Shown: positions 1 to 64,000 of the stretch, in pieces
Position numbering within the stretch: position 1 is the first letter of the stretch
Layout of the letters: every line of letters begins with the position of its first letter
Position numbers and translations under genes: made by a program
Assembly: GCF_011927785.1 (NCBI RefSeq)
Contig: NZ_JAATJK010000001.1
Span: forward strand, 4,869,001 to 4,933,000
DNA from: Micromonospora profundi
Lineage (GTDB): Bacteria; Actinomycetota; Actinomycetes; Mycobacteriales; Micromonosporaceae
Direction: 5' to 3'
DNA: 64,000 bases
The notes under the pieces: model-generated
Seen by the model: the letters and a program-made list of their open reading frames with translations, nothing else
Databases searched by the model: none
What the model was told of the DNA's origin: nothing

Positions 1-5
1 CCGTC

Positions 6-60
6 GATCATGAGGTTGGCGGGCCAGTGGATCACCTTGGGACCCGTCAACCTCATGATC
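6..60. repeat. Long inverted repeat, GATCATGAGGTT type
   Basis: Two 18-bp arms (6-23 and 43-60) match at 17 of 18 positions around a 19-nt loop. The outer arms read GATCATGAGGTTG. A closely related element with perfect 24-bp arms lies at 60768-60848 (core GTCGATCATGGAGTTG), so this is a family present at both ends of the window. There is no T-run, so it need not be a simple terminator. It lies just past the 3' end of the PPOX gene. Confidence 0.8.
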
Positions 61-89
61 ACGGGGAGGCAACGCGGCCTCGCCCGCCA

Positions 90-554
90 TTAGTCGGCTA
101 GGCGGGGCGGGAAGCCGCCGGTGGCGATCGGACCCCAGGCGTCGATGGTGACCCGGATCAGCGACTTGCCCTGGCGCACCATCGCCGCCCGGTAGTCGTC
201 CCAGTCCGGGTGCTCGCCGGAGATGCTGCGGAAGTACTCGACGAGCGGCTCCAGCGCCTCGGGCAGGTCCAGCACCTCGGCGGTGCCGTCGAGCTGCACC
301 CAGGGCCCGTTCCAGTCGTCGGAGAGCACGCAGGCCGACACCCGGGGGTCGCGGCGGATGTTCGCCACCTTGGCTCGCTCGGGGTAGGTGGAGATGACAA
401 GCCGGCCCTCGGCGTCGACGCCGGCGGAGACCGGGGAGGACTGCGGGCGACCGTCGGCCCGGGTGGTCATCAGCACGACGCGGTGCCGTGAGCGGAGGAA
501 GTCGAGCAGGGTGTCCCGGTCGGCCCGGGTGTTCGTCGCGATGCTGGGTGCCAT
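90..554 (-). CDS. PPOX-class F420-dependent oxidoreductase
   Basis: 154 residues, the usual length of the single-domain pyridoxamine-5'-phosphate-oxidase-like split-barrel family. The N-terminal half carries the typical RVVLMTTRADGRPQSSPV strand pair, then ISTYPERAKVANIRRDPR, which in this family contacts the flavin or F420 phosphate. The C-terminus ends in TGGFPPRLAD, typical of the actinobacterial F420-binding subgroup. The protein is probably cytosolic and reduces or binds a small substrate with F420H2. The substrate cannot be read from sequence. It starts at ATG 554 after GGGAG. Family assignment is firm; cofactor (F420 rather than FMN) is inferred from the subgroup. Confidence 0.85.
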   Translation of the reverse strand: MAPSIATNTRADRDTLLDFLRSRHRVVLMTTRADGRPQSSPVSAGVDAEGRLVISTYPERAKVANIRRDPRVSACVLSDDWNGPWVQLDGTAEVLDLPEALEPLVEYFRSISGEHPDWDDYRAAMVRQGKSLIRVTIDAWGPIATGGFPPRLAD

Positions 555-598
555 GACTCCCGTTCCTACCAGGGTCGGGGCGGGCCGGTGGCGGCGGG

Positions 599-1237
599 TC
601 AGCGAGGGCGGGCGGCGGCGCGGGGCACCGCCTGGGTGGGCACGCGGGGCCGGCCGGCGGGCCGCCAGGCCCGGCCGCTGGCGTAGATCACCCGAAAGCC
701 GAGGTACGAGGCGAGCGGCGCCCAGTGCGCCGAGCCCATCCGCAGTTCGGCGGCATTGTGCCGCTGCCCATTGACCAATATGTCCAGCAGGACGGTTTCG
801 AAGGCCGCCGATTCAACCCAGTCGACTTCCCGGGTAAAACCGCAGATCAGGGCCGCTCCGGTGACGTCCAGGAACTCGCGCAGCACCGCGTCGGAGGCGC
901 GCAGGACGGAGCAGCTGCCGAAATAGAGTCGGCGGCCGTCGCAGCGACCGGCCATCAGCTCGGCCACCTCGTCCAACCCCACCGACTCCCGGTCGGTGAG
1001 GCAGAGACGGCTCGGCTCGCCGTGCATGGCGAAGAAGCCGACGCGGTGGTCGGCGTACTGCTTGAGCAGCCAGCGGTCCAGGAAGTAGAACAGCTCGTCC
1101 CGGGTGGCCGCGCCCTTGTGGATGTAGCGGATCTTGCCGAGCCGTTCGAGGAGTTCGAGGGTCGGCAGCACGGAACCCCTGTCGTTGAGGTCGCGGTGCC
1201 ACTGACCCTCGACACAGAAGACGCCACCGCGTGCCAC
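599..1237 (-). CDS. Small protein with caspase/CHAT-like His-Cys pattern (DUF6642-like)
   Basis: The open frame extends upstream to 1429, but GTG 1237 is preceded by GGAGG at 5-nt spacing, so a 212-residue protein is proposed. No characterised homologue is recognised; it resembles a conserved actinobacterial family of unknown function (recalled as DUF6642, not verified). Visible are an N-terminal strand (GGVFCVEGQWH), a hydrophobic strand ending in FFAMHGEP (His72), and a second ending in RRLYFGSCSVL (Cys109), followed by GAALICGFTREVDW. A His at the end of one core strand and a Cys at the end of the next, then a glycine-rich strand, is the arrangement of CHAT/caspase-like peptidases. The Arg-rich C-terminal tail looks disordered. 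No membrane segment or partner gene is evident. Peptidase activity is inference. Confidence 0.6.
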   Translation of the reverse strand: MARGGVFCVEGQWHRDLNDRGSVLPTLELLERLGKIRYIHKGAATRDELFYFLDRWLLKQYADHRVGFFAMHGEPSRLCLTDRESVGLDEVAELMAGRCDGRRLYFGSCSVLRASDAVLREFLDVTGAALICGFTREVDWVESAAFETVLLDILVNGQRHNAAELRMGSAHWAPLASYLGFRVIYASGRAWRPAGRPRVPTQAVPRAAARPR

Positions 1238-1541
1238 TCGCACCTCCGCCAGTCCGCCGCTCGCGCTGACGTTACCGGGCACCACCGACCTCGGGACATC
1301 GCCCCGGCTGTGACTGATTGCGACGTTCGGTCGGGTTGGCGTATGCCCGGGGTGATCCGGGGTGAATGGCTGTTTCGCAAATGGGCGTATTCCCAGGCAG
1401 TACCCAGGAACGGCAAATCGCGAGGACAATTCTCGTTAATTGCCGCCAACCGCCCTGATCGGTGCGAGGGTGGAAATCACGGGACGTCCCGGTCGATGTC
1501 CCGGGAGCCACCCCATTCGCTCTCCTATCGGGAGGACTTCT
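1238..1541. other. 304-bp divergent intergenic region
   Basis: Separates the divergent genes at 1237 and 1542. It holds the AT-richer stretch TCTCGTTAATTG (about 1431-1442), a perfect 10-bp palindrome GGGACGTCCC (1481-1490) and an imperfect direct repeat CCCGGGGTGATCC/CCGGGGTGAAT near 1347-1366. Both promoters must lie here. A leader long enough for a cis-acting RNA upstream of the cell-wall peptidase is possible, but no known riboswitch consensus could be matched. Confidence 0.5.
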
Positions 1542-2321
1542 GTGCGCGTAAACACCTTGAAGCGAGCTGCTGTCGCTTTCGCCCTGGCTCTGCCCGGGGT
1601 AGCGATCGCCACGGTGGTCGCCGCGCCAGCGGCGCACGCGGACGCCTGCTACACCTGGAACCGCAACCTCTACCAGGGCCGATCGGGCGATGACGTCCGC
1701 CAGTTGCAGATCCGGGTCGCCGGCTGGGCTGGCAACCGGAACATCGTGGAGAACGACGGCCGCTACGGCCCGAAGACCGCCGCCGCGGTCAAGCGGTTCC
1801 AGCAGGCGTACGGGCTGCGCGCCGACGGCATCGCCGGACCGCAGACCTACGCCAAGCTGTACCAACTTCAGGACAACGACTGCACGCCCGCGCATTTCAG
1901 CTTCAGCGAGATGGACAACGGGTGCGGCGGCAACGGGTGGACCGGCGGCCCGCTGTCGGCGAACCAGACCAAGCAGAACGCGCTGCGCACGATGTGGAAG
2001 CTGGAGGCGCTGCGCAAGAGCCTCGGCGACAAGCCGCTCTACGTGTCCAGCGGGTTCCGCAACCGGGCCTGCAACGACCGCGTCGGCGGCGCGTCGGACA
2101 GCCAGCACCTGTACGGCCACGCCGCCGACGTCACCTCTCGGACGTCGTCGCTGTGCCAGATCGCCCGCAACGCCCGCAACCACGGCTTCAGCGGGATCTA
2201 CGGGCCGGGCTACCCCGACCACGACGACCACATCCACGTCGACTCGCGTCGGGAGAACAACAGCGACCGCAGCTCGAACACCACGAGCTGGTCCGCCCCC
2301 GACTGCGGGATCAACAACTGA
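1542..2321 (+). CDS. Secreted peptidoglycan-binding M15-type peptidase
   Basis: 259 residues from GTG 1542, which follows GGAGG at 6-nt spacing; the open frame runs further upstream without a better start. Residues 1-33 form a signal peptide (basic start, AVAFALALPGVAIATVVAAP, AHADA cleavage region). Next is a peptidoglycan-binding type 1 domain (about 40-105) with GDDVRQLQ, GRYGPKTAAAVKRFQ and GLRADGIAGPQTY. The C-terminal half is a zinc peptidase of the M15_3 type, with the SGFR strand, QHLYGHAADV (His and Asp metal ligands) and DDHIHVD (His ligand). It should trim stem peptides of the cell wall outside the membrane. Family is clear; exact peptide bond is not. Confidence 0.88.
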   Translation: MRVNTLKRAAVAFALALPGVAIATVVAAPAAHADACYTWNRNLYQGRSGDDVRQLQIRVAGWAGNRNIVENDGRYGPKTAAAVKRFQQAYGLRADGIAGPQTYAKLYQLQDNDCTPAHFSFSEMDNGCGGNGWTGGPLSANQTKQNALRTMWKLEALRKSLGDKPLYVSSGFRNRACNDRVGGASDSQHLYGHAADVTSRTSSLCQIARNARNHGFSGIYGPGYPDHDDHIHVDSRRENNSDRSSNTTSWSAPDCGINN

Positions 2322-2336
2322 GTGAACGGCCGAAGC

Positions 2337-2384
2337 GACGCCGGCCCGGCACGCGGTGGGGACCCTCCGCGCCGGGCCGGCGTC
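2337..2384. terminator. Rho-independent-type hairpin after the M15 peptidase gene
   Basis: Perfect 14-bp arms (2337-2350 and 2371-2384, core GCCGGCCCGGC) around a 20-nt loop, 15 nt past the stop codon. No strong T-run, as is usual for actinobacterial hairpins. It could serve the convergent gene ending at 2419 as well. Confidence 0.7.
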
Positions 2385-2418
2385 GTGTACGCCCCGGGCA
2401 GGGCGGGGGGTGAGCCGC

Positions 2419-2907
2419 TCAGCTCGCCCGGGGCCAGCGCGGCGCGGTGACGGGGGGAGTCACCGGCCGGCCAGCGACTGTCGGTCGTACCCCGGGGGGA
2501 GCGACCCGCGCGGCCTGGTGCCGCGTCGGCAGACCGGCACGACCTGGTGGCGGGGCCGGGTATCCGGCCGTCGCGGGCCGGGAGGCGGCGGGACGCGCGG
2601 GCGACGGCCCGGTCGCGGTGAACGGAAAGGGCACGTGTACGAACGGATTGCCGTGCCGGATGAGCGCCTCGATCTGCCGCTCGTTGAGCCCGTGCGCCTC
2701 CAGCACCCGCCGCCCCCAGCGGTGCAGGCGGCAGGGGTACGAGGCCCCGTCGTTGCGGCACAGCGGCCCGGTCGGCCACTCCTCGGCGGTGTGCACGACC
2801 ACCGCCCGGACCGCGAGCCGGACGTCCTCGGGTGTCAGCGGCGCCGGCATCGGCACCTCACCCAGTACCTGGTCGATGGGATCCGTCGACTGCTCACCAA
2901 CTCGCAC
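2419..2907 (-). CDS. Small two-cysteine protein with disordered Pro-rich tail
   Basis: 162 residues from GTG 2907, preceded by GGGAGG at 6-nt spacing. Function unknown. The first ~85 residues form a compact domain with LAVRAVVVHTAEEWPTGPLC, then YPCRLHRWGRRVLEAHGL. The C-terminal half is Pro/Ala/Arg-rich and probably disordered. The folded part is clearly paralogous to the 77-residue protein at 24500-24733, sharing RAV.VH..E.WP.G.LCR and the FPCRL.RWG block, including both cysteines. The other copy leads an operon with globin- and flavohemoglobin-like genes. Two conserved Cys with a conserved His suggest a metal, heme or redox role, which is inference. This copy appears monocistronic. Confidence 0.6.
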   Translation of the reverse strand: MRVGEQSTDPIDQVLGEVPMPAPLTPEDVRLAVRAVVVHTAEEWPTGPLCRNDGASYPCRLHRWGRRVLEAHGLNERQIEALIRHGNPFVHVPFPFTATGPSPARPAASRPATAGYPAPPPGRAGLPTRHQAARVAPPGVRPTVAGRPVTPPVTAPRWPRAS

Positions 2908-3073
2908 GGCAGGCCTCCCGCAGTTCGGCAGCGGTACGGCGGACCCACCGCACCGACATCCTCAGCCAGTGGTACGGCCGGCATGGGCCGAAAGTTCAAA
3001 CCTGGTACGCCGTAAGCAGTTCCTCGGTCGAGAGCACGCGCATCCCGTTGTGCGCGGGTCGGCGGAACGCGCC

Positions 3074-3799
3074 TCAGACCAGGCCGGCGTCGTGCACCAG
3101 CAGGGCCACCTGGACCCGGTTGTTGAGGTCGAGCCGGGTCAACAGCCGCGAGACGTACGCCTTCACAGTGGCCACGCTCATGAACAGCTCCCCCGCGATC
3201 TCCGCGTTGGTGCGCCCCTGCCCCAGCGCGACAGCCACCTGCCGCTCCCGCTCGCTGAGATCGGCCAGCAGCCGCAGCGCCCGCTCCCGGCGCGGGTCCC
3301 GGCCGACCGGACCGGAGACGGCGGCGGCGGTCACGTGGTCGATCAACGTCCGGGTCACCGTCGGGGAGAGCGTCGCCTCACCGGCAGCCACCCGGCGTAC
3401 GGCGTGCACGATCTGGGCCGGCGGGGTGTCCTTGAGCAGGAAACCGGCAGCCCCGGCGCGCAGCGCCCGCAGTACCTGCTCGTCGGCGTCGAACGTGGTG
3501 AGCACCAGCACCTCCGGCGGGTGCGGCTGGGCGCGCAGCGCCTCCGTGGCGCTCAGCCCGTCCACCCGTGGCATCCGGATGTCCATCAGCACCACATCCG
3601 GGGCGTACGCGGCGACCGCGGCAGGCACCTCGCTGCCGTCGGCCGCCTCGCCCACCACTGTCAGGTCCGGTAGGCCGCCGAGGATCATCGAGAGCCCGGC
3701 CCGGACCAGCGCGTCGTCGTCCACGATCAGGACCCGCACCGCAGCGGCGGCCGGCTCAGGCCCGCCGGACGGCCCGCTGACGCCGGACGGCCCGCTCAC
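3074..3799 (-). CDS. LuxR/NarL-family response regulator
   Basis: 241 residues. GTG 3799 is chosen because it overlaps the kinase stop codon in a GTGA junction. After a short Gly/Ser/Pro leader comes a receiver domain (VRVLIVDDDALVRAGL, with DVVLMDIRMP containing the phospho-accepting Asp and LVLTTF...LLKD for switch residues). A C-terminal LuxR-type helix-turn-helix follows (LSERERQVAVALGQGRTNAE, then VATVKAYVSRLLTRLDL). It is the cognate regulator of the upstream kinase. The divergent ABC exporter at 5182 is the most likely target, as in many actinobacterial NarL-type systems; that link is inferred from position. Confidence 0.92.
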   Translation of the reverse strand: MSGPSGVSGPSGGPEPAAAAVRVLIVDDDALVRAGLSMILGGLPDLTVVGEAADGSEVPAAVAAYAPDVVLMDIRMPRVDGLSATEALRAQPHPPEVLVLTTFDADEQVLRALRAGAAGFLLKDTPPAQIVHAVRRVAAGEATLSPTVTRTLIDHVTAAAVSGPVGRDPRRERALRLLADLSERERQVAVALGQGRTNAEIAGELFMSVATVKAYVSRLLTRLDLNNRVQVALLVHDAGLV

Positions 3800-5049
3800 G
3801 CCGGCCACGGCAGCCAGGCGGCCAGCCGGAAGTCGCCCGCCTCGTCGCGCCCGTACGCCACTCGGCCGCCGGCCAGGGTGACCCGCTCGGTGATGCCGAC
3901 CAGCCCGGTGCCGGCGCCCGGCAACTCGCCGCCGGTGGGTCCACCCACCGGCCACCGGTTGGAGATCACCACGGTCAGCCCGGTGCCCGGCCCGCCGGCC
4001 ACGTCCACGGTGACCGACGCGCCGGCCGCGTGCTTACGGGCGTTCGTCAGCCCTTCCTGCACGATCCGGTACGCGGCCCGGCCCAGCGCCGCCGGAACCT
4101 TCCCCGCGTCGACGACGCTGTCGCTGACGTTCACCCGCACCCCGGCCGCCCGCGACTCGGCGATCAGGGCGGGCAGGTCGGCGAGGGTGGGTTGCGGCGG
4201 CTCCGGCGCATCGCTGCCGCTGTCACCTTCGGCCCGGAGCACGCCGATGACCTCCCGCAGGTCCTGGAGGGCGGCGTGTGCGCTGTCCCGGATCACTCCG
4301 GCCGCCCGGGCCACCTCGTCCGAGGGCGCGTCGGGGCGGAACTCCAACGCGCCCGCGTGCAGGCTGAGCAGGGAGATCCGGTGGGCCAGCACGTCGTGCA
4401 TCTCCCGGGCGATCCGGGTCCGCTCGAGGTGGCGGGCCTGGGCGACGCGGAGCTGCTGCTCGGCCTCCGCCCGCTCGGCCCGGTCGCGCAGCGACACGAT
4501 CAACTGCCGCCGGGCGCGGACGAACATTCCCCAGGCCAGCACGGCGAGGGTGATCACCACGCCCCAGGTCACTGTGCCCCAGTACGGCATGTTCGGATCC
4601 GGACGGGTCCAGCTGAAGACCAGGTTGGTGAGGAGACCCACCCCGGTCACCGCCACCGCGACGGCGGTCCGCCGGTGCACCACGAGGGTGAAATAGAAGA
4701 TCAACAGCGGGATGGAGGCTGCCATCGAGAACAGGTTCAGCGGCAGCGTCGCCACCGCCAACCCCAGCGGCCACCGCCGACGCAGCCAGAGCAGCGCACA
4801 GCAGGCCAGCCCGATCAGCGCGTCCGCGCCCACCATCCAGTCGTACGGCAGCGATGTCGCCGCCTGCGGATTGGGCGACAGCGCGTCCACGGTGACGTAC
4901 AGCACCCAGAGCAGGCTGAGCAGGAACGCGAGGCTGTCCACCACCCAGTCGCGGGTCGTACGGCGCAGACGCGCCCGGTCCGGCTCGGCCGGCACCACCA
5001 GCTCCCCTGGCAGCAGCCACGGGTGCTCGGGGACGGCGATGCTGGTCAC
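3796..5049 (-). CDS. Sensor histidine kinase, HisKA_3/NarX-like
   Basis: 417 residues from GTG 5049. The N-terminal ~170 residues hold about five hydrophobic membrane spans with little extracytoplasmic sequence, suggesting intramembrane or envelope sensing. The dimerisation/phosphoacceptor region reads RTRIAREMHDVLAHRISLLS, with the phosphorylated His in MHDVLAH. The HATPase_c domain shows the N-box (IVQEGLTNARKHA) and a G-box (GTGLVGITERV). The gene overlaps its response regulator by 4 nt, so the pair is translationally coupled. It is transcribed divergently from the ABC exporter starting at 5182, with 132 nt between them. Confidence 0.92.
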   Translation of the reverse strand: MTSIAVPEHPWLLPGELVVPAEPDRARLRRTTRDWVVDSLAFLLSLLWVLYVTVDALSPNPQAATSLPYDWMVGADALIGLACCALLWLRRRWPLGLAVATLPLNLFSMAASIPLLIFYFTLVVHRRTAVAVAVTGVGLLTNLVFSWTRPDPNMPYWGTVTWGVVITLAVLAWGMFVRARRQLIVSLRDRAERAEAEQQLRVAQARHLERTRIAREMHDVLAHRISLLSLHAGALEFRPDAPSDEVARAAGVIRDSAHAALQDLREVIGVLRAEGDSGSDAPEPPQPTLADLPALIAESRAAGVRVNVSDSVVDAGKVPAALGRAAYRIVQEGLTNARKHAAGASVTVDVAGGPGTGLTVVISNRWPVGGPTGGELPGAGTGLVGITERVTLAGGRVAYGRDEAGDFRLAAWLPWPA

Positions 5050-5181
5050 GCGCCCATGCTAGGCAGCAACAGGCGCCGGCAACCAGCTACCAAAGTCGAG
5101 ACCCGCAGGTCGACCAAAGTCGGCGCGGCACCGACCGCCGGCCGCAGCGGATGGCCGGGTGGCGCGGGCAGGCTCAACCGC

Positions 5182-6078
5182 ATGATCACCGTGGAGAACC
5201 TCACCAAACGGTACGGGCCACACCCGGCCGTGGACGACGTGTCGTTCCAGTGCGAACCGGGCACCGTCACCGGCTTCCTCGGGCCCAACGGGGCCGGCAA
5301 GTCCACCACCATGCGGATGATCTGTGGGCTCACCGCGCCGACCGCCGGCCGCGCCACCGTCTCCGGGCACCTCTACCGGGACCTGCCCAACCCGGGACGG
5401 GAGGTCGGGGTGCTGCTGGACGCCTCCGCCCAGCACGCCGGGCGCACCGGCCGCGAGGCGTTGACGCTTTCCGCGTACACGATGGGGTTGGACCGGCGTG
5501 AGGTCGCCGCGAAGCTCGACCTGGTCGGGTTGAACACGGTGGCCGCCAAGCGGCGGCTGAAGGCGTACTCGTTGGGCATGCGGCAGCGGCTCGGCCTGGC
5601 GCACGCGCTGCTCGGTGACCCCCGGGTGTTGATCCTCGACGAGCCGGCCAACGGACTGGACCCGGAGGGGATCTTCTGGATGCGCGGCCTGCTGCGCGAC
5701 TTCGCCGACCGGGGCGGCACCGTGCTGCTCTCCTCCCACCTGCTGCGCGAGGTGGAAGCGGTGGCGGACCGGCTCGTGGTTATCGGGGGCGGCCGGATCG
5801 TGGCCCAGGGCAGCAAGGACGAGCTGCTGGCCGGCGGCGGAACTGTGGTGCGGGCCCGCGACGGCGCGGCGCTGCGCCGGGCGCTGGACGCCGCCGACCT
5901 GACCGCCGCCGAGAGTGCCGACGGCCTGCTCGTGCAGGCCGACGCCGAGGTGGTCGGCCAGGCCGCGGCCGACGCCGGCGTCGCGCTCGCCGAGCTGCGC
6001 CCCGCCGGCGGCGGTGGCCTCGAACAACTCTTCCTCACGCTCACCGCCGGGGAATCCACCAAGGAGGCCGTCCGATGA
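5182..6078 (+). CDS. ABC transporter ATP-binding protein (export type)
   Basis: 298 residues from ATG 5182, the first start giving a canonical N-terminus (MITVENLTKRYGPHPAVDDV). Motifs in order: Walker A GPNGAGKST, Q-loop region near VGVLLDAS, signature YSLGMRQRLGLA, Walker B VLILDEPANGLDPEG, and the H-loop SSHLL. The C-terminal ~80 residues are the variable domain seen in bacitracin/drug-type exporters. It pairs with the permease at 6075 (ATGA overlap). The adjoining two-component system probably controls it. Substrate unknown; antibiotic-peptide or lipid export are the usual roles. Confidence 0.92.
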   Translation: MITVENLTKRYGPHPAVDDVSFQCEPGTVTGFLGPNGAGKSTTMRMICGLTAPTAGRATVSGHLYRDLPNPGREVGVLLDASAQHAGRTGREALTLSAYTMGLDRREVAAKLDLVGLNTVAAKRRLKAYSLGMRQRLGLAHALLGDPRVLILDEPANGLDPEGIFWMRGLLRDFADRGGTVLLSSHLLREVEAVADRLVVIGGGRIVAQGSKDELLAGGGTVVRARDGAALRRALDAADLTAAESADGLLVQADAEVVGQAAADAGVALAELRPAGGGGLEQLFLTLTAGESTKEAVR

Positions 6079-6872
6079 CCACCACCACCGCGCCCGTCGC
6101 CGGCGCCGTCGCACCCCGACACCACGCCCCGGTACGCCGGCCGTCGCTGCTGCGGCTCACCACCGTCGAGCTGCGCAAGCTCGTCGACACCCGGGCCGGT
6201 CGCTGGCTGCTGATCACCATCGGGCTGGTCGTCGTCGCGATCGTCACCCTCCTGCTGATCTACGGCGAGGATGCCGAGCTGACCTTCTTCACCCTTTTCG
6301 CTCCGTCGCTGTTGCCGGTCAGCGTGCTCCTGCCGGTGCTGGGCATCCTGTCGATCACCAGCGAGTGGTCCCAGCGCACAGCCCTCACCACGTACGCGCT
6401 GGTGCCCCGACGGGAGCGGGTGGTGGCCGCGAAGCTGGCCGCGGTGGTGCTGGCAGCGCTTGCCTCGGTGCTGGTCACCCTTGCCGTCGCCTCCGTCGGG
6501 ACGCTTGTGGCGTCGGCCACGGGCGGCGCGGGCACCTGGCCCGCCGACATTGGGACGTTGGCCCTGCACGCGACGATCGTCCAGGTCGCAAGCGTGCTGA
6601 TGGGTGCCGCCTTCGGCCTGATGCTGCTCAACACGCCGCTGGCAATCGTCGGCTACCTGCTGCTGCCGACAATCTGGACGGTGCTCGGCGAAGTGGTCCG
6701 GCCCCTGAACCGCCCGGCCGACTGGCTGGACACCAGCCGGACCATGGAGCCGCTGTTCACCAGCGACGTCACGGGCGGGCAGTGGGCGCGGTTGGCGGTG
6801 TCCCTGTTGGTCTGGCTTGTTCTCCCACTTGCCGTCGGTCTGGTCCGGACGCTCCGCCGGGAGGTGTCCTGA
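6075..6872 (+). CDS. ABC transporter permease
   Basis: 265 residues, start codon overlapping the ATPase stop (ATGA). It has about six hydrophobic segments: one after TRAGRWLLI, then APSLLPVSVLLPVLGILSI, VVLAALASVLVTLAVASV, the VASVLMGAAFGLMLL region, IVGYLLLPTIWTVL, and a last one ending at the C-terminus (LLVWLVLPLAVGLV). The N-terminus LLRLTTVELRKLVDTRAGRW is typical of ABC-2-type permeases of this group. It forms the membrane half of the exporter with the preceding ATPase. The next gene starts 2 nt after the stop. Confidence 0.88.
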   Translation: MTTTTAPVAGAVAPRHHAPVRRPSLLRLTTVELRKLVDTRAGRWLLITIGLVVVAIVTLLLIYGEDAELTFFTLFAPSLLPVSVLLPVLGILSITSEWSQRTALTTYALVPRRERVVAAKLAAVVLAALASVLVTLAVASVGTLVASATGGAGTWPADIGTLALHATIVQVASVLMGAAFGLMLLNTPLAIVGYLLLPTIWTVLGEVVRPLNRPADWLDTSRTMEPLFTSDVTGGQWARLAVSLLVWLVLPLAVGLVRTLRREVS

Positions 6873-6874
6873 CC

Positions 6875-7624
6875 ATGGACGCCGCCGGCACCCGTCCACA
6901 CACGGTGGTCAGCGGTGGCCCGCTGGAGCTGGCCGTCATGTGGGGCGGCTTCCCGCTGCTCGGGGCGGGCGCCGGATGGCTCCTCGCGGCAGCGACGGGC
7001 TGGCTCGCGCGGCTGCCCTGGGTGCCGTTCGGCGCCCTGATCGAGTGGTTGGACCGGCTGCCCGAGCCGCAGGCCACCGCCGGCACGATAGCGGTGGGCG
7101 TCCTGGCTGGCCTGATCGTCGCGGGGGTCGGCACCGCCGAACGGCTGATCGTCACCGTCGACGCGGCGCAGGTCCGGCTGCGCCGCTCCGACCAGAACCG
7201 CACGATCGCCCGCGTCGACACCAGTGTGGTCTTCGTCGGCGACGGGCACCTCGTGCTGCTCGACGCCGACGGCGCCGAGCTGGCCCGCGAGTCCACGGAC
7301 CTGCCGGCCGGCCGGCTGGCGGCGGCGTTCCGGGAGCACGGCTGGGGCTGGGCCGACGACGACCCGCACCGGGCGGCGTACCGGCTGTGGGTGCCCGACC
7401 TGCCCGGCCTGCCCGACGGGGCGGACGCACTACTGCGGGCACGCGAGCGGGCGATCGGCAAGGATCGCCACGACGACGCCCGGGAACTGCGCCGGGAGCT
7501 GGGCGCGCTCGGGGTGGTGCTCCGCGACGAGGACGAACGACAGTACTGGCGACTCACCGGGCGGGCCGTCACCGGCGGGGCGGAGCAGCCGACTTCACCC
7601 GAGCGGACACCGGAGGGACGGTAG
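6875..7624 (+). CDS. YqeB-like membrane protein
   Basis: 249 residues from ATG 6875, 2 nt after the permease stop, so part of the exporter operon. Two N-terminal hydrophobic spans (FPLLGAGAGWLLAAATGWLA and AGTIAVGVLAGLIVAGVG) are followed by a cytoplasmic half with a PH-like strand pattern (VDAAQVRLRRSDQNRTIARV, VVFVGDGHLVLLDADG). The C-terminal helical block ARELRRELGALGVVLRDEDE matches what is seen in actinobacterial proteins annotated as YqeB family. No catalytic motif. Its fixed position behind an exporter suggests an accessory or immunity role; that is inference. Confidence 0.65.
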   Translation: MDAAGTRPHTVVSGGPLELAVMWGGFPLLGAGAGWLLAAATGWLARLPWVPFGALIEWLDRLPEPQATAGTIAVGVLAGLIVAGVGTAERLIVTVDAAQVRLRRSDQNRTIARVDTSVVFVGDGHLVLLDADGAELARESTDLPAGRLAAAFREHGWGWADDDPHRAAYRLWVPDLPGLPDGADALLRARERAIGKDRHDDARELRRELGALGVVLRDEDERQYWRLTGRAVTGGAEQPTSPERTPEGR

Positions 7625-7656
7625 CGTCATTCCCAGGAGACCCTGGGAGCACGCCG

Positions 7657-8211
7657 ATGACCGAACAGCAGCCGTACCGGGTGGTGTCCCGCCACCCCGG
7701 CTTCGAGCTGCGCCGCTACCCGGCCCACCTGGTGGCCGAGATGCGGGTCCAGTCGTCGTTCACCCGGGCGCCGTTGGAGGCGTTCCGGCCGCTCACCGCG
7801 TACATCGGGGGTGCCAACCGGGCCCGTCCGTCGACCGGAACGGCGACGCCTGCGGCCAGCGACTCGCAGAAGATCCCCATGACAGTGCCTGTGGTGCAGA
7901 TCGAGGGCGAGTGGCCGGGCGCGTACCTGATCCAGTTCGTCCTGCCGGCCACCTGCCAGGCCGCCACACTGCCCGAGCCGGTGGACGCCCGGGTACGCAT
8001 CCGCGAGGTCCCGGCGCAGCTCGCGGCGGCGATGCGCTTCTCCGGGCGGTGGACGGAGCAGGCGTTCAGCCAGCGGGCCACGATGCTCGGCCGGTCGGTC
8101 ACCTCGGCCGGGCTGCAACCCACAGACGCCATCCGGTACGCGCGCTTCGACCCACCGTGGAAGCCGTGGTTTCTGCGCCGCAACGAGGTCGTGCTGCCGG
8201 TCGTGGAGTGA
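7657..8211 (+). CDS. SOUL-family heme-binding protein
   Basis: 184 residues from ATG 7657. The SOUL/HBP fold is recognisable from the start (YRVVSRHPGFELRRYPAHLV), the central region (FRPLTAYIGGANRA, QKIPMTVPVV) and the C-terminal tract (RYARFDPPWKPWFLRRNEV). Bacterial members are cytosolic and proposed to bind tetrapyrroles; heme binding here is by family only. It lies 32 nt after the YqeB-like gene and may be read from the same transcript, though the spacing permits its own promoter. Confidence 0.85.
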   Translation: MTEQQPYRVVSRHPGFELRRYPAHLVAEMRVQSSFTRAPLEAFRPLTAYIGGANRARPSTGTATPAASDSQKIPMTVPVVQIEGEWPGAYLIQFVLPATCQAATLPEPVDARVRIREVPAQLAAAMRFSGRWTEQAFSQRATMLGRSVTSAGLQPTDAIRYARFDPPWKPWFLRRNEVVLPVVE

Positions 8212-8285
8212 GCCGGAGGACATCGGCTGTCGGTCGGTGAACCTAGGCTGACCGGGACAACCCCCGGCAGCCCGAGGAGGCCCTG

Positions 8286-8825
8286 ATGACCCGGTACGTC
8301 GCACTGCTGCGCGGGGTCAACGTCGGCGGTGTCCGACTCGCGATGGCCGACCTGCGCCGGATCGTCACCGACCTCGGGCACGACGACGCAAAGACCTACC
8401 TCCAGAGCGGCAACGTGGCCTTCGGCAGCAGCGTGCGCGACGCGGAGAAGTTGGCCGCCGGGATCGAGCGGGCGCTCGCCGACGAGCTGGCGGTGACAGT
8501 GCCCGTGCTGGTGCGCAGCGGCCGGGAGTTGGCGGCGGTGGCCGGCGGCAACCCGTACGCCGACCGGGAGGACGACCCGACGAGGCTGCTCGTGGCTTTT
8601 CTGCGCACCGCGCCAGACAAGTCCGCAGCGGACGCGTTGACAGCGCCCGGCAACGAGAACGTGTCGTTCACTGTGACCGGGCGCGAGGTCCTCCTGCACT
8701 ACGTCGACGGCGGTTACGGGCGGTCGAAGTTCACGAACACCTACCTGGAGAAGAAGCTCGGCGTGGTGGCCACCACCCGCAACTGGAGGTCGGTGCGCGC
8801 CCTGGCCGAGATGACCGCCGGCTGA
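8286..8825 (+). CDS. DUF1697 protein
   Basis: 179 residues with the diagnostic DUF1697 start (MTRYVALLRGVNVGGVRLAM), then YLQSGNVAF in the middle and the near-terminal block YGRSKFTNTYLEKKLGV followed by TTRNWRSV. ATG 8286 is preceded by GAGGAGG. The family is widespread and uncharacterised; no catalytic residues are established. Single gene with no obvious operon partner. Confidence 0.9.
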   Translation: MTRYVALLRGVNVGGVRLAMADLRRIVTDLGHDDAKTYLQSGNVAFGSSVRDAEKLAAGIERALADELAVTVPVLVRSGRELAAVAGGNPYADREDDPTRLLVAFLRTAPDKSAADALTAPGNENVSFTVTGREVLLHYVDGGYGRSKFTNTYLEKKLGVVATTRNWRSVRALAEMTAG

Positions 8826-8922
8826 CCGCTGCGGGCCACGAAATGGCCCCCACCGCGCCGGGCGGTGAATCGGTGTCCGGCCCGGGTATGGAGGAGCCGA
8901 CACAAGACGCGAAGGAGCCGCA

Positions 8923-9774
8923 GTGGCAACGACGATCCCCGACATCAGCCTGAACGACGGCAACACCATTCCGCAGCTCGGCTTCGGGGTGTTCCAGATC
9001 AAGCCGAAGGACACCGTCGAGGCGGTGAGCAAGGCGCTGGAGGTGGGCTACCGGCACATCGACACCGCCGAGATGTACGGCAACGAGGCCGAGGTGGGCC
9101 AGGCAGTGCGCACGTCGGGGCTGGACCGTGGCGAGGTCTTCGTGACCAGCAAGCTGAACAACGGTTTCCACCGCCCGGACGACGCCCGCAAGGCGTTCGA
9201 CTCCACGCTCTCCGCCCTGAAGATGGACTACATCGACCTGTTCCTCATCCACTGGCCGCTGCCGACCCTGTACGACGGCGACTTCGTCTCCACCTGGAAG
9301 GTGCTTGAGGAGTTCCAGCGCGACGGCCGGGCCCGCTCGGTCGGCGTGTCGAACTTCCAGGTGCCGCACCTGCGGCGGCTGGCCGCCGAGACGAGCGTGG
9401 TGCCGGCGGTCAACCAGATCGAGGCGCACCCGTACTTCGGCAACGAGGAGGTCCGCGCGTACGACCGCGAGCACAACATCATCACCGAGGCGTGGTCGCC
9501 CATCGCGCAGGGCAAGGTGCTGGGCGACCCGACGGTCGTCGACATCGCCGAGCAGCTCGGCCGGACCCCGGCGCAGGTGGTGCTCCGCTGGCACGTGCAG
9601 CGCGGCGACATCGTCTTCCCGAAGTCGACAACCCCGAAGCGGATCGAGGAGAACTTCCAGATCTTCGACTTCGAGCTTGACGACGCCGCGATGGAGCGGA
9701 TCACCGAGCTGGACAAGGGTGAGGCCGGTCGGCAGGGCTCGCACCCGGACACGTTCGACTACGTCCCCCGCTGA
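8923..9774 (+). CDS. Aldo/keto reductase
   Basis: 283 residues from GTG 8923 (AAGGAG upstream). The catalytic tetrad of the superfamily is visible: Asp and Tyr in HIDTAEMYGNE, Lys in VTSKLNNGFH, and His in LIHWPLPT. The C-terminal NADPH site is IVFPKSTTPKRIEENFQIFD. This is the short 2,5-diketo-gluconate-reductase-like class that reduces aldehydes or ketones with NADPH in the cytosol. Physiological substrate unknown. Stands alone. Confidence 0.92.
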   Translation: MATTIPDISLNDGNTIPQLGFGVFQIKPKDTVEAVSKALEVGYRHIDTAEMYGNEAEVGQAVRTSGLDRGEVFVTSKLNNGFHRPDDARKAFDSTLSALKMDYIDLFLIHWPLPTLYDGDFVSTWKVLEEFQRDGRARSVGVSNFQVPHLRRLAAETSVVPAVNQIEAHPYFGNEEVRAYDREHNIITEAWSPIAQGKVLGDPTVVDIAEQLGRTPAQVVLRWHVQRGDIVFPKSTTPKRIEENFQIFDFELDDAAMERITELDKGEAGRQGSHPDTFDYVPR

Positions 9775-9807
9775 TCCCGGCCGCCGCCGGGCGGGACATG
9801 CTCCCGC

Positions 9808-9855
9808 GAGCGTGATGCCTCAGAGTCATCAAGATGACTCTGAGGCATCACGCTC
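9808..9855. repeat. Perfect palindromic repeat, family A copy 1
   Basis: Two perfect 23-bp arms (9808-9830 and 9833-9855) with a 2-nt loop; each arm contains GTGATGCCTCAGAGTCATC. Related copies are at 21305-21346 and 47154-47197. The right arm contains the TGA stop codon (9848-9850) of the convergent GNAT gene, so the element is joined to that reading frame. Confidence 0.9.
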
Positions 9856-10363
9856 TTGTGGGCGGGGCGGTCAGGTCGAGCTGCCAGTCGTTGGCGCGCA
9901 TCATCCGCCCCGGCGGGTATTCGAAGCCCGTCTCGCCGAGCAGCGTGAAGCCGGCCTTGCGGCAGACCGCGTTCGAGGCGGGATTGTCGACCGAGGGGTA
10001 GGCATGGGCGTAGCGGCGGTCCCGTCGGGCGCGGACCACGTCGACCGCCGCGCGCACCGCGACGGTCGCCAGCCCCTGCCCCCGGTACGCGGGGAGCACC
10101 GCCCAGCCCAACTCGTACACCGGCTGGTCGCGCCACTCGCGGCTCCAGTAGCCGACACTGCCCACCGGTGCCCCGTCCGGCAGGACGAGCGTGAACATGC
10201 AGCCCTGCCCGCCCTCGGCGAAGTGCACGTAGCGTTCGTGCCGGGCGAGCACCTGCTCGTCGGTCTCCGGGCCGCCGGTGTGCCTGCGGGTGTCCGGTGA
10301 GTTGAGCTGCCGCAGCAGGTCGAGGTCGTCCTCCTGCCACGGTTGGATGCGTACCTGCGCCAT
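9848..10363 (-). CDS. GNAT N-acetyltransferase
   Basis: 171 residues from ATG 10363; the frame stays open further upstream, but this start gives a canonical N-terminus (MAQVRIQPWQEDDLDLLRQL). The acetyl-CoA loop is AVLPAYRGQGLATVAVRAAV, and the C-terminal motif B region reads SVDNPASNAVCRKAGFTLLG, as in the RimJ/RimL-like amino-group acetyltransferases. Substrate unknown. The last codons and the stop lie inside palindromic repeat 9808-9855. It diverges from the FMN reductase gene across a 23-bp operator-like palindrome. Confidence 0.88.
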   Translation of the reverse strand: MAQVRIQPWQEDDLDLLRQLNSPDTRRHTGGPETDEQVLARHERYVHFAEGGQGCMFTLVLPDGAPVGSVGYWSREWRDQPVYELGWAVLPAYRGQGLATVAVRAAVDVVRARRDRRYAHAYPSVDNPASNAVCRKAGFTLLGETGFEYPPGRMMRANDWQLDLTAPPTRA

Positions 10364-10427
10364 CGCACTCCCCCGTTCGTCGGCCCCAGTCAAGCCGACG
10401 CATCCGACATCCCGCGCCGAAACGCCG

Positions 10428-10450
10428 CCCGCTAGATCCGATCTAGCGGG
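10428..10450. promoter_or_regulatory. Operator-like palindrome between GNAT and FMN reductase genes
   Basis: Perfect 10-bp half-sites CCCGCTAGAT and ATCTAGCGGG separated by CCG, placed 64 nt upstream of the GNAT start and 46 nt upstream of the reductase ATG. A dyad of this size between divergent genes is typical of a dimeric repressor site (TetR- or MarR-like). No such regulator lies next to it, so the binding protein would be encoded elsewhere. Confidence 0.6.
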
Positions 10451-10496
10451 CGCGCGCCGTCGCCTCGCGCCTTGGGGTTGATGGGAGGAGGTGACG

Positions 10497-11051
10497 ATGA
10501 CACCGTTGAAGCTCGCCGTGGTCGTCGGCAGCACTCGGGAGGGGCGGGTGGGCGACCGGGTCGCGCGCTGGTTCATCGATGAGGCCGGGCGGCACGACGA
10601 CCTCACCATTACTGTCGTTGACCTCAACGAGTACGACTTCCCGGCCAGCTATCCCGCTGAGCCGACAGCGTCCATCCGGGCGTTCGTCAGCGAGGTGGGT
10701 CGGGCGGAGGCGTTCGTCGTGGTCACCCCCGAGTACAACCACAGCTTTCCGGCACCTCTGAAACAAGCGATCGACTACGCGTACGACGAGTGGCAGGCCA
10801 AACCGGTCGGCTTCGTGTCGTACGGGTGCCGGTCCACCGGTCTGCACGCCGTCGACCAACTGCGCACCGTCTTCACCGCCCTGCACGCCATGACGGTGCG
10901 CGACGTCGTCGGGCTCGACCTGCTCGCCGGTGAGCCGACGCCACTCTGCACCGACGAGCTACGCCGTGACATCCGCGCCCTGCTCGACCAGCTCCGCTGG
11001 TGGGGCCTGGCGCTTCGGAACGGCCGGGCTGCACGGCCCTACGTCTCCTGA
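10497..11051 (+). CDS. NAD(P)H-dependent FMN reductase (flavodoxin-like fold)
   Basis: 184 residues from ATG 10497; GTG 10491 is in frame, but GGGAGGAG abuts it and is spaced correctly only for the ATG. The FMN phosphate loop is [18 protein letters not shown], and the signature [20 protein letters not shown] (isoalloxazine contact) is intact. This is the NADPH-dependent FMN/azoreductase class. Its promoter region contains the perfect dyad at 10428-10450, so it is probably repressed by an unlinked regulator. The next gene, an ABC ATPase, starts 25 nt downstream and could be cotranscribed. Confidence 0.9.
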
Positions 11052-11076
11052 ACACGTTCGACGAAAGGTTTCCATC

Positions 11077-12090
11077 ATGAGTAGACGCACCACCGGCCTG
11101 GCCATCGAGGCCGAAGGGCTCACCCGCTCGTTCGGGGACACCAAGGCGCTTGCCGGCGTCGACCTTCAGGTGCCCGCCGGAACCGTCTACGGCCTGCTCG
11201 GGCCGAACGGGGCGGGCAAGACCACTGCGGTCCGGGTGCTCGCAACGCTGCTGCGGCCCGACGGCGGCTCGGCGCGGGTCTTCGGGCACGACGTGGTCAC
11301 CGAGGCCGACGCGGTCCGCAGCCGGGTCAGCCTCACCGGCCAGTACGCCTCGGTCGACGAGGACCTGACCGGCACGGAGAACCTGGTGCTCCTGGCCCGG
11401 CTCCTCGGCCTGCGCAAACCGGCCGCCCGCGACCGTGCCGCAGCCCTGCTCGCCGCGTTCGGCCTCACCGAGGCCAGCGGCCGCCAGGTGAAGAAGTACT
11501 CCGGTGGGATGCGGCGGCGCCTCGACATCGCCGCAAGCATCCTCAACACGCCCGACCTGCTCTTCCTCGATGAGCCGACGACCGGTCTCGACCCGCGCAG
11601 CCGTAACCAGGTGTGGGAGATCGTCCGGGCCGTGGTGGCACACGGCACGACAGTGCTGCTGACCACGCAGTACCTCGACGAGGCGGACCAACTCGCCGGG
11701 CGGATCGCCGTCGTCGACCACGGCCGGGTGATCGCGGAGGGCACCCCGGGCGAGCTGAAGTCGTCGGTCGGCTCCGGCACGATCCACCTGCGGCTACGGG
11801 ACCCCGGGCAGCGGCCCGAGGCGGAACGGGTGCTCCAGGCGGCGCTTGGCGTACCGGTGCAGCTCGAAGCCGACCCGGTGGCGCTGCTCGCCCGGGTCGG
11901 CGAGGCCGGCACCGACCTCGACGCCAGCGCCCAGGCCGCCCGCGCGCTCGGCGACCTGACCCGCGCCGGCATCGTCGTCGACAACTTCTCCCTCGGTCAG
12001 CCCAGCCTGGACGAGGTCTTCCTGGCCCTGACCGACCATCCCGCCGTGCCCGCCGACGAGCGGGACGACCAGCTGGAGGCAGCCCGATGA
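11077..12090 (+). CDS. DrrA-type ABC transporter ATP-binding protein
   Basis: 337 residues from ATG 11077. Motifs: Walker [10 protein letters not shown], signature [13 protein letters not shown], Walker [17 protein letters not shown], and switch [11 protein letters not shown]. The C-terminal extension ending in [15 protein letters not shown] is the mark of the daunorubicin-resistance (DrrA) subfamily, which stabilises its permease. Coupled to the permease by ATGA overlap. Probably exports a hydrophobic drug or metabolite; no biosynthetic cluster is present here. Confidence 0.93.
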
Positions 12091-12944
12091 GCGACACCAC
12101 AACGACCACTACCGAACGGGCCCCGTCGGTCTACGTACCGTCCGCCGAGGCGCTGGCAACGGTCCTCGCGCCCGGAGCGCGACCGCCCCGACCCAGCGCG
12201 CTGGGGGCATCGCTCACCTTCGGCTGGCGGGCCATGCTGAAGATCAAGCACGTGCCGGAGCAGCTCTTCGACGTGACCGCGTTCCCGATCATCATGGTGC
12301 TGATGTTCACGTACCTGTTCGGTGGCGCCCTCGCCGACAGCCCGCGCGACTACCTGCAGTTCTTCCTGCCCGGCATCATGGTGACGAGCGTCGTGATGAT
12401 CACCATGTACACAGGCGTCGGCCTCAACACCGACATCGAGAAGGGGATCTTCGACCGCTTCCGGACCCTGCCCGTGTGGCGGCCGGCCGCCCTGGTCGGG
12501 ATGATCTTCGGCGACGTGCTGCGCTACATCCTCGCCGCCCTGGTCATCCTCGGCGTCGGGTTGGCGCTCGGCTTCCGGCCCGACGGCGGGGTCGCCGGGG
12601 TGGCCCTCGGGATCGGGTTGCTTGTGGTCTTCTCGTTCACGTTCTCCTGGGTGTGGACGTTCTTCGGCCTGGTTCTGCGCAGCGAGAAGTCGGTGATGGG
12701 GGTCAGCATGATGGTGCTGTTCCCGCTGACGTTCCTCAGCAATGTCTTCGTCGAGCCGAGCACAATGCCCGGCTGGCTCCAGGCGTTCGTGAACGTCAAC
12801 CCGGTCACGCAACTGGTGGCCGCCGTACGCGCCGCGATGGCCGGCTCGTCGGACCCGTCCAGCACGATGTGGTTGCTGGCGTGGAGCGCTGGCTTCCTGG
12901 TCGTCTTCGGCACGCTGACCATGTACCGCTACAACCGCCGCTGA
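12087..12944 (+). CDS. DrrB-type ABC transporter permease
   Basis: 285 residues, start overlapping the ATPase stop. After a cytosolic leader come about six spans, with the ABC-2 signature region [20 protein letters not shown] followed by [19 protein letters not shown], and later [16 protein letters not shown] and [16 protein letters not shown], which are diagnostic for DrrB-like permeases. Together with the preceding gene it forms a complete exporter. A strong hairpin follows the stop codon. Confidence 0.92.
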
Positions 12945-12960
12945 TCCTGCTCCGTCCAAC

Positions 12961-12988
12961 GGGCGCCGCCACGACAGTGGCGGCGCCC
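12961..12988. terminator. Bidirectional terminator hairpin
   Basis: Perfect 12-bp arms GGGCGCCGCCAC and GTGGCGGCGCCC with a 4-nt loop, followed by GTTTGGT. Placed between the convergent DrrB-like permease and AraC-type regulator genes, 17 nt and 6 nt from their stop codons. Confidence 0.85.
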
Positions 12989-12994
12989 GTTTGG

Positions 12995-13900
12995 TCAGAC
13001 GACCGCTGGCACCTCGATTCGGGGTACGGCGCGCAGGCGGGTGGCGTCCTGGCTGGGCGGCGCGCCGAACTGGCGACGATATTCGCGGCTGAACTGCGAC
13101 GGGCTCTCGTAGCCGACACGGATGCCCACCCCTGTGACGTCGTTGGGGTGCGTGGCGAGCAGCAGTCGTGCCTCCTGTAACCGGATCTGCTTCTGGAACT
13201 GGATCGGGCTCATCGCTGTCACGGCCTGGAAGTTGCGGTAGAACGCCGACACGCTCATCCCGGACAGCCGGGCCAGATCCTCCACCCGGAACGACTTGGC
13301 GTAGTGGTCACGGATCCACCGGACCGCCCGGGCGATGTGGCTGAGGCTGCTGTCGGCCAGACCGAGCTGCCGGACAGCGGCACCCTGCTCGCCGGTGAGA
13401 AGCAGCCACAGGATCTCCCGTTTGACCAGGGGCGCGAGCACAGTGACGTCCCGGGGTCGGTCCAGCAGCCGAAGCAGTCGGATCACCGCGTCCCCGAGGT
13501 CGTCGGGAGCGTCACTGACCACCATCCCCGATGGCGTCGGCCCGGCAAGGGGCGGCAGGTCGCCCGGCGCCGCCTGCAACAGCAACTCCGCGACCATTGC
13601 CGGCTGCAACACCAGCCCGAATCCCAGAGCGGGCGCGTCCGCGCTGGCCTCGGTGAAGCGGCCGGTGACCGGCAGATCGACCGACGCCACAAGGTACTGG
13701 CCCGCGCGGTACTCGTACACCCGGTCGCCGAGCGCCATCCGCTTCGCACCCTGCGCGATGAGGGCCAGCACGGTGCCCGACATCGACGTGGTGGGCGGGG
13801 CCTGCTGCTCCACCTTCGAGATCAGCACCCCGTCGATGTCGGTGCTCATGTCCGGCCGGGCGTGGCGGGCCAGCAACGCCCTCAGCTCGTCAAGGTTCAC
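12995..13900 (-). CDS. AraC-family transcriptional regulator (YqhC-like)
   Basis: 301 residues from GTG 13900, which gives the family's usual N-terminus (VNLDELRALLARHARPDMST). The N-terminal AraC_N (PF06719-type) sensor domain is followed by a two-HTH AraC DNA-binding domain: FRVEDLARLSGMSVSAFYRN, and GVGIRVGYESPSQFSREYRR near the C-terminus. Relatives (YqhC) sense aldehydes and activate a divergent reductase. Here it diverges from a monooxygenase/esterase pair at 14049-15342, which it probably controls. No strong ribosome-binding site is visible. Confidence 0.9.
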   Translation of the reverse strand: MNLDELRALLARHARPDMSTDIDGVLISKVEQQAPPTTSMSGTVLALIAQGAKRMALGDRVYEYRAGQYLVASVDLPVTGRFTEASADAPALGFGLVLQPAMVAELLLQAAPGDLPPLAGPTPSGMVVSDAPDDLGDAVIRLLRLLDRPRDVTVLAPLVKREILWLLLTGEQGAAVRQLGLADSSLSHIARAVRWIRDHYAKSFRVEDLARLSGMSVSAFYRNFQAVTAMSPIQFQKQIRLQEARLLLATHPNDVTGVGIRVGYESPSQFSREYRRQFGAPPSQDATRLRAVPRIEVPAVV

Positions 13901-14048
13901 GGTCCGATTGAAGCACGATACCGATCCTCGCCAAAACGAGAGGATCAGGCAAGTGGCAGCGAGCATTCTTCTAACGTTTCCCCTGGTAGTGGTGCTTCCA
14001 TTGGAGTGTCAGTTTTCCAGAACGGCTCGACGATGAGGAGCTTCACCC

Positions 14049-14354
14049 ATGACCGTCCGCCACGGGTTCCAGGCCACGATGACCGCCCAGCCGGGAAAGG
14101 CCGACGAGCTGATCCAGCTGCTGCTCGACGCGCCGTCGCTGCCCAACGACGACTGCCTCGTCTTCCTGGTGTCCCGCTCGGCCTCCGACCCTGACGTCGT
14201 ACACGTCGTCGAGGGCTGGACCAGCGCCGAGGCGCACAGCGCGTTCTTCGGCGGCGAGCAGGCGCAGGCCCTTGTCGCGAAGCTCCAGCCGCTGCTGGCC
14301 GGCGAGTCCACGTACACCGACGCGGTGCCGGTCGGCGGCAAGGCGACCTTCTGA
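14049..14354 (+). CDS. Antibiotic biosynthesis monooxygenase (ABM) domain protein
   Basis: 101 residues forming one ferredoxin-like ABM domain: HGFQATMTAQPGKADELIQL, CLVFLVSRSASDPDVVHVVE and WTSAEAHSAFFGGEQAQALV. Members are small dimeric cofactor-free monooxygenases or heme-degrading-like proteins, often acting on quinones. It starts behind ATGAGGAGC and is followed 34 nt later by an esterase gene. The pair is divergent from the AraC regulator, so it likely belongs to an inducible detoxification unit. Confidence 0.88.
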   Translation: MTVRHGFQATMTAQPGKADELIQLLLDAPSLPNDDCLVFLVSRSASDPDVVHVVEGWTSAEAHSAFFGGEQAQALVAKLQPLLAGESTYTDAVPVGGKATF

Positions 14355-14388
14355 AACCGGCGACCAGACACCAACGGAAGGACCCTCG

Positions 14389-15342
14389 ATGAACACCCCT
14401 CGCCCGACCATCGACCCCGAACTGCTCGTCCCCCTGGCCGACCTGCCGTCCATGCCACCCCTCGGCCCCGAGGTGATCGAGCTGCTGCGCCAGTTCCCCC
14501 AACCGCCGATCGAAACCCACCTGGCCGGCCGCTCGGTGCAGCGGCGGGAGGTCACCGTTGCCGCCTCTGACGGCACTCCGATCCCGCTGTCAATCCTCAG
14601 CCCCACCGACCGTGCCGCCGGAGCGCCCTGCGTCTACTGGATCCACGGCGGCGGCATGATGTGGGGCGACCGGTTCTCCAACATCGACGTCCCACTGGAA
14701 TGGCTCGACCAGTTCGGCGCCGTCGTGATCACCGTGGACTACCGGCTGGCCCCGGAGGCAACGGGCGAAACCCTCGTCGACGACTGCTACCAGGGCCTGC
14801 TCTGGGTGGCCGAGAACGCCGCCGACCTGGGCATCGACCCGGCCCGTATCGTCGTGGCCGGTGCCAGTGCCGGAGGCGGCCTGGCCGCCGGTGTGACGCT
14901 CATGGCACGTGACCGAGGCACCCCCCTCATCGCCGCCCAGTTGCTGTCGTGCCCCATGCTCGACCATCGCAACGAGACGACGTCCAGCCGTCAGTACAGC
15001 GGCCCGGACGGAGTGTGGACCCGGGAGATGAACGAGTTCGGCTGGCGCAGCGTCCTCGGCGGGCACACCGCCTCCGCGTACGTCTCCCCCGCGCTGGCCG
15101 ACGACCTGTCCGGCCTGCCGACCACCTACATCGACGCCGGGACCGCCGAGGTCTTCCGCGACGAGGACGTCACCTACGCGACAGGGATCTGGGCCGCCGG
15201 TGGTCAGGCCGAGTTGCACGTGTGGGCCGGCGGCTTCCACGGGTTCTCGGCGCTGTTCCCGCAGGTGCGCGTCTCGGCCGCGGCCCGTCGCGCCCAGGCC
15301 GATTGGCTCGCCCGAGTCCTGAACCCCCAACCCAAGGACTGA
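14389..15342 (+). CDS. Alpha/beta-hydrolase, HSL-type esterase
   Basis: 317 residues from ATG 14389. The oxyanion motif is YWIHGGGMMWGDR (HGGG near residue 86), the nucleophile elbow is VVAGASAGGGLAAG (Ser about 160), the acid is in TYIDAGTAEVFRDED, and the His is in WAGGFHGFSALFP. This is the hormone-sensitive-lipase (BD-FAE/Aes-like) family, hydrolysing short-chain esters. It shares a transcript with the ABM gene and is probably under the divergent AraC regulator. Confidence 0.92.
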   Translation: MNTPRPTIDPELLVPLADLPSMPPLGPEVIELLRQFPQPPIETHLAGRSVQRREVTVAASDGTPIPLSILSPTDRAAGAPCVYWIHGGGMMWGDRFSNIDVPLEWLDQFGAVVITVDYRLAPEATGETLVDDCYQGLLWVAENAADLGIDPARIVVAGASAGGGLAAGVTLMARDRGTPLIAAQLLSCPMLDHRNETTSSRQYSGPDGVWTREMNEFGWRSVLGGHTASAYVSPALADDLSGLPTTYIDAGTAEVFRDEDVTYATGIWAAGGQAELHVWAGGFHGFSALFPQVRVSAAARRAQADWLARVLNPQPKD

Positions 15343-15409
15343 GCCGAACCGGCGGCCTGCGCAACGCGCCCATCTCTTCGAAAGACCATCGGGGTACGCC
15401 TCGAGGTGT

Positions 15410-18400
15410 TCAGAGCCGCCAGGGCACCGTCTCGGACGGCAGGTAGCGGCAGGTGCTGCCGGTCGAGACGGCTTCGCGCAGGTGACCGGCCAGCGCTGGG
15501 TGCCGCTCGTCGAGTTTGCGCATCGTGTCCCTGATCCGGGCGGTCACCGTCTTGCGGGCCCGTTCCGCCTCGTCACCCAGCCGGCGACTCCGGCCGGCCA
15601 GCCCCGCCGCGGCGCGCAGCTCGTCGAGCAGCGCGCCGCGCTCGGCGTCCAACGCGGCCACCTTCCGGTCGTCTCCGCGCGCGGCGGCCCGGTCGATCTC
15701 CTCGTCGAGGCGCTCCAGGTGCCGCCGGTAGCGGGCCTTCGCCTCGTCGTCCAGGACCGGGTCACCGCCCATCCGCCGGGCCGCGACCAGCTCCGGCCCG
15801 GCGGCCGGGTCGAGCAGCTCCACGGCCGGCACGTCACCGCCCGGCCGGCTCAACAGCAGGTGCAGGTCGTGCAGGCCCTTGGCGTCGGGCAACTGGGCGA
15901 CGACGCCCGCGTAGGCGAGCTGCCAGACGAGACCGTCGCGCCGAAACTCGTAGGTATGGCCGGGCGCGGCGGCTTGGCTCAGCAAGGTGGTCTGGGCGGG
16001 CGTGGCGATTTGGTTGGGCGTGGCGGCCTGGTTGGGGCTGGCGAAGTGGGCGGCGGCGGTGGCTGGCGCTGGGGTGCCGGGTCGGTGCAGGACCTGCGGC
16101 ATGCCGAGGGCTGTGGCGTCGCGGGCGATGGCGGCGCGCAGCTCGGCCAGGGTCGCGGCGTCGCCCGCGTGGCCGCGGGCGGCAAGACTGTCTGCCAGCC
16201 CGGCGCGGGCGATGAGCGACCAGGGGCGGGAGCCCAGCCGGTCGGCGGAGTCGCGGGCCGCAGTGAACCCGGCGATAGCGTCGTCCCAGCGTTCCTGCGC
16301 GGCGTCGACAACGGCGAGCCAGTGGGCGACGGGACCGCTGATGTCGCAGCCGAACAGCCCCACCATCCACTCTCCACTGTGGGGGGTCAGCACGGCCCGC
16401 GCGTCGTCACAGCGCTGCGGATCACGGGAGGCAGCGGCGGCCTGCGCTCGCAGTCGTAGCCCCAGCTGTGACACCGGTCGGGGGTACCGGATGCCGGCAG
16501 TTTCGATATCGCCGGTCAGCCGCACGGCCGCCTCGTCGTCGCCGCGTTCCGCCGCGGTGATCGCCAACAGCAACTCCCGGTACGGGTAGTCGGTCGGCCC
16601 CAGGCCGTTCAGCAGCGTGTCGATCTCGTCGAACCGGCCCTGGAGCAGCAGCCGGGACCAGAGCACGTGGTGGCCCATGAACGCGAACTCGGCGTGACCG
16701 GGGTCGGAGAGTTCCACAAGGGCGCCGAACCGTTTGTCGGCCTCGCCGAAGTCACCTCGGAACGCCGCGATGATCCCGCCGTCGACGGCCGCCGCCATCC
16801 GGTGACGGGCCAGTTCGCCCTGCTCACCCGCGGCGACGAAGGTGGTGAACTCCTCCATGAAGCGGGGATCGCCGAGCTCCAGCAGCGCCACCCAGCGCAG
16901 CGAAGTGGCCCACAGCTCGGTCTCGCGGTCTCCCGAGCGGCGGGCGACCTCCCGGATCTCGGCGGTGAGCGCGGCACGGGCCGCGGCGGTGCCCAGACCC
17001 CAGGTGGTGTCGTGGCGGGCCCACAGGCTGAAGGTGAGCGCCTCGTCGTCGCGGCCCCGACGGGCGATCGTCTCCGTCGCGGTGATCAGATCGGTGACCA
17101 GCGTGCTGACCGGGGCCTTGTCGTCCGGCTCGCCGATCAGCCGACGGTACGCCTCCCGCACCAGCTCGGACGTCTCGATCGAGCGGCCGGTATCCACTTG
17201 GCGGGAGCGGTGCACGGTGAGTGCGACGCGGGCCAGCAACACCCGGTCGTCGAGCGTACGGGCCAGCGTCGCGGCCTCGGTGAGAAGCCGCACGGCCTCC
17301 TCGCGGCCAGCGTGGTGGTAGCGCATCCCACCGAACTCGACGAGGAGCCGCACCCGCTGCGCGGGGTCTTCGACGACCTCCAGCGCACGGCCGAAGTGCG
17401 CCTCCGCTTCGTCGATGGCCAGCCGGGAGAACGCGTGCCGCGCGGCGGCGATCAGCAACTCGGTGACCCGGCCCCGATCGAGCGCAGGACCGGCCAGGTA
17501 GGCGTGGCGGGCCACGTCGGCCGGGATGAGCCGGTCGGTCACCTCGGTCGGCAGGTCGATCGCCCGGACCACCGCGAAGTGCCGGGCCTGCCGATCCTCT
17601 TCGGTGAGCCCGTCGTAGAGCGTCTCCCGGACCAGGTCGTGAGCGAAGGCGAACCGGCCGCCGCCCCGGGCCACCACCAGCCGGGCGGTCACCGCCCGGT
17701 CGAGCAGCCTGTCGACCTGCGCCGCCGGGGTCGCCGAGCTGGCTGCCAGCACCTGCCTGTGGAACTCGCGGCCCAGCACGGCGGCGACGGTGAGCGCCTC
17801 GACCACCGCCGCCGGCAACTGGGCCAGCCGACGCCGCACCGTCTCCCGTACGCCAGGTGGGATCATCCCCGCCCCGCCGTCCGCGCGCCACAGCCGGGCG
17901 GTCTCCTCGACGAAGAACGGATTTCCGCCGGTACGGCCGTGCACCCGGTCGACCAGGTCGGCGTCGGGCTCCCGCCCGGCGGTACGCGTGATCAGCGCGG
18001 CCACCTCGTCGCGCGTCAGGCCGCTGAGGGTGATCGTGGTGGCCTTGGCGACCAAAGGCATCAGGAGTGGACGCAACGGATGGTCGCCCGACTCGACCTC
18101 GGCGTCGCGGTAGGTGCCGATCAGCAGCAGCCGTTCGAACCAGGTGTGCTGGGCGGCGAAAGCCAGCAGCCGCAGCGATGCCGGGTCGGCCCAGTGCAGA
18201 TCGTCGAGGACGACCACGACCGGCCGGTGCTGGGAGACGGCGACCAGCGCGGCGGTCACCGCGTCGTACAGGGCGAACGCCTCACGGTCCGCGATGTCCC
18301 CGCCTGTGTCGATACCGGCCCAGTTGGCGGTGCGGCCGGCCTGGTCGGTTTCGGCGCCGGTCTCGCCGAGCAGAGCCGCGAGGGCCGGCTCGGCGGACTG

Positions 18401-18691
18401 CCGCGCCACCGCCCAATCCTCGGCGGAGCGCCGCAGGCCGCGCAGCACCTGCACCCACGGCCAGTAACCGGGAGCGCTGTCGGAATCCCAGCAGGCGGCG
18501 CCGAGCACCAGCGCGCCGCGCTGCCGAGCCTCCCGCGCCGCCGCTGTGACAAGGGTGGTCTTGCCGATGCCCGGCTCGCCGGTGATCAGGGCGAGACCGC
18601 CATGGCTGGTGGCCGCCCGGTCCAGTTCGGCGCGCAGCAGGGCCGCGGGATGATCCCGCCCGATGATGGCGTCGCCGAGCCGCGCGTCCAT
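15410..18691 (-). CDS. Large STAND-like ATPase regulator without LuxR HTH
   Basis: 1093 residues. The N-terminus is an AAA_16/LAL-like module: IIGRDHPAALLRAELDRA, Walker A GEPGIGKTT (about residues 38-46), Walker B VVVVLDDLHWADP, then the winged helix region. A long helical, TPR-like middle follows (about 350-850). Unlike classical LAL regulators there is no LuxR HTH at the end. Instead a C-terminal block has GLHDLHLLLSRPGGDVPAVE, a charged coiled-coil stretch (YRRHLERLDEEIDRA) and ARKTVTARIRDTMRKLDERH, which resembles a degenerate winged-helix DNA-binding element seen in related actinobacterial ATPases. It probably acts as an ATP-dependent scaffold or regulator. Divergent from the HTH-DUF4180 pair. 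Ligand unknown. Confidence 0.78.
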   Translation of the reverse strand: MDARLGDAIIGRDHPAALLRAELDRAATSHGGLALITGEPGIGKTTLVTAAAREARQRGALVLGAACWDSDSAPGYWPWVQVLRGLRRSAEDWAVARQSAEPALAALLGETGAETDQAGRTANWAGIDTGGDIADREAFALYDAVTAALVAVSQHRPVVVVLDDLHWADPASLRLLAFAAQHTWFERLLLIGTYRDAEVESGDHPLRPLLMPLVAKATTITLSGLTRDEVAALITRTAGREPDADLVDRVHGRTGGNPFFVEETARLWRADGGAGMIPPGVRETVRRRLAQLPAAVVEALTVAAVLGREFHRQVLAASSATPAAQVDRLLDRAVTARLVVARGGGRFAFAHDLVRETLYDGLTEEDRQARHFAVVRAIDLPTEVTDRLIPADVARHAYLAGPALDRGRVTELLIAAARHAFSRLAIDEAEAHFGRALEVVEDPAQRVRLLVEFGGMRYHHAGREEAVRLLTEAATLARTLDDRVLLARVALTVHRSRQVDTGRSIETSELVREAYRRLIGEPDDKAPVSTLVTDLITATETIARRGRDDEALTFSLWARHDTTWGLGTAAARAALTAEIREVARRSGDRETELWATSLRWVALLELGDPRFMEEFTTFVAAGEQGELARHRMAAAVDGGIIAAFRGDFGEADKRFGALVELSDPGHAEFAFMGHHVLWSRLLLQGRFDEIDTLLNGLGPTDYPYRELLLAITAAERGDDEAAVRLTGDIETAGIRYPRPVSQLGLRLRAQAAAASRDPQRCDDARAVLTPHSGEWMVGLFGCDISGPVAHWLAVVDAAQERWDDAIAGFTAARDSADRLGSRPWSLIARAGLADSLAARGHAGDAATLAELRAAIARDATALGMPQVLHRPGTPAPATAAAHFASPNQAATPNQIATPAQTTLLSQAAAPGHTYEFRRDGLVWQLAYAGVVAQLPDAKGLHDLHLLLSRPGGDVPAVELLDPAAGPELVAARRMGGDPVLDDEAKARYRRHLERLDEEIDRAAARGDDRKVAALDAERGALLDELRAAAGLAGRSRRLGDEAERARKTVTARIRDTMRKLDERHPALAGHLREAVSTGSTCRYLPSETVPWRL

Positions 18692-18818
18692 GGTTTCCAG
18701 ACCGTACTGGAACGGTCCGACATCGGTCGCTCGCTTAATCCATTCCGCTGGGACAGTGCGGACAGCACCACTCCCTATTACTCCCGATCACCTGAAGTTT
18801 AGGGTAGGTTAGCGAACA

Positions 18819-19268
18819 ATGAAGGACGACATGTACTCCGTGGAGCAGGTTGCCGACCGGCTCGGGCTGCACGTGCGGACGGTGCGCGCCTACATCCGGG
18901 CCGGCCGGTTGCGAGCGGTGCGGATCGGCAAGCAGTACCGGATCGCCGCAAGCGACCTCGATGCGCTCACCGGGCAGACGCCGCCCGCCGTGGCCCCCGG
19001 GCCGGCCGAGGTGTCGAGCATCGTGCAGATCGACGGCGTCGACCGGGCAGCCGCCGACCGACTCGGGACGCTCGTGCTGGCCAGCGCCAACACCGGCCAC
19101 AACCAGACCAGCCCGCTACGGGTGCAGACAGTGCACGACGAGGATCGACACCGCTTGAAGATCATCATCTTGGGCGACCCCGCCGCCACCGCCGAGCTGC
19201 TGCACCTGCTCGACGCCGTCCTCAACGCCGACAACGGCCTATTCGACCGGGAGGTCCACGATGCCTGA
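18819..19268 (+). CDS. Excisionase/MerR-like HTH protein with C-terminal ACT-like domain
   Basis: 149 residues. Residues 5-55 form an HTH_17-type DNA-binding domain (YSVEQVADRLGLHVRTVRAY, IRAGRLRAVRIGKQYRI). After a Pro/Ala linker, residues 70-145 form a compact alpha/beta domain (LKIIILGDPAATAELLHLLD). The gene overlaps the DUF4180 gene by 8 nt, so the two are translationally coupled. The promoter region reads AGGGTAGGTTAGCGAACA just upstream. Probably a transcriptional regulator of its own operon, with DUF4180 as partner or effector; that is inference. Confidence 0.8.
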   Translation: MKDDMYSVEQVADRLGLHVRTVRAYIRAGRLRAVRIGKQYRIAASDLDALTGQTPPAVAPGPAEVSSIVQIDGVDRAAADRLGTLVLASANTGHNQTSPLRVQTVHDEDRHRLKIIILGDPAATAELLHLLDAVLNADNGLFDREVHDA

Positions 19269-19629
19269 CGAGATGCAGGAACGCGCCGGGGTGCAGGTGC
19301 TGGTCTGCGACCCGGCCGGCCCATTGGTCGCCACCGAACAGGACGCACTGGACCTGATCGGCGCGGCCTTCCTCGGCGCTCAGGTGGTCGCCGTGCCAGC
19401 AAACCGGCTCGACGCGCGCTTCTTCTCGCTGGGCACCCGCTTCGCCGGCGACGTCATGCAGAAGTTCGTCAACTACCGGCTGCGACTGGCCGTCGTCGGC
19501 GACATCTCCGCGCACGTCGCGGAGAGTTCGGCGCTGCGCGCCCTCGTGCATGAGTCGAACCAGGGCGGGCACGTCTGGTTCGTTCCCGACCTCGACGCGC
19601 TCGACGACCGCCTCCGGGCTGCGGCGTAG
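19261..19629 (+). CDS. DUF4180 protein
   Basis: 122 residues. Signature features of DUF4180 are ATEQDALDLIGAAFLGAQVV, RFFSLGTRFAGDVMQKFVNY, RLRLAVVGDISAHV and HESNQGGHVWFVPD. The domain has no known activity; it has a Rossmann-like beta-alpha pattern and no catalytic signature. It often follows an HTH gene, as here with an 8-nt overlap. It ends 5 nt from the stop codon of the convergent OGG-fold gene. Confidence 0.88.
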   Translation: MPDEMQERAGVQVLVCDPAGPLVATEQDALDLIGAAFLGAQVVAVPANRLDARFFSLGTRFAGDVMQKFVNYRLRLAVVGDISAHVAESSALRALVHESNQGGHVWFVPDLDALDDRLRAAA

Positions 19630-19634
19630 CCGCC

Positions 19635-20270
19635 TCACCCGTCGTGGACCACCGCCATCTCCACCGCGTCCGGCTCAACTCCTCTTGCCTGGGCCTGCCC
19701 ACTTGCCCACCGCAGATAGACGAGCCACTCCTCGGTTGACCACCCGTTGTCACGGCTGACACCGGCCTCGGCTGGGAGGCGGCTGGCCACGACACGGTCC
19801 AGGATCAGGGGCTGCACACCACCCACGCCGCGCTGATAGCCGACGAAGTAGAGGACCTTCGTGAACAGGCCCGGCCCCAGCCACGGCAGGCGTGCGTGGT
19901 CAGGGTCGGACAATCGTCGGTACGCCGTGCACAGCGCAGCCTCGTCCGGCGCCGACCCGGAAACCTCCTCAAGCGCGTACGCCAGGCGCTTGCCGTCCAG
20001 ATCGGCAGCGAGCGACTTGGCGGTGCGCCACGGGCCGTACCCGATCGGCCCGTAACCCCAGACCAGCACGGCGGTCAGCAGCTGGCAGGCGCTCGCGGAG
20101 CCGGCCCGGTACGCGCCGGCCACCGCGAAGACGTCGCGCCGCCATATCTCGCCGTTCGCCGGAAAGGTGGCGGGCCAGGCGTCCGGTGGCAGCCCGGCCC
20201 GCCACCGGTCGACGTTCACGATGACCGGGGCCCGCTCCCCCGGCAATGCAGCATTCTCGATCGCCTGCAT
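19635..20270 (-). CDS. OGG-fold (8-oxoguanine DNA glycosylase-like) protein
   Basis: 211 residues from ATG 20270, preceded by GAGGAGG; the longer upstream frame is discarded. The helix-hairpin-helix-like element LPWLGPGLFTKVLYFVGYQ and the following PLILDRVVASRL place an Asp where HhH glycosylases have their catalytic Asp. The rest matches the helical OGG-fold proteins annotated in actinobacteria. DNA repair or modified-base recognition is expected by fold only. Convergent with, and 5 nt from, the DUF4180 gene. Confidence 0.72.
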   Translation of the reverse strand: MQAIENAALPGERAPVIVNVDRWRAGLPPDAWPATFPANGEIWRRDVFAVAGAYRAGSASACQLLTAVLVWGYGPIGYGPWRTAKSLAADLDGKRLAYALEEVSGSAPDEAALCTAYRRLSDPDHARLPWLGPGLFTKVLYFVGYQRGVGGVQPLILDRVVASRLPAEAGVSRDNGWSTEEWLVYLRWASGQAQARGVEPDAVEMAVVHDG

Positions 20271-20395
20271 GGTCGCCTCCTCAGATCGCGCGCTCGCGGA
20301 AATCCGTGGTTCGGACGCTATGGTCGGTCGCTTCCGCATGCCGTCCGCCGACGGCAAATCGCGGTGTCGTCGCACGGTTGATCTACGGTGCTCCC

Positions 20396-21244
20396 GTGCT
20401 TCCCCGAAACGTGAAGATCCTCGATCAAGTCCGCGCCGAGGCGCTGCGCCGCGGCATTCCCGCTGCCGATGTGGAACGCTGGCTGGAACTCGCCCGCCCG
20501 TCTGCCCTTCTGACACAGGGAGGTGACGGCCCGGTCGTGGGCGCCATCCGTGGGCCCGTGATGCTTCCGGCCGACGCCGAGGACCCCGAGTTCCCCTTGA
20601 TCGCCACCATCGACTGCGCTGCCCTTCCGGCAGACGTGACGGACCTTCCACTACCGTCCGACGGCCAACTGCTGCTGTTCGGCTGGCCCGAAGAAAACGG
20701 CTGGGGCGAGGTCAGGTACGTGCCTGCAGGCGTGGCCGTCGAGGAGCGAGAGCAATATCCACCCGACTTCCCGCCCGACGAAGAAGAGTTCGCCGAGGTC
20801 TACACGGAGATCCCGCCTGGCGAACTGCACCTCACGGTCGACATATCTCTGCCCTACGTCAAGACGATCCCGGGCCCTCCGTGGTCTCCGCCGCTACCGG
20901 GAGATCCCCCGTTCGAAGAGATGACCGACGTATGGAAGGACGTCCTGCGTGACGTGCCGGATGGCGCGTTCTCCTTTGGAGGCTGGACGACGCCGCTGCT
21001 GTTGGGCGGCTACGGCACTGACTGCAACGGTTTCAACCCCGCATGGTTGGGCGCCAACCCCTCCGGCCGGTCCGGCGGGTCGATGCTCGGTGGCGGGCCC
21101 CCCGACCATGGCGACTGGGTTCTGCTTGCCGAGTTCCACGGCGGCAGGCAAGGCGGCGCGAGCATCCACTGGGTGATCCAGCGTGCCGACCTGAAGGACC
21201 GACGCTTCGACCAGGCCAGCGTCCTCGTCTACTGGAATCCGTGA
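20396..21244 (+). CDS. DUF1963 (YwqG-like) protein
   Basis: 282 residues from GTG 20396; upstream frame discarded because this start gives a normal N-terminus (VLPRNVKILDQVRAEALRRG). DUF1963 features: IRGPVMLPADAEDPEFPLIATIDC, LPSDGQLLLFGWPEENG and the C-terminal DWVLLAEFHGG with a final strand HWVIQRADL and VLVYWNP. Function unknown; members are cytosolic and often near toxin-immunity loci. Base composition is slightly less GC-rich than neighbours by eye. It ends about 60 nt before palindromic repeat 21305-21346. Confidence 0.75.
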   Translation: MLPRNVKILDQVRAEALRRGIPAADVERWLELARPSALLTQGGDGPVVGAIRGPVMLPADAEDPEFPLIATIDCAALPADVTDLPLPSDGQLLLFGWPEENGWGEVRYVPAGVAVEEREQYPPDFPPDEEEFAEVYTEIPPGELHLTVDISLPYVKTIPGPPWSPPLPGDPPFEEMTDVWKDVLRDVPDGAFSFGGWTTPLLLGGYGTDCNGFNPAWLGANPSGRSGGSMLGGGPPDHGDWVLLAEFHGGRQGGASIHWVIQRADLKDRRFDQASVLVYWNP

Positions 21245-21304
21245 GGCCGGACCAGCACGGATGGAACGGTCTGGGGCGTTGCCGGGCGGCTTTGTCCTGA
21301 CGAG

Positions 21305-21346
21305 CGTGATACCTGTGAGTCATCAAGATGACTCACAGGTATCACG
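21305..21346. repeat. Perfect palindromic repeat, family A copy 2
   Basis: Perfect 20-bp arms (21305-21324, 21327-21346) with a 2-nt AA loop; core CGTGATACCTGTGAGTCATC. Same architecture and loop as the copy at 9808-9855, with coordinated changes in both arms (GCCTCAGAG to ACCTGTGAG), which shows that pairing is maintained. Confidence 0.9.
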
Positions 21347-21475
21347 GGTTTCGAGGCGGCTGTCCGTCCCGACGGGTGGCCACCGTGGGCAGTCGCCTGA
21401 CCGAGGCGCGAGCCCCAGGCCCACATATTGACACTCACCTATTATTTGCGGGGAATCCGCCCTAGCGTTCGCACC

Positions 21476-22357
21476 ATGTCCGCTCGCCGCGTCACCGCCG
21501 CCGTCACCGTCGCCGCGCTGGCGAGCCTGCTCGCCGTCAACGCCGCCCGTGCCGACGGCCCGGCCATCAGCACCCCCGGCGCCCCGACGGTGGTGGCCAA
21601 CGGACCACACCAGCTCACCCTCAGTTGGACACCCTCCAAGTGGATCGGGGATCCGGCCGCCGAGCAGCCGATCAACTACGAGGTGCAGGCGCCCCTGGGC
21701 CCCAACACGTACCGCTGGCTCGGCACCACGCTCGACACCACGATCACGCTGACCGACCTCGCACCCGGTACGACGTACCGGATCGCGGTTGCCGCCCGCG
21801 CGCTCGGCGGCTACTCCGACAGCTCGCCCGCCATCACCGTGCGCACGGCCAGCGGCCGCGCGACGGTCAGCTACCTCAACCTCGACTGGTCGCCGAAGAA
21901 CAACCAGATCCAGTACAGCCTTCAGGTCACCAACACCGGCACCGGGTCGCTCGATCTGTCCACGGTGCGGGTGCGCTACCACCTGCGCTTCGAGGGCGGA
22001 AACACCTCGCTGGTGACAAACTGCGATTGGGCTGCGTTGGGCTGCGACCGGGTCCGGCAGACGGTGCAGTTCTTCATCCCACCAGGGCCGCCGCCAAGCG
22101 GCACGCCGACGCCGCCCGGCTACCCGATCCCGGGAACGCCGGTCCCCGGCTGGGTCGAGCTCACCTTCACCGGCGGGGCACTCGCTCCTGGCGAATCGAC
22201 CGGGCCGATCCAGCTACGTCATCACCGGCACAGTTGGAGTGACATCGACGAGCGCGACGACCCGAGTTGGCTCGCCGCCACCAGCCAGTGGACCGAGAAC
22301 GGACGGATCACGCTGGACGTCGACGGCGTACGCGAATTCGGCGACACGAACACCTGA
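21476..22357 (+). CDS. Secreted FN3-CBM3 protein without catalytic domain
   Basis: 293 residues from ATG 21476. Signal peptide at 1-27 (AVTVAALASLLAVNAARADG). A fibronectin type III domain covers about 32-125 (PGAPTVVANGPHQLTLSWTP to SSPAITVRTA). The C-terminal part is a family 3 carbohydrate-binding module: YLNLDWSPKNNQIQYSLQVT, VRVRYHLRFEGG, NCDWAALGC and SDIDERDDPSWLAATSQW, the typical CBM3 Asp/Trp-rich end. There is no glycoside hydrolase domain, so it is a cellulose- or chitin-adhering accessory protein. Stands alone. Confidence 0.85.
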   Translation: MSARRVTAAVTVAALASLLAVNAARADGPAISTPGAPTVVANGPHQLTLSWTPSKWIGDPAAEQPINYEVQAPLGPNTYRWLGTTLDTTITLTDLAPGTTYRIAVAARALGGYSDSSPAITVRTASGRATVSYLNLDWSPKNNQIQYSLQVTNTGTGSLDLSTVRVRYHLRFEGGNTSLVTNCDWAALGCDRVRQTVQFFIPPGPPPSGTPTPPGYPIPGTPVPGWVELTFTGGALAPGESTGPIQLRHHRHSWSDIDERDDPSWLAATSQWTENGRITLDVDGVREFGDTNT

Positions 22358-22420
22358 GGCACCCGTCGTCGCTCCGGCACGACTGGAGGATTCGACCGAC
22401 TCAGTCCCAGCGAATTGGTG

Positions 22421-22807
22421 TCAGGGGCGGCCCTTCGGCACGCTTCGGTTGAAGCGTGGGCGCAACGCCAGGACCAATGCCTCCTTCACGCCCTCAGGGT
22501 TGTCGGTCTCCTGCCAGCGAACGTCGCAGCGCCCGAGCCAGCTGGCGATGTCGGCCGCTGAGGCGCCACTGTCGGGACGGTCGAGGAGCTGACCCACCTG
22601 CTCGTGCAGAACGGATGAAGCCCGGTTGCCGCTGAGGTGCTGCCGGAGGCGCTGACGCAGGTTGCTGGTGTGGCCGACATAGATGACAACGCCGCCCTCC
22701 AGAACAACGTGCGCACCGGGGGCGCGGGGAGCGTCAGCAACACTCTCCGACGTGTACGGCCGGGCAGGTGTGAAGTCAGCGAGTGGGTCGAAGATCGTGT
22801 CGGGCAT
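22421..22807 (-). CDS. GIY-YIG nuclease domain protein
   Basis: 128 residues. The GIY-YIG core is GAHVVLEGGVVIYVGHTSNL (divergent 'GIY' as GAHVV and canonical YVG), followed by RQRLRQHLSG with the catalytic Arg position, and KEALVLALRPRFNRS with the metal-binding Glu. Single-domain members of this size occur as stand-alone nucleases or inside restriction/mobile loci. No methylase or recombinase lies nearby. Cytosolic. Activity is inferred from motif retention. Confidence 0.85.
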   Translation of the reverse strand: MPDTIFDPLADFTPARPYTSESVADAPRAPGAHVVLEGGVVIYVGHTSNLRQRLRQHLSGNRASSVLHEQVGQLLDRPDSGASAADIASWLGRCDVRWQETDNPEGVKEALVLALRPRFNRSVPKGRP

Positions 22808-22885
22808 GCCCGCACGCTACCGGCAGGCGCTCCCCGATACATCGTCCCTCCGTCCGCAAGGCGGCTCGCGCACCGATTCCGAGGA

Positions 22886-23155
22886 TCAGTCCACCTCGCA
22901 TCTATCTACCCGGGGTGCGGCGCTGGTGGTCTGCCAGGCGCGTAGGGCGTTCTTGATCCGCTCGTTCTCGGCGTGCACCTGGTGCAGTTGACGCGACAGC
23001 TCTCCCAGCTCATAGGCGAGCCGGTCCAGGAGCGCGTGCACGTCGTCGGGCCGGTAGCCCCGCCGCCCGTACCGGGTAAGGGGAAGCGTCACGTCACGGA
23101 CGCAGCTCGGGGTGAGCGGCCCGGTCAGCGGCCTCCGACTGCGGTAGACCGTCAT
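22886..23155 (-). CDS. Short DivIVA-domain protein
   Basis: 89 residues. The segment LPLTRYGRRGYRPDDVHALL carries the RGY..DDV signature of the DivIVA N-terminal membrane-targeting domain, followed by a single coiled coil (LAYELGELSRQLHQVHAENE). It lacks the long C-terminal coiled coil of true Wag31/DivIVA. Its ATG overlaps the stop codon of the flavohemoglobin-like gene (ATGA). It is the last gene of a four-gene coupled operon, so it may anchor or oligomerise the upstream proteins; that is inference. Confidence 0.72.
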   Translation of the reverse strand: MTVYRSRRPLTGPLTPSCVRDVTLPLTRYGRRGYRPDDVHALLDRLAYELGELSRQLHQVHAENERIKNALRAWQTTSAAPRVDRCEVD

Positions 23156-24216
23156 AGCGTCACGGGGAGGCGGATGCGGGCGGCCGGCACTCCGGCGGCG
23201 AGTAGTCGTAGCCGCGCACCGGCGAGCATCAGCGGCGGACCGCAGGCGTACACCGTCTGCGAGGCAGCGTGGTGCTGGAGGGCGACGGTGAGGGCGTCAC
23301 CCTGCTCAGCCGGCTCCGCGCAGGGGTCGTGCGAGAACGCCGGTACGACGGTCAGCCAGCCGTGGGCGCGTTGCAGCTTGTCGAGGGTGATGGCGTCGTA
23401 CAGGTCGGTGAAGGTGCGGGCGCCGACGACGAGCGTCACCTGCCGGCCGTCGGGGGCGGCGGCGATGTGTTCGACCAGGGCGCGCAGCGGCGCCAGGCCG
23501 GTGCCACCGGCGATGAGCAACAGATCCCGGGTACGCGCCGAATCCAGGCACAGGCCGGTGTTGGCGGGTGGGCCGAGCCAGAGCAACTCGCCGGGGCGTA
23601 CCTCATGAACGAGGTGGTGGGAGACGGTGCCGGCGGGTACGGCGCGGACGTGCATTTCGACGGTGCCGTCGGCGCGTGGGGCGTTGGCCGGGGAGAGCCA
23701 GCGCCAACGTCCGGGCATGCGTGGTGTGCAGACCGGGACGGCCTGGCCGGGCTGGTGGGGCAGGCGCCGCCAGGGACGTACCGTCAGAATGGCGACGCCG
23801 GGCGATGGCCGTTCGTGGCCGATCACCTGGGCTGGCCACCAGGCCGGGCCGACTCCGACGCGGGCGGCGGCGCGACGCACGGCGTGCGTGGCGCGGTCCA
23901 CCGCGCGCTCCCCGGCGAAGGCGAGTGGCGGTGTCCATAGTGGGTGGCCATGCCGGGCCACCGTCGCGAGCAGCGCGTCACCGATGGTGAGGGCGTGTGG
24001 GAGCAGGTCATAGCACCGGTACGCGCGGCCGAGCACCACCAGCAGCGCCGCCCGGCCCGCCCGGTCGTCGCTACCGAGCATGAGCTGACCCAGCGCGTGG
24101 AAGAGAAGCGGTGCCACCCGTTCGGGAACCAGCCCGGGACTCCGATCCTCCATGGTGCGCCAGAAGTCACCGGCGGCCCGGTCGTCGACCGACGCCCACG
24201 CGTCAGCGAGGTTCAC
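23152..24216 (-). CDS. Flavohemoglobin-like FAD/NAD reductase lacking the proximal heme His
   Basis: 354 residues from GTG 24216, which overlaps the preceding stop in a GTGA junction. Residues 1-120 align with a globin domain (FWRTMEDRSPGLVPERVAPL, then GRAYRCYDLLPHALTIGDAL and an AW/AG..AV region). Where flavohemoglobins have the F8 histidine in R-D-H-R, this protein has R-A-Y-R (Tyr66). The rest is a ferredoxin-NADP-reductase module: FAD-binding RWRWLSPANAP, NAD site LLLIAGGTGLAPLRALVEH and TVYACGPPLML. It should transfer electrons from NAD(P)H, but classical NO-dioxygenase chemistry is doubtful without the His. Operon partner of a truncated globin with a similar loss. Confidence 0.78.
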   Translation of the reverse strand: MNLADAWASVDDRAAGDFWRTMEDRSPGLVPERVAPLLFHALGQLMLGSDDRAGRAALLVVLGRAYRCYDLLPHALTIGDALLATVARHGHPLWTPPLAFAGERAVDRATHAVRRAAARVGVGPAWWPAQVIGHERPSPGVAILTVRPWRRLPHQPGQAVPVCTPRMPGRWRWLSPANAPRADGTVEMHVRAVPAGTVSHHLVHEVRPGELLWLGPPANTGLCLDSARTRDLLLIAGGTGLAPLRALVEHIAAAPDGRQVTLVVGARTFTDLYDAITLDKLQRAHGWLTVVPAFSHDPCAEPAEQGDALTVALQHHAASQTVYACGPPLMLAGARLRLLAAGVPAARIRLPVTL

Positions 24217-24503
24217 GCGGGCACCTCGAACGCCCGCCGCACCCGGGCGACCTGGTCGTCCGGCAACTCGGCCGCCCACAGCACCCCCATCAGGTAGTCG
24301 ACGACCCTCCGATGCTGCGCCTCCGACAACCCCAGGCCCTGCCAGCCGTCCACCGCCGCCGGCCTGCCATCGAGCGCGTTCGCCAGGCCCGCAGTGAGGT
24401 GCGCGCCGAGCCGGCCCAGGTCAACCCCGATGAGGTACGGCGACAGCTCCGCGTCCGCCACGACGAGCCGCAGCCACCGGCCGACCGCCTCTCCTGGTGT
24501 CAT
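24213..24503 (-). CDS. Truncated-hemoglobin-like protein with degenerate heme site
   Basis: 96 residues, coupled to both neighbours by 4-nt overlaps. It aligns by eye along its length with group I truncated hemoglobins: VVADAELSPYLIGVDLGRL parallels VLADDQLSAFFSGTNMSRL, and the C-terminal VVDYLMGVLWAAELPDDQVA parallels the H-helix region. At the F8 position, where trHbN has HQGRGI, this protein has WQGLGL (Trp54), and the B10 Tyr position is Leu. Heme binding in the usual way is therefore unlikely. It may be a heme-free regulatory globin fold. The assignment rests on remembered trHbN sequence. Confidence 0.6.
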   Translation of the reverse strand: MTPGEAVGRWLRLVVADAELSPYLIGVDLGRLGAHLTAGLANALDGRPAAVDGWQGLGLSEAQHRRVVDYLMGVLWAAELPDDQVARVRRAFEVPA

Positions 24504-24733
24504 GCGGTCGGCTCCTGGCCGAGCTGACGCTGCGCCTCGCTGAAGCCGGCGGCTTCCAGGGTCGCCCACCCCCAGCGGGCGAGCCGGCAGGGGAACGGGA
24601 CGCGTTCGCTGCGGCACAACTCGCCGTGCGGCCAGCTCTCGGGAACGTGGACGGTGACCGCCCGCAGGGCGATGCACAGGTCCTCGTCGGTGACGGGCGT
24701 GAGGACCGGGAAGTCGTCGATCACTGTGGGCAT
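24500..24733 (-). CDS. Small two-cysteine protein, first gene of the globin-like operon
   Basis: 77 residues from ATG 24733 (GGAG upstream); the longer frame is discarded. Function unknown. It is paralogous to the N-terminal domain of the protein at 2419-2907: ALRAVTVHVPESWPHGELCR and VPFPCRLARWGWATLEAAGF are shared almost block for block, including His, two Cys and the RWG motif, but the Pro-rich tail is absent. It overlaps the truncated-globin gene by ATGA. First gene of a coupled operon of four (small Cys protein, globin, reductase, DivIVA-like). Confidence 0.7.
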   Translation of the reverse strand: MPTVIDDFPVLTPVTDEDLCIALRAVTVHVPESWPHGELCRSERVPFPCRLARWGWATLEAAGFSEAQRQLGQEPTA

Positions 24734-24952
24734 GCCGGCTCCGAGACGTTGACGGATGAAGCGGCACCGGGGCGGGCGGGAGCGGAGCTGCGCCGTTCGG
24801 GTCGGCGCAGCTTCGGAGCCAGCACCCGCCCCGGGCCATGCGTCGACTTTCGTGGTTGACCAGGTACGCCGGTATGACCCCGTGATCGTCGAGAGCATGC
24901 GCGCTCGGTATGCGCTCGACTACGCGCCATCTCGGTTGGGCAGACTGCAGGC

Positions 24953-25471
24953 ATGACGGAACGCCCGGTGCTGTATCTGGTCGTCTGCGCCGCGGGTCCG
25001 GCGGAACACATCCACGAGCTGGTCGATCTGCTGATCGCCGACGGATGGCGGGTGTGCCTGATCGTCAGCCCCACCGCCGCGCCGTGGCTCGACCGAGAGG
25101 CCTTGAAAGACAAGACCGGCTATCTCGTACGCGTGGAGTGGCGGATGCCCGGCGACCCCGAGCCACACCCGCCGGCCGACGCGGTGCTGGCCGCACCGGT
25201 CACGTTCAACACGATCGCGAAGTGGGCGCTGGGCATCAACGACACGTTGGCGCTCGGCATCCTCAACGAATCGCTGGGGGCGGGTCTACCGATCCTCGCC
25301 GTCCCGCACGTCAAGGCGGAGTTGGCCGCGCACCCGGCGTACGCCGGCCATCTGGCAGTGCTGCGCGGCGCTGGCGTGCACGTCGCTGACGGGAAGGTGC
25401 TGGACCTGGCACACGGGCCGGCTCGGTGGACCGTGGTCATCGAGGCGCTGCGCTCAATACGTCAGCCCTGA
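24953..25471 (+). CDS. Flavoprotein of the PPC-decarboxylase (HFCD) fold
   Basis: 172 residues. It starts with VLYLVVCAAGPAEHIHELVD, followed by ADGWRVCLIVSPTAAPWLD; the middle has ADAVLAAPVTFNTIAKWALG and INDTLALGILNESL, the N-A-like and FMN-contacting segments of homo-oligomeric flavin-containing Cys decarboxylases. The family decarboxylates C-terminal or pantothenoyl cysteines, but also includes other flavin-dependent enzymes. It is not the CoaBC housekeeping enzyme, as the synthetase half is absent. Divergent from the globin-like operon, with 219 nt between them. Confidence 0.82.
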   Translation: MTERPVLYLVVCAAGPAEHIHELVDLLIADGWRVCLIVSPTAAPWLDREALKDKTGYLVRVEWRMPGDPEPHPPADAVLAAPVTFNTIAKWALGINDTLALGILNESLGAGLPILAVPHVKAELAAHPAYAGHLAVLRGAGVHVADGKVLDLAHGPARWTVVIEALRSIRQP

Positions 25472-25552
25472 GCAGACGACCATCTGCCGGCGCGATCCGG
25501 CGAGCCTCGGATATGCGTCGCGCGTATACCGAACCTCTACACACCGTGTTCA

Positions 25553-27055
25553 ATGGACAGGCTTGATGAGGCGAGACGGATGGAGCCGCCGGTGACACCT
25601 GCGGACTGCCCCCGGTGCGGCGGACGGCTGGCCCGGGACAACGACAGCGGACGGTGCACGCCGTGCCAGGCCGCCGAACGCGACCGGCTGAGCGCACCGC
25701 CGGTGGTGCCGGCGAGCTTCTGGGACCATGAGCCGGTCCGGCGGGCGCTGGCAGAACGGCATCTCGGGCGGATGGTCAGGGCTTACCGCTGCCATCCGTA
25801 CCACGGGCGGGTCGCCTTGCCGCAGACCGTGGTGGCGGGCTGGCTGGGGATCACGCAGGCGCAGTTGAGTCGAGTGGAGAACGGGCCGCCGCTGGTGCAC
25901 CTGGACCGACTGGCGCACTGGGCTCAGGTGCTCCACATCCCCGAGGCGCACCTTTGGTTCGCGCTCCCTGGTCGAACTCACCGAGCGAATGAGCACGGTC
26001 AAGCCGCCAGTAGCACCTCAGTCGCGCCTCGAAGTGGCGGACCCGATGAAGGTAGGCGGACGCTGCTGGCCGGCATCGCCGCTGTGGCCGCAGGCGCTGG
26101 GCTGCTGGGAAGCACCGAGATCGTTCAACCCCGACGCGTCGGCGCTGCCGATGTCGCTCGACTGAACGCGGTCCTGGAGCTTTACCGTTCCGTCGATTAC
26201 GAATGCGGCGGCGGCCTGTTGTACCGGGAGGTGGCCCGGTTCGCCGAGTCGGTATACCGGATGCTCGACTGGTCGCACCCAGCCGGGCTTACCCCGCGCC
26301 TCGTCGCGGCGGTGGCGGCAGCTCGGCATCTGGCGGGGTGGACCGCTCTCGACGCAGGCCGGCATGCTGACGCGCAGCGGCACTTCGTGGCCGGCGAGCG
26401 GGCCGCGCTGACGGCCGGGGACGTGCCGCTGGCCGCGATGATTCGGTACTCACAGGCCAAACAGCTTCAACACCTACGGCACAACCGGGACGCACTCGTA
26501 ACGCTGCAACTCGCTCATGCGCAGCTCGGGCCGCACGCAACCCCGGCAGTCGAGGCCCTGCTCTTTGGCGCGGAAGCCGCCTCGATTGCCGCGCTCGGGG
26601 ATCACCAGCGCGCAGTAACCACCCTCGGCAAGGCAAGCGACGCGTTCGAGCGCATCCAGAACGAGCGTGAGCCGAATTGGATGAGCTTCTACGACCAGGG
26701 CGAGCTGTTCGCTCAGTACGGCCGTGTCTACCGAGACAGGGCGCGGCGAGATAGCGGACAGGCATCCGAAGCGGTGCGGTGGGTTGAGGATGCCATCGCC
26801 GCATTCGGTCCGGCGAACGTGCGAAGCACAGTGCTGAACGAGGTTGGCCTGTGCAGCGCGTTGTTCCTCGCCGACGAGCCCGAGCAGGCGCTCGCGGTCG
26901 GTGCCAGGGTGGTGAAGAAGTCGCAGGCGATGAGCTCCAAACGGGTGGTCGATCGAGTCGTCAATCTGCGTCGCGATCTCGCTCGGCATCGGGCGCTGCC
27001 CGAGGTGGCCGAGTTCGATCGCGTGTTAACGGCTCGGGCTGCGGCAGCAGTATGA
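25553..27055 (+). CDS. Zinc-ribbon/XRE/TPR transcriptional regulator
   Basis: 500 residues from ATG 25553 (ATG 25580 is a possible alternative). Order of domains: a zinc ribbon (CPRCGGRL and CTPC, residues about 20-38), an XRE-type HTH (VVAGWLGITQAQLSRVENG, about 93-111), a short hydrophobic stretch (LLAGIAAVAAGAGLLG) and a C-terminal TPR-like helical region from about 205 to the end. This architecture is common in Streptomyces and Micromonospora, where the TPR part is thought to sense a peptide or partner. Its stop overlaps the phosphotransferase start (ATGA), so the two are coupled. GC content seems lower toward its 3' end. Confidence 0.82.
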   Translation: MDRLDEARRMEPPVTPADCPRCGGRLARDNDSGRCTPCQAAERDRLSAPPVVPASFWDHEPVRRALAERHLGRMVRAYRCHPYHGRVALPQTVVAGWLGITQAQLSRVENGPPLVHLDRLAHWAQVLHIPEAHLWFALPGRTHRANEHGQAASSTSVAPRSGGPDEGRRTLLAGIAAVAAGAGLLGSTEIVQPRRVGAADVARLNAVLELYRSVDYECGGGLLYREVARFAESVYRMLDWSHPAGLTPRLVAAVAAARHLAGWTALDAGRHADAQRHFVAGERAALTAGDVPLAAMIRYSQAKQLQHLRHNRDALVTLQLAHAQLGPHATPAVEALLFGAEAASIAALGDHQRAVTTLGKASDAFERIQNEREPNWMSFYDQGELFAQYGRVYRDRARRDSGQASEAVRWVEDAIAAFGPANVRSTVLNEVGLCSALFLADEPEQALAVGARVVKKSQAMSSKRVVDRVVNLRRDLARHRALPEVAEFDRVLTARAAAAV

Positions 27056-28023
27056 GCGGGCGGTTCTCTGAGGGGAAGATGACGGCTGCCATGCGCGAGA
27101 TGGCCTCCGTCTTAAACGTCTCCCCTGATGGTGCCCGGTTGCTTCAGTTGACCAACAACGCCGTCTTCGCCCTACCTCGCCATGGAATCGTCATCCGGAT
27201 CGCGCGCACTCATCAGCTCCTTGACCGGGTGGCGAAGGTCGTTCAGCTTGGGCGTTGGTTCGCCGAGATCGACGCTCCGACGATCCGCCTGGTGCGAGAG
27301 GTCGAGCAGCCAATCCACTTCGAAGGCCTGCACGCTTCGGTGTGGAGGTACGTCCCGTCGCATCCACCTGCTCCGACGGTCGATGATCTCGGCACGGTGC
27401 TCCGCGAATTTCATGCCCTCGGCGTGCCCCCTTTTCCTCTGCCCGCTTGGGATCCGATTGGCGACGCGCGGCGACGGCTGGCCGACGCCGATGGTCTCAG
27501 CACTCCCGACCGGGACTTCCTCGTTGACTGGTGTGACCGCTTGGAGCCGGAAGTCGCAGTTTTGAACGAGCACGGAACGCGGACGCTCGTCCACGGCGAC
27601 GCCCACGTCGGCAACCTGCTCCGAGAGTCGTCGGACCGGATGCTCATGTGCGACTTTGACGCCACGTGCGTGGGTCCCTGGCAGGTCGACCTAGCAGCGG
27701 TTGCGGTGGGCGACGCGAGATTCGGAGAGGCTGGAAGGCATCGGGCGTTGACGGCAGCCTACGGCTCTGACGTCACTTCCGACCCGTCATGGGCAGTCCT
27801 ACGGGATGCTCGCGAGCTAAAGATGATCGCAGCCGCCATACCGCTTCTCGCTACGTCGCCGAGCGTTGCCGCCGAGTTCTCAAACCGCCTCCATTCCGTA
27901 CAACGAGATGATCCGACTGCCCGCTGGAGGCCGTTTGCCGATCTTGCCGTCCCTACCTCGCCATCGGCGGAACGAGGGCACGGTGCGTCTCTCGGAGGCG
28001 GTGTACCGGCAGAGCGACGTTAA
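27052..28023 (+). CDS. APH-family phosphotransferase
   Basis: 323 residues, ATGA-coupled to the regulator. The kinase-like fold shows a degenerate nucleotide loop (LLQLTNNAVFALPRHGIVIR), the catalytic loop TLVHGDAHVGNLL (Brenner-type HGDxxxxN) and the metal-binding LMCDFDATCVGPWQVDLAAV (DFD in place of the more usual DWE). The family phosphorylates aminoglycosides, choline-like or other small hydroxyl substrates. Coupling to an XRE/TPR regulator and followed by a GNAT 15 nt later, it looks like a small modification cassette. Codon use is visibly less GC-biased than the window average, suggesting transfer. Confidence 0.82.
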   Translation: MSGRFSEGKMTAAMREMASVLNVSPDGARLLQLTNNAVFALPRHGIVIRIARTHQLLDRVAKVVQLGRWFAEIDAPTIRLVREVEQPIHFEGLHASVWRYVPSHPPAPTVDDLGTVLREFHALGVPPFPLPAWDPIGDARRRLADADGLSTPDRDFLVDWCDRLEPEVAVLNEHGTRTLVHGDAHVGNLLRESSDRMLMCDFDATCVGPWQVDLAAVAVGDARFGEAGRHRALTAAYGSDVTSDPSWAVLRDARELKMIAAAIPLLATSPSVAAEFSNRLHSVQRDDPTARWRPFADLAVPTSPSAERGHGASLGGGVPAERR

Positions 28024-28038
28024 CGAGGCGGTGAGTAT

Positions 28039-28575
28039 GTGATCGAAGGCTTGCACCTTCGCCATCACAGCGCTGACGAGGCCAAGATGATTCTCGATCA
28101 GCTTGTGAACCTCTACCTGGAGGTCTACCGGGACGATGGCGAGTTCTACAGCGAAGACCGCTACCGGCGTCACCTAGACCTACACATGCAGCGAGTTGAG
28201 TGGGAGCTAGTCACCGCAATGGCCGACGGGTCCTTGGTCGGCTACATCTATGGCTTTCCGCTATCTCCGCAGACCCGCTGGTGGGATGGGATCCACGAGC
28301 CTGCGCCGCACGGGTTCACCGATGAGGATGGGAAGCGCACATTCGCGCTCAGCGAGCTGTTGGTGCACCCGGATTGGCGACGTCAGGGCATCGCGGCAGC
28401 GCTTCACAATGACCTCTTGGCGAGTCGGTCTGAAGCGCGAGCCACACTTCTGGTTCGCCCCGACAACGTCGATGCCCAAACCGCCTACCGCTCCTGGGGC
28501 TGGAGTAAGGTCACCGAGCTGCGGCCGGGCTGGGAGGATGCACTGACATTTGACGTCTTGGTTCGCATCCCGTAA
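28039..28575 (+). CDS. GNAT N-acetyltransferase
   Basis: 178 residues from GTG 28039, 15 nt after the phosphotransferase stop. The acetyl-CoA motif is SELLVHPDWRRQGIAAALHN, preceded by a strand GSLVGYIYGFPL; the C-terminal motif is LLVRPDNVDAQTAYRSWGWS. Substrate unknown. It shares the less GC-rich base use of the preceding gene and probably the same transcript (regulator, kinase-like enzyme, acetyltransferase). Confidence 0.87.
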   Translation: MIEGLHLRHHSADEAKMILDQLVNLYLEVYRDDGEFYSEDRYRRHLDLHMQRVEWELVTAMADGSLVGYIYGFPLSPQTRWWDGIHEPAPHGFTDEDGKRTFALSELLVHPDWRRQGIAAALHNDLLASRSEARATLLVRPDNVDAQTAYRSWGWSKVTELRPGWEDALTFDVLVRIP

Positions 28576-28680
28576 GGCTGCGCTCGCGCTCGCGTGCGAA
28601 TCGTTGGACTGGAAGATTTCGCTCACCGAATCGGCGTTGCACGGGCAGTGCATCGACATTCGGCCCGCTAGGTTGCGTGG

Positions 28681-31600
28681 ATGACGGATCTTGAGCGGGG
28701 CGTCTACGAGCACCTGATCACCCGTGAGTTGGCCGCCCGCCTCCAACACGTCGACCCCGCCCTGATCCAGCACCACAAGCTCGACCCCGCCGACGCCCAC
28801 CACACCCTCGCCCGCCACATCGCCGCCCTGGCCGCCCGCGCCCTGCAATCCCTCCCCAACGGCGACGACAAGCTCCACCACCAGGTCGAGATGGCGAACC
28901 GCATCGCCGACGCCATCGCCACCCTGAGCCCAAAGGCAGCGACGGACCAGGACCAGGTAACCGACGCCAAGCATCTGCTGCACGCCATCGCCGCCCCGCC
29001 AGCCCCTCCCGCGCTACCAGCCTTCCCACAGCGCCCGACCACTCCCCTCTCCACCGGCGCGCTGCTGGTCAACGGCCGTCACCAGCCGCGCATCGGTCAC
29101 GAGGTCAACCATGAGATGGCGTCGGCCGAGAGCGTCGACCTGCTCTGCGCGTTCATCAAGTGGTACGGCCTGCGCATCGTCGAACCGGCCATCCGCGAGC
29201 TGATCGCCAGAGGCGGGCGAGTCCGCGTGATCACCACGACCTATCTCGGCGCGACCGACCAGCGAGCGTTGGACCGCCTCGCCGAGTTGGGCGCGGAGAT
29301 CAAGGTCTCCTACGAAACCAGGACCACCCGGCTGCACGCCAAGGCGTGGCTGTTCCGCCGGTCCAACGGCACCACCACTGCTTACGTCGGCTCGTCCAAC
29401 CTGTCGAAGACCGCACTTGTGGACGGCGTGGAGTGGAACGTCCGCATCTCGAACATGGAGCAGCCGCACGTCATCGACACGTTCACGGCGACGTTCGAGG
29501 ACTACTGGAACGATCCGGCGTTCGAGGCGTACGACGCGACCAGGGACGCCGAGCGGCTGCGGCACGCGTTGAGCGGGGAGCGCCGCGACGACGCACCCAT
29601 CCAGATTTCGAACCTGGATGTGCGCCCGTACCCGTACCAGGCGGAGATTCTTGCCGACCTGGACGCCGAGCGGCTGGTGCACGGGCGCTGGCGCAACCTC
29701 GTGGTGATGGCGACCGGCACCGGCAAGACCGTCGTCGCCGCCCTCGACTACCGCCGGCTACACAGGGCGGGACGAGCAGACTCACTGCTCTTCGTCGCCC
29801 ACCAGGAGCAGATCCTGCGGCAGAGCCTGTCGACGTTCCGGCAGGTGATGGGGGACGGCAGTTTCGGCGAGACGCTCGTCGCGGGCGAGAAGCCGAACGG
29901 CTGGAAGCACGTCTTCGCCTCCATCCAGTCGCTGCATCGCCGCGAGGTCGACCCCGAGGCGTACGACATGGTGATCGTGGACGAGTTCCACCACGCGGAG
30001 GCGCCGACGTACGCCCGGCTGTTGGAGCGGCTGCGTCCCCGCGTACTCCTGGGACTGACGGCGACCCCCGACCGGGCCGACGGCGGCGACGTGCGCCGGT
30101 GGTTCGACGGCCGCGCTGCCGTTGAGCTGCATCTGTGGGACGCGTTGGAGCGGCAGTTGCTTGCGCCCTTCCAGTATTTCGGGTTGCACGACGACGTGGA
30201 CCTGTCGCACGTCACCTGGAAGCGCGGGCAGGGCTATGACCCGACACAGCTCAACACCATCTACACCGGCAATGATGCTCGGGCAATGTTGGTACTGCGC
30301 GCGGTCCGCGACAAGGTGGACGTCAGGCGCATGCGGGCACTTGGGTTCTGCGTGAGCATCGGGCACGCCGAGTTCATGGCCGACTGGTTCACGAAGCACG
30401 GTGTCGAGGCGGCGGCGGTGACCTCGCGGGCGGGCACCGACCGGGCCAGGCTGTTGCGGGACTTCAAGGCCGGCAAGCTGCGGGTGCTCTTCACAGTGGA
30501 CCTGTTCAACGAGGGTGTCGACCTGCCGATGGTCGACACGATCCTGATGCTGCGGCCCACCGAGAGCGCCACGATCTTCCTGCAACAGCTCGGCCGCGGG
30601 CTGCGCCTCGACGATGACAAGCCCTGTCTCACGGTGCTCGACTTCATCGGCGGGCAGCACGCCAACTTCCGCTTCGACCTGCGGTGGCGAGCCCTGACCC
30701 GGGTGAGCCGGCGGGCCATCAGAGAGGCGGTCCGGGACGATTTCCCGAGCCTGCCGAGCGGCTGCCACATTGAGTTGGACCGGGTCGCCAAGAAGTTGGT
30801 GCTCGACAACCTGAAGAATGCGCTGCCCACATCGAAGGCCGGCCTGGTGGCCGAACTGCGGCAACTCGGCGACGTCAACCTGGCGACGTTCCTGCGGGAG
30901 ACCGGCCTGGAGATCGAGGACGTGTACCGCTCCGCCAGACTTGGCGGCTGGACCGGACTACGCCGACTCGCCGGCATCGAGACCTCCGCGCCCGGCCCGG
31001 ACGACCGGGACCTGGGCCGCGCCATCGGCCGCATGCTGCACACCGACGACCCCGACCGACTTGAGCTGCTGACCCGCGTCGCGGCCGGACCGCCCGCGCC
31101 AGGTCAGCAGGTGTACGCGGGAAACAGCCGCCTACTGGACATGCTGCACTTCAGCCTCTGGGGGGCGACCGCGCCTCCGGCGACACGGGACGAGCGGCTG
31201 GCGCGGCTGTGGAAGGAACCGGCGCGTTGCGCTGAGCTGCGGCAGGTCGCCGACGTGCTGCGGGACCGGATCCACCGGGTCACACCGACTGCCGGCCCCG
31301 GCGAAGTGCCACTGCGGGTGCATGCCCGGTACAGCCGCAACGAGGCATGTGCCGCCTTCGGGATGCCCAACCCGGGCTCACTGCGCGAAGGCGTGAAGTG
31401 GCTGCCCGACGCGGGAGCCGACCTGTTCTTCGTCACCCTCGTCAAGTCGGAGGCGCGCTACTCCCCCACCACCATGTACGCCGACCGGGCCATCACCGAC
31501 ACGCTGTTCCAGTGGGAGTCGCAGAGCACCACCTCGTCGGCCTCCGCGACCGGGCAGCGCTACACCTCAGGCGGCTCGACAGTGCACCTCTTCGTGCGGG

Positions 31601-31764
31601 AAACCCCGATCGCCGAGGGCGACCTGGGCGCGCCGCCGTACCTGTACGCCGGCGCCATGACGTACGAGTCGCACACCGGAGACCGGCCCATGCGGATCCT
31701 GTGGCGGCTGCGCCACGCCCTCCCCGCCGACGTGTACGCCACCGCCCGGACGATCGCCGCCTAG
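28681..31764 (+). CDS. PLD nuclease-SF2 helicase-DUF3427 protein
   Basis: 1027 residues. After a helical N-terminus comes a phospholipase-D-type nuclease domain with a single HKD motif, RLHAKAWLFRRSN then AYVGSSNLSKTAL (about 217-246). Next is a superfamily 2 helicase: Walker A VVMATGTGKTVVAA (about 343), DEFHH as motif II (about 433), TATPDRADG as motif III region, and GRGLR as motif VI (about 635). The C-terminal ~150 residues match DUF3427 (YSRNEACAAFG, KSEARYSPTTMYADRAITD, FQWESQSTTS). The architecture recurs in defence and DNA-processing contexts. No methyltransferase or second subunit adjoins it here. Nuclease-helicase action on foreign DNA is inference. Confidence 0.9.
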   Translation: MTDLERGVYEHLITRELAARLQHVDPALIQHHKLDPADAHHTLARHIAALAARALQSLPNGDDKLHHQVEMANRIADAIATLSPKAATDQDQVTDAKHLLHAIAAPPAPPALPAFPQRPTTPLSTGALLVNGRHQPRIGHEVNHEMASAESVDLLCAFIKWYGLRIVEPAIRELIARGGRVRVITTTYLGATDQRALDRLAELGAEIKVSYETRTTRLHAKAWLFRRSNGTTTAYVGSSNLSKTALVDGVEWNVRISNMEQPHVIDTFTATFEDYWNDPAFEAYDATRDAERLRHALSGERRDDAPIQISNLDVRPYPYQAEILADLDAERLVHGRWRNLVVMATGTGKTVVAALDYRRLHRAGRADSLLFVAHQEQILRQSLSTFRQVMGDGSFGETLVAGEKPNGWKHVFASIQSLHRREVDPEAYDMVIVDEFHHAEAPTYARLLERLRPRVLLGLTATPDRADGGDVRRWFDGRAAVELHLWDALERQLLAPFQYFGLHDDVDLSHVTWKRGQGYDPTQLNTIYTGNDARAMLVLRAVRDKVDVRRMRALGFCVSIGHAEFMADWFTKHGVEAAAVTSRAGTDRARLLRDFKAGKLRVLFTVDLFNEGVDLPMVDTILMLRPTESATIFLQQLGRGLRLDDDKPCLTVLDFIGGQHANFRFDLRWRALTRVSRRAIREAVRDDFPSLPSGCHIELDRVAKKLVLDNLKNALPTSKAGLVAELRQLGDVNLATFLRETGLEIEDVYRSARLGGWTGLRRLAGIETSAPGPDDRDLGRAIGRMLHTDDPDRLELLTRVAAGPPAPGQQVYAGNSRLLDMLHFSLWGATAPPATRDERLARLWKEPARCAELRQVADVLRDRIHRVTPTAGPGEVPLRVHARYSRNEACAAFGMPNPGSLREGVKWLPDAGADLFFVTLVKSEARYSPTTMYADRAITDTLFQWESQSTTSSASATGQRYTSGGSTVHLFVRETPIAEGDLGAPPYLYAGAMTYESHTGDRPMRILWRLRHALPADVYATARTIAA

Positions 31765-31898
31765 TACCGCACCTGAAGTGCGGCCGAGCGTCCAGCCCAT
31801 TCTCAGGTAATCCTCAAGAAATCCCAGGTTACGGCCGCTGGGGGCCCGGCTGGTGTGTGCTGTCACCACTGCGTCATCCCCCCTGTACTGGAGCTTGC

Positions 31899-34838
31899 AT
31901 GAAAGACAGACGGAAATCGATTTTCTCCGTCCTGGTCGCCACGACCCTCGTGGCGACCATTGCCCCACCGGCCAACGCTTCCGCGACAATCTCCGGCGAG
32001 GAGCGCTTCCAGCCGAGCGTCACCTACGACCTGTCGGTGACCGACGCCGAGCGCGACGCCATCCACGCGGAGGTCGAGGCGTTGGCTGGGCGCGTCAACA
32101 GCGCGCGGGCGGGCGACGGCACCTATAACCCGCTCACTCTGGTCGGAGCGATGCTGGACGGGTCGAGCTACGACTCCATCTCCCGAGGCGGCACGGCCGC
32201 GACGACGTATCCCTTCCCGGTCAGCAACACCTCAGCCAACCAGAACGAGTACGACCGCAAGGTCGCCAAGCTCGCCTGGGTGGTCAAGCTGGCCACCGAC
32301 CTGGGTTTCCCGGTGGTCGTGCAGCGCCAAGCCGACAAGTACGTCTACGCCGAGATCGGTGACCCGGACGCCCCAGAAATGATCATGGCGTTGAGCCACC
32401 TGGACTCGCCGACGTCTTCCGTTTCAGCTGCCCAGCTGGCGCGGTGGCGGGACGCCGACGGCAACCTCGGCACTCCTGGCGCGTACCACTCGCCCTACAT
32501 CAAGGACGGCTGGGTCTACGGGGCTGGCATCCAGGACGACAGCGGCCCGACGCTGGCGACGCTGCTCGCCGCCAAGGCGCTGCTCGAGGCGGGCTTGCCC
32601 CTCGACCGTCGCATCCGCATCGTCATGGGAATCTACGAAGACGGCGGTCCCGGTACGCCCACGGCGGCGAACACCGCTGCCTTCCAGTCCATCCCGTACA
32701 ACTCGAACCCGAGCTTCTACGACAACTGGGCCTACAAGAACCTCAACCGGGAGGAGATGCCTATTGCTGCGTACACCTCCGACTCGCGGTTCCCGGTCAT
32801 CGTCGGCAACTCCGGCTCGGTGACCCCGGCGGTGTCGATGAGCCTGGCGGCGGACAGCACCAAGGCCTTCCGGCTGACGGCTGCCACGGCCGGCGTCACG
32901 CTGCGCGAAGGCGACCCGACGCTCAAGGACATCGCGTACGGCAGCACCACGCAGATCGCCTCGCGGGCCATCTTCACGCTCGACGTGGCGGGCGCCAGTT
33001 CCGCCGAGCGCGACCGGTTCGTGTCGGCGATCACCGCTGCCGCGACCACGAAGGGTTGGCTCCCGGCTGCTCCCGGCACCACGCCCAAGGTGCAGACCAC
33101 GATCACCGGTGACTCGCTCACCCTGGAGATCAACACCGACGTGGCGATGGAGATGCCGACCCCGCAGTACGGCAAGAACGCCGTCGTGTGGGGGATGTCC
33201 CTCATCTCGCAGGGACTCGGCGCTGTGGGAGGCACGGCCGCCGACCTGGAGTTGAAGAAGGCCGCCGACGGCATCACCGATCTGTTCTTCCGCGACGGTG
33301 TCGAGGGCGAAGCCTATATCGGCAAGTACATGGGCATCCCGGCGAACCTGTTGCGCAACCCGAACAACGGCACGCCGAACCTGACCCTCGCCCTCATGGC
33401 AAACATCAACTCGGAAACCCCCACGAGCTTCTACACGGAGGCCACCGGCAACCTCAGCATGCCGATGTACGTGCGCAGCATGCACGTCACCGCGGCTGAC
33501 TCCAGCCAGGCAACGGCAGCAGCAACTGCCGCATTCCAGGCGAAGGGGTTCACCATCGGCAACCTCGGCTCGCCCATCGGCGCCGGGTTGTACGTCACTC
33601 ACGACAACCCGCTGACGGCCCTTCAGTTCGGGAGCTACCAGGCCTCGATCAACCGCAGCCCGCAGCAGTTCCCGGATCCCTATGCCCTCAGGGACGTGGT
33701 GTACCCGCAGGGCACGACCGGTGGCACCCTGGCCAGCAACTTCCGCAACAAGATGACAGCCTTCGGCGCCGTCATCCCAGGCAACGAGCGCTGGTGGCAC
33801 ACCGCCAACGAGCGGATGAAGGTCGACTCGGCAGTGCAGATGACCAAGATCATGGCCGACGGCATGGTGGAGATGGCCCGGTACACCGGGCCCGCTGGCG
33901 CCAAGTTCATGTGGGCGGACATGCCAGGGCTGAACGCCGACCGGGCGGACCTCGACCTGCTCGACGTGACGATCGGAACCTACAAGGATGCGTCGGGCGC
34001 TGTCGGCGCGAACAAGTTGGGCAACCAGGCCCTGCTCGGCGCCACCTCGTTCAACATCCCGATGTGGAACGGGCGCGGCAACTCGGCCCCGACGGCGGCG
34101 GCCTTCGCGCTGGGCCACGAACCGGGAGGGGTCTACCTGCCCCTGACCGACCCCGAGTTCCAGAGCAGCACGTACGTGGCACCGATGCGGCTCGAGTTCA
34201 AGGTGGAGCGCCCCGGCCACATGTCGGACGCGGCGTGGGCGAAGTTCATCGCCGGCGGCTACGGCGACTTCCGGTTCAACATTCTCGTCGGCGGCCAGGT
34301 TGTGCCGCTGGCCGTTCCCGCGGGGCAGAGTGCCGACAAGTACTTCTCGTCGCGCATCTCGGCCACCAACCCCAACGCCATCTACCTGTCGGTGAACCTC
34401 GCGATCACCGACGCGCCGTACACCGGTGTGCAGGCAAAGCTCGCGGACTCCAAGACGGACCTGTACAAGGTCAACCCGACGTACCTGGCGTCGAACCCGG
34501 ATCCGTTCCCGGGTCGCGGGGCCATCGAACAGCGGGGCTTCTTCCAGTTCGGTGACGGGCAGAAGAACGCGGAGTTCTCGTCACCCGACGCGGTCTACGT
34601 GACTGTGGCCAACGCGGTCACCGACGCGAAGCCGTCGGCTGTGGTGAAGAAGTTGAAGGGCAACACGAACGAGTTGACCATCACGGTGAAGCAGACCCGT
34701 ATCGACGGCAGCGAGTCTGCTGTGACGGGCACGTTCACCATCAACAACAACGCTGCTGGCACCTACACCGTCGGCGACTACAAGGTGTACGTCGACACCA
34801 AGGGCAACACCCAGATCCGGTCGATCTCCATCGTGTGA
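31899..34838 (+). CDS. Large secreted M20-like metallopeptidase
   Basis: 979 residues from ATG 31899; the upstream frame is discarded. Signal peptide 1-30 (FSVLVATTLVATIAPPANAS). M20 metal-site motifs appear as MALSHLDSP (about 165), YGAGIQDDSGPTLATLLAAK (about 208) and RIVMGIYEDGGPG (about 245, with E-D where most M20 enzymes have E-E). This is most like the PepV/Sapep dipeptidase branch but about twice its usual length. The C-terminal ~90 residues (NELTITVKQTRIDGSESAVT, YTVGDYKVYVDTKGN) form a beta-rich accessory domain. Exported; probably degrades peptides outside the cell. Monocistronic. Confidence 0.78.
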   Translation: MKDRRKSIFSVLVATTLVATIAPPANASATISGEERFQPSVTYDLSVTDAERDAIHAEVEALAGRVNSARAGDGTYNPLTLVGAMLDGSSYDSISRGGTAATTYPFPVSNTSANQNEYDRKVAKLAWVVKLATDLGFPVVVQRQADKYVYAEIGDPDAPEMIMALSHLDSPTSSVSAAQLARWRDADGNLGTPGAYHSPYIKDGWVYGAGIQDDSGPTLATLLAAKALLEAGLPLDRRIRIVMGIYEDGGPGTPTAANTAAFQSIPYNSNPSFYDNWAYKNLNREEMPIAAYTSDSRFPVIVGNSGSVTPAVSMSLAADSTKAFRLTAATAGVTLREGDPTLKDIAYGSTTQIASRAIFTLDVAGASSAERDRFVSAITAAATTKGWLPAAPGTTPKVQTTITGDSLTLEINTDVAMEMPTPQYGKNAVVWGMSLISQGLGAVGGTAADLELKKAADGITDLFFRDGVEGEAYIGKYMGIPANLLRNPNNGTPNLTLALMANINSETPTSFYTEATGNLSMPMYVRSMHVTAADSSQATAAATAAFQAKGFTIGNLGSPIGAGLYVTHDNPLTALQFGSYQASINRSPQQFPDPYALRDVVYPQGTTGGTLASNFRNKMTAFGAVIPGNERWWHTANERMKVDSAVQMTKIMADGMVEMARYTGPAGAKFMWADMPGLNADRADLDLLDVTIGTYKDASGAVGANKLGNQALLGATSFNIPMWNGRGNSAPTAAAFALGHEPGGVYLPLTDPEFQSSTYVAPMRLEFKVERPGHMSDAAWAKFIAGGYGDFRFNILVGGQVVPLAVPAGQSADKYFSSRISATNPNAIYLSVNLAITDAPYTGVQAKLADSKTDLYKVNPTYLASNPDPFPGRGAIEQRGFFQFGDGQKNAEFSSPDAVYVTVANAVTDAKPSAVVKKLKGNTNELTITVKQTRIDGSESAVTGTFTINNNAAGTYTVGDYKVYVDTKGNTQIRSISIV

Positions 34839-34897
34839 CACGCGGTGGCAGAACGCCGTGACTCGGGGTCAACGCCACCGGGGTACGAGCATTGACA

Positions 34898-34938
34898 ACG
34901 GAGTGGAACCATTGCCATCGGTAATGGTTCCACTCCGT
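34898..34938. repeat. Hairpin after the M20-like gene
   Basis: Perfect 16-bp arms ACGGAGTGGAACCATT (34898-34913) and its complement (34923-34938), 9-nt loop. It sits between convergent genes ending at 34838 and 35006. TTGACA (34892-34897) directly precedes the left arm. It could be a bidirectional terminator or an operator; no T-run supports a classical terminator. Confidence 0.7.
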
Positions 34939-35005
34939 CGTGCGCGTTCCGGGGACCTCCCGGGCTTGCCTCTGCCGGTCAGAGCGGACCGGAGCCGGCG
35001 CACGG

Positions 35006-35305
35006 TCAGGCGGCGTCCGCGTTCGGTGCGAACCTGACGTCCAGCCTCCGGTCCAGGGCTCGCGCAAGGCGTTCCAGGACCGGCAAGGTCGGTACGGTGC
35101 CCCCGGCCTCGAAGCGGGCCACCGCAGACTGGGTCATGCCGGCAGCCCGCGCCAGCTCGGTCTGACTCCAACCATGCCCTTCGCGCAGGTGACGTACCTC
35201 CTGACCAAGCTCGAACGCTATCCGGGTGGCCTCGTAGGTCTCGGCCGCTCCTGGCTCCGACATTCGCCGCTCGCGCAGATCAATCCAGTCCAGGCGATCA
35301 CTCAT
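35006..35305 (-). CDS. XRE-family antitoxin (HigA-like)
   Basis: 99 residues from ATG 35305, overlapping the stop of the toxin-like frame. After a charged N-terminus comes a standard HTH: VRHLREGHGWSQTELARAAG and MTQSAVARFEAGGTVPTLPV, then LERLARALDRRLDVRF. This length and order (antitoxin downstream of toxin) is typical of HigBA-type modules. It would repress the pair at the palindrome 35582-35603. Confidence 0.87.
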   Translation of the reverse strand: MSDRLDWIDLRERRMSEPGAAETYEATRIAFELGQEVRHLREGHGWSQTELARAAGMTQSAVARFEAGGTVPTLPVLERLARALDRRLDVRFAPNADAA

Positions 35306-35541
35306 CGCTCTGCCCCCTCGTTCACGATGTGCCGCTCCGCCACGCACCGCTCAAATGCGCGGCGAGCCCGCTCGACCTCCCGGTCCTCCCGCATCCGTGT
35401 CCTGCGGAACACCGTGAGCAGGATGATCCTCCGATCGGAGGCTATCCAGTACGTCACTCGTACCGCCTCGCGTTCCAGGTAGAACCGGAGTTCTCGCAAC
35501 TTACCGTCGAGTTGTCTGCTGTGCGGCTCACCGAGCAGCAC
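35302..35541 (-). pseudogene. HigB/RelE-type toxin, N-terminally truncated
   Basis: The frame encodes LLGEPHSRQLDGKLRELRFY, YWIASDRRIILLTVFRRTRM and the C-terminal RARRAFERC, which is the body of a Gp49/HigB-like mRNA interferase. Only 79 residues remain from GTG 35541; family members recalled run about 110-125. The codons just upstream still read FYIDLLANRGV in frame, homologous to the family, but a TGA blocks the frame 13 codons above GTG 35541 and no ATG or GTG lies between. The break coincides with a 22-bp palindrome. Either the toxin has lost its N-terminus, or a short form starts at a weak codon. Antitoxin intact. Confidence 0.6.
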
Positions 35542-35581
35542 GCCTCGGTTGGCCAGTAGGTCGATGTAAAACGCCGCTCAA

Positions 35582-35603
35582 CCCATAGCATCGATGCTAT
35601 GGG
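35582..35603. promoter_or_regulatory. Perfect palindrome upstream of the toxin-antitoxin pair
   Basis: CCCATAGCATC followed directly by its complement GATGCTATGGG, 22 bp with no spacer, 40 nt upstream of GTG 35541. Position and symmetry fit the operator bound by an XRE antitoxin. It also marks the point where the toxin-coding similarity stops. Confidence 0.65.
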
Positions 35604-35775
35604 TTGGGAGGGCTGGGACAAGCTCCCCCAAGTGCGTGTCGTCAGCGACATCGACCCAGGCGGGTGATGGAGGAACGGAAACCCCACGTCACACCTCACC
35701 GCTAGCGTGACCTCAGCCCCGAGCGCGGAGCCAGCATCCAGGCCGCCCGCCTTTCCTGAGTGATTGGATCTGCCT

Positions 35776-36204
35776 ATGGAACAGCGAATCAGTCTGGTCA
35801 CTCTCGGGGTCACGGACGTGGCGCGCGCCAAGGCCTTCTACGAGCAGCTCGGCTGGCGTGGCCAGGAGGTCGAGGAGACGGTCTTCTTCCAGGCCGGCGG
35901 CCTGGCTCTCGTCCTCTGGAGCCGCGACAAGCTCGCCGCGGACGCGGGCATCACCGATCCGGGCACCGGCGCCATGACCCTGGCCCAGAACGTCCGATCC
36001 AGGGCGGAGGTCGACGAGCTGATAGCCGCCGCGGTCAAGGCCGGCGCCGAGGTTACCCAGCCGGCGCGGGAGACGTTCTACGGCGGGTACGCCGGCTGCT
36101 TCGCCGACCCGGACGGTCACGTGTGGGAGATCGCCTGGAACCCGGGCTTCCCGCTCGGCCCGGACGGCGCCCTCACCGTCCCCGACTTCGGCGCCACAGG
36201 CTGA
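35776..36204 (+). CDS. VOC-superfamily (glyoxalase/bleomycin-resistance fold) protein
   Basis: 142 residues from ATG 35776. Two beta-alpha-beta-beta-beta units are visible: ISLVTLGVTDVARAKAFYEQ, FFQAGGLALVLWSR, then KAGAEVTQPARETFYGGYAG and CFADPDGHVWEIAWNPGFPL, with the terminal His and Glu metal-ligand positions retained. Could be a dioxygenase-like, lyase or drug-binding protein; family level only. Monocistronic, with the convergent Pro-rich gene ending 18 nt away. Confidence 0.87.
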   Translation: MEQRISLVTLGVTDVARAKAFYEQLGWRGQEVEETVFFQAGGLALVLWSRDKLAADAGITDPGTGAMTLAQNVRSRAEVDELIAAAVKAGAEVTQPARETFYGGYAGCFADPDGHVWEIAWNPGFPLGPDGALTVPDFGATG

Positions 36205-36222
36205 CCCGACAACAGCAACGGG

Positions 36223-37443
36223 TTACGACTCGGCCGGCGGGCAGAGCAGCCGGTCGACCAGCGGCAACAGCGGATCCAGGCAGGCCGTCAGCAGCGTGAG
36301 GTCGAGCGGCGGCGGCGTGGTGGTGGCCACCCCCGTCGCGGTGGGCGACGGCGATGGTGTGGGCGGGGTCGGCGGAACACTCGCGGATGGGGCCGGAGCG
36401 GTAGGCGGAGCCGGTACGGTGGACGCGACCGGAGCGATGGCCGGCGCAGCGGGCGGGGCAGCAGCCGTGGGCGGTGCAGCCGGCGGAGCCGGAGTGCGCG
36501 ACGGGGCCACTGGCCGGACGGGCTGCGCAGGGTTCGACGGCCCGGCCGGCGCAGCACCGGTAACCCGCGTTGGCGCTGCCGGAGTTGGCAGGTTGGTCGT
36601 ACCCATCTGGAACGTCACCGGCCCGACCGCACGCGGCGGGCCGACCGCGACCACGGCGGACGCCGTCCGCGGTGCCGGCCCTGCCTGCGGTGGCCCGACG
36701 GCAGGGCCGAGCGTCGCGACGACCACAGTCGCGACGGCTGCGGCGGCGAGGGCCCGGCGGTCGGGGCGTACCGCGATCAGTGGCGCTTCGTCCGGCTCCG
36801 CCGGCGGTGGCGGCGTCGGCCGTTCGCGACGGTGGCCGGCCAGCAGGGCGTCGATCTCGGCGACGACGTCGGCGCGGTCACCGGCGGCGGCAGCGATGGC
36901 GAGGGCGAGATAGAAGCGGAAGTTCACCACGGCGTTGGCCGGGACGCGCAGCCCACCCAGAGTGTCATGGTCCGGCAGCAGCGTGACCGGGACGTCGGGA
37001 TGGTGCGCGGGGTCGGTCAGCTCCGCGTACCGCCATTCGCGTCGGTGTTCGCGGCTGGCGAAGGCCACGCGGTGGCTGGTCACCACCGCCATGCCGGTGT
37101 CGATGACGCGCAGGCCCGGCGGCACTGTGTCGCTCACCGTTTCGGCGCAGGTGAGCGGCCCCGGCGCGGGTAGGCCGGGGACGTGCCTCGCCTCGGCCTC
37201 GACCAGGTCGGCGACGGGGAGGATCCGGAAGACGAGTTCGTCGTCGTCGAGGTCGACCGGCAGGCCGGTACGCGGCTGCGTGCACCCGAGGAACCCGGCG
37301 GCCTCGATCCGCAGGCGGGTCAGGTGTTCGCCGCGTCGTCGCCAGGTGCCGATCGCGGTGCGGTACGTGTGCCGGCGCCGCTCGTTCTCGCGCTCGGCCC
37401 AGGCGGCTCGCCAGGTCGGGCACTCCACAGAGGTCACGGTCAC
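36223..37443 (-). CDS. PH-like membrane protein with long Pro/Ala-rich tail, paralogue 1
   Basis: 406 residues from GTG 37443. Residues 1-210 form a cytosolic part with a PH-like beta pattern (GLRVIDTGMAVVTSHRVAFA, REWRYAELTDPAHHPDVPVT, GGLRVPANAVVNFRFYLALA). One hydrophobic segment follows (LAAAAVATVVVATLGPAVG, about 230-248), then about 140 residues of Pro/Ala/Thr/Ser repeats likely outside the cell, ending in a short hydrophobic LLTACLDPLLPLVDRLLC tail with two Cys. The same N-terminal domain and layout occur in 43883-45040. Function unknown. Its 5' region is 209 nt from the divergent nuclease gene. Confidence 0.68.
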   Translation of the reverse strand: MTVTSVECPTWRAAWAERENERRRHTYRTAIGTWRRRGEHLTRLRIEAAGFLGCTQPRTGLPVDLDDDELVFRILPVADLVEAEARHVPGLPAPGPLTCAETVSDTVPPGLRVIDTGMAVVTSHRVAFASREHRREWRYAELTDPAHHPDVPVTLLPDHDTLGGLRVPANAVVNFRFYLALAIAAAAGDRADVVAEIDALLAGHRRERPTPPPPAEPDEAPLIAVRPDRRALAAAAVATVVVATLGPAVGPPQAGPAPRTASAVVAVGPPRAVGPVTFQMGTTNLPTPAAPTRVTGAAPAGPSNPAQPVRPVAPSRTPAPPAAPPTAAAPPAAPAIAPVASTVPAPPTAPAPSASVPPTPPTPSPSPTATGVATTTPPPLDLTLLTACLDPLLPLVDRLLCPPAES

Positions 37444-37652
37444 ACGCGGTACAACCGCTCATGTACGTGACAGGGAACGCGCCGAGGATCGATGCTTCCC
37501 TTTGTTCCCGAAAGAGGAGATTTTGCGAACGGCAAGACTGCCGCCGTACCGCGACCACGCACCTCGGAAGCACGGACAATATTGGGTGGCCCGAATATAG
37601 ATCAAGATGAAAGAATGTGCCCGTATTGATCCATTACGGGGGATGGAGCGGC

Positions 37653-40013
37653 ATGGCCGACCACACACGTCATCGGTATTTCAGCAGGTCCCTCCGCGCG
37701 ACAGCATTGGCCGTCGCGCTCGTCCTACCGGTCTCCCTGATCAGTCCGCCCTCCGCCCAGGCGGCTCCGGCGGCGGTGACCGAGGAGCAACTTCCGGCGT
37801 GCAGCGACCCATCGGTACCGGAGGACATCAACCACGCCTCCATCCGGCTGGAGGGACCGACCGCCGGATCCGAGGTCGCGGTAGACGCGAACGGCAAGAT
37901 CGCCATCAACGGCTACCTGCACAAGCAGGCAACGATGGTGGACGTCTCGATCGAGAAGACGACCTCGTCCAGCTTCACCTTCGGTCCGCCGCCGCCCGGC
38001 GTCACGAACTGGTCTGCCTCGTGGACCACCAGCATGCGCCCGCCGCACCTGGGCCCGGTCCAGGTCTGTTCCCGCGCGGAACGTGAGCCCCACCGGTACG
38101 CGAAGATCCTGCGCGACATCACCGTGGTGGACCTGATCCCGCCGAGCAACGTCCCCGGCCTGACGGTCGGCACGATCACGGCGACCAGCGCCAAGGTGAC
38201 CTGGAACGCTGCAACCGACAACTACGGCCTCGCCGGATACGAGGTCACCGTCGACGGCGGCACCGCGCAGCGGACCACAGTCGGCACGCGCTCGTACTCG
38301 ATCACCGGGTTGCAGCCGTCCAGCAACCACACCGTCTCCGTGGTCGCAATCGACTTGGCCGGCAACCGGTCCGCGACGCCCGCCACGGCGTCCTTCACGA
38401 CGGACGCGTTGCCGCCGCCGCCGGACGTCGATGCCGGTCTGACCCTGGACCCGGACGAGGGGGGCGCCCTCGCCAGCTGGCACCCGCAGCCCGCCAACGA
38501 GACGAGCTACCGCGCCTATCTGGACGGCCAGATCTACGACCAGTTCTCCGTGGAGCAGCTCTGCGTGGACGGCAACGGCAACGTGGCCAACCCGTGCACT
38601 GCCGACAGCGTCATCAAGCTCCCGATCGAGCCGCTGGAGGAGTACACGTCGTACGCGTTCCGGGTCGAAGCGCTGCGTGCCGACGGCACGGTGGCCCGGG
38701 AACTCGCCGGTGACTTCACCACGATGGTCCATGTGGACGAGGTGTCGGCGGCGACCACACAAACGACCGCCAGCGAGGCGTCGCAGTGCGCGGGCGCCGG
38801 TGGCGACTTCTACATCGCGGCCAGCTCACGCGCCACGGTGCCGGTACCCGCCGGCAGCACGGAGGTCTTCCTCGGCTGCTACCGGGCATCGGACAGCAGC
38901 TGCCTCGACGCCTTCCTGCCCCCGTCGGGCGAGAAGCTGCTCGACTGCGCGGACAGCATCACCAACATGCTCTTCGCGGTGGCCCCGACCGGCCGCGGCC
39001 CGGTGATCGCCTCGGTTGACGCCACCCCGCAGGCCCGCCTGCTGGTGCCGGGCGCGACGGCACCGATCGCCTGGTGTGCCAGCGGAGCCTGCGCGACCCT
39101 CCTGGCTCCCATCGCGGAGACGGTGGAGGTTGTGGCGCTTGCTCCGGCCGCCGCCGCCGGCACCTCGTGGATCGTCGTCGGTGCCGCCGGCATCGGCATC
39201 GGTGTCGTGCTGGGCGTCCTGCTCGCCATCCTGTTCCCCAGCACGATCGGCGTCAACGGCCTCATCGAGTACCCGATCGAGCACGACGTCGACTTCGACA
39301 CGTTCGACAACTGGGGCCTGGACGAGGGCGAGTGGTACAACAGCCTGAAGGTCTACGCCGAAGTCATCAAGACCACGAAGCTGGTGGCTGACCAACGTGA
39401 TCTCGCCTTCGCGTGGGACTCCAGCGAGGACTCGCGACTCAAGCGGATCATCGACGCGGCGTGCACGGCCCAGCGTGGCACCCAGGGCAAAGCCGGATGT
39501 GACGACAACGTCATCGTCTACGTCCCCGGCGGCAAGAACTATCGGGGAGAGGACCTCATCTACACCGGCAAGCACATCGTGGCCGCGATGGGCGACGGCG
39601 GGTTCCCGCAGCCGCCGACGCGGGCGGTGTGGTTCTACCCGGCGCGCAGCGTGAACGGTCAGGCAGCGCGCGCCAAGGGCTACGACCACGGCTGGTTCAA
39701 CGACGCACAGTTCAAGCCGAACGCGTGCGACGTGCGGGTGCCCGGTCAGACCTGCGACGAATTCCCGTTCTGGGCTACAGACCAGGCGGTCAACCTGACC
39801 GGTCAGGTCGCCGACCTCAAGCTGGTGCCGACGACGGAGTCGCTGCCGCAGGCCAGAGACATCAACTCGTTCTACGGCAAGTGCAAGGTGACAAACGAAA
39901 CGAAGTTCGTCGTGTTGCCAGTGAAGCCGTGGGTCGACGCCGGCGGCCCGAGCTTCGCCTTCAAGGTCAGCGGGGGCGGGGCTAGCCTCTGCATGACCCC
40001 CAAGGCCCCGTAG
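37653..40013 (+). CDS. Secreted FN3 protein with NucA/NucB-like nuclease domain
   Basis: 786 residues from ATG 37653. Signal peptide 1-38 (ALAVALVLPVSLISPPSAQA). Fibronectin-III domains at about 164-252 (VPGLTVGTITATSAKVTWNA) and a second FN3-like region to about 360. A strong hydrophobic span lies at about 505-530 (WIVVGAAGIGIGVVLGVLLA). The C-terminal ~200 residues carry DNVIVYVPGGKNYRGEDLIY, ARAKGYDHGWFND, TCDEFPFWATDQAV and KFVVLPVKPWVDAGGP. The DEFPFWAT block resembles the DEYPFA motif of NucA/NucB DNases; catalytic assignment is inferred. An SMI1-like gene follows 15 nt later, so a toxin-immunity pair is plausible. Confidence 0.7.
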   Translation: MADHTRHRYFSRSLRATALAVALVLPVSLISPPSAQAAPAAVTEEQLPACSDPSVPEDINHASIRLEGPTAGSEVAVDANGKIAINGYLHKQATMVDVSIEKTTSSSFTFGPPPPGVTNWSASWTTSMRPPHLGPVQVCSRAEREPHRYAKILRDITVVDLIPPSNVPGLTVGTITATSAKVTWNAATDNYGLAGYEVTVDGGTAQRTTVGTRSYSITGLQPSSNHTVSVVAIDLAGNRSATPATASFTTDALPPPPDVDAGLTLDPDEGGALASWHPQPANETSYRAYLDGQIYDQFSVEQLCVDGNGNVANPCTADSVIKLPIEPLEEYTSYAFRVEALRADGTVARELAGDFTTMVHVDEVSAATTQTTASEASQCAGAGGDFYIAASSRATVPVPAGSTEVFLGCYRASDSSCLDAFLPPSGEKLLDCADSITNMLFAVAPTGRGPVIASVDATPQARLLVPGATAPIAWCASGACATLLAPIAETVEVVALAPAAAAGTSWIVVGAAGIGIGVVLGVLLAILFPSTIGVNGLIEYPIEHDVDFDTFDNWGLDEGEWYNSLKVYAEVIKTTKLVADQRDLAFAWDSSEDSRLKRIIDAACTAQRGTQGKAGCDDNVIVYVPGGKNYRGEDLIYTGKHIVAAMGDGGFPQPPTRAVWFYPARSVNGQAARAKGYDHGWFNDAQFKPNACDVRVPGQTCDEFPFWATDQAVNLTGQVADLKLVPTTESLPQARDINSFYGKCKVTNETKFVVLPVKPWVDAGGPSFAFKVSGGGASLCMTPKAP

Positions 40014-40028
40014 CCGAGGAGCTTCCTG

Positions 40029-40721
40029 ATGCTCGATGACATGCGCGTGCTGCGCGACGCGGTGCACGGGTACCGCGTCGCGGCGACGGCTGCCGGCCTC
40101 GACTGGCCCGAGCAGCCCGAGCAGCCGGCCGGGCGACCGCCGGATCAGGTCCACCGGATCTTCGACGTGGATCACGTGGCGGAGCAGCTCACCTGGTTGC
40201 ACTCACAGCGCTGGCCCGACCGGCAGGTGCTGCCCAACGTCGGATGGCGAATGCCATGGCCGGAGGGCGGGGAGGCGCTGGACTATCTGGGGCTGTCGAT
40301 CGGCACGCCGTTCCCGTGGCGGCAGCAACTGCCACTGTTCCACTTCGATTTCCTCCTCTACACGTTCGTCCTCGCGGGCGAGCACGAGGGTGAGATCTGG
40401 CGCTACCCGGTCTCCGAAGACTCCTGGGAGTCGGTCCGTGCCAGCACCAGCCTGGCCACGCTGTTCGACCAGTGGACCAGGGGAATCGCCGCCGGTGTGG
40501 TCGTCTACGACGAGGGCCGCAAGTGGCTCCTGGTTGACGACCTGGCCAAGGCCCAAGGGCTCGACCCGCTGGCCTTCCCGGTGAGTCCGGTTCAGGAGAC
40601 GCTGCTGCGGGCGCGGCAGCGCGAATGCGGGGTCGACATGGCTGCCGTCGAGGACGGCTTCGAGCACAGCGAGGAGTTGCTCGACGCTATCGACGCCGCC
40701 AAGGCGTCGCTCGACGCGTAA
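40029..40721 (+). CDS. SMI1/KNR4-like protein, putative immunity
   Basis: 230 residues, ATG 40029 preceded by GAGGAG, 15 nt after the nuclease stop. No signal peptide or membrane span, so cytosolic. The pattern LGLSIGTPFPWRQQLPLFHF, TFVLAGEHEGEIWRYPVSED, LATLFDQWTRGIAAGVVVYD is reminiscent of SMI1/KNR4-superfamily immunity proteins, with acidic patches and aromatic strands. Assignment to the superfamily is moderate. Its fixed place behind a nuclease-domain gene supports an immunity role. A strong terminator follows. Confidence 0.58.
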   Translation: MLDDMRVLRDAVHGYRVAATAAGLDWPEQPEQPAGRPPDQVHRIFDVDHVAEQLTWLHSQRWPDRQVLPNVGWRMPWPEGGEALDYLGLSIGTPFPWRQQLPLFHFDFLLYTFVLAGEHEGEIWRYPVSEDSWESVRASTSLATLFDQWTRGIAAGVVVYDEGRKWLLVDDLAKAQGLDPLAFPVSPVQETLLRARQRECGVDMAAVEDGFEHSEELLDAIDAAKASLDA

Positions 40722-40741
40722 GCCCTGGCCGTCCACAACAG

Positions 40742-40781
40742 CGCCGCGCCGCCACCCCGACGAAGGGGTGGCGGCGCGGCG
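40742..40781. terminator. Strong bidirectional terminator hairpin
   Basis: Perfect 17-bp GC-rich arms (CGCCGCGCCGCCACCCC at 40742-40758, complement at 40765-40781) with a 6-nt loop GACGAA. It lies between the SMI1-like gene and the convergent YCII gene. Confidence 0.88.
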
Positions 40782-40794
40782 AGGCCGGCTAGCC

Positions 40795-41163
40795 CTACTC
40801 GGGGCTCTCGTAGACCCGGCGGATGTCCACCTCCACGTCACCGATCGTCCCGGCGAAAATGTCGGCGAACCGTCGCCCCCACTCCACGGCCTCCTCGCGT
40901 GAGCGCACGTCCACGAGCGCGAACCCCGCGATCAGTTCCTTGGTCTCGGTGAACGGCCCGTCGGTGACTGTGGTCTTGCCGCTGGTCACGGTGATCCGGG
41001 TGGCGTCGTCCTTGGAGGTCGGGCAGAGCCCCTCGGCGGCGAGCAGGATGCCGGACTGCCCGGCCTCCTTCATGAAGGACTCCATCCGGGTCAGGAACTC
41101 CGGACTCGGGTTGAACGCCCCCGGCAGGGTCTCGTCAAGCTTGTGCATCATCATGTAGCGCAT
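40795..41163 (-). CDS. YCII/DGPF-domain protein of an ECF42 locus
   Basis: 122 residues from ATG 41163. Starts MRYMMMHKLDETLPGAF and contains TVTDGPFTETKELIAGFALV, the DGPF motif that names the family, then EEAVEWGRRFADIFAG. DGPF proteins are the conserved neighbours of ECF42 sigma factors, here encoded upstream (41981-43255) with a DUF998 gene between. The biochemical role of DGPF proteins is not settled. Probably cytosolic. Confidence 0.9.
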   Translation of the reverse strand: MRYMMMHKLDETLPGAFNPSPEFLTRMESFMKEAGQSGILLAAEGLCPTSKDDATRITVTSGKTTVTDGPFTETKELIAGFALVDVRSREEAVEWGRRFADIFAGTIGDVEVDIRRVYESPE

Positions 41164-41195
41164 CGATCGATCCTTTCGTTGTCGACGAACAGTGG

Positions 41196-41870
41196 TCAGT
41201 TGGTGATCTCTCGACCGCAGAGCGCGGTCAGCCAGCCGAAGACGACGACGCAGGCGAGCGCCATCCGGACGCTGATGCTGCCCTGGTCGGGCCAGGCCAG
41301 GATCGCGACGACGGCCAGTGCGCTGCCGAGGCTGACGGTCGCCCAGCCGCGCTCGCCGGCCCGCCACGAGGTGCGGGCCAAGACCAGGCAGGCGATGGTC
41401 AGCGACCCGAAGGCCAGCATCGCGCCCACGCCGTGGCCGACGGCGTGCCAGCTCATCTCCTCCGGCGCACCCTCCGGCGCGCCGGCAGGCCAGCCCATGC
41501 TGGGGTCGGAGACCAGCACACCCCCGATGATCAGACCGACGCCGTGCACGCCGATCAGCGCTGGTCCCCACGTCCCGCCCGGCTTACCGCGCAGCGCCCG
41601 GCGCAGCCCGACCGCGCCGGCCACGGCGAGCAGCCCGGTCACCACGAAGTTGGTGATCTGGATCCAGCCCAGATCGCCCAGGGCGAGCAGGCTGAGCGGC
41701 TGCCGGCTCAGGTCGAAACCGTCGCGGGTGAGCACCTGGGCGGCGGCCACCAGCCCGAACAGCGGGCCGGCGGCGGCTCCGCCGACCAGCAGCGCCCTGG
41801 TCGCCGTACGCCGGGAGTCGACGCCCGCCACGGCGGACCCCGCACCACCGGTGCTGGTCATTGTCGTCAT
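41196..41870 (-). CDS. DUF998 integral membrane protein
   Basis: 224 residues from ATG 41870. Six hydrophobic segments, beginning with LLVGGAAAGPLFGLVAAAQV, then the DUF998 signature FDLSRQPLSLLALGDLGWIQ, ITNFVVTGLLAVAGAVGL, GVHGVGLIIGGVLVSDPSMG, and two C-terminal spans. His residues in WHAVGHGVGA are conserved in the family. It lies between the ECF42-type sigma gene and the DGPF gene and is probably part of that regulon. Confidence 0.88.
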   Translation of the reverse strand: MTTMTSTGGAGSAVAGVDSRRTATRALLVGGAAAGPLFGLVAAAQVLTRDGFDLSRQPLSLLALGDLGWIQITNFVVTGLLAVAGAVGLRRALRGKPGGTWGPALIGVHGVGLIIGGVLVSDPSMGWPAGAPEGAPEEMSWHAVGHGVGAMLAFGSLTIACLVLARTSWRAGERGWATVSLGSALAVVAILAWPDQGSISVRMALACVVVFGWLTALCGREITN

Positions 41871-41980
41871 GTGTCCTCCTCTCGCCGGCCGGTGGCCGGT
41901 CCCGCGTGCCGGCCGGGCCGGCTTTTCACTGACGCGTCGAGCGGCCGGGCCGGGATACGACATGGCGGGCGGAGAATTTT

Positions 41981-43255
41981 TCAGCGGCTCGGCGCGACAC
42001 CGCGGGCGCAGTCGGCGGCACGGGCGAGCAGCAGGGCGCGTTCGCGTTCGTTGCCCGTCAGTTCGGCGGCCCGTTCGAACTCGGCACGCGCCTCGTCGTG
42101 GCGGCCCAGCTTGGCAAGCAGGTCACCGAGGACGCTTGGCAGCAGGTGGTAGTGGGCCAGCGCCGGCTCCTGCACCAGCGCCTGAGCCAGTTCCAGACCG
42201 GCGGCCGGGCCGTGCGCGAAGGAGACCGCGACGGCCCGGTTCAGCTCCACGACCGGCGACGGTACGACCCGGGCCAGCTCCGCATAGCCGTCGGCGATGC
42301 GCGCCCACTCAGTGTCCTGCGGGGTCGCCGCGCGGGCGTGGCAGGCGGCGATCTCCGCCTGGAGGGTGTACGGACCGGGCGGGCCGTCCGCCGCCCGTGC
42401 CCGGTCCAGGGCGGCCAGGCCCCGGCGGATCAGCAGCCGGTCCCAGCGCCCCCGGTCCTGTTCCAGCAGCAGGACCGGCTCGCCGTCGGCGTCGACCCGG
42501 GCGGCGGTACGCGACGCCTGTATCTCCAGCAGCGCGGCGAGCCCGTGCACCTCCGGCTCCTCGGGCATCAACTCCTGGAGGAGGCGGGCCAGGCGCAGCG
42601 CGTCGGCGCAGAGTTCCGGGCGCATCCAGTCGTCGCCGGCCGTCGCGGAGTAGCCCTCGTTGAAGATCAGATAGATGACCTCCAGCACGGAGGCGAGCCG
42701 CTCGGCGCGGGCGGCCACGCCGGGCACCTCGAACGGCACCTTGGCCTCGGCGAGGGTCTTCTTGGCCCGGGTGATCCGCTGCGCGACAGTGGTCTCGGAC
42801 ACCAGGAAGGCCCTGGCGATCTCCTCGGTCTTCAGCCCGCCCAGCACGCGCAGGGTCAGCGCCGCCCGCGCCTGCGGCGACAGCACCGGGTGGCAGGCCG
42901 TGAAGACCAGCCGCAGCAGGTCGTCGTCGATGCGCTCCTCGAAGGTCGCGTCGAAGTTCGGGGTGAACCCGTCGTCGCCGAGATCCTGCCCGAGCTGTTC
43001 GACCGACCGTTCCAGCAGCTTGCGGCGTCGCAACGCGTCGATCGCCCGCCGCTTGCCGACAGTGGTCAGCCACGCTCCCGGATTGGCCGGTACGCCGTCG
43101 CGCGGCCACTGCTCCAGCGCGGCGACCAGGGCGTCCTGGGCGAGTTCCTCGGCCCAGCCGACATCGCGTACCAGCCCGGCGAGGGCGGCGACGACCCGCC
43201 CGGCCTCGATTCGCCACACCGCCTCCACTGTGCGGTGTACCTGCTCAACCCCCAT
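41981..43255 (-). CDS. RNA polymerase sigma factor, ECF42 type with TPR-like C-terminus
   Basis: 424 residues, much longer than a basic ECF. Region 2 is near WAEELAQDALVAALEQWPRD and NPGAWLTTVGKRRAIDALRR; region 4 is near LTLRVLGGLKTEEIARAFLV and ETTVAQRITRAKKTL. The C-terminal ~220 residues are helical and TPR-like (YLIFNEGYSATAGDDWMRPE, AEIAACHARA, LELAQALVQEPALAHYHLLP), as in ECF42 where this extension is required for activity. No anti-sigma gene; control is thought to act through the extension. Followed by DUF998 and DGPF genes on the same strand, the usual ECF42 targets. Confidence 0.92.
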   Translation of the reverse strand: MGVEQVHRTVEAVWRIEAGRVVAALAGLVRDVGWAEELAQDALVAALEQWPRDGVPANPGAWLTTVGKRRAIDALRRRKLLERSVEQLGQDLGDDGFTPNFDATFEERIDDDLLRLVFTACHPVLSPQARAALTLRVLGGLKTEEIARAFLVSETTVAQRITRAKKTLAEAKVPFEVPGVAARAERLASVLEVIYLIFNEGYSATAGDDWMRPELCADALRLARLLQELMPEEPEVHGLAALLEIQASRTAARVDADGEPVLLLEQDRGRWDRLLIRRGLAALDRARAADGPPGPYTLQAEIAACHARAATPQDTEWARIADGYAELARVVPSPVVELNRAVAVSFAHGPAAGLELAQALVQEPALAHYHLLPSVLGDLLAKLGRHDEARAEFERAAELTGNERERALLLARAADCARGVAPSR

Positions 43256-43303
43256 GACTGCCCATCAGAGCAGGGCGGATCGGGCTCCACAAGGACCGCT
43301 CGT

Positions 43304-43837
43304 TCAATCGACGTGACGCGGACGGGTCAGCGGGCCCCGAGCCGGAAACCGCGACGGGGCACGCGGCGGGTACGCCTCGCAGTGCCCGTCCCACTGCGCG
43401 GCGGCGACCGTGAGGGCGTCCGCGGAGACCGTGAGGATCAACGGGTAGATGGCTGTGGTCGGGCGGCGCATCCACGGGGGCAGCGACTCGGCGGAGAACT
43501 CCACGATCAGCTCCAACCGGCGGCGACGGATCACCCGCGACCGCAGCGCCAGGTTGGGCTCGGTGAAGCGGACCGCCGCCGGTGGCGGGGCCGGTTGGGC
43601 GGCGGCTCGCGCCTGGCCGTACAGCCAACTGCCGAGCGCGCGGGCCTCCTCGACCATGAGGCTCGGGTAGTGGTGAGACCAGGTCTGACCGTCGGCGGTG
43701 CGGGCGTCCACCTCGACGAGCAGCCAGTCCTGCCAACCTGGGGACACCCGATCGGGGTCGTCGGGCGGGTCGATGCCGGGCTGGTAGCCGACCGGGCGGA
43801 TCCGCACCCGGGCGCCATCGTCGGACCGGATCTCCAC
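43304..43837 (-). CDS. WapI-like immunity-family protein
   Basis: 177 residues from GTG 43837 (a TTG at 43870 is also possible; neither has a clear ribosome-binding site). The layout DWLLVEVDARTADGQTWSHH, LMVEEARALGSWLYGQARAA, AAVRFTEPNLALRSRVIRRR, ELIVEFSAESLPPWM matches the pattern of actinobacterial WapI/DUF-type immunity proteins: a DW strand, E-x-x-x-L helix, F.EPNL, and PPW. No toxin gene adjoins it, so it would be an orphan. Assignment is by remembered pattern. Confidence 0.5.
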   Translation of the reverse strand: MEIRSDDGARVRIRPVGYQPGIDPPDDPDRVSPGWQDWLLVEVDARTADGQTWSHHYPSLMVEEARALGSWLYGQARAAAQPAPPPAAVRFTEPNLALRSRVIRRRRLELIVEFSAESLPPWMRRPTTAIYPLILTVSADALTVAAAQWDGHCEAYPPRAPSRFPARGPLTRPRHVD

Positions 43838-43882
43838 TCGATCATTGTGGCCGACCGAAGCAGACTTCAAGCCCCAAATCGG

Positions 43883-45040
43883 TCACTTCGTGATCGTTCG
43901 ACGTACACCCTGGTGCTCGGCGCACGCGCCCGGCCGCCCACCGGCCAGGCTGACCGAGCCGTCCCGGCACTGCACCAGATAGCCCCGACCGGCCCAGAAC
44001 TGCGGCACGCACTCGAACCAGTCACACACCTCGGCAGCCGGCCGGCGGATCCGGGTGCCGCCGCAGAAGTCGTACCCCAGCGGGTTTTCCGGGGCGCCGC
44101 AGCGCGGGTCGCGTGACGGGCTGGACGACGGACGCGGAGACTTCGTCGACTTCGTGGGCTTGGGCGTGCTGGCCTTCGCGGGCGGCGCGGGTACCGGGCG
44201 GACCAGCGCGGGCACGGCACTGGAACTAGGCGCCGGGGTGGCCGCGACCGCGACCTCCGCGCCGCCGACGGGATCCGACGGGTTCGAGTCGATGAGCGCC
44301 GCCGGCACCAGCAACGCGATGCCGGCCGCCACAGCGACAGTGCGCCGACCACCGGGCACGAACGACAGGAGCCGCGCCTGCGCGGGCGTGGCCACTGCCG
44401 GCCGGAACGGTTTGAGCTGGTCGTGCTCGGCGATCAGCTCGTCGAGCTGGGCGAGCACCGCCGGACGTTGCTCGATCGCGTCGGCGAACGCCAGCGTGAG
44501 CTTGAACCGGAAGTCCGCCGCCGCGTCGGCGGGCAGCATCAACCCGGAGGTCCGCGGCCGGTCCAACACCTGGATCAGCGTGACCGGCGCCGCCGGGTCG
44601 TGGGCCAGGCCGGTCATCCGGCCGTACGCCCAGTCGCGCCGGCCCCGCCCGCCCAACAGCACCAGCCGGCGACTCGTGATGACAGCCATGCCGGCGTCGA
44701 TGACGCGAACACCGTCCGGGCGGCGTGGGCGCAGCGGCCCGGCCGCCGGGGCGACCGCGAGGTCCGGCGCGGGCAGCACCGTCGTGTGGCGCACCTCGAC
44801 CAGTTGCGCGGCGGGGAGGGCCCACAGCACCACCTCGCCGTCGCCCAACTCCAGTGGCAGGCCGGCACCGGCTGCGGCGGAGCCGTGGAAGTCGGCGGCC
44901 AGTGCGCGGAGCCGCCGTAACTCGTCGTCGCGGCGCCGCCACGCCGCCTCGGCGCCACGGAACGTGCTGACCCGCCGCACGTTCTGCCGGTGCGCCCACC
45001 GGTACCGCCAAGTGGAACCCGTCGAATCAGTCTTTGCCAC
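43883..45040 (-). CDS. PH-like membrane protein with Cys-rich extracellular domain, paralogue 2
   Basis: 385 residues from GTG 45040, preceded by AAGGAG. The N-terminal ~215 residues repeat the PH-like domain of 36223-37443 (GVRVIDAGMAVITSRRLVLL, RRDWAYGRMTGLAHDPAAPV, GLMLPADAAADFRFKLTLAF). One span follows (TVAVAAGIALLVPAALI, about 258), then a Pro/Ser/Thr/Lys linker. Unlike its paralogue it ends in a Cys-rich domain: CGAPENPLGYDFCGG, VCDWFECVPQFW, LVQCRDGSVSLAGGRPGACA, the last resembling DUF3761. Probably a single-pass envelope protein. Divergent from gluconokinase. Confidence 0.65.
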   Translation of the reverse strand: MAKTDSTGSTWRYRWAHRQNVRRVSTFRGAEAAWRRRDDELRRLRALAADFHGSAAAGAGLPLELGDGEVVLWALPAAQLVEVRHTTVLPAPDLAVAPAAGPLRPRRPDGVRVIDAGMAVITSRRLVLLGGRGRRDWAYGRMTGLAHDPAAPVTLIQVLDRPRTSGLMLPADAAADFRFKLTLAFADAIEQRPAVLAQLDELIAEHDQLKPFRPAVATPAQARLLSFVPGGRRTVAVAAGIALLVPAALIDSNPSDPVGGAEVAVAATPAPSSSAVPALVRPVPAPPAKASTPKPTKSTKSPRPSSSPSRDPRCGAPENPLGYDFCGGTRIRRPAAEVCDWFECVPQFWAGRGYLVQCRDGSVSLAGGRPGACAEHQGVRRTITK

Positions 45041-45192
45041 GCCGACTCCTTCGCCGCGCAGACCACCAATCTGGGGTGTCACTGGCTTAACAGCCCCGAC
45101 ACGCCGGCCGGACACGCCAGACTGGACGAAATATCCGATCGGCGGACCAAATCACACGATAGGGCGATATTGCTACGGGAGGAGGTGAGGTC

Positions 45193-46746
45193 ATGCCGCC
45201 AGGCACAGCGCCCGGGGTGGTGATCGGGGTCGACATCGGCACCACCAGTACCAAAGCCGTCGCGTACGGCACCGACGGGCGGCAGCTCGCCAGCCACGCG
45301 GCCGGCTATCCCCTCAACGACCCGCAGCCCGGGTACGCCGAACAGGACCCGGACGTCATCCTCGCCGCGGTCGTCGGCTCGATCCGCTCGGTGGTGGCCG
45401 AACTGTCCACGCCGGTGGCCGGGCTGGCCTTCTGCTCCGCAATGCACAGCCTTATCGGGCTCGACCCGGACGGCAACGCCCTCACCCCGTCGGTGACCTG
45501 GGCCGACTCGCGCGCCACACGGCAGGCCGAACGGTTGCGGGCGGTGCCGTCCGGGCTGGCGCTGCACCGCCGCACCGGCACACCGATGCATCCGATGTCG
45601 CCACTGCCCAAACTCCTCTGGTACGCCGAGCAGGAGCCGATGCTCTTCGAACGGGTCGCCCACTGGGGCGGCATCAAGGAATGGGTGCTGGGGCGGCTCT
45701 GCGACACGCTCGTGATCGACCACTCCATCGCCTCGGCCACCGGGCTGCTGGACATCCACCACCTGGAGTGGGACATCGAGGCGCTGACCATCGCCGGCAT
45801 CACCGAGGAGCAACTGCCGCAACTGGTCGCCACCACCGCCGTCCTACCCGGGCTCACCCCGTGGGCCGCCGCCGCGGTCGGTCTGCCGCAGCGCACGCCG
45901 GTGGTGGTCGGCGCCGGTGACGGGCCGCTGGCGAACCTCGGCCTGGGCGCGGTGCACCCCGGCATGGTGGCCTGCTCGATCGGCACCAGCGGCGCGATTC
46001 GGGTCATGGTCGAACGCCCCGGCGTCGACCCGTTGGGCGGAGTGTTCTGCTACGCGCTCACCGAGACTCGCTGGACGGTCGGCGGCGCGATCAACAACGG
46101 CGGCATCGTGCTCAAATGGGCAGGCGCGGCGCTCGCACCTGAGCTGGGTGAGCACTCAGAGGCTGAACTCGTCGCCATCGCCGCCCGAGCGCCGGTCGGC
46201 TCCGGTGGGCTCATCATGCTGCCGTACCTGCACAGCGAGCGCGCTCCACACTGGAGTGCGCTGCCCCGCGGCGCGTACGTGGGGCTGACCCACGGGCACC
46301 GACGCGAACACCTCGTACGGGCCGCCATGGAGGGCGTCTGCCAGCAGCTCGCGCTGGTGCTCAGCTCGGTGCGCGCCGCGGGCAACGAGGTTGGCGAGAT
46401 CCGAGCCGGCGGCGGCTTCGCCCACAGCGGCCTGTGGCGGCAGATGCTCGCCGACGTGCTCGGCGTACCGGTGCGCTTCCCGGCCGCCCACGAGGGGTCG
46501 AGCTTCGGCGCGGCGCTGCTCGGGATGCAGGCGCTGGGGCTGATCCCCAGCATCGACGTGGCCGCCGACCTGGTGCGGATCGACGAGACCATCCGCCCCG
46601 ACCCGGCCGCCGCCGCCACCTACGCGGCGCTGCTGCCGCTCTTCGCCGAGCTGTACGACGCGCTCGTGCCCGCCTTCACCTCGATGCGCCGGCTGGCGCC
46701 CGGCCTACCCGCCCAGCCCGTCACTCCCGCAGGGCCGCCGATGTAG
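45193..46746 (+). CDS. gntK: FGGY-family gluconokinase
   Basis: 517 residues. A very strong ribosome-binding site (GGGAGGAGGTGAGGTC) precedes ATG 45193. The N-terminal ATPase fold starts VVIGVDIGTTSTKAVAYGTD; substrate residues lie in FCSAMHSLIGLDPDGN and TWADSRATRQAERL; the C-terminal fold has VVVGAGDGPLANLGLGAVHP, CSIGTSGAIRVM and IRAGGGFAHSGLWRQMLADV. Sequence type (FGGY, not the short P-loop GntK) fits gluconate or a closely related sugar acid, feeding the pentose phosphate pathway as 6-phosphogluconate. No GntR or permease gene adjoins. Confidence 0.85.
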   Translation: MPPGTAPGVVIGVDIGTTSTKAVAYGTDGRQLASHAAGYPLNDPQPGYAEQDPDVILAAVVGSIRSVVAELSTPVAGLAFCSAMHSLIGLDPDGNALTPSVTWADSRATRQAERLRAVPSGLALHRRTGTPMHPMSPLPKLLWYAEQEPMLFERVAHWGGIKEWVLGRLCDTLVIDHSIASATGLLDIHHLEWDIEALTIAGITEEQLPQLVATTAVLPGLTPWAAAAVGLPQRTPVVVGAGDGPLANLGLGAVHPGMVACSIGTSGAIRVMVERPGVDPLGGVFCYALTETRWTVGGAINNGGIVLKWAGAALAPELGEHSEAELVAIAARAPVGSGGLIMLPYLHSERAPHWSALPRGAYVGLTHGHRREHLVRAAMEGVCQQLALVLSSVRAAGNEVGEIRAGGGFAHSGLWRQMLADVLGVPVRFPAAHEGSSFGAALLGMQALGLIPSIDVAADLVRIDETIRPDPAAAATYAALLPLFAELYDALVPAFTSMRRLAPGLPAQPVTPAGPPM

Positions 46747-46836
46747 CCGTCGAGGCGACCGGCGACGGTGACGGGTGGGCGGCTGCGCTGTCGTGACGGT
46801 GACGTGTGCGCGGCCGTGCTGTCGTGAGCGCCCGGG

Positions 46837-47121
46837 TCAGGGCGCCTCGACGCCGGAGATCAGGTATCGGTTCACGGCGGCGTCGAGGATGGCAACGGTC
46901 TGCTCCTCGCTCGGCCCGGAGTCGCGGAACGCCTCCAGCTGCTCCGGGGATTCCCAGCGCTCGTAGACATGGATCCGCCCCGGCTCCAGCGGATCGGCCG
47001 CGAGCAGGAAGTCGAGGCAACCCGGGGTGGCGCGGGCTTGGGCGATGACCTGGGCACAACCGGCCAGATAGGAGTCGCGCGCGTCCGGCTCCACCTGCAA
47101 GCTTCCTGCGATGATCAGCAT
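46837..47121 (-). CDS. ABM-type putative quinol monooxygenase
   Basis: 94 residues, one ABM ferredoxin-like domain: MLIIAGSLQVEPDARDSYLA, CLDFLLAADPLEPGRIHVYE, RWESPEQLEAFRDSGPSEEQ. It is similar in size to YgiN-like quinol monooxygenases. Distinct from the ABM protein at 14049. Monocistronic; a variant of palindromic repeat family A lies just upstream of its start. Confidence 0.85.
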   Translation of the reverse strand: MLIIAGSLQVEPDARDSYLAGCAQVIAQARATPGCLDFLLAADPLEPGRIHVYERWESPEQLEAFRDSGPSEEQTVAILDAAVNRYLISGVEAP

Positions 47122-47153
47122 TGGGGTCCTTCCGGGGCCGGCAGTGCTGCTGG

Positions 47154-47197
47154 GCGTGATGCCTGTGAGTCATTTTGATACCTCTGAGTCATCACGC
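47154..47197. repeat. Palindromic repeat family A, rearranged copy 3
   Basis: Outer arms GCGTGATG and CATCACGC pair as in the other copies, but inside them the two CTGTGAGTCAT / CTCTGAGTCAT segments run in the same direction instead of being inverted. This looks like a copy in which one inner arm has flipped or recombined with another copy. Confidence 0.75.
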
Positions 47198-47229
47198 TAT
47201 CGAGGACCCGGCCGCCCCGGCGGGTGACC

Positions 47230-48048
47230 TCACACGCCGGGGATGTTCGCCGGCGGGTTCTCCCCCACCAGGTCCGCCGCCGGCGGGTCGGCCACCACCG
47301 GAAGCCCGAAATCCGAGTACGTCAGGTCGAGCTGTGCGGTCTTCGACTGCTCGGTGGCCAGCTCGATCCGGTAGCGGACCAGCCGGCCCTGGTCGTCCAC
47401 CGTGGCGGTGAACGGCACAGCGGCGGCCCGATCGCCGAGTACCCCGCCGACCGCGCTGCCCAGCACGGCGGCGCTGTCGCGCAGGTCCAGCGTGCCCGCG
47501 TACTCCCGGACGCCGGTCTGACGGGCCTTGGCCGGCGCGGTAAGCGTGCTGGCCAGCCGGGTGTTGTCCAGGCCCTTGTTGGCGGCCGGCGAGCCGGGCG
47601 CCCCGACGTGCCACCACGTCTTGCCGTCCCATACCGGGATCCGCCGGTCCGGTGCGCTGACCCGCACGTAGACGTCCGGGCCGGTGGTCAACCGTTCGAT
47701 CTTGACCTCGCCGTTGGGCACCTTCAGCGACGTGGTTTCCAGGCCGCGACGCGCCTTCGGATCCCAGACGAGCACCGTGGCGTCCCCGTCGCCCGCCCCG
47801 CCGGTGCCCAGCGTCAGCTTGTACGGCTGCTCGTCCACCTTCGCGGCGGCGGCGGCCAGCACACCGACCGGATCGGTCGGGGCCGGCGCGGGTGACGCAC
47901 CGGTCGAAGGGCTGGTCGCAGCGGCCGACGTGCCGGCCGACGGACGGCCGGCGTCCGGCTCGTCACCGGCGGCGACCAGGGCCCACACCCCGGCGGCCAC
48001 CGCCACGGCGAGGACGACGCCGGCGGCGACCAGCTTGGGCTTCTTCAC
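47230..48048 (-). CDS. LppX/LprAFG-like exported protein
   Basis: 272 residues from GTG 48048, which sits 6 nt after GGGGGAG; ATG 48054 abuts the same site and is less likely. An N-terminal hydrophobic signal/anchor (LVAAGVVLAVAVAAGVWALV) is followed by an Ala/Ser/Thr/Pro linker and a beta-rich domain (YKLTLGTGGAG, PVWDGKTWWHVGAP, RYRIELATEQSKTAQLDLTY) resembling lipid-carrying LppX/LprG-type proteins. No lipobox Cys is seen, so it is secreted or membrane-anchored rather than lipidated. The gene is downstream of the TipA-like regulator; shared control is possible. Confidence 0.7.
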   Translation of the reverse strand: MKKPKLVAAGVVLAVAVAAGVWALVAAGDEPDAGRPSAGTSAAATSPSTGASPAPAPTDPVGVLAAAAAKVDEQPYKLTLGTGGAGDGDATVLVWDPKARRGLETTSLKVPNGEVKIERLTTGPDVYVRVSAPDRRIPVWDGKTWWHVGAPGSPAANKGLDNTRLASTLTAPAKARQTGVREYAGTLDLRDSAAVLGSAVGGVLGDRAAAVPFTATVDDQGRLVRYRIELATEQSKTAQLDLTYSDFGLPVVADPPAADLVGENPPANIPGV

Positions 48049-48141
48049 TGTCATCTCCCCCGAGCGGGGCGCCCGCCCGGCCGGTCGCCGATCGACGCTC
48101 ACCGCGGTGCGGTCCGGCCAGACTAGCCGGACCGCACCGGC

Positions 48142-48900
48142 TCACGCGCGGCTGATCGCGTTGGCGTGGATCGCCTCGTTGAGGTACTCCGCCAGGCCGG
48201 GAGCGATGTTCTCGTAGTGCGCGGTGAACCGCTCGTCGGCAAGGTACATGTCGGCCAGCCCCGTGTGGACCTCGTACGAGCACTCGTAGAACCAGCGGCT
48301 GATGACCTGCCGGTGCTCCTCGGCCAACTCCATCGCCTCCGGGCTGTCCGCTGGCGCGCCCGAGGCGAGCACGGCGACGATCCGCCGACCCCACTCCTCG
48401 CTCTCCGCCTTGATCCGCAGCCAGTCCTCCTTGCTGTGGCCCGCCACACGCCGGTTCGACTCCCGGTACGCGTCGGTGCCACCCCAACGCCGCTCGGCCT
48501 CGGCCTCGTGCTCCTCCGGCTTGAAGTCCCCGAAGACCTCGAAGCGCTCCTCGGGAGTCAGGTGGATGTTCAACTTGCTCGCCTCCATCGCGAACTCGAT
48601 CGCCGCGACCATCTCCTGCAACCGTTTGATCCGTACCGTCAGCAGCTCGTGCTGCCGCCGCAGGTGCGCGGCCGGGTCGGCCGCCGGTTCATCGATGATC
48701 TCCGCGATCTGCTCAAGCGGGAAACCCAGCTCGCGGTAGTACAGGACGAGCTGCAACCGTTGCAGGTCCGCGTCGTCGTAGCGGCGGTAGCCAGCCGCCG
48801 TCCGGCCGCTCGGCGAGAGCAGCCCGATCTCGTCGTAGTGGTGCAACGTCCGGACCGTCACGCCGGCGACCCGCGCCACCTGCCCCACCGTGTACGCCAT
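48142..48900 (-). CDS. TipA-like MerR-family regulator (TipAL)
   Basis: 252 residues. MerR DNA-binding domain at 1-70 (YTVGQVARVAGVTVRTLHHY, SPSGRTAAGYRRYDDADLQR) and a coiled-coil dimerisation helix to about 110. The C-terminal TipAS thiopeptide-binding, globin-like domain has FYECSYEVHTGLADMYLADE and RFTAHYENIAPGLAEYLNEA, including a Cys in the region that reacts with thiopeptides in TipAL. The full TipAL length (~253) matches. Its promoter region carries a MerR-type spacer operator at 48933-48954, supporting self-activation. A ribosome-binding AGGGAGGG lies just upstream. Confidence 0.9.
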   Translation of the reverse strand: MAYTVGQVARVAGVTVRTLHHYDEIGLLSPSGRTAAGYRRYDDADLQRLQLVLYYRELGFPLEQIAEIIDEPAADPAAHLRRQHELLTVRIKRLQEMVAAIEFAMEASKLNIHLTPEERFEVFGDFKPEEHEAEAERRWGGTDAYRESNRRVAGHSKEDWLRIKAESEEWGRRIVAVLASGAPADSPEAMELAEEHRQVISRWFYECSYEVHTGLADMYLADERFTAHYENIAPGLAEYLNEAIHANAISRA

Positions 48901-48932
48901 GGTTTCCCTCCCTTCCGGAAACCAGGCTCGTG

Positions 48933-48954
48933 CCTGCCGCTACGTGAGGGTCAA
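48933..48954 (-). promoter_or_regulatory. TipA-type autoregulated promoter
   Basis: Read on the minus strand, TTGACC (48954-48949) is followed by the dyad CCTCACGTAGCGGCAGG (48949-48933), close to the tipA operator core CCTCACGTAACGTGAGG as recalled. The long spacer (about 19 nt to the next hexamer) is the MerR hallmark. It overlaps the stop codon of the upstream GGDEF-EAL gene by a few bases. Confidence 0.6.
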
Positions 48955-51206
48955 GCCCGATTCTGACCCACTGTGGCGGCGGCGTCCGGCCTCCCGTACA
49001 GATAGCCCTGCCCTCGTGGGCAACCGATCGCGGTGACCGCCTCGTGCTGGCGTTCGGTCTCCACCCCCTCGGCGACCACCGCCAGGTCGAACGCGCCCGC
49101 CAGCCGGGTGACCATCTCCACCGTTGCGTGCGCCCGGTCGTCCGACCCGAGCCGGGCCACGAACGACCGGTCGATCTTCAGCTCGGTCGCCGGGATGCGG
49201 TGCAGATAGCTCAACGACGAGTAGCCGGTGCCGAAATCGTCGATGGCGATCCGGATGCCCAGGTCCCGGAGCTGACTCAGCCGCTCCAGCACCGCATCGG
49301 TGCCGTCGATCAACGCCGACTCGGTCAGCTCCAGGGTCAACGCCCGTGGCGCGAGCCCTGCGGCGCTGGTGGCCGCCGTGACAGTGGCGATCAGATCCGG
49401 CCGGTGCAGGTGCGCGGCGGAGATGTTCACCGCGACCGTCGCCTCCGGTGCCCGGTCACGCCAGGTCGCCGCGGCCCGGCACGCCTCGTGGATCACCCAA
49501 CGGTCGATCGGCACGATCAGCCCGGTCTCCTCGGCCAGCGGCAGGAACCTCGCCGGCGACAGCACCCCCAGCCGGGGGTGCCGCCAGCGCACCAGCGCCT
49601 CCGCGCTGCGGACCGCGCCGGTGGCCAGGTCGACGATGGGCTGGAACTCCAGGTGCAGCTGCCCCTCGCCCACCGCCCGGCGCAGGTCGGCGATCAACTC
49701 GGCCCGCGAGACGGCCGACTCGCGCAGCGCCGGAGTGCACGTCCGGTACGCGGACTTGCCCGCCGCCTTGGCCGCGTACATGGCGATGTCGGCGTCGCGC
49801 AGCAGGTCGGTGTGGGAGGTGTGCTGCGGCCCGTACTCGGCGATGCCGATGCTCGCCGACGGGTGCACCCCGACGTCCTCCTCGCCGTCGGAGGGCCGCA
49901 GAGCGTCCAGCAGCCGTTCGGCGAGTCGCTCCGGCGACACCGGGCGGTCACCGTTGACAAGCACGCCGAACTCGTCGCCGCCGACCCGGGCGATGGTCCC
50001 GTCATCGCCGACCGCCGCCCGCATCCGCACCGCCAGGCCGGTCAGCAGGGTGTCACCGGTGGCGTGCCCGAATCTGTCGTTCACCTGCTTGAACCCGTCC
50101 AGGTCGAGCAGCAGCACGGCCACCGGTCGACCGTCGCGCAGCGCCAGGCGCAGCCGCCGGTTGAACAGCAGCCTGTTGGGCAGGCTGGTGAGCTGGTCGG
50201 CGTACGCCAGCCGGCGCAGCCGGACCACCAGCCGCAGGTTCTCGTTGGCGGCCAACCCCTGTCGCACCGCGAGGGCGGCGAGCAGCGCCATCATCGTCAG
50301 GAAGATCAGCTGTGGGATCTGCCCGCTGGGCCTGCGCGCGAGGATCACCGCGACGATCGCCCCACCGACCGGCAGGTACGGCAACGCCACGCGCCACCAC
50401 GGTGGCAGCGGCGACTCGGCGGTCTCGTCGGTGCCGTCGCAGTCCAGCGGCGGCGGGTTCCTGGTGGCCAGGCCGATCAACAGGTAGCTCAACGGCCAGC
50501 ACAGGTCGATGGGGTGACCGGCGACGTAGTCACCGCGCGCGACAAGCGACACGTAAACGGCGTCGGCGACCACCCGGATGGTGAGGCTCGCCGCGAGCAC
50601 TCCCATCGGCCGCCACAGCGGTCGGACCGGCCCGGCGACAGCGACCAGGATGGTCAGCTGCATCAGGTCGAAGATCGGGTAGAGCAACCCCAGCGTGCGC
50701 GCCGGATCGGCCAGCTCGGCGGCGGCGACGCCCCGGAAGACCAGCACCCAACTGATCGGCACCAGGGCCAACGCGACGATGACCCCGTCCAGCAGCGTCC
50801 GTGCTCGACCCACCGCCGTCCGTGGCCCGGAGGGCGAGTTGAGCAGCGCTGCCGTACCGGTGAAGATGCCGGCGGTGAAGATCGCACCCACAAGTGGCGT
50901 GTGCGGCAGGTCGTCGCCGACGAGCCGCTGCGCCGTCCAGAGCGCCCGCCCCAACGCGGCGAGCGCCATGGTGGCCGCCAGCAACATCCAGAAGCGGCGC
51001 AGCGGCGCCGGGTGACGACGGGCCACTCCGACGCACGCGGCCGTCGCCCAGGCGGCCACCAGCATCCCGCCGATGTCGCTGACCAGCGCGGCGCCGGGCA
51101 GTGCGGCGATCAGCCAGCACGCCTCCACAACAATGACAGCAGCCGCGACGTACGCACCGGCAGGGCTGGACGCCCTCGCAGCCTGCTGCACGTCCTGTCG
51201 GGACAC
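48951..51206 (-). CDS. Membrane-bound GGDEF-EAL cyclic-di-GMP protein
   Basis: 751 residues from GTG 51206 (GGAG spaced 5 nt); an earlier GTG at 51236 would add 10 residues. About eight to nine hydrophobic spans occupy the first ~300 residues. The GGDEF domain is intact at the active site (ARVGGDEFGVLV) with YADQLTSLPNRLLFNRRLRL before it. The EAL domain has AEALVRWRHPRLGVLSPARF, the metal motif DDFGTGYSSLSYLHRIP and KIDRSFV, so both diguanylate cyclase and phosphodiesterase catalytic residues are present. No PAS or CHASE domain. Probably senses through its membrane part. Followed by the TipA-like gene 50 nt later. Confidence 0.93.
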   Translation of the reverse strand: MSRQDVQQAARASSPAGAYVAAAVIVVEACWLIAALPGAALVSDIGGMLVAAWATAACVGVARRHPAPLRRFWMLLAATMALAALGRALWTAQRLVGDDLPHTPLVGAIFTAGIFTGTAALLNSPSGPRTAVGRARTLLDGVIVALALVPISWVLVFRGVAAAELADPARTLGLLYPIFDLMQLTILVAVAGPVRPLWRPMGVLAASLTIRVVADAVYVSLVARGDYVAGHPIDLCWPLSYLLIGLATRNPPPLDCDGTDETAESPLPPWWRVALPYLPVGGAIVAVILARRPSGQIPQLIFLTMMALLAALAVRQGLAANENLRLVVRLRRLAYADQLTSLPNRLLFNRRLRLALRDGRPVAVLLLDLDGFKQVNDRFGHATGDTLLTGLAVRMRAAVGDDGTIARVGGDEFGVLVNGDRPVSPERLAERLLDALRPSDGEEDVGVHPSASIGIAEYGPQHTSHTDLLRDADIAMYAAKAAGKSAYRTCTPALRESAVSRAELIADLRRAVGEGQLHLEFQPIVDLATGAVRSAEALVRWRHPRLGVLSPARFLPLAEETGLIVPIDRWVIHEACRAAATWRDRAPEATVAVNISAAHLHRPDLIATVTAATSAAGLAPRALTLELTESALIDGTDAVLERLSQLRDLGIRIAIDDFGTGYSSLSYLHRIPATELKIDRSFVARLGSDDRAHATVEMVTRLAGAFDLAVVAEGVETERQHEAVTAIGCPRGQGYLYGRPDAAATVGQNRA

Positions 51207-51541
51207 GGTCGCTCCGGCTCGTCGTCGTGCGTGCACCCTCGGGAGGACCGGTCCACGGCAAACCCCGAAAGCCTAACCACCGCCCGAGTACGCCGCCAGG
51301 CCCGAAAGTCTCGCCGTCGGTCGAGGCGACGCCCCGGCGACGCAGGTCATGCAGCGGTCAGCGGCCGGCGGAGCGGTTCCAGGGTGAGCGGGGCAGTGAG
51401 GTGCCGGCCAGGGGACGGCGGGCGCGGCGGCGCTTGCGCCGACCGGGGGTGCAGGGCGGGCGCGAGGCGCTGTGCACCTCGGAGCCGGCCGGGGACGGTG
51501 GCCGGCGGATCAGCCAGCAGAGGAAGCGTTCCATCGACGGG

Positions 51542-51775
51542 TCAGCCAACCGGGAGACGCTCGGCGTCGGACTTGGAGATCTCGTACTGCGCCCCGCAGA
51601 ACGTGCACTGCTGCGCGTAGCGGGTACGGATCGGGATGAGCGGAATGAAGAAGAGGGAGAACTTGGTCGACCGGCGGGTGATCACCTGCGCGGCCTGGTT
51701 GCCGCAGTGACGGCAGACCTGCTGCACGACACCGGACCGGTCGACCTTGGTCCGCAGACCGAAGATGAAGAACAT
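51542..51775 (-). CDS. Small zinc-ribbon protein
   Basis: 77 residues from ATG 51775. Two CxxC pairs, VCRHCGNQAAQ and QCTFCGAQYEI, flank a hydrophobic stretch KFSLFFIPLIPIRTRY; the start MFFIFGLRTKV is also hydrophobic. This is the zinc_ribbon_15-type family, whose function is unknown. Its start lies about 80 nt from inverted repeat 51856-51927. Stands alone. Confidence 0.8.
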   Translation of the reverse strand: MFFIFGLRTKVDRSGVVQQVCRHCGNQAAQVITRRSTKFSLFFIPLIPIRTRYAQQCTFCGAQYEISKSDAERLPVG

Positions 51776-51855
51776 TGCCCGCCAGTACCCACTCCACAGC
51801 GAAAAGTCACCGGATCGAGCAAGGCGATCGCAGAGCATGGTCCGGGGCAGCACAA

Positions 51856-51927
51856 GATCGTGCTCGATCCAGGATGTGGCGCCCTCGGGACGAACGAGGC
51901 CACCCACATCCCGGATCGAGCACGATC
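51856..51927. repeat. Long inverted repeat, GATCGTGCTCGATCC type
   Basis: Arms of 24 bp (51856-51879 and 51904-51927) match at 23 positions around a 24-nt loop; the arm starts GATCGTGCTCGATCC and ends GGATGTGG. It lies in the 163-nt gap between the zinc-ribbon and SRPBCC genes. Sequence differs from the other repeat families in the window, but it shares the terminal GATC. Confidence 0.85.
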
Positions 51928-51938
51928 ACGGCGAACCC

Positions 51939-52802
51939 TCAGTTGGCGGGCTCCAGGCCGGGCACCTCCGTGTCGAGCCAGATCGGCTGCCAGGCCGTCT
52001 CCTCGTGGAAGCGGCGCAGCTCGGCCAGCCCGGCCACCGACCCACTCCAGGCCGCGTAAGGGGGGTTGCCCTCGTCGAAGCCGCTCTGCACGAAGGTAAG
52101 CGTGGTGCGGCCGCCGGATTCGGCGAGCTCCCAACTGGTGACGCCGGTCGGTCCCCAGTCGACTGACATCCTGCGACCCGGCTCCAGGTCCACGATCTTG
52201 GCCGCGTACCCGTTCTCGAAGCCGCCCATCGCGTACCGGCCGCCGACCCACGGCTCGATCCCGATCGGGTAGCCGAACCAGGAGCTGGCCTGCTCGGATT
52301 CGGTGAGCGACTCCCACACCTTGTCGGCGGGTGCGGCGATGACCAGCTCGCCCCGCAGGTCGGCGGAGGTGAAGTCGGTGCGCGGCAGCAGCGGCCGACC
52401 CTCCAGGTGGGAGGCCAGGTTGGCGATGGCCAGCGACCAGTACGTCTGGAGGACGCCGCGGATGCTGGAGCCGCTCATCGCCTCGGCAAAGTCGAAGTGG
52501 CTCTGCGTCACCGTCAGCACTGTGCTGTCGGGCCCCTCGGCGGTCAACTGGAACTCGGTGGTGGTCTCCACGCCGTCGAGCAGCCAGCCGAAGCGCAACG
52601 TGTCGTCGTCCGCGTGCAGGAGGCGTTGATGCGGGGCGTCACCTTCGGGTGTGTAGCGGCCCCAGAATTCGTACCGCCGGGGCAGCTCGACCTCGGCGTG
52701 TTCGGCCAGCCAGAGTCGCAGCTCGGCCGGGTCGGTCACTGCCTGGCGGACGCGCCCGACGGACGCGGAGAGGCGGGCCTGCAGCTTCAGCGGTTCACTC
52801 AT
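51939..52802 (-). CDS. Two-domain SRPBCC (AHSA1-like) protein
   Basis: 287 residues from ATG 52802, overlapping the ArsR stop by 8 nt. Two START-like SRPBCC units are seen: residues 1-135 (LQARLSASVGRVRQAVTDPA, LRLWLAEHAEVELPRRYEFW) and 145-287 (LRGELVIAAPADKVWESLTE, VDWGPTGVTSWELAESGGRT, LTFVQSGFDEGNPPYAAWSG). AHSA1-like proteins bind hydrophobic ligands. Pairing with an ArsR repressor is very common, and the partner's ligand is usually unknown. The two genes are transcribed together from the operator at 53354-53387. Confidence 0.9.
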   Translation of the reverse strand: MSEPLKLQARLSASVGRVRQAVTDPAELRLWLAEHAEVELPRRYEFWGRYTPEGDAPHQRLLHADDDTLRFGWLLDGVETTTEFQLTAEGPDSTVLTVTQSHFDFAEAMSGSSIRGVLQTYWSLAIANLASHLEGRPLLPRTDFTSADLRGELVIAAPADKVWESLTESEQASSWFGYPIGIEPWVGGRYAMGGFENGYAAKIVDLEPGRRMSVDWGPTGVTSWELAESGGRTTLTFVQSGFDEGNPPYAAWSGSVAGLAELRRFHEETAWQPIWLDTEVPGLEPAN

Positions 52803-53352
52803 CGTCGTTGCCTTTCGGATAGCAGGCCACGGCGAGCTTGAAGGCATCCCCTTCGCTGCCGCCGTAGCGGGTGAACAGGTCTTGGAGTGCGGTTTGCAGG
52901 TCGTGCAGGAACTGCGGGCGGAGCTCCGCGGGCACCCGGATCTCGCCCGCTACCCCGATCGAGGGCAGCTCGGGCGCGGCGCGGTCGAGGCCGGCGATGT
53001 CCGCCTGGACCTCTTCCATCAGGTCGAGCAGGTAGCCCAGGCTCAGCTCGTCGCGTGCACGGCGCAGCCCGATCCGGCCGACGAGCCGGGGTGAGAGCCA
53101 GTAGGAGCGGGCGGCGGCCTGGTAGATGCCCTCGGTGATGCCGCGGACCTTGCGCTCGTTGACCAGCTCGACCAGGCCGGCCGCGACGAGCTGCTTGACG
53201 TGGTAGTAGACGCGCTGTGGCGTCTGGTCGAGGCGGGCCGCGACCTCCGTGCAGGTGCGCGGCTCGGCCAGTTGCCGCAGCACCTCGACGCGCTGCGGCT
53301 TGAGCAGGACCTCGGCCTGCTCGATCTTCTCCAGGTACAGGACATCTCTCAT
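52795..53352 (-). CDS. ArsR-family transcriptional regulator
   Basis: 185 residues from ATG 53352. Winged-helix HTH at about 18-75: VLLKPQRVEVLRQLAEPRTC, TEVAARLDQTPQRVYYHVKQ, LVAAGLVELVNERKVRGITE. No metal-binding Cys motif (CxC) in the recognition helix region, so it is probably not a metal sensor. The C-terminal ~90 residues (LSLGYLLDLMEEVQADIAGL) are effector/dimerisation. No ribosome-binding site precedes the ATG, and tandem operator repeats abut the start, suggesting leaderless translation and autoregulation. Confidence 0.9.
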   Translation of the reverse strand: MRDVLYLEKIEQAEVLLKPQRVEVLRQLAEPRTCTEVAARLDQTPQRVYYHVKQLVAAGLVELVNERKVRGITEGIYQAAARSYWLSPRLVGRIGLRRARDELSLGYLLDLMEEVQADIAGLDRAAPELPSIGVAGEIRVPAELRPQFLHDLQTALQDLFTRYGGSEGDAFKLAVACYPKGNDDE

Positions 53353-53353
53353 G

Positions 53354-53387
53354 ACAAAATCAGTTTGTACGTACAAAATCTGTTTGT
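53354..53387 (-). promoter_or_regulatory. Tandem-repeat operator of the ArsR-SRPBCC operon
   Basis: Two 15-bp direct repeats, ACAAAATCAGTTTGT (53354-53368) and ACAAAATCTGTTTGT (53373-53387), differ at one base with a 19-bp period. Between them is the perfect palindrome TTTGTACGTACAAA (53364-53377). The AT-rich island stands out from the surrounding GC-rich DNA and ends 1 nt before the start codon. Confidence 0.7.
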
Positions 53388-53453
53388 CAATCGCTTCGCG
53401 AGAAGCCGCGCCGACTTCCTCGGCGCGGCTTCAGGCGATTGGTCAAGCCCCGG

Positions 53454-54797
53454 TCAGGCCAGCCAGTCGGGCCGCAGCGGATAGCCGTTGACGCCGTCCG
53501 GACCGTTGTGGGTGGCAAGCACCTGGTGCAACTGGATGCCGTTGCGCTCGAACGCCATCCGCGACCCGGCCATGTAGAGCCCCCACACCCGTGCCGTGCC
53601 CGCGCCCACCTCAGAGACGCAGAAGTCCCAGTGCTCCACCAGATTGCGGCACCAGGCGGCGAGCGTCAGCGCGTAGTGCTGGCGCAGGTTCTCCTCGTGA
53701 TGCACCTCAAACCCGGCGTCGTGCACCTCACTGATCAGCCGACCCGGGCCGGCCAACTCGCCGTCCGGGAAGACGTACCTGTCGATGAAGGCGCCCGAGC
53801 GGTGCGGCGCCCGATTGTCAGCGCGGGTGATGCAGTGGTTGAGCAGCCGCCCGCCCTGCCGCAGCCGGTCACGCAGCGCACCGAAGTACGCCGGGTAGTT
53901 GCGCACCCCGATGTGCTCGGTAAGCCCGATCGAGGAGACCGCGTCGAACTGCTCCGCCGGCGCGTCCCGGTAGTCCATGTGCCGCACCTCGGCCAGCCCG
54001 GTCAGCCCCTCCCGCTCGATGGCGGCCTGCGCCCACTGCGCCTGCGCCTTCGACAGGGTCACCCCCAGCGCCTTCACGCCGTACTCGCGCGCCGCGTGCC
54101 GGACCATGCCACCCCAGCCGCAGCCCACATCCAGCAGCCGCATCCCCTTCTTCAACCCCAGCTTGCCGGCGACCAGGTCGTACTTCGTCGCCTGGGCCTG
54201 CTCCAGGGTGTCGTCCGGAGACCGGTAAACCGCGCACGTGTACGTCATCGACGGGCCGAGAACCTTCTCGTAGAAGGCGTTCGAGACGTCGTAGTGGTGT
54301 GAGATGGCAGTGCTGTCGCGGACCCGCGAGTGGACAAGCCCGTTCATCACCCGCTTCCAGCGCGGAAGCGCCTCCTGCGGCGGGGCCGGCGGCGGCATCA
54401 GCCGCTCCCAGCCCAGCCCACGCGCCAACGCCAGCCCGTCGGTCAACGACGGCGGACGTAACCGCAGCTCGTCCTTGAGCACCTGCAACGCCTCGTACGG
54501 ATCACCCGGGTGCACTCCCTGCAACGCCAGGTCGCCGCTGACGTAGGCCCTGGCCATGCCCAGGTCGCCGGGGGCCGTGAGCAGGTACGACAGCCCCCGC
54601 TCGGAACGGATCGCCAGGGTGATGCCGGCATCGGACGGGCCGACGGCGCTGCCGTCGTACCCGGTGATGCGCACCGGCAGCGGCCCGGCGGTGACCGCGC
54701 GGATGACGTCCGCAACGGTCGGACCCGTGGGCCGGCCGCCCGCCGGCGGGGTGGCGGGGACGCTCGCCGCCCCCTGATCTCGGTCGGTCAGGCTCAT
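53454..54797 (-). CDS. tmsB: SAM-dependent fatty-acid methyltransferase (TmsB/CFA type)
   Basis: 447 residues from ATG 54797, overlapping the oxidoreductase stop (ATGA). The N-terminal ~130 residues are an SCP2-like cap (YLLTAPGDLGMARAYVSGDL); the C-terminal methyltransferase has the CFA-synthase signature HYDVSNAFYEKVLGPSMTYT, the SAM site MRLLDVGCGWGGMVRHAARE and SSIGLTEHIG. Paired with an FAD-dependent oxidoreductase, this fits TmsB, which methylates phospholipid-bound oleoyl chains to the 10-methylene form. Micromonospora contain 10-methyl branched fatty acids. Plain cyclopropane synthase is the alternative; the partner gene favours Tms. Confidence 0.85.
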   Translation of the reverse strand: MSLTDRDQGAASVPATPPAGGRPTGPTVADVIRAVTAGPLPVRITGYDGSAVGPSDAGITLAIRSERGLSYLLTAPGDLGMARAYVSGDLALQGVHPGDPYEALQVLKDELRLRPPSLTDGLALARGLGWERLMPPPAPPQEALPRWKRVMNGLVHSRVRDSTAISHHYDVSNAFYEKVLGPSMTYTCAVYRSPDDTLEQAQATKYDLVAGKLGLKKGMRLLDVGCGWGGMVRHAAREYGVKALGVTLSKAQAQWAQAAIEREGLTGLAEVRHMDYRDAPAEQFDAVSSIGLTEHIGVRNYPAYFGALRDRLRQGGRLLNHCITRADNRAPHRSGAFIDRYVFPDGELAGPGRLISEVHDAGFEVHHEENLRQHYALTLAAWCRNLVEHWDFCVSEVGAGTARVWGLYMAGSRMAFERNGIQLHQVLATHNGPDGVNGYPLRPDWLA

Positions 54798-56191
54798 GCT
54801 CGTGCTACCGCCTTCTCGTACAGTCCCGTCAGCCGCTGGTCCGGGTCGTAGCGGTCCTTCACCGCGCGCCACGTGTCGCCGCCGTAGAGGCGATCGAAGG
54901 CTTCCCGGTCGTAGTACGCGTCGGAGTAGAGCGACTTGTGGCCACCCAACTCCGACACCCTGCGTTCGATCGTGCGGTTGACGTCGCCGTCGGCGGCGCC
55001 CGGCGCGATCGGCACGCTCCCCCAGAACCCAATGTTGACGTAGTCCTGCCCCGGCCGGAGGGGATACAGCGGCCAGGACCTCGCCGAGCCCGGCCCCGCC
55101 GGCTCACGCAACCGCAGCGGGCAGAGCCACACCGGGGTCATCCCCACACTGCCCGCGAACCAGCGCAGGAAGTCGGCGGTGCGGTCCAGCGGGATCTCCA
55201 CGTCCTGCACGACCCGTTCCCGGGCCGGCTGGCCGCGCAGCCTGTCGACACGGGCCGCCACCTGGTGCCGGTGCTCCAGCCGGACCAGCCGGTGGTAGAC
55301 GTCGCTGCGTCGGTAACGCGCCGGCCAGAGCCGGCGCAGCACCGGGTGCTGCGCGCCGAACGCCGCCGAACACCAGAACCAGTCGGTGTCCCAGCGCCAG
55401 AGATAGTCGTACGCGGTCAGCACGTCCCGGGTGCGCCGACGCAGCGACCGGTAGTAGATCGACTGGCCGGTGTAGTCGCTGGGCGGGCCGGCCGAGTCGG
55501 TGAACGTGCCGAGCACCAGGTACGCCTCGCCGGGGCTGAACATCACCCCGTCCATGGCGTCGACGGGCTCACCGGCCCAGGACCGGGTGGCGGTCACCTC
55601 GGCTATCGCGTCGGTGAGCGCCTCCAGCCTGGTGAACCGGACGTTGCGCAGCGCCACGTACCTGCCGACGGGTTGCAGTTCGATGCGCAGCCGGGTGGCG
55701 TACCCGAGGCTGCCCAGCGAGTTGGGAAACGCCGCGAACAGGTCGGCGTGCTCCCCGTCGGGCCGGGCCGTGACGATCTCGCCGGAGCCGGTGAGGATGT
55801 CCAACTCCCGCACCGACTCGTGCGGAAGGCCGTTGCGGAACGACGTCGACTCGATGCCGAGCCCGGTCACCGCACCGCCCAGGGTGATGGTGCGCAACTG
55901 CGGCACCACGAGCGGCATCAGCCCGTGCGGCAACGTCGCGTCGACAAGATCCTCGTACGTGCACATGCCCTGCACGTCGGCCGTCCGAGCGGTCGCGTCG
56001 ACCGAGAGCACCCGGTTGAGACCGCTCACGTCGAGGCCCGGGGTCCGGGGAGCGGACCGGGGGCGGAACAGATTGGAGGTGCGTTTGGCCAGCCGGACAG
56101 GCTCGCCAGTGGGCACTGCGGCGTACGACCGCCGCAACGTGTCCACCGCTTCATCATGGTCAATGGGGTGATCCACACGCTCCGCGCGCAT
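54794..56191 (-). CDS. tmsA: FAD-binding oxidoreductase (TmsA type)
   Basis: 465 residues. PCMH-type FAD-binding domain: FRPRSAPRTPGLDVSGLNRV, TADVQGMCTYEDLVDATLPH, TLGGAVTGLGIESTSFRNGL, and LDILTGSGEIVTARPDGEHA. The C-terminal substrate domain includes RERVVQDVEIPLDRTADFLR and DYVNIGFWGS. In the tuberculostearate pathway the TmsA/BfaA protein reduces 10-methylene to 10-methyl stearoyl phospholipid with NADPH. It directly precedes and overlaps tmsB, so the two act in sequence at the membrane. Absence of a signal peptide fits a cytosolic face. Confidence 0.82.
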   Translation of the reverse strand: MRAERVDHPIDHDEAVDTLRRSYAAVPTGEPVRLAKRTSNLFRPRSAPRTPGLDVSGLNRVLSVDATARTADVQGMCTYEDLVDATLPHGLMPLVVPQLRTITLGGAVTGLGIESTSFRNGLPHESVRELDILTGSGEIVTARPDGEHADLFAAFPNSLGSLGYATRLRIELQPVGRYVALRNVRFTRLEALTDAIAEVTATRSWAGEPVDAMDGVMFSPGEAYLVLGTFTDSAGPPSDYTGQSIYYRSLRRRTRDVLTAYDYLWRWDTDWFWCSAAFGAQHPVLRRLWPARYRRSDVYHRLVRLEHRHQVAARVDRLRGQPARERVVQDVEIPLDRTADFLRWFAGSVGMTPVWLCPLRLREPAGPGSARSWPLYPLRPGQDYVNIGFWGSVPIAPGAADGDVNRTIERRVSELGGHKSLYSDAYYDREAFDRLYGGDTWRAVKDRYDPDQRLTGLYEKAVARA

Positions 56192-56285
56192 GTGATCACC
56201 TTACGCCCGCACCCTCGACATTCGTGGGATGTCGCCAGCGGTCATTTCCCGTCCGCTGACAGGCCCGACGGCTACCGTTGCGATC

Positions 56286-56756
56286 ATGCCGTCGCCCGCG
56301 ATCGCCGCCCTGGATTCCGCCGGGCTCCCGTACCGGTTGGTCAGCCACGGTCCGGTCGGCAGCCTGGCGGAGGCCGCCGCCGCCCGCGGTGTCGCCGTCC
56401 CGGACGTGGTGAAGACGATCGTGGTGCGCCGGAGCGTGGACGACCACCTGTTCGTGCTCACCCCCGGCGACCGGGTCATCTCCTGGCCCAAGCTGCGGGC
56501 TCTTCTGGGGGTGCACCGCCTCTCCATGCCGGACGCGGCGGGCGCGCTGGCGGCGACCGGCTACGAGCGCGGCACCATCACCCCGTTCGGCGCGAGCACG
56601 GCGTGGCCGGTGATCGCCGACGAACGGCTGCGCGGTCGGCAGATCACGCTGGGCGCTGGTGAACGCGGTCTCGCAGTCGCGGTCGACGCCGATGCCGCGA
56701 TCGCCATGCTCGACGCCACAGTGGCCGACGTCACAGACCCACAGCCGACCCGCTGA
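56286..56756 (+). CDS. YbaK/ProX-type aminoacyl-tRNA deacylase
   Basis: 156 residues from ATG 56286. YbaK-fold features: ALDSAGLPYRLVSHGPVGSL, VPDVVKTIVVRRSVDDHLFV with the conserved Lys, LTPGDRVISWPKLRALLGVH, and YERGTITPFGASTAWPVIAD (the GGTSPFG-like motif as GTITPFG). Family members clear mischarged Cys- or Ala-tRNA(Pro). Monocistronic or with the DUF427 gene 39 nt downstream. Confidence 0.88.
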   Translation: MPSPAIAALDSAGLPYRLVSHGPVGSLAEAAAARGVAVPDVVKTIVVRRSVDDHLFVLTPGDRVISWPKLRALLGVHRLSMPDAAGALAATGYERGTITPFGASTAWPVIADERLRGRQITLGAGERGLAVAVDADAAIAMLDATVADVTDPQPTR

Positions 56757-56795
56757 CCCCTGCCGTCGTCGATGCGGCGGCCTACTGTTGGGGGC

Positions 56796-57080
56796 ATGCC
56801 GAAAGCCGTGTGGAACGACCTGGTCGTCGCCGAGAGCGACGACACCGTGCTGGTGGAGGGCAACCACTACTTCCCCCGCTCCGCCCTGCGCGACGACCTG
56901 ATCCGCGAGTCGCCGACGCACACCGTCTGCCCGTGGAAGGGCACCGCCTCGTACTACACCCTTGAGCACGAGGGCAGCACCAGCCAGGACGCGGTCTGGT
57001 ACTACCCGGACCCGAAGCCGGACGCCGAGATGGTGCGCGACCGGGTCGCGTTCTGGAAGGACGTCCGGGTCGTCGACTGA
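56796..57080 (+). CDS. DUF427 protein
   Basis: 94 residues from ATG 56796. DUF427 signature: AVWNDLVVAESDDTVLVEGN, HYFPRSALRDDLI, ESPTHTVCPWKGTASYYTLE and AVWYYPDPKPDAEMVRDRVA. The conserved TxCPWKG.A.Y core is complete. Function unknown; small beta-rich cytosolic proteins common in actinobacteria. Confidence 0.92.
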   Translation: MPKAVWNDLVVAESDDTVLVEGNHYFPRSALRDDLIRESPTHTVCPWKGTASYYTLEHEGSTSQDAVWYYPDPKPDAEMVRDRVAFWKDVRVVD

Positions 57081-57125
57081 CCGCCGGGTTGGCTCCGGCG
57101 CGCCGCCGTGGGTGAGGATGGCCCC

Positions 57126-57827
57126 ATGTCCGCCCCCGAGGAACGCCCCGAGCCCGCCGGCACCGTCTACGGCGGTCGCCGGGCGCCGCACTCCGGCCTG
57201 TTGAGCGACCCGCTGCTGCGGCTGGCGGTGGCGGTCGGGTTGGTCGGCGTACTCGTGGGGGTGCTCTTCGCCACCGGCCTGTTCGACGGTGACGAGGAGC
57301 CGGTGGTGCCGGCGACTGTCGGCGCGCCGTCAAGCGTGCCGGAGCCGACCACCGAGGCTGCCGAGCCGAGCCCGACGCCCTCCGCCGAGCCGTCGCCCAC
57401 CACGCCGGCCGGCCCGCCCACCGGGCCGACTGTGCTGCGGGCCGCCTCCGGGTTGTGCCTCGGTGTCGACGGCGACGGCGAGAAGGCCGAGGCGCAACTG
57501 GCCGCGTGCAGCGGCGGCCCGGAGCAGCAGTGGGTGGTCAACCCTGCCGCCGCGGATGTCGTGGCGCTCACCAATGCCGCCTACGGGCAGTGCCTCGACG
57601 TCGAGGGCGGCAGTGGGGACGACGGCGCACGGATGATGCAGTTCCCCTGCCACAGCGGGCCCAACCAGCAGTGGCGGCTGAGCGCCACAGGCACCGGCCC
57701 GGTGCTGCTGGTGGCGGCGCACAGCGGCAAGTGCGCGCAGCCCGAGGACGACGGCGCCGAGGCCGGCGACGACGTTCGGCAGCGGACCTGCGACGGTCGA
57801 CCCGCCCAGCAGTGGACGCTCGGCTGA
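57126..57827 (+). CDS. Membrane-anchored ricin-type lectin domain protein
   Basis: 233 residues from ATG 57126 (GTG 57108 is an in-frame alternative). A short cytosolic segment is followed by one span (LRLAVAVGLVGVLVGVLFAT, about 32-52), a Pro/Ser/Thr/Glu linker, and a C-terminal ricin B-like beta-trefoil with three repeats ending in QQW: CSGGPEQQWVV, CHSGPNQQWRL, CDGRPAQQWTLG. It is an external carbohydrate-binding protein with no enzyme domain, held at the membrane. Monocistronic. Confidence 0.85.
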   Translation: MSAPEERPEPAGTVYGGRRAPHSGLLSDPLLRLAVAVGLVGVLVGVLFATGLFDGDEEPVVPATVGAPSSVPEPTTEAAEPSPTPSAEPSPTTPAGPPTGPTVLRAASGLCLGVDGDGEKAEAQLAACSGGPEQQWVVNPAAADVVALTNAAYGQCLDVEGGSGDDGARMMQFPCHSGPNQQWRLSATGTGPVLLVAAHSGKCAQPEDDGAEAGDDVRQRTCDGRPAQQWTLG

Positions 57828-57837
57828 GCGGTCCGCC

Positions 57838-59142
57838 TCAGCCCCGGAAGCTCCACGCCTTCGGAGCGGTCGCGGCGGCCAGCACGGCCTCCGGCACCGG
57901 CCGGCCGGGCCGTCGGCGCAGCAGCAACGACAGCCCGGCAGCGCCGATCGACAGCGCGCCCGCCACGTACCAGGCCATCGCGTAGTCGCCGAGACGGTCG
58001 CGGACCAGCCCCGCACCCGTCGCGGCGATCGCCGCCCCGAACTGGTGCGCGGCGAACACCCAGCCGAACACGACAGCACCGGCGTCGCCGAAGTACTCGC
58101 GGCACAGCGCCACAGTCGGCGGCACGGTCGCCACCCAGTCCAGGCCGTAGAAGATGATGAACACCAGCATGCTCGGCCGGGCGGTGCCGCTGAACAGGCT
58201 CGGCAGCACCAGCAACGACGCACCGCGCAGCGCGTAGTAGGCGCCGAGCAGCAGCCGGCTGTCCACCCGGTCGGTGAGCCAACCGGAGGCGATCGTCCCG
58301 ACGATGTCGAAGAGCCCGACCAGGGCGAGCAGCCCGGCCGCCGTGGTCTCGGCCATGCCGTGGTCGTGCGCGGCCGGCACGAAATGCGTACCGACGAGGC
58401 CGTTCGTCGTCGCGCCGCAGATCGCGAAGCCGCCGGCCAGCAGCCAGAACGGCCGGGTCCGCGCCGCGACGGCCAGCGCACCCAGCGCCCGTCTCGCCGC
58501 GCCTCCGCTGGGCGGCGGCACCGCCACGACCTCGGTCGCGCCGTAGGCGGGCAGGTCGAGATCCGCCGGGTGCTCGCGCAGCAACCACACCACCAGGGGT
58601 ACGACAGCGAGGGCGGCTCCGGCCACGACGAGTGCTGCCGTACGCCAGCCGTGGTCGCGTACCAGCACGGCGATCAGCGGCAGGAAGATCAGCTGCCCGG
58701 CCGCCCCGCCCGCGGTCAGCACACCGGTGACGAGGCCCCGGCGGCGGACGAACCAGCGCCCCGTGACGGTCGCCACGAAGGCCAGCGCCATCGACCCGGT
58801 GCCCAACCCGACGAGTACGCCCCAGCACAGCAGCAACTGCCAACTCGCCGTCATGAAGACGGTGAGCCCGCTGCCGGCGGCGACCAGCAGAAGCGCCACC
58901 GAGACCACCCGGCGGATGCCGAAGCGGTCCATCAGAGCGGCGGCGAACGGCGCGGTGAGCCCGTAGAGCAGCAGGTTTACCGAGACGGCAGCCGAGATGG
59001 TCGCCAGCGGCCAGCCGAACTCCGCGTGCAGCGGGTGCAGCAGCACCGACGGGGTGGCCCGGAACCCGGCCGCGCCGACCAACGCCACGAAGGCGACGGC
59101 CGCGACCAGCCAGGCGGGATGCAGGCGGCGGTTCTTTCTCAC
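57838..59142 (-). CDS. MFS transporter (monocarboxylate/OFA-like)
   Basis: 434 residues from GTG 59142. Twelve hydrophobic segments, starting AWLVAAVAFVALVGAAGFRA. The MFS signature between TM2 and TM3 is LMDRFGIRRVVSVALLLVAA, and the second-half equivalent is GWLTDRVDSRLLLGAYYALR. WPLATISAAVSVNLLLYGLT resembles the oxalate:formate antiporter-like branch. Substrate unknown. Divergent from the GlxA-type regulator at 59213, with 70 nt between, so probably its target. Confidence 0.9.
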   Translation of the reverse strand: MRKNRRLHPAWLVAAVAFVALVGAAGFRATPSVLLHPLHAEFGWPLATISAAVSVNLLLYGLTAPFAAALMDRFGIRRVVSVALLLVAAGSGLTVFMTASWQLLLCWGVLVGLGTGSMALAFVATVTGRWFVRRRGLVTGVLTAGGAAGQLIFLPLIAVLVRDHGWRTAALVVAGAALAVVPLVVWLLREHPADLDLPAYGATEVVAVPPPSGGAARRALGALAVAARTRPFWLLAGGFAICGATTNGLVGTHFVPAAHDHGMAETTAAGLLALVGLFDIVGTIASGWLTDRVDSRLLLGAYYALRGASLLVLPSLFSGTARPSMLVFIIFYGLDWVATVPPTVALCREYFGDAGAVVFGWVFAAHQFGAAIAATGAGLVRDRLGDYAMAWYVAGALSIGAAGLSLLLRRRPGRPVPEAVLAAATAPKAWSFRG

Positions 59143-59212
59143 GCCACCAGTCTGGGCGCGGTGCCGATCACCGACGAGTGGCCGGAAAGCCATCATGCGC
59201 AATAATCAGGCC

Positions 59213-60301
59213 ATGAGCGTACGCCCGCACCGGATCGCCGTCCTCGCCCTCGACCAGGTGGTCGGCCTCGACCTGGGTACGCCGGCGCAGGTCTTCAGCA
59301 CCGCCTGGGGAGCCGACGACACGTCCCGCTACGACGTCCGGGTGTGTACTCCCGGCGGGCTGCCGGTACGCAGCACCGCCGGCTTCCAGGTGCTCCCGGA
59401 CCACGGGCTGGAGTTGCTCGAAACCGCCGACACGGTGATCGTCCCGGGCATCCACGCAGGCACCGCGCTGACCGACGGCAGCATCCAGCCGGAGGTGACC
59501 GAGGCGCTGCGCTCGGCGTACGACCGGGGCGCACGGGTGATGTCGATCTGCACCGGGGCGTTCGTGCTGGCTGCCGCCGGCCTGCTCGACGGGCGCCGGG
59601 CCACCACCCACTGGGCGTACGCGCAGCGGTTCCGCCGCCTGCACAGCCGGGTGGACCTCGACCCGGCCGTGCTGTTCATCGTCGACGACCGGGTGCTCAC
59701 CTCGGCCGGAGTGGCCGCCGGCATCGACCTGTGCCTGCACGTCATCCGCCTCGATCACGGCAGCGAGGCCGCCAACCGGGTGGCCCGCCGCTGCGTGATG
59801 CCGCCGTGGCGCGACGGCGGTCAGGCGCAGTACATCGAGCAGCCGGTGCCGAAGGTCACCGACACCAGCACCGCGAATACGCGCGAGTGGGTGCGGCAGC
59901 GGCTGCACGAGCCGATCGCCCTGCGTGACCTCGCCGAGCACGCACGGATGAGCGTGCGCACCTTCACCCGGCGCTTCCGGTCGGAGACCGGGCTGAGCCC
60001 GGCGCAGTGGCTGCTGCAACAGCGCACCGACCACGCTCGGCTGCTGCTGGAGACGACCGACCTCACCGTCGACCAGATCGCCCACCGCAGCGGGTTCAAC
60101 ACCACTGCCGCCCTACGCCAGCAGCTCCACCAGCGCATAGGAGTAAGCCCGACAACCTACCGCCGCACCTTCCACCCCCGCCCGCCTCACTCCCTCCGCG
60201 ATCTTGCACTTTCGGTCGTGGATCTGCCCGTTACGCCCTCTTTGCCCGGGCAGGAAGTACAAGATCGACGAGAGTCAGGGGTTGGTGCGGAGCGCGTGTA
60301 G
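59213..60301 (+). CDS. GlxA-type AraC regulator with repeat-derived C-terminus
   Basis: 362 residues from ATG 59213. N-terminal DJ-1/PfpI-like domain (IAVLALDQVVGLDLGTPAQV, VIVPGIHAGTALTDGSIQPE, MSICTGAFVLAAAGLLDGRR with the Cys elbow), then an AraC HTH pair (PIALRDLAEHARMSVRTFTR, TVDQIAHRSGFNTTAALRQQ). Relatives usually end soon after TYRRTFHPR. Here about 38 further residues (SLRDLALSVVDLPVTPSLPG onward) are encoded by inverted repeat 60199-60267 and beyond, overlapping the convergent DinB gene by 27 nt. It probably regulates the divergent MFS gene. Confidence 0.87.
   Translation: MSVRPHRIAVLALDQVVGLDLGTPAQVFSTAWGADDTSRYDVRVCTPGGLPVRSTAGFQVLPDHGLELLETADTVIVPGIHAGTALTDGSIQPEVTEALRSAYDRGARVMSICTGAFVLAAAGLLDGRRATTHWAYAQRFRRLHSRVDLDPAVLFIVDDRVLTSAGVAAGIDLCLHVIRLDHGSEAANRVARRCVMPPWRDGGQAQYIEQPVPKVTDTSTANTREWVRQRLHEPIALRDLAEHARMSVRTFTRRFRSETGLSPAQWLLQQRTDHARLLLETTDLTVDQIAHRSGFNTTAALRQQLHQRIGVSPTTYRRTFHPRPPHSLRDLALSVVDLPVTPSLPGQEVQDRRESGVGAERV
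60199..60267. repeat. Inverted repeat inside the 3' end of the GlxA-type gene
   Basis: Arms CGATCTTGCACTTTC (60199-60213) and the near complement at 60253-60267 match at 13 of 15 positions around a 39-nt loop. It resembles a third GATC-ended repeat type. The element is translated as the C-terminal tail of the regulator. Confidence 0.7.
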
Positions 60302-60745
60302 TTGGGCCTGGTGTTTTGGTAGGTGGACCTTTGCGTGCAGGTTCAGGGTGCGGGACCAGGGCAGGGGCTCGTCGATGTCCAGGTCGGGGCCTTCCCGCAG
60401 GCAGGTCGCTACCGGGGTTTCCGCGTTCAGGCCGAGCTGATCGATAAGCGCACAGAGCCGTTCACTGGTGTCGTGCAGCAGCGCGGCCAGGCCACGCATG
60501 CCGCCCTGCTCGGCGACCAACGCGTCGAGCTGCGGACGGTGCATGTCGTCCAGGTCGTAGTACGCGTAGGGCGATCCGGCCAGCAAAGCCTCGGTGGCCT
60601 GGATCATCAGCTCGTCGTTGGCAACCAGATGCGCCATGATCTGCTCGGCGCTGAGCCGCCCCTGCGGGGCGGGCCCAAACGTCGCCCCGTCGATCTCGGC
60701 GAACACCCCGTCGTAGGCCCGCCGCAACCCGCCACTCTCCACCAC
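60275..60745 (-). CDS. DinB-superfamily protein
   Basis: 156 residues. Four-helix DinB/maleylpyruvate-isomerase-like fold: SAEQIMAHLVANDELMIQAT (with the His position of the metal triad), YDLDDMHRPQLDALVAEQGG, and the C-terminal LNLHAKVHLPKHQAQLHALR carrying His residues at the other two positions. Could be a thiol-dependent transferase using mycothiol; that is family-based inference. It overlaps the tail of the convergent regulator gene by 27 nt. Confidence 0.78.
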   Translation of the reverse strand: MVESGGLRRAYDGVFAEIDGATFGPAPQGRLSAEQIMAHLVANDELMIQATEALLAGSPYAYYDLDDMHRPQLDALVAEQGGMRGLAALLHDTSERLCALIDQLGLNAETPVATCLREGPDLDIDEPLPWSRTLNLHAKVHLPKHQAQLHALRTNP

Positions 60746-60767
60746 AACCCCACCCCACCCGCCCCAC

Positions 60768-60848
60768 CCCGTCGATCATGGAGTTGTGGTGCCCAGTTCA
60801 CCCAGACGAGCACCATTCGTCACCCACCACAACTCCATGATCGACGGG
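60768..60848. repeat. Perfect long inverted repeat, GTCGATCATGGAGTTG type
   Basis: Perfect 24-bp arms (60768-60791, 60825-60848) around a 33-nt loop. Related to the element at 6-60 through GTCGATCATG and the following A/G-G-TTG. It lies between the DinB and VWA genes, immediately before a G-rich tract. Confidence 0.9.
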
Positions 60849-60852
60849 AGAG

Positions 60853-60925
60853 GGCTGGGGTTGGGGCTGGAGGAGGGGGGAGGGGGCAGGGGGGAGGGGG
60901 CAGGGGGGGAGGGGGGAGGGGAGGG
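60853..60925. other. G-rich low-complexity tract, C-rich on the VWA transcript
   Basis: About 73 nt made almost only of G runs (GGGG, GGGGGG) separated by A, CA or T, ending 1 nt before the VWA stop codon. The plus strand could form G-quadruplexes. The minus-strand RNA, which is the 3' UTR of the VWA gene, is long, C-rich and G-poor, the composition of a Rho utilisation site. Neither role is proven. Confidence 0.6.
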
Positions 60926-62878
60926 TTAGCGGCGGGATTGGCGGGAGCGGAGGTAGTCGGAGACCACGTACTCGCCCAGGTCGTCGGTGTCTGGGGTGAA
61001 CATGCGGCCTCGGCTGCGGCGGGCCACCGCGTCGACGAAGCGGCGCAGACCCGGGTCGTCGCCAAGCATGAACAGGTTGAGCGTGGCACCGTAGCGGCTG
61101 AGCCGGTCGACCTCCCGGACGGTCGCCTCGATCGTCTCCGGCAGCGACGGCCAGTGGAACAGCGCCTCCCCGTCGTCCGGATCCAGATGCGCTGTCGGCT
61201 CACCGTCGGTGACCACAAGCACCACCGGCTCGGCGTCCGGGTGCCGGCGCAGGTGCCGGGCGGCCAGCCGCAGCGCGTGCTGGAGGTTGGTGCCCTGCTG
61301 CATGTCCGGCTCCACCGCTGCCAACTCCTGCTGGGTGAGCGTCATCGCCTCCCGGCCGAAGCCGACGATCTGCAGCGCGTCCTGCGGGAAGCGCGTCTCC
61401 ATGAGGTGGGCCAGCGCCAGCGCCGTCTGCTTCATCGGCCCCCAACGACCCTGCGAGATCATCGAGTACGACAGGTCGACGCACAGAACCACCGCCGCAG
61501 ATGCCCGCTTCTCGGTCTCCAGCACCTCGAAGTCGTCCGCCACGAGCTGCACCGGCACGCTCGGCCCGGCCCGGGTGACCGCCCGCGTGAGGGTGCGTAC
61601 GACGTCGATTGGCTGCTCGTCGCCGTACTCCCAGGGTCTTGACGCACCACTGACCTCGCCGGCGGCGCCCGCCGAACGCAGGTCGTGCTGGCCTCGCGGC
61701 CCGGCGGTCAGCTCGGCGAAGACCCGCCGCAGTGCGGTCCCGCCGAGCCGGCGCAGCGCCTTCGGGCTCAACGTGAGCCCGTCCGCGTCCCGGCTCACCC
61801 AGCCCTGCCGCCGCAACTCCCGTTCCAGCTCACGCAGCCGGCGCACGTCGTCGGCGGCGTCCCGGCCCAGGGTACGGGCGACCGCGTCGACGTCCACGTC
61901 GTCCAGGGTGGCCCCGGGGTGCTCCTGGTCGAGCTGGTCCAGCAGGTCGTCCAGCTCACCGATCTCGCCGAGCGCCCCGGCCGCGTCGGCGTAGTCCAGT
62001 GGTTGCTCGCCCCGGACCCGCTCGCCGCGCCCCCACCGCAGATCCGGCCGCAGCGCCCGCAGGTTCGCGTCCAGCGCTGACAACTCCCCGGCCAGCCGGT
62101 CCCCCAGCGACTGCTGCATCAGACCGGCCAGCTCGGCGCGCTGCCGCTCGGAGAGCGAGTTCATCAGCCGCTCACCGGCCGCCGAACGGCGGGCCAGCAC
62201 GTCGATCAACTCGTCGACCGTTCCCGGCCGCTCCGGGAAGAACTCGCCGTGCCGGCGCATGAACTCGGCGAACGCGTCGGTGGTGTCCTCCGCGCGACCG
62301 TGCCGGGCCAGCAGGTCGTTGAGGTCGCGCATCATCTCGGCCAGCCGCTGCTGCGCGGCCGGATCGGCGGACGCGCGTACCGCGTCACGCAGCCCCGCGA
62401 ACCGCTGACCGAGGACGTCGTCGCGGAGCTGGTCGAGGATCTGCTGGTACGACCGGCGGGCGTCCTCGCTGGCCCACTGGTAGCCGGCCAGTTCCTCCAC
62501 CGCCCGCGCGGTGGACCGGGGCAGGTTGTCGAGCACCGCCTCGGCGAACCGCGCGTTGTCGTCGTCGCGGCCCCGCAGCTCGTCCCGCTCGGCGGCGAGC
62601 GCCTGGTCGAGCAGGGCACGAGCCCGGGTCACGGCGCCGTCCAGGTCGCCCCGGCGCAGCGCCTCCCGGCGCAACCGTCGCGCCCTGGCCGCCAGGTCGT
62701 CGAGGCCACCACGCCCCTGCTGGCCACGACGCAGCAGGTTGCGCAGCGCCTCGCGCAGGCTGCCGCCGGCCAGCACCTCGGCGCCGACCGCGTCCACCGC
62801 CTCTTGCACGTCGTACGGGGGCGCGAGCGGGTCGGGTCCGCCGCGCCACTGCCCGTACCGGAACCGGTTGCCGGCCAC
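60926..62878 (-). CDS. VWA-domain protein, partner of the AAA+ ATPase
   Basis: 650 residues from GTG 62878, 2 nt after the ATPase stop. A long helical, charged N-terminal half (LREALRNLLRRGQQGRGGLD, YQQILDQLRDDVLGQRFAGL) leads to a C-terminal von Willebrand A domain with the MIDAS motif VLCVDLSYSM (DxSxS, about residue 467), DALQIVGFGREAMTLTQQEL and VVLVVTDGEPTAHLDPDDGE. Such proteins act with MoxR/ChlI-type AAA+ ATPases as metal-dependent chaperone or chelatase-like pairs. Substrate unknown. Cytosolic. Confidence 0.88.
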   Translation of the reverse strand: MAGNRFRYGQWRGGPDPLAPPYDVQEAVDAVGAEVLAGGSLREALRNLLRRGQQGRGGLDDLAARARRLRREALRRGDLDGAVTRARALLDQALAAERDELRGRDDDNARFAEAVLDNLPRSTARAVEELAGYQWASEDARRSYQQILDQLRDDVLGQRFAGLRDAVRASADPAAQQRLAEMMRDLNDLLARHGRAEDTTDAFAEFMRRHGEFFPERPGTVDELIDVLARRSAAGERLMNSLSERQRAELAGLMQQSLGDRLAGELSALDANLRALRPDLRWGRGERVRGEQPLDYADAAGALGEIGELDDLLDQLDQEHPGATLDDVDVDAVARTLGRDAADDVRRLRELERELRRQGWVSRDADGLTLSPKALRRLGGTALRRVFAELTAGPRGQHDLRSAGAAGEVSGASRPWEYGDEQPIDVVRTLTRAVTRAGPSVPVQLVADDFEVLETEKRASAAVVLCVDLSYSMISQGRWGPMKQTALALAHLMETRFPQDALQIVGFGREAMTLTQQELAAVEPDMQQGTNLQHALRLAARHLRRHPDAEPVVLVVTDGEPTAHLDPDDGEALFHWPSLPETIEATVREVDRLSRYGATLNLFMLGDDPGLRRFVDAVARRSRGRMFTPDTDDLGEYVVSDYLRSRQSRR

Positions 62879-62880
62879 CG

Positions 62881-64000
62881 TCAGTCCCGGCCGCCGTAGA
62901 CGGTGCGCCCCGAGTCGGTGACGTCCTTGCCGAGCCGGCGGGTCAGGTGCAGCCCTTCCAGCACGAACTCGACGGCGGCGGCAGCCTCCTCCGGGGTGGG
63001 CGCGTCGCCCAGGCCGAGCCGGTCCATGACCTTGGCCAGCCCGGGTACGGTGCCCACCTGGCGCAGCACCTCGGCGGAGCCGACCAGTTCACCGGTCTCG
63101 ATGGCCGCGCCCTCCTCGACGAGGGCGGTGAACCCGGACAGGTCCAGCCCGGCCAGGCGGCCCCGGAACGTCTCGGCGGTCGCGGTGCGCAGCAGGTGGG
63201 CGAGGATCTCGATCTCCCGCCCCTCCTCGCCGCTCTCGAACTCGACCTTGCCGCGCAGGGTGCTGGTCACCGACACCGCGTCACCAACGCGCGCCACCGC
63301 CGCCTCCGATGCAAGGAAGGGCCCCTTGTTATCGCTTTCTGTTGTAGAGGGGGCCCCTCCTAACACCTTGCCGGCGGCGGCCAGCAGACCGGCGCGGCGC
63401 AGCGCGGCACCGGCGACGGTCTCCGCTGCGGCGATCGCGAACCGGGCGGAGACGCCCGAGCGGGGGTCGACCGACGGCGACTCCCGCACCGCGCGGGCGA
63501 AACGGGCCAACACCTCCAGCACGTGCTCCGGCACCTCGGCGACCAGGTCGGCCTCCTGCCGGATCAGTGCCAGCTCCAACTCCAGGTCGACCGGGTAGTG
63601 GGTACGGATCTCCGCGCCGAACCGGTCCTTGAGAGGCGTGATGATCCGGCCCCGGTTGGTGTAGTCCTCCGGGTTGGCGCTGGCCACCAGGAGCAGGTCG
63701 AGTGGCAGCCGCAGCTGGTAGCCGCGGACCTGGATGTCCCGCTCCTCCAGCACGTTGAGCAGGGCCACCTGGATGCGCTCGGCCAGATCGGGCAGCTCGT
63801 TGACGGCGAAGATGCCCCTGTTGGTACGGGGTACCAGCCCGAAGTGGATGGTTTCCGGGTCGCCGAGGGTGCGCCCCTGGGCGATCCGGATCGGGTCGAC
63901 GTCGCCGATCAGGTCGCCGACGCTGGTGTCCGGGGTGGCGAGTTTCTCGCCGTACCGCATCGAGCGGTGCAGCCAGCCGACCGGCTGGTCGTCGCCGGCC
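62881..64000 (-). CDS. MoxR/ChlI-like AAA+ ATPase, 5' part outside the window
   Basis: At least 373 residues; the frame is open to the right edge, so start and Walker A lie beyond 64000. Present are PDTSVGDLIGDVDPIRIAQG, GIFAVNELPDLAERIQVALL (Walker B region), YQLRLPLDLLLVASANPEDY (sensor 1) and ITPLKDRFGAEIRTHYPVD (arginine finger region), as in Mg-chelatase I/MoxR proteins. A 54-nt palindromic repeat (63313-63366) is translated in frame as part of VLGGAPSTTESDNKGPFLAS, an insertion relative to the flanking helices. Operon with the VWA gene. Confidence 0.88.
   Translation of the reverse strand, partial: AGDDQPVGWLHRSMRYGEKLATPDTSVGDLIGDVDPIRIAQGRTLGDPETIHFGLVPRTNRGIFAVNELPDLAERIQVALLNVLEERDIQVRGYQLRLPLDLLLVASANPEDYTNRGRIITPLKDRFGAEIRTHYPVDLELELALIRQEADLVAEVPEHVLEVLARFARAVRESPSVDPRSGVSARFAIAAAETVAGAALRRAGLLAAAGKVLGGAPSTTESDNKGPFLASEAAVARVGDAVSVTSTLRGKVEFESGEEGREIEILAHLLRTATAETFRGRLAGLDLSGFTALVEEGAAIETGELVGSAEVLRQVGTVPGLAKVMDRLGLGDAPTPEEAAAAVEFVLEGLHLTRRLGKDVTDSGRTVYGGRD
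63313..63366. repeat. Palindromic repeat inserted in frame within the AAA+ gene
   Basis: Two GGGCCCC half-sites (GGAAGGGCCCCTTGTTA and AGAGGGGGCCCCTCCTAACA) flank ATCGCTTTCTGT. The element resembles a repeat I recall as abundant between genes in Micromonospora (AAGGGGCCC...TTAAC type; not verified). Here it lies inside coding sequence, read without a stop on the minus strand. Confidence 0.72.

Follow-up and report, generated by a model that had tools for sequence, protein, structure and literature searches.

The E. coli flavohaemoglobin Hmp joins a globin to an FAD/NAD reductase and carries a histidine at F8, a tyrosine at B10 and a phenylalanine in the CD region. In the M-type haemoglobins, in which the F8 histidine is changed to tyrosine, the haem is held as ferric tyrosinate, and in cyanobacterial GlbN the E10 histidine is the distal ligand. 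Globin folds are also used without haem, as in the RsbR-type non-haem globins, for which we know of neither a coupling to a flavin reductase nor a pairing with a second ligand-less globin. The locus analyzed here lies in a stretch of 64,000 nucleotides of Micromonospora profundi DNA (the window), where two different globin types are found in one operon, the haem ligand has been lost in both and the reductase is retained. This joint loss of the F8 histidine had been claimed in the initial annotation and proved to be common to relatives of the two proteins. With non-haem globins such as RsbR, the products of genes 2 and 3 of the operon would share a haem-free globin fold, as their residues suggest. 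Type II flavohaemoglobins of the Actinobacteria are described as diverged flavohaemoglobin duplicates with other functions (PMC6950321). Gene 3 is also a diverged flavohaemoglobin duplicate; the description of the type II proteins concerns D-lactate metabolism and not ligand loss (PMC6950321). Non-haem globins and duplicated actinobacterial flavohaemoglobins are already known kinds of protein. A literature search of titles and abstracts, covering few subscription journals, returned no paper on the paired ligand loss, the gene set or the leader described below, a silence that is weak evidence of novelty.

The operon consists of four minus-strand genes joined by three overlaps of 4 nt each (24500-24503, 24213-24216 and 23152-23155). 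Such a chain had been annotated before, and its coordinates proved exact when re-read from the window letters. Gene 1 (24500..24733, minus strand), an ORF with 37 homologues, encodes a 77-aa Cys-pair protein that matches no known family. It had been described as a 77-residue two-Cys protein, of which the length stands and the cysteine count does not: three cysteines are present (positions 20, 40 and 49), of which the C-x8-C pair (CRSERVPFPC) recurs among relatives and Cys20 is not constant, being Ser in the related locus L090. Another gene-1-like Cys protein (LCRNDGASYPCRLHRWG) is encoded at 2419-2907 (minus strand) of the window, with no globin genes adjoining in the ORF list, and one more just beyond the window edge (G000:C1:4865470-4865661). 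Gene 2 (24213..24503, minus strand) encodes a shortened group-I truncated-globin-like protein of 96 aa. Gene 3 (23152..24216, minus strand, GTG start), identified by profile and structure matches, encodes a flavohaemoglobin-like protein of 354 aa with a degenerate globin half (about residues 1-120) and an FAD/NAD(P)H reductase half (about residues 125-354). Gene 4 (22886..23155, minus strand) encodes a short protein of 89 aa whose DivIVA N-terminal domain was recognized by TIGR03544 (28.6 bits, cut-off 22), while PF05103 gave 17.2 bits, under its cut-off of 28.

The F8 position of gene 2 is Trp54 (codon 24342..24344, minus strand), which shares an alignment column with the F8 histidine of the canonical paralogues. 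This alignment comprised 36 rows, 29 of them diverged (28 loci, of which L023 and L092 yielded an identical reductase row in the tree, and the window) and seven canonical (six loci and a repeat of L089). F8 was Trp in 29/29 diverged separate truncated globins and His in 7/7 canonical ones. B9 was Trp in all 29 diverged rows as well, and B10 was Leu in 28 of the 29 and Tyr in all seven canonical rows; Leu11 of gene 2, opposite this tyrosine, occupies the column that we take to be B10. Both the Trp at F8 and the Leu at B10 had been read correctly in the initial annotation. E10 (His35 in gene 2, codon 24399..24401, minus strand) was His in 36/36 rows, diverged and canonical alike. Conservation of Trp54 also extended to the wider set, where it belonged to the positions kept by 90% or more of the 49 gene-2 homologues that were aligned, out of 63 found; Trp at F8 was missing in some of the forms fused to gene 3 (rows P0176 and P0180). 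Identity between gene 2 and canonical truncated globins was 26-32%, and the gene-2 family profile matched the truncated globin encoded by the canonical operon in this genome (E 2.8e-11). A Pfam scan of gene 2 found no family, and so no PF01152, for which the canonical paralogue scored 70.9 bits. The first Foldseek match of the predicted fold was the group-I truncated haemoglobin HbN of M. tuberculosis (E 1.9e-3, prob 1.00), with no match at E <= 0.001; absence from the list of VIA-align, a re-examination of Foldseek matches, carries no weight. From HbN, which it resembles in predicted fold, gene 2 differs by Trp at F8, Leu at B10 and a shortened N-terminus (96 aa in all).

Gene 3 carries Tyr66 at F8 (codon 24019..24021, minus strand), in the same column as the F8 histidine of canonical flavohaemoglobin paralogues, as had been proposed. 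Among 121 sequences (gene 3 and 120 homologues, those listed of 793), 104 had Tyr here, 8 Trp, 7 His and 2 Cys. Of the 98 diverged rows taken from individual loci, 78 had Tyr, 9 His, 4 Trp and 2 Cys, and the remaining five were gapped at F8 or lacked a globin part that could be aligned. Tyr66 is mostly kept, then, but not strictly conserved, and with four different residues found at F8, tyrosine is not an obligatory ligand. Compared to the canonical paralogue, gene 3 has six residues fewer around the CD region, where the alignment is uncertain, Val opposite the CD-region Phe, Trp in place of TyrB10 and Ala in place of the G5 Tyr. PF00042 (globin) was absent from its Pfam matches, and the FAD and NAD(P)H domains were recognized by PF00970 and PF00175 above their cut-offs. 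The reductase had been called intact, which holds for these two domains and for the NAD motifs (GGTGLAPL and ACGPP) but not for the FAD-side motif, which is R-W-L-S in gene 3 and R-Y-Y-S in the canonical paralogue. The first match of the predicted fold, covering the whole chain, was E. coli Hmp (1gvh), with which gene 3 shares the union of globin and FAD/NAD reductase and from which it differs, as judged via the canonical paralogue, by lacking the F8 His, TyrB10 and the CD-region Phe. The structure predictions proposed in the initial annotation thus placed HbN and Hmp folds first, and the non-His residue at F8 of both proteins comes from sequence alignment.

A second diverged gene-3 copy of this genome (L088, G000:C1:3240000-3250000; 3927-5135, minus strand) has His at F8, is without leader and has no gene-1, gene-2 or gene-4 relative in the surrounding sequence that was fetched. 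In L104, a relative of this copy, F8 is Tyr. In L105, a member of an erosion series, gene 2 is fused to gene 3, and in L106 gene 3 is 276 aa long with its globin part reduced to a stub of a few dozen residues.

The M. profundi genome also holds a canonical operon of truncated globin, flavohaemoglobin and DivIVA genes at about G000:C1 2325490-2327758 (L089, G000:C1:2322000-2333000, local 3491-5759, minus strand). It has the same gene order and homologous proteins, but differs from the window operon in that both F8 histidines are kept, its globins match Pfam (PF01152, PF00042, PF00970 and PF00175 were all above cut-offs) and its DivIVA-like protein is 231 aa long (PF05103 24.3 bits, below the cut-off of 28). 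L089 has no gene 1, and no leader RNA was found there by a leader search allowing up to 4 mismatches. At the level of the class, the L089 flavohaemoglobin as query matched 99/296 genomes at E <= 1e-30, and 28 of the loci returned (L194-L221) were scanned with 1500 bases on each side where the contig allowed. Thirteen of them (L194-L206), which lie outside the window's family and are the closest flavohaemoglobin matches outside its genus among the loci scanned, had a truncated globin upstream and a DivIVA gene downstream of the flavohaemoglobin; L214, from the window's genus, had the DivIVA gene only, and 14 had neither partner within the stretch. F8 was His in 28/28 flavohaemoglobins and 13/13 truncated globins, and one extra row of this count, a truncated globin that the other profile had picked up, had His too. 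The His-bearing trio is thus an old arrangement and the globin pair of the window a derived copy. In a reductase-domain tree, for which the program warned of long branches among the canonical rows, a branch supported at 100/100 set the 98 diverged rows apart from the others; within the diverged clade F8 of gene 3 changed several times, with His in some rows. These comparisons make genes 2 and 3 diverged paralogues of genes in an older actinobacterial operon that encodes a truncated globin, a flavohaemoglobin and a DivIVA-domain protein. The initial annotation had suggested a scaffold role for the DivIVA-like protein, which is conjectural; DivIVA partners accompany canonical His-bearing operons and globin-less operons too. 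Outside the genus, the diverged trio of Trp-F8 truncated globin, reductase and DivIVA was observed in L268 and L269, from one genome of another genus. A plasmid of Micromonospora zamorensis (L190, 2700-5122, plus strand) carries an annotated gene for a nitric oxide synthase oxygenase and, immediately behind it, one for a globin-domain reductase that has His at F8 and is perhaps the electron donor of the oxygenase.

A search of 160 genomes of the genus found a relative of gene 3 in every one at E <= 1e-30, with canonical relatives counted, and in 91 of the 160 the best match reached E <= 1e-80 and was taken as the diverged copy. From the listed matches 100 stretches were fetched, mostly the best-scoring and hence a non-random sample, of which 95 were diverged and five canonical. 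A profile search found all four components at 23 of the 95 diverged loci (gene 2 separate in 9 and fused in 14), gene 2 and the reductase only at 16, the reductase alone at 43 and other mixes at 13, counts in which absences of partner genes may be overstated as some stretches stop near the reductase. Gene 2 was fused to gene 3 at 17/95 diverged loci. With no gene-2 part beside the reductase in over half of the 95, gene 2 is dispensable in many species. The initial annotation had expected the four genes to co-occur as a fixed set, which these frequencies contradict. It had named two findings that would count against it, of which a non-conserved set was observed and a His at F8 of the window proteins was not; of the complex it proposed, a union of gene 2 and gene 3 fits the 17 fusions. 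Canonical, separate, fused and eroded forms coexist in close relatives, so that the steps by which a haem enzyme became a protein that is probably haem-free can be traced. Upstream of the operon, and divergent from it, lie genes for a CoaC-like flavoprotein (24953..25471, plus strand; PF02441) and an NsdA-family regulator (25553..27055, plus strand; profile match), relatives of which were found by single-sequence searches inside the fetched stretch at 35/95 and 28/95 diverged loci, respectively. A defence system was rejected, with no PADLOC match of genes 1-4 and the flavoprotein at E <= 0.01; the NsdA-like regulator had one weak HTH match in PADLOC (20.1 bits).

Selection was assessed by omega, estimated by a simple pairwise method in genomes of high GC content. 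For gene 2, NG86 omega against eight homologues ranged from 0.33 to 0.59, and for canonical truncated globins three pairs gave 0.23-0.32 and a distant fourth pair gave 0.62. The median over ten gene-3 pairs was 0.39 for the globin half and 0.34 for the reductase half. Three canonical flavohaemoglobin pairs of similar dS gave 0.07-0.20 for the globin half and 0.22-0.37 for the reductase half, and a distant fourth pair 0.38 and 0.44. In the three canonical pairs the globin half is under tighter constraint than the reductase half. In the diverged copy it is not, and constraint on it is relaxed yet not absent. Pseudogenes were rejected, as the reading frames are open and omega is below 1.

We consider it probable that the diverged globins serve as a haem-free docking unit attached to an NAD(P)H/FAD reductase that still works. 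Most likely neither of them binds haem, since each pocket was altered at several residues and the alterations persisted: in gene 2, B9, B10 and F8 jointly became Trp, Leu and Trp and were kept so, and in gene 3 B10, the CD-region Phe, G5 and F8 were replaced, the F8 ligand being lost in both. The gene 3 reductase would still oxidise NAD(P)H and pass the hydride to FAD, the globin folds would offer surfaces by which gene 2 docks on gene 3, as the natural fusions suggest, and the flavin electrons would go to an outside acceptor instead of haem, for which the Cys pair of gene 1 is the nearest candidate. Several observations speak against such a unit. The E10 His of all 36 truncated-globin rows could hold haem, nine of the 98 diverged gene-3 rows (one being L088) have His at F8, Trp at F8 is lacking in some fused gene-2 forms and the FAD motif is altered to R-W-L-S; moreover, over half of the 95 loci are without gene 2, for which Foldseek gave no match at E <= 0.001.

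The main rival to the haem-free reading is a differently held haem, bound in gene 2 via E10 His35 and in gene 3 via Tyr66 as ferric tyrosinate, which would make the pair a redox unit or sensor. The invariant E10 His (36/36 rows) and Tyr as the usual gene-3 F8 residue are what this explanation would expect, but E10 His is equally kept where the F8 His is present and may be retained for other reasons, the B9, B10 and F8 positions of gene 2 are Trp, Leu and Trp, the CD Phe of gene 3 is replaced in a region six residues shorter, and F8 of gene 3 is not uniform, with Tyr, His, Trp or Cys in different rows; on balance we regard a differently held haem as unlikely. That the globin parts are functionless vestiges, with selection acting on the reductase alone, is in our view distinctly improbable. 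Many diverged loci are without gene 2, L106 has its globin part cut to a few dozen residues and the globin-half omega (0.39) does not fall below the value for the reductase half (0.34), all in keeping with decay, but no frame is interrupted, both globins have an omega below 1, and Trp at both B9 and F8 is uniform in 29/29 gene-2 rows, which free drift would not yield. The haem-free docking unit would also fall if a true F8 His had been missed elsewhere in one of the proteins. The first alignment was made without database searches and gene 2 is only 26-32% identical to its canonical counterparts; nevertheless, window and canonical F8 share one column in both alignments within conserved surroundings, and the comparison with canonical paralogues leaves a wrong F8 placement very hard to believe.

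Ahead of gene 1 lies a candidate structured leader RNA (24760..24841, minus strand), identified by conservation and folding. Its 5' arm, a stretch of 23 nt (window 24841-24819), is nearly invariant, and sequence farther upstream varies between loci. The arm was present in 75/95 diverged loci with up to 5 mismatches; with up to 4 mismatches it was found neither in the 12 loci of the L088 branch nor in the canonical loci L089, L100-L103 and L188-L191. RNAalifold, applied to 75 of 76 leaders (L099, which is without the 3' arm, was left out), predicted a GC-rich stem of 14 pairs enclosing a variable hairpin. Pair cells were paired in 97.5% of cases, against 41-59% in slid controls. Cells with two-sided changes numbered 90 (shuffled mean 32.0) and the covariation score was 0.207 (0.094 shuffled), in both cases with 0/500 shuffles as high, although these tests are inflated by sequence kinship and by a structure derived from the same alignment. 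The number of pairs with two-sided changes was not unusual (5 against 4.0; 113/500 shuffles), and the covariation support came from four pairs at the hairpin base, the long stem being nearly invariant and of little information. The fold energy of the window leader was low compared to shuffles (z -3.42). Rfam 15 returned only mir-486 for window 24600-25000, at 13.6 bits against a gathering score of 69, and nothing for six other loci.

We infer that the leader RNA may control expression of the operon. Within the window leader, GGCTCCGA is complementary to TCGGAGCC, which lies directly before gene 1. A complement of at least 6 nt to the ribosome-binding site was present in 28 of the 72 leaders in which such a site was recognisable (200 shuffles: mean 6.7, maximum 13), a count inflated by kinship, and missing from the other 44. 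These complements offer a lead towards a possible translation switch, and the leader, if real, provides a route to the signal answered by the system.

The leader model had a single copy in the M. profundi genome at E <= 1, and a motif with many genomic targets was rejected, since the 23-nt arm occurs once in the genome at up to 3 mismatches. In the family the model matched 58/200 genomes at E <= 0.01 (33 of the window's genus and 25 of other genera), the weaker matches being perhaps due to chance, and in the class 2/148 genomes, both of the window's genus. Twenty further leader loci were chosen from model matches for a survey of gene content. A short DivIVA gene lay downstream of the leader in 14/20, seven of these with a gene-1-like Cys protein, five without it and two with truncated globin and reductase; among the rest, one had a truncated-globin-like gene only and five had no such gene. 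From these contents, the Cys protein and short DivIVA protein are the more constant companions of the leader and the globin pair is optional; in other genera of the family the leader lies ahead of operons that encode a Cys protein and a short DivIVA protein but no globin. A module of leader, Cys protein and short DivIVA protein, restricted to the window's family, may have taken up two haem-less globins to become an RNA-controlled, flavin-driven redox switch, a scenario that we put forward tentatively and hold to be rather unlikely as a whole. If true, the switch would be held by two globin folds and act on the Cys protein or a DivIVA scaffold, and the leader would represent a new class of regulatory RNA. 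Between the leader and the first gene, a palindromic repeat of the type GTTAACAAGGGGCCCTTCCT was observed in L178, L171, L127, L096, L143 and L186.
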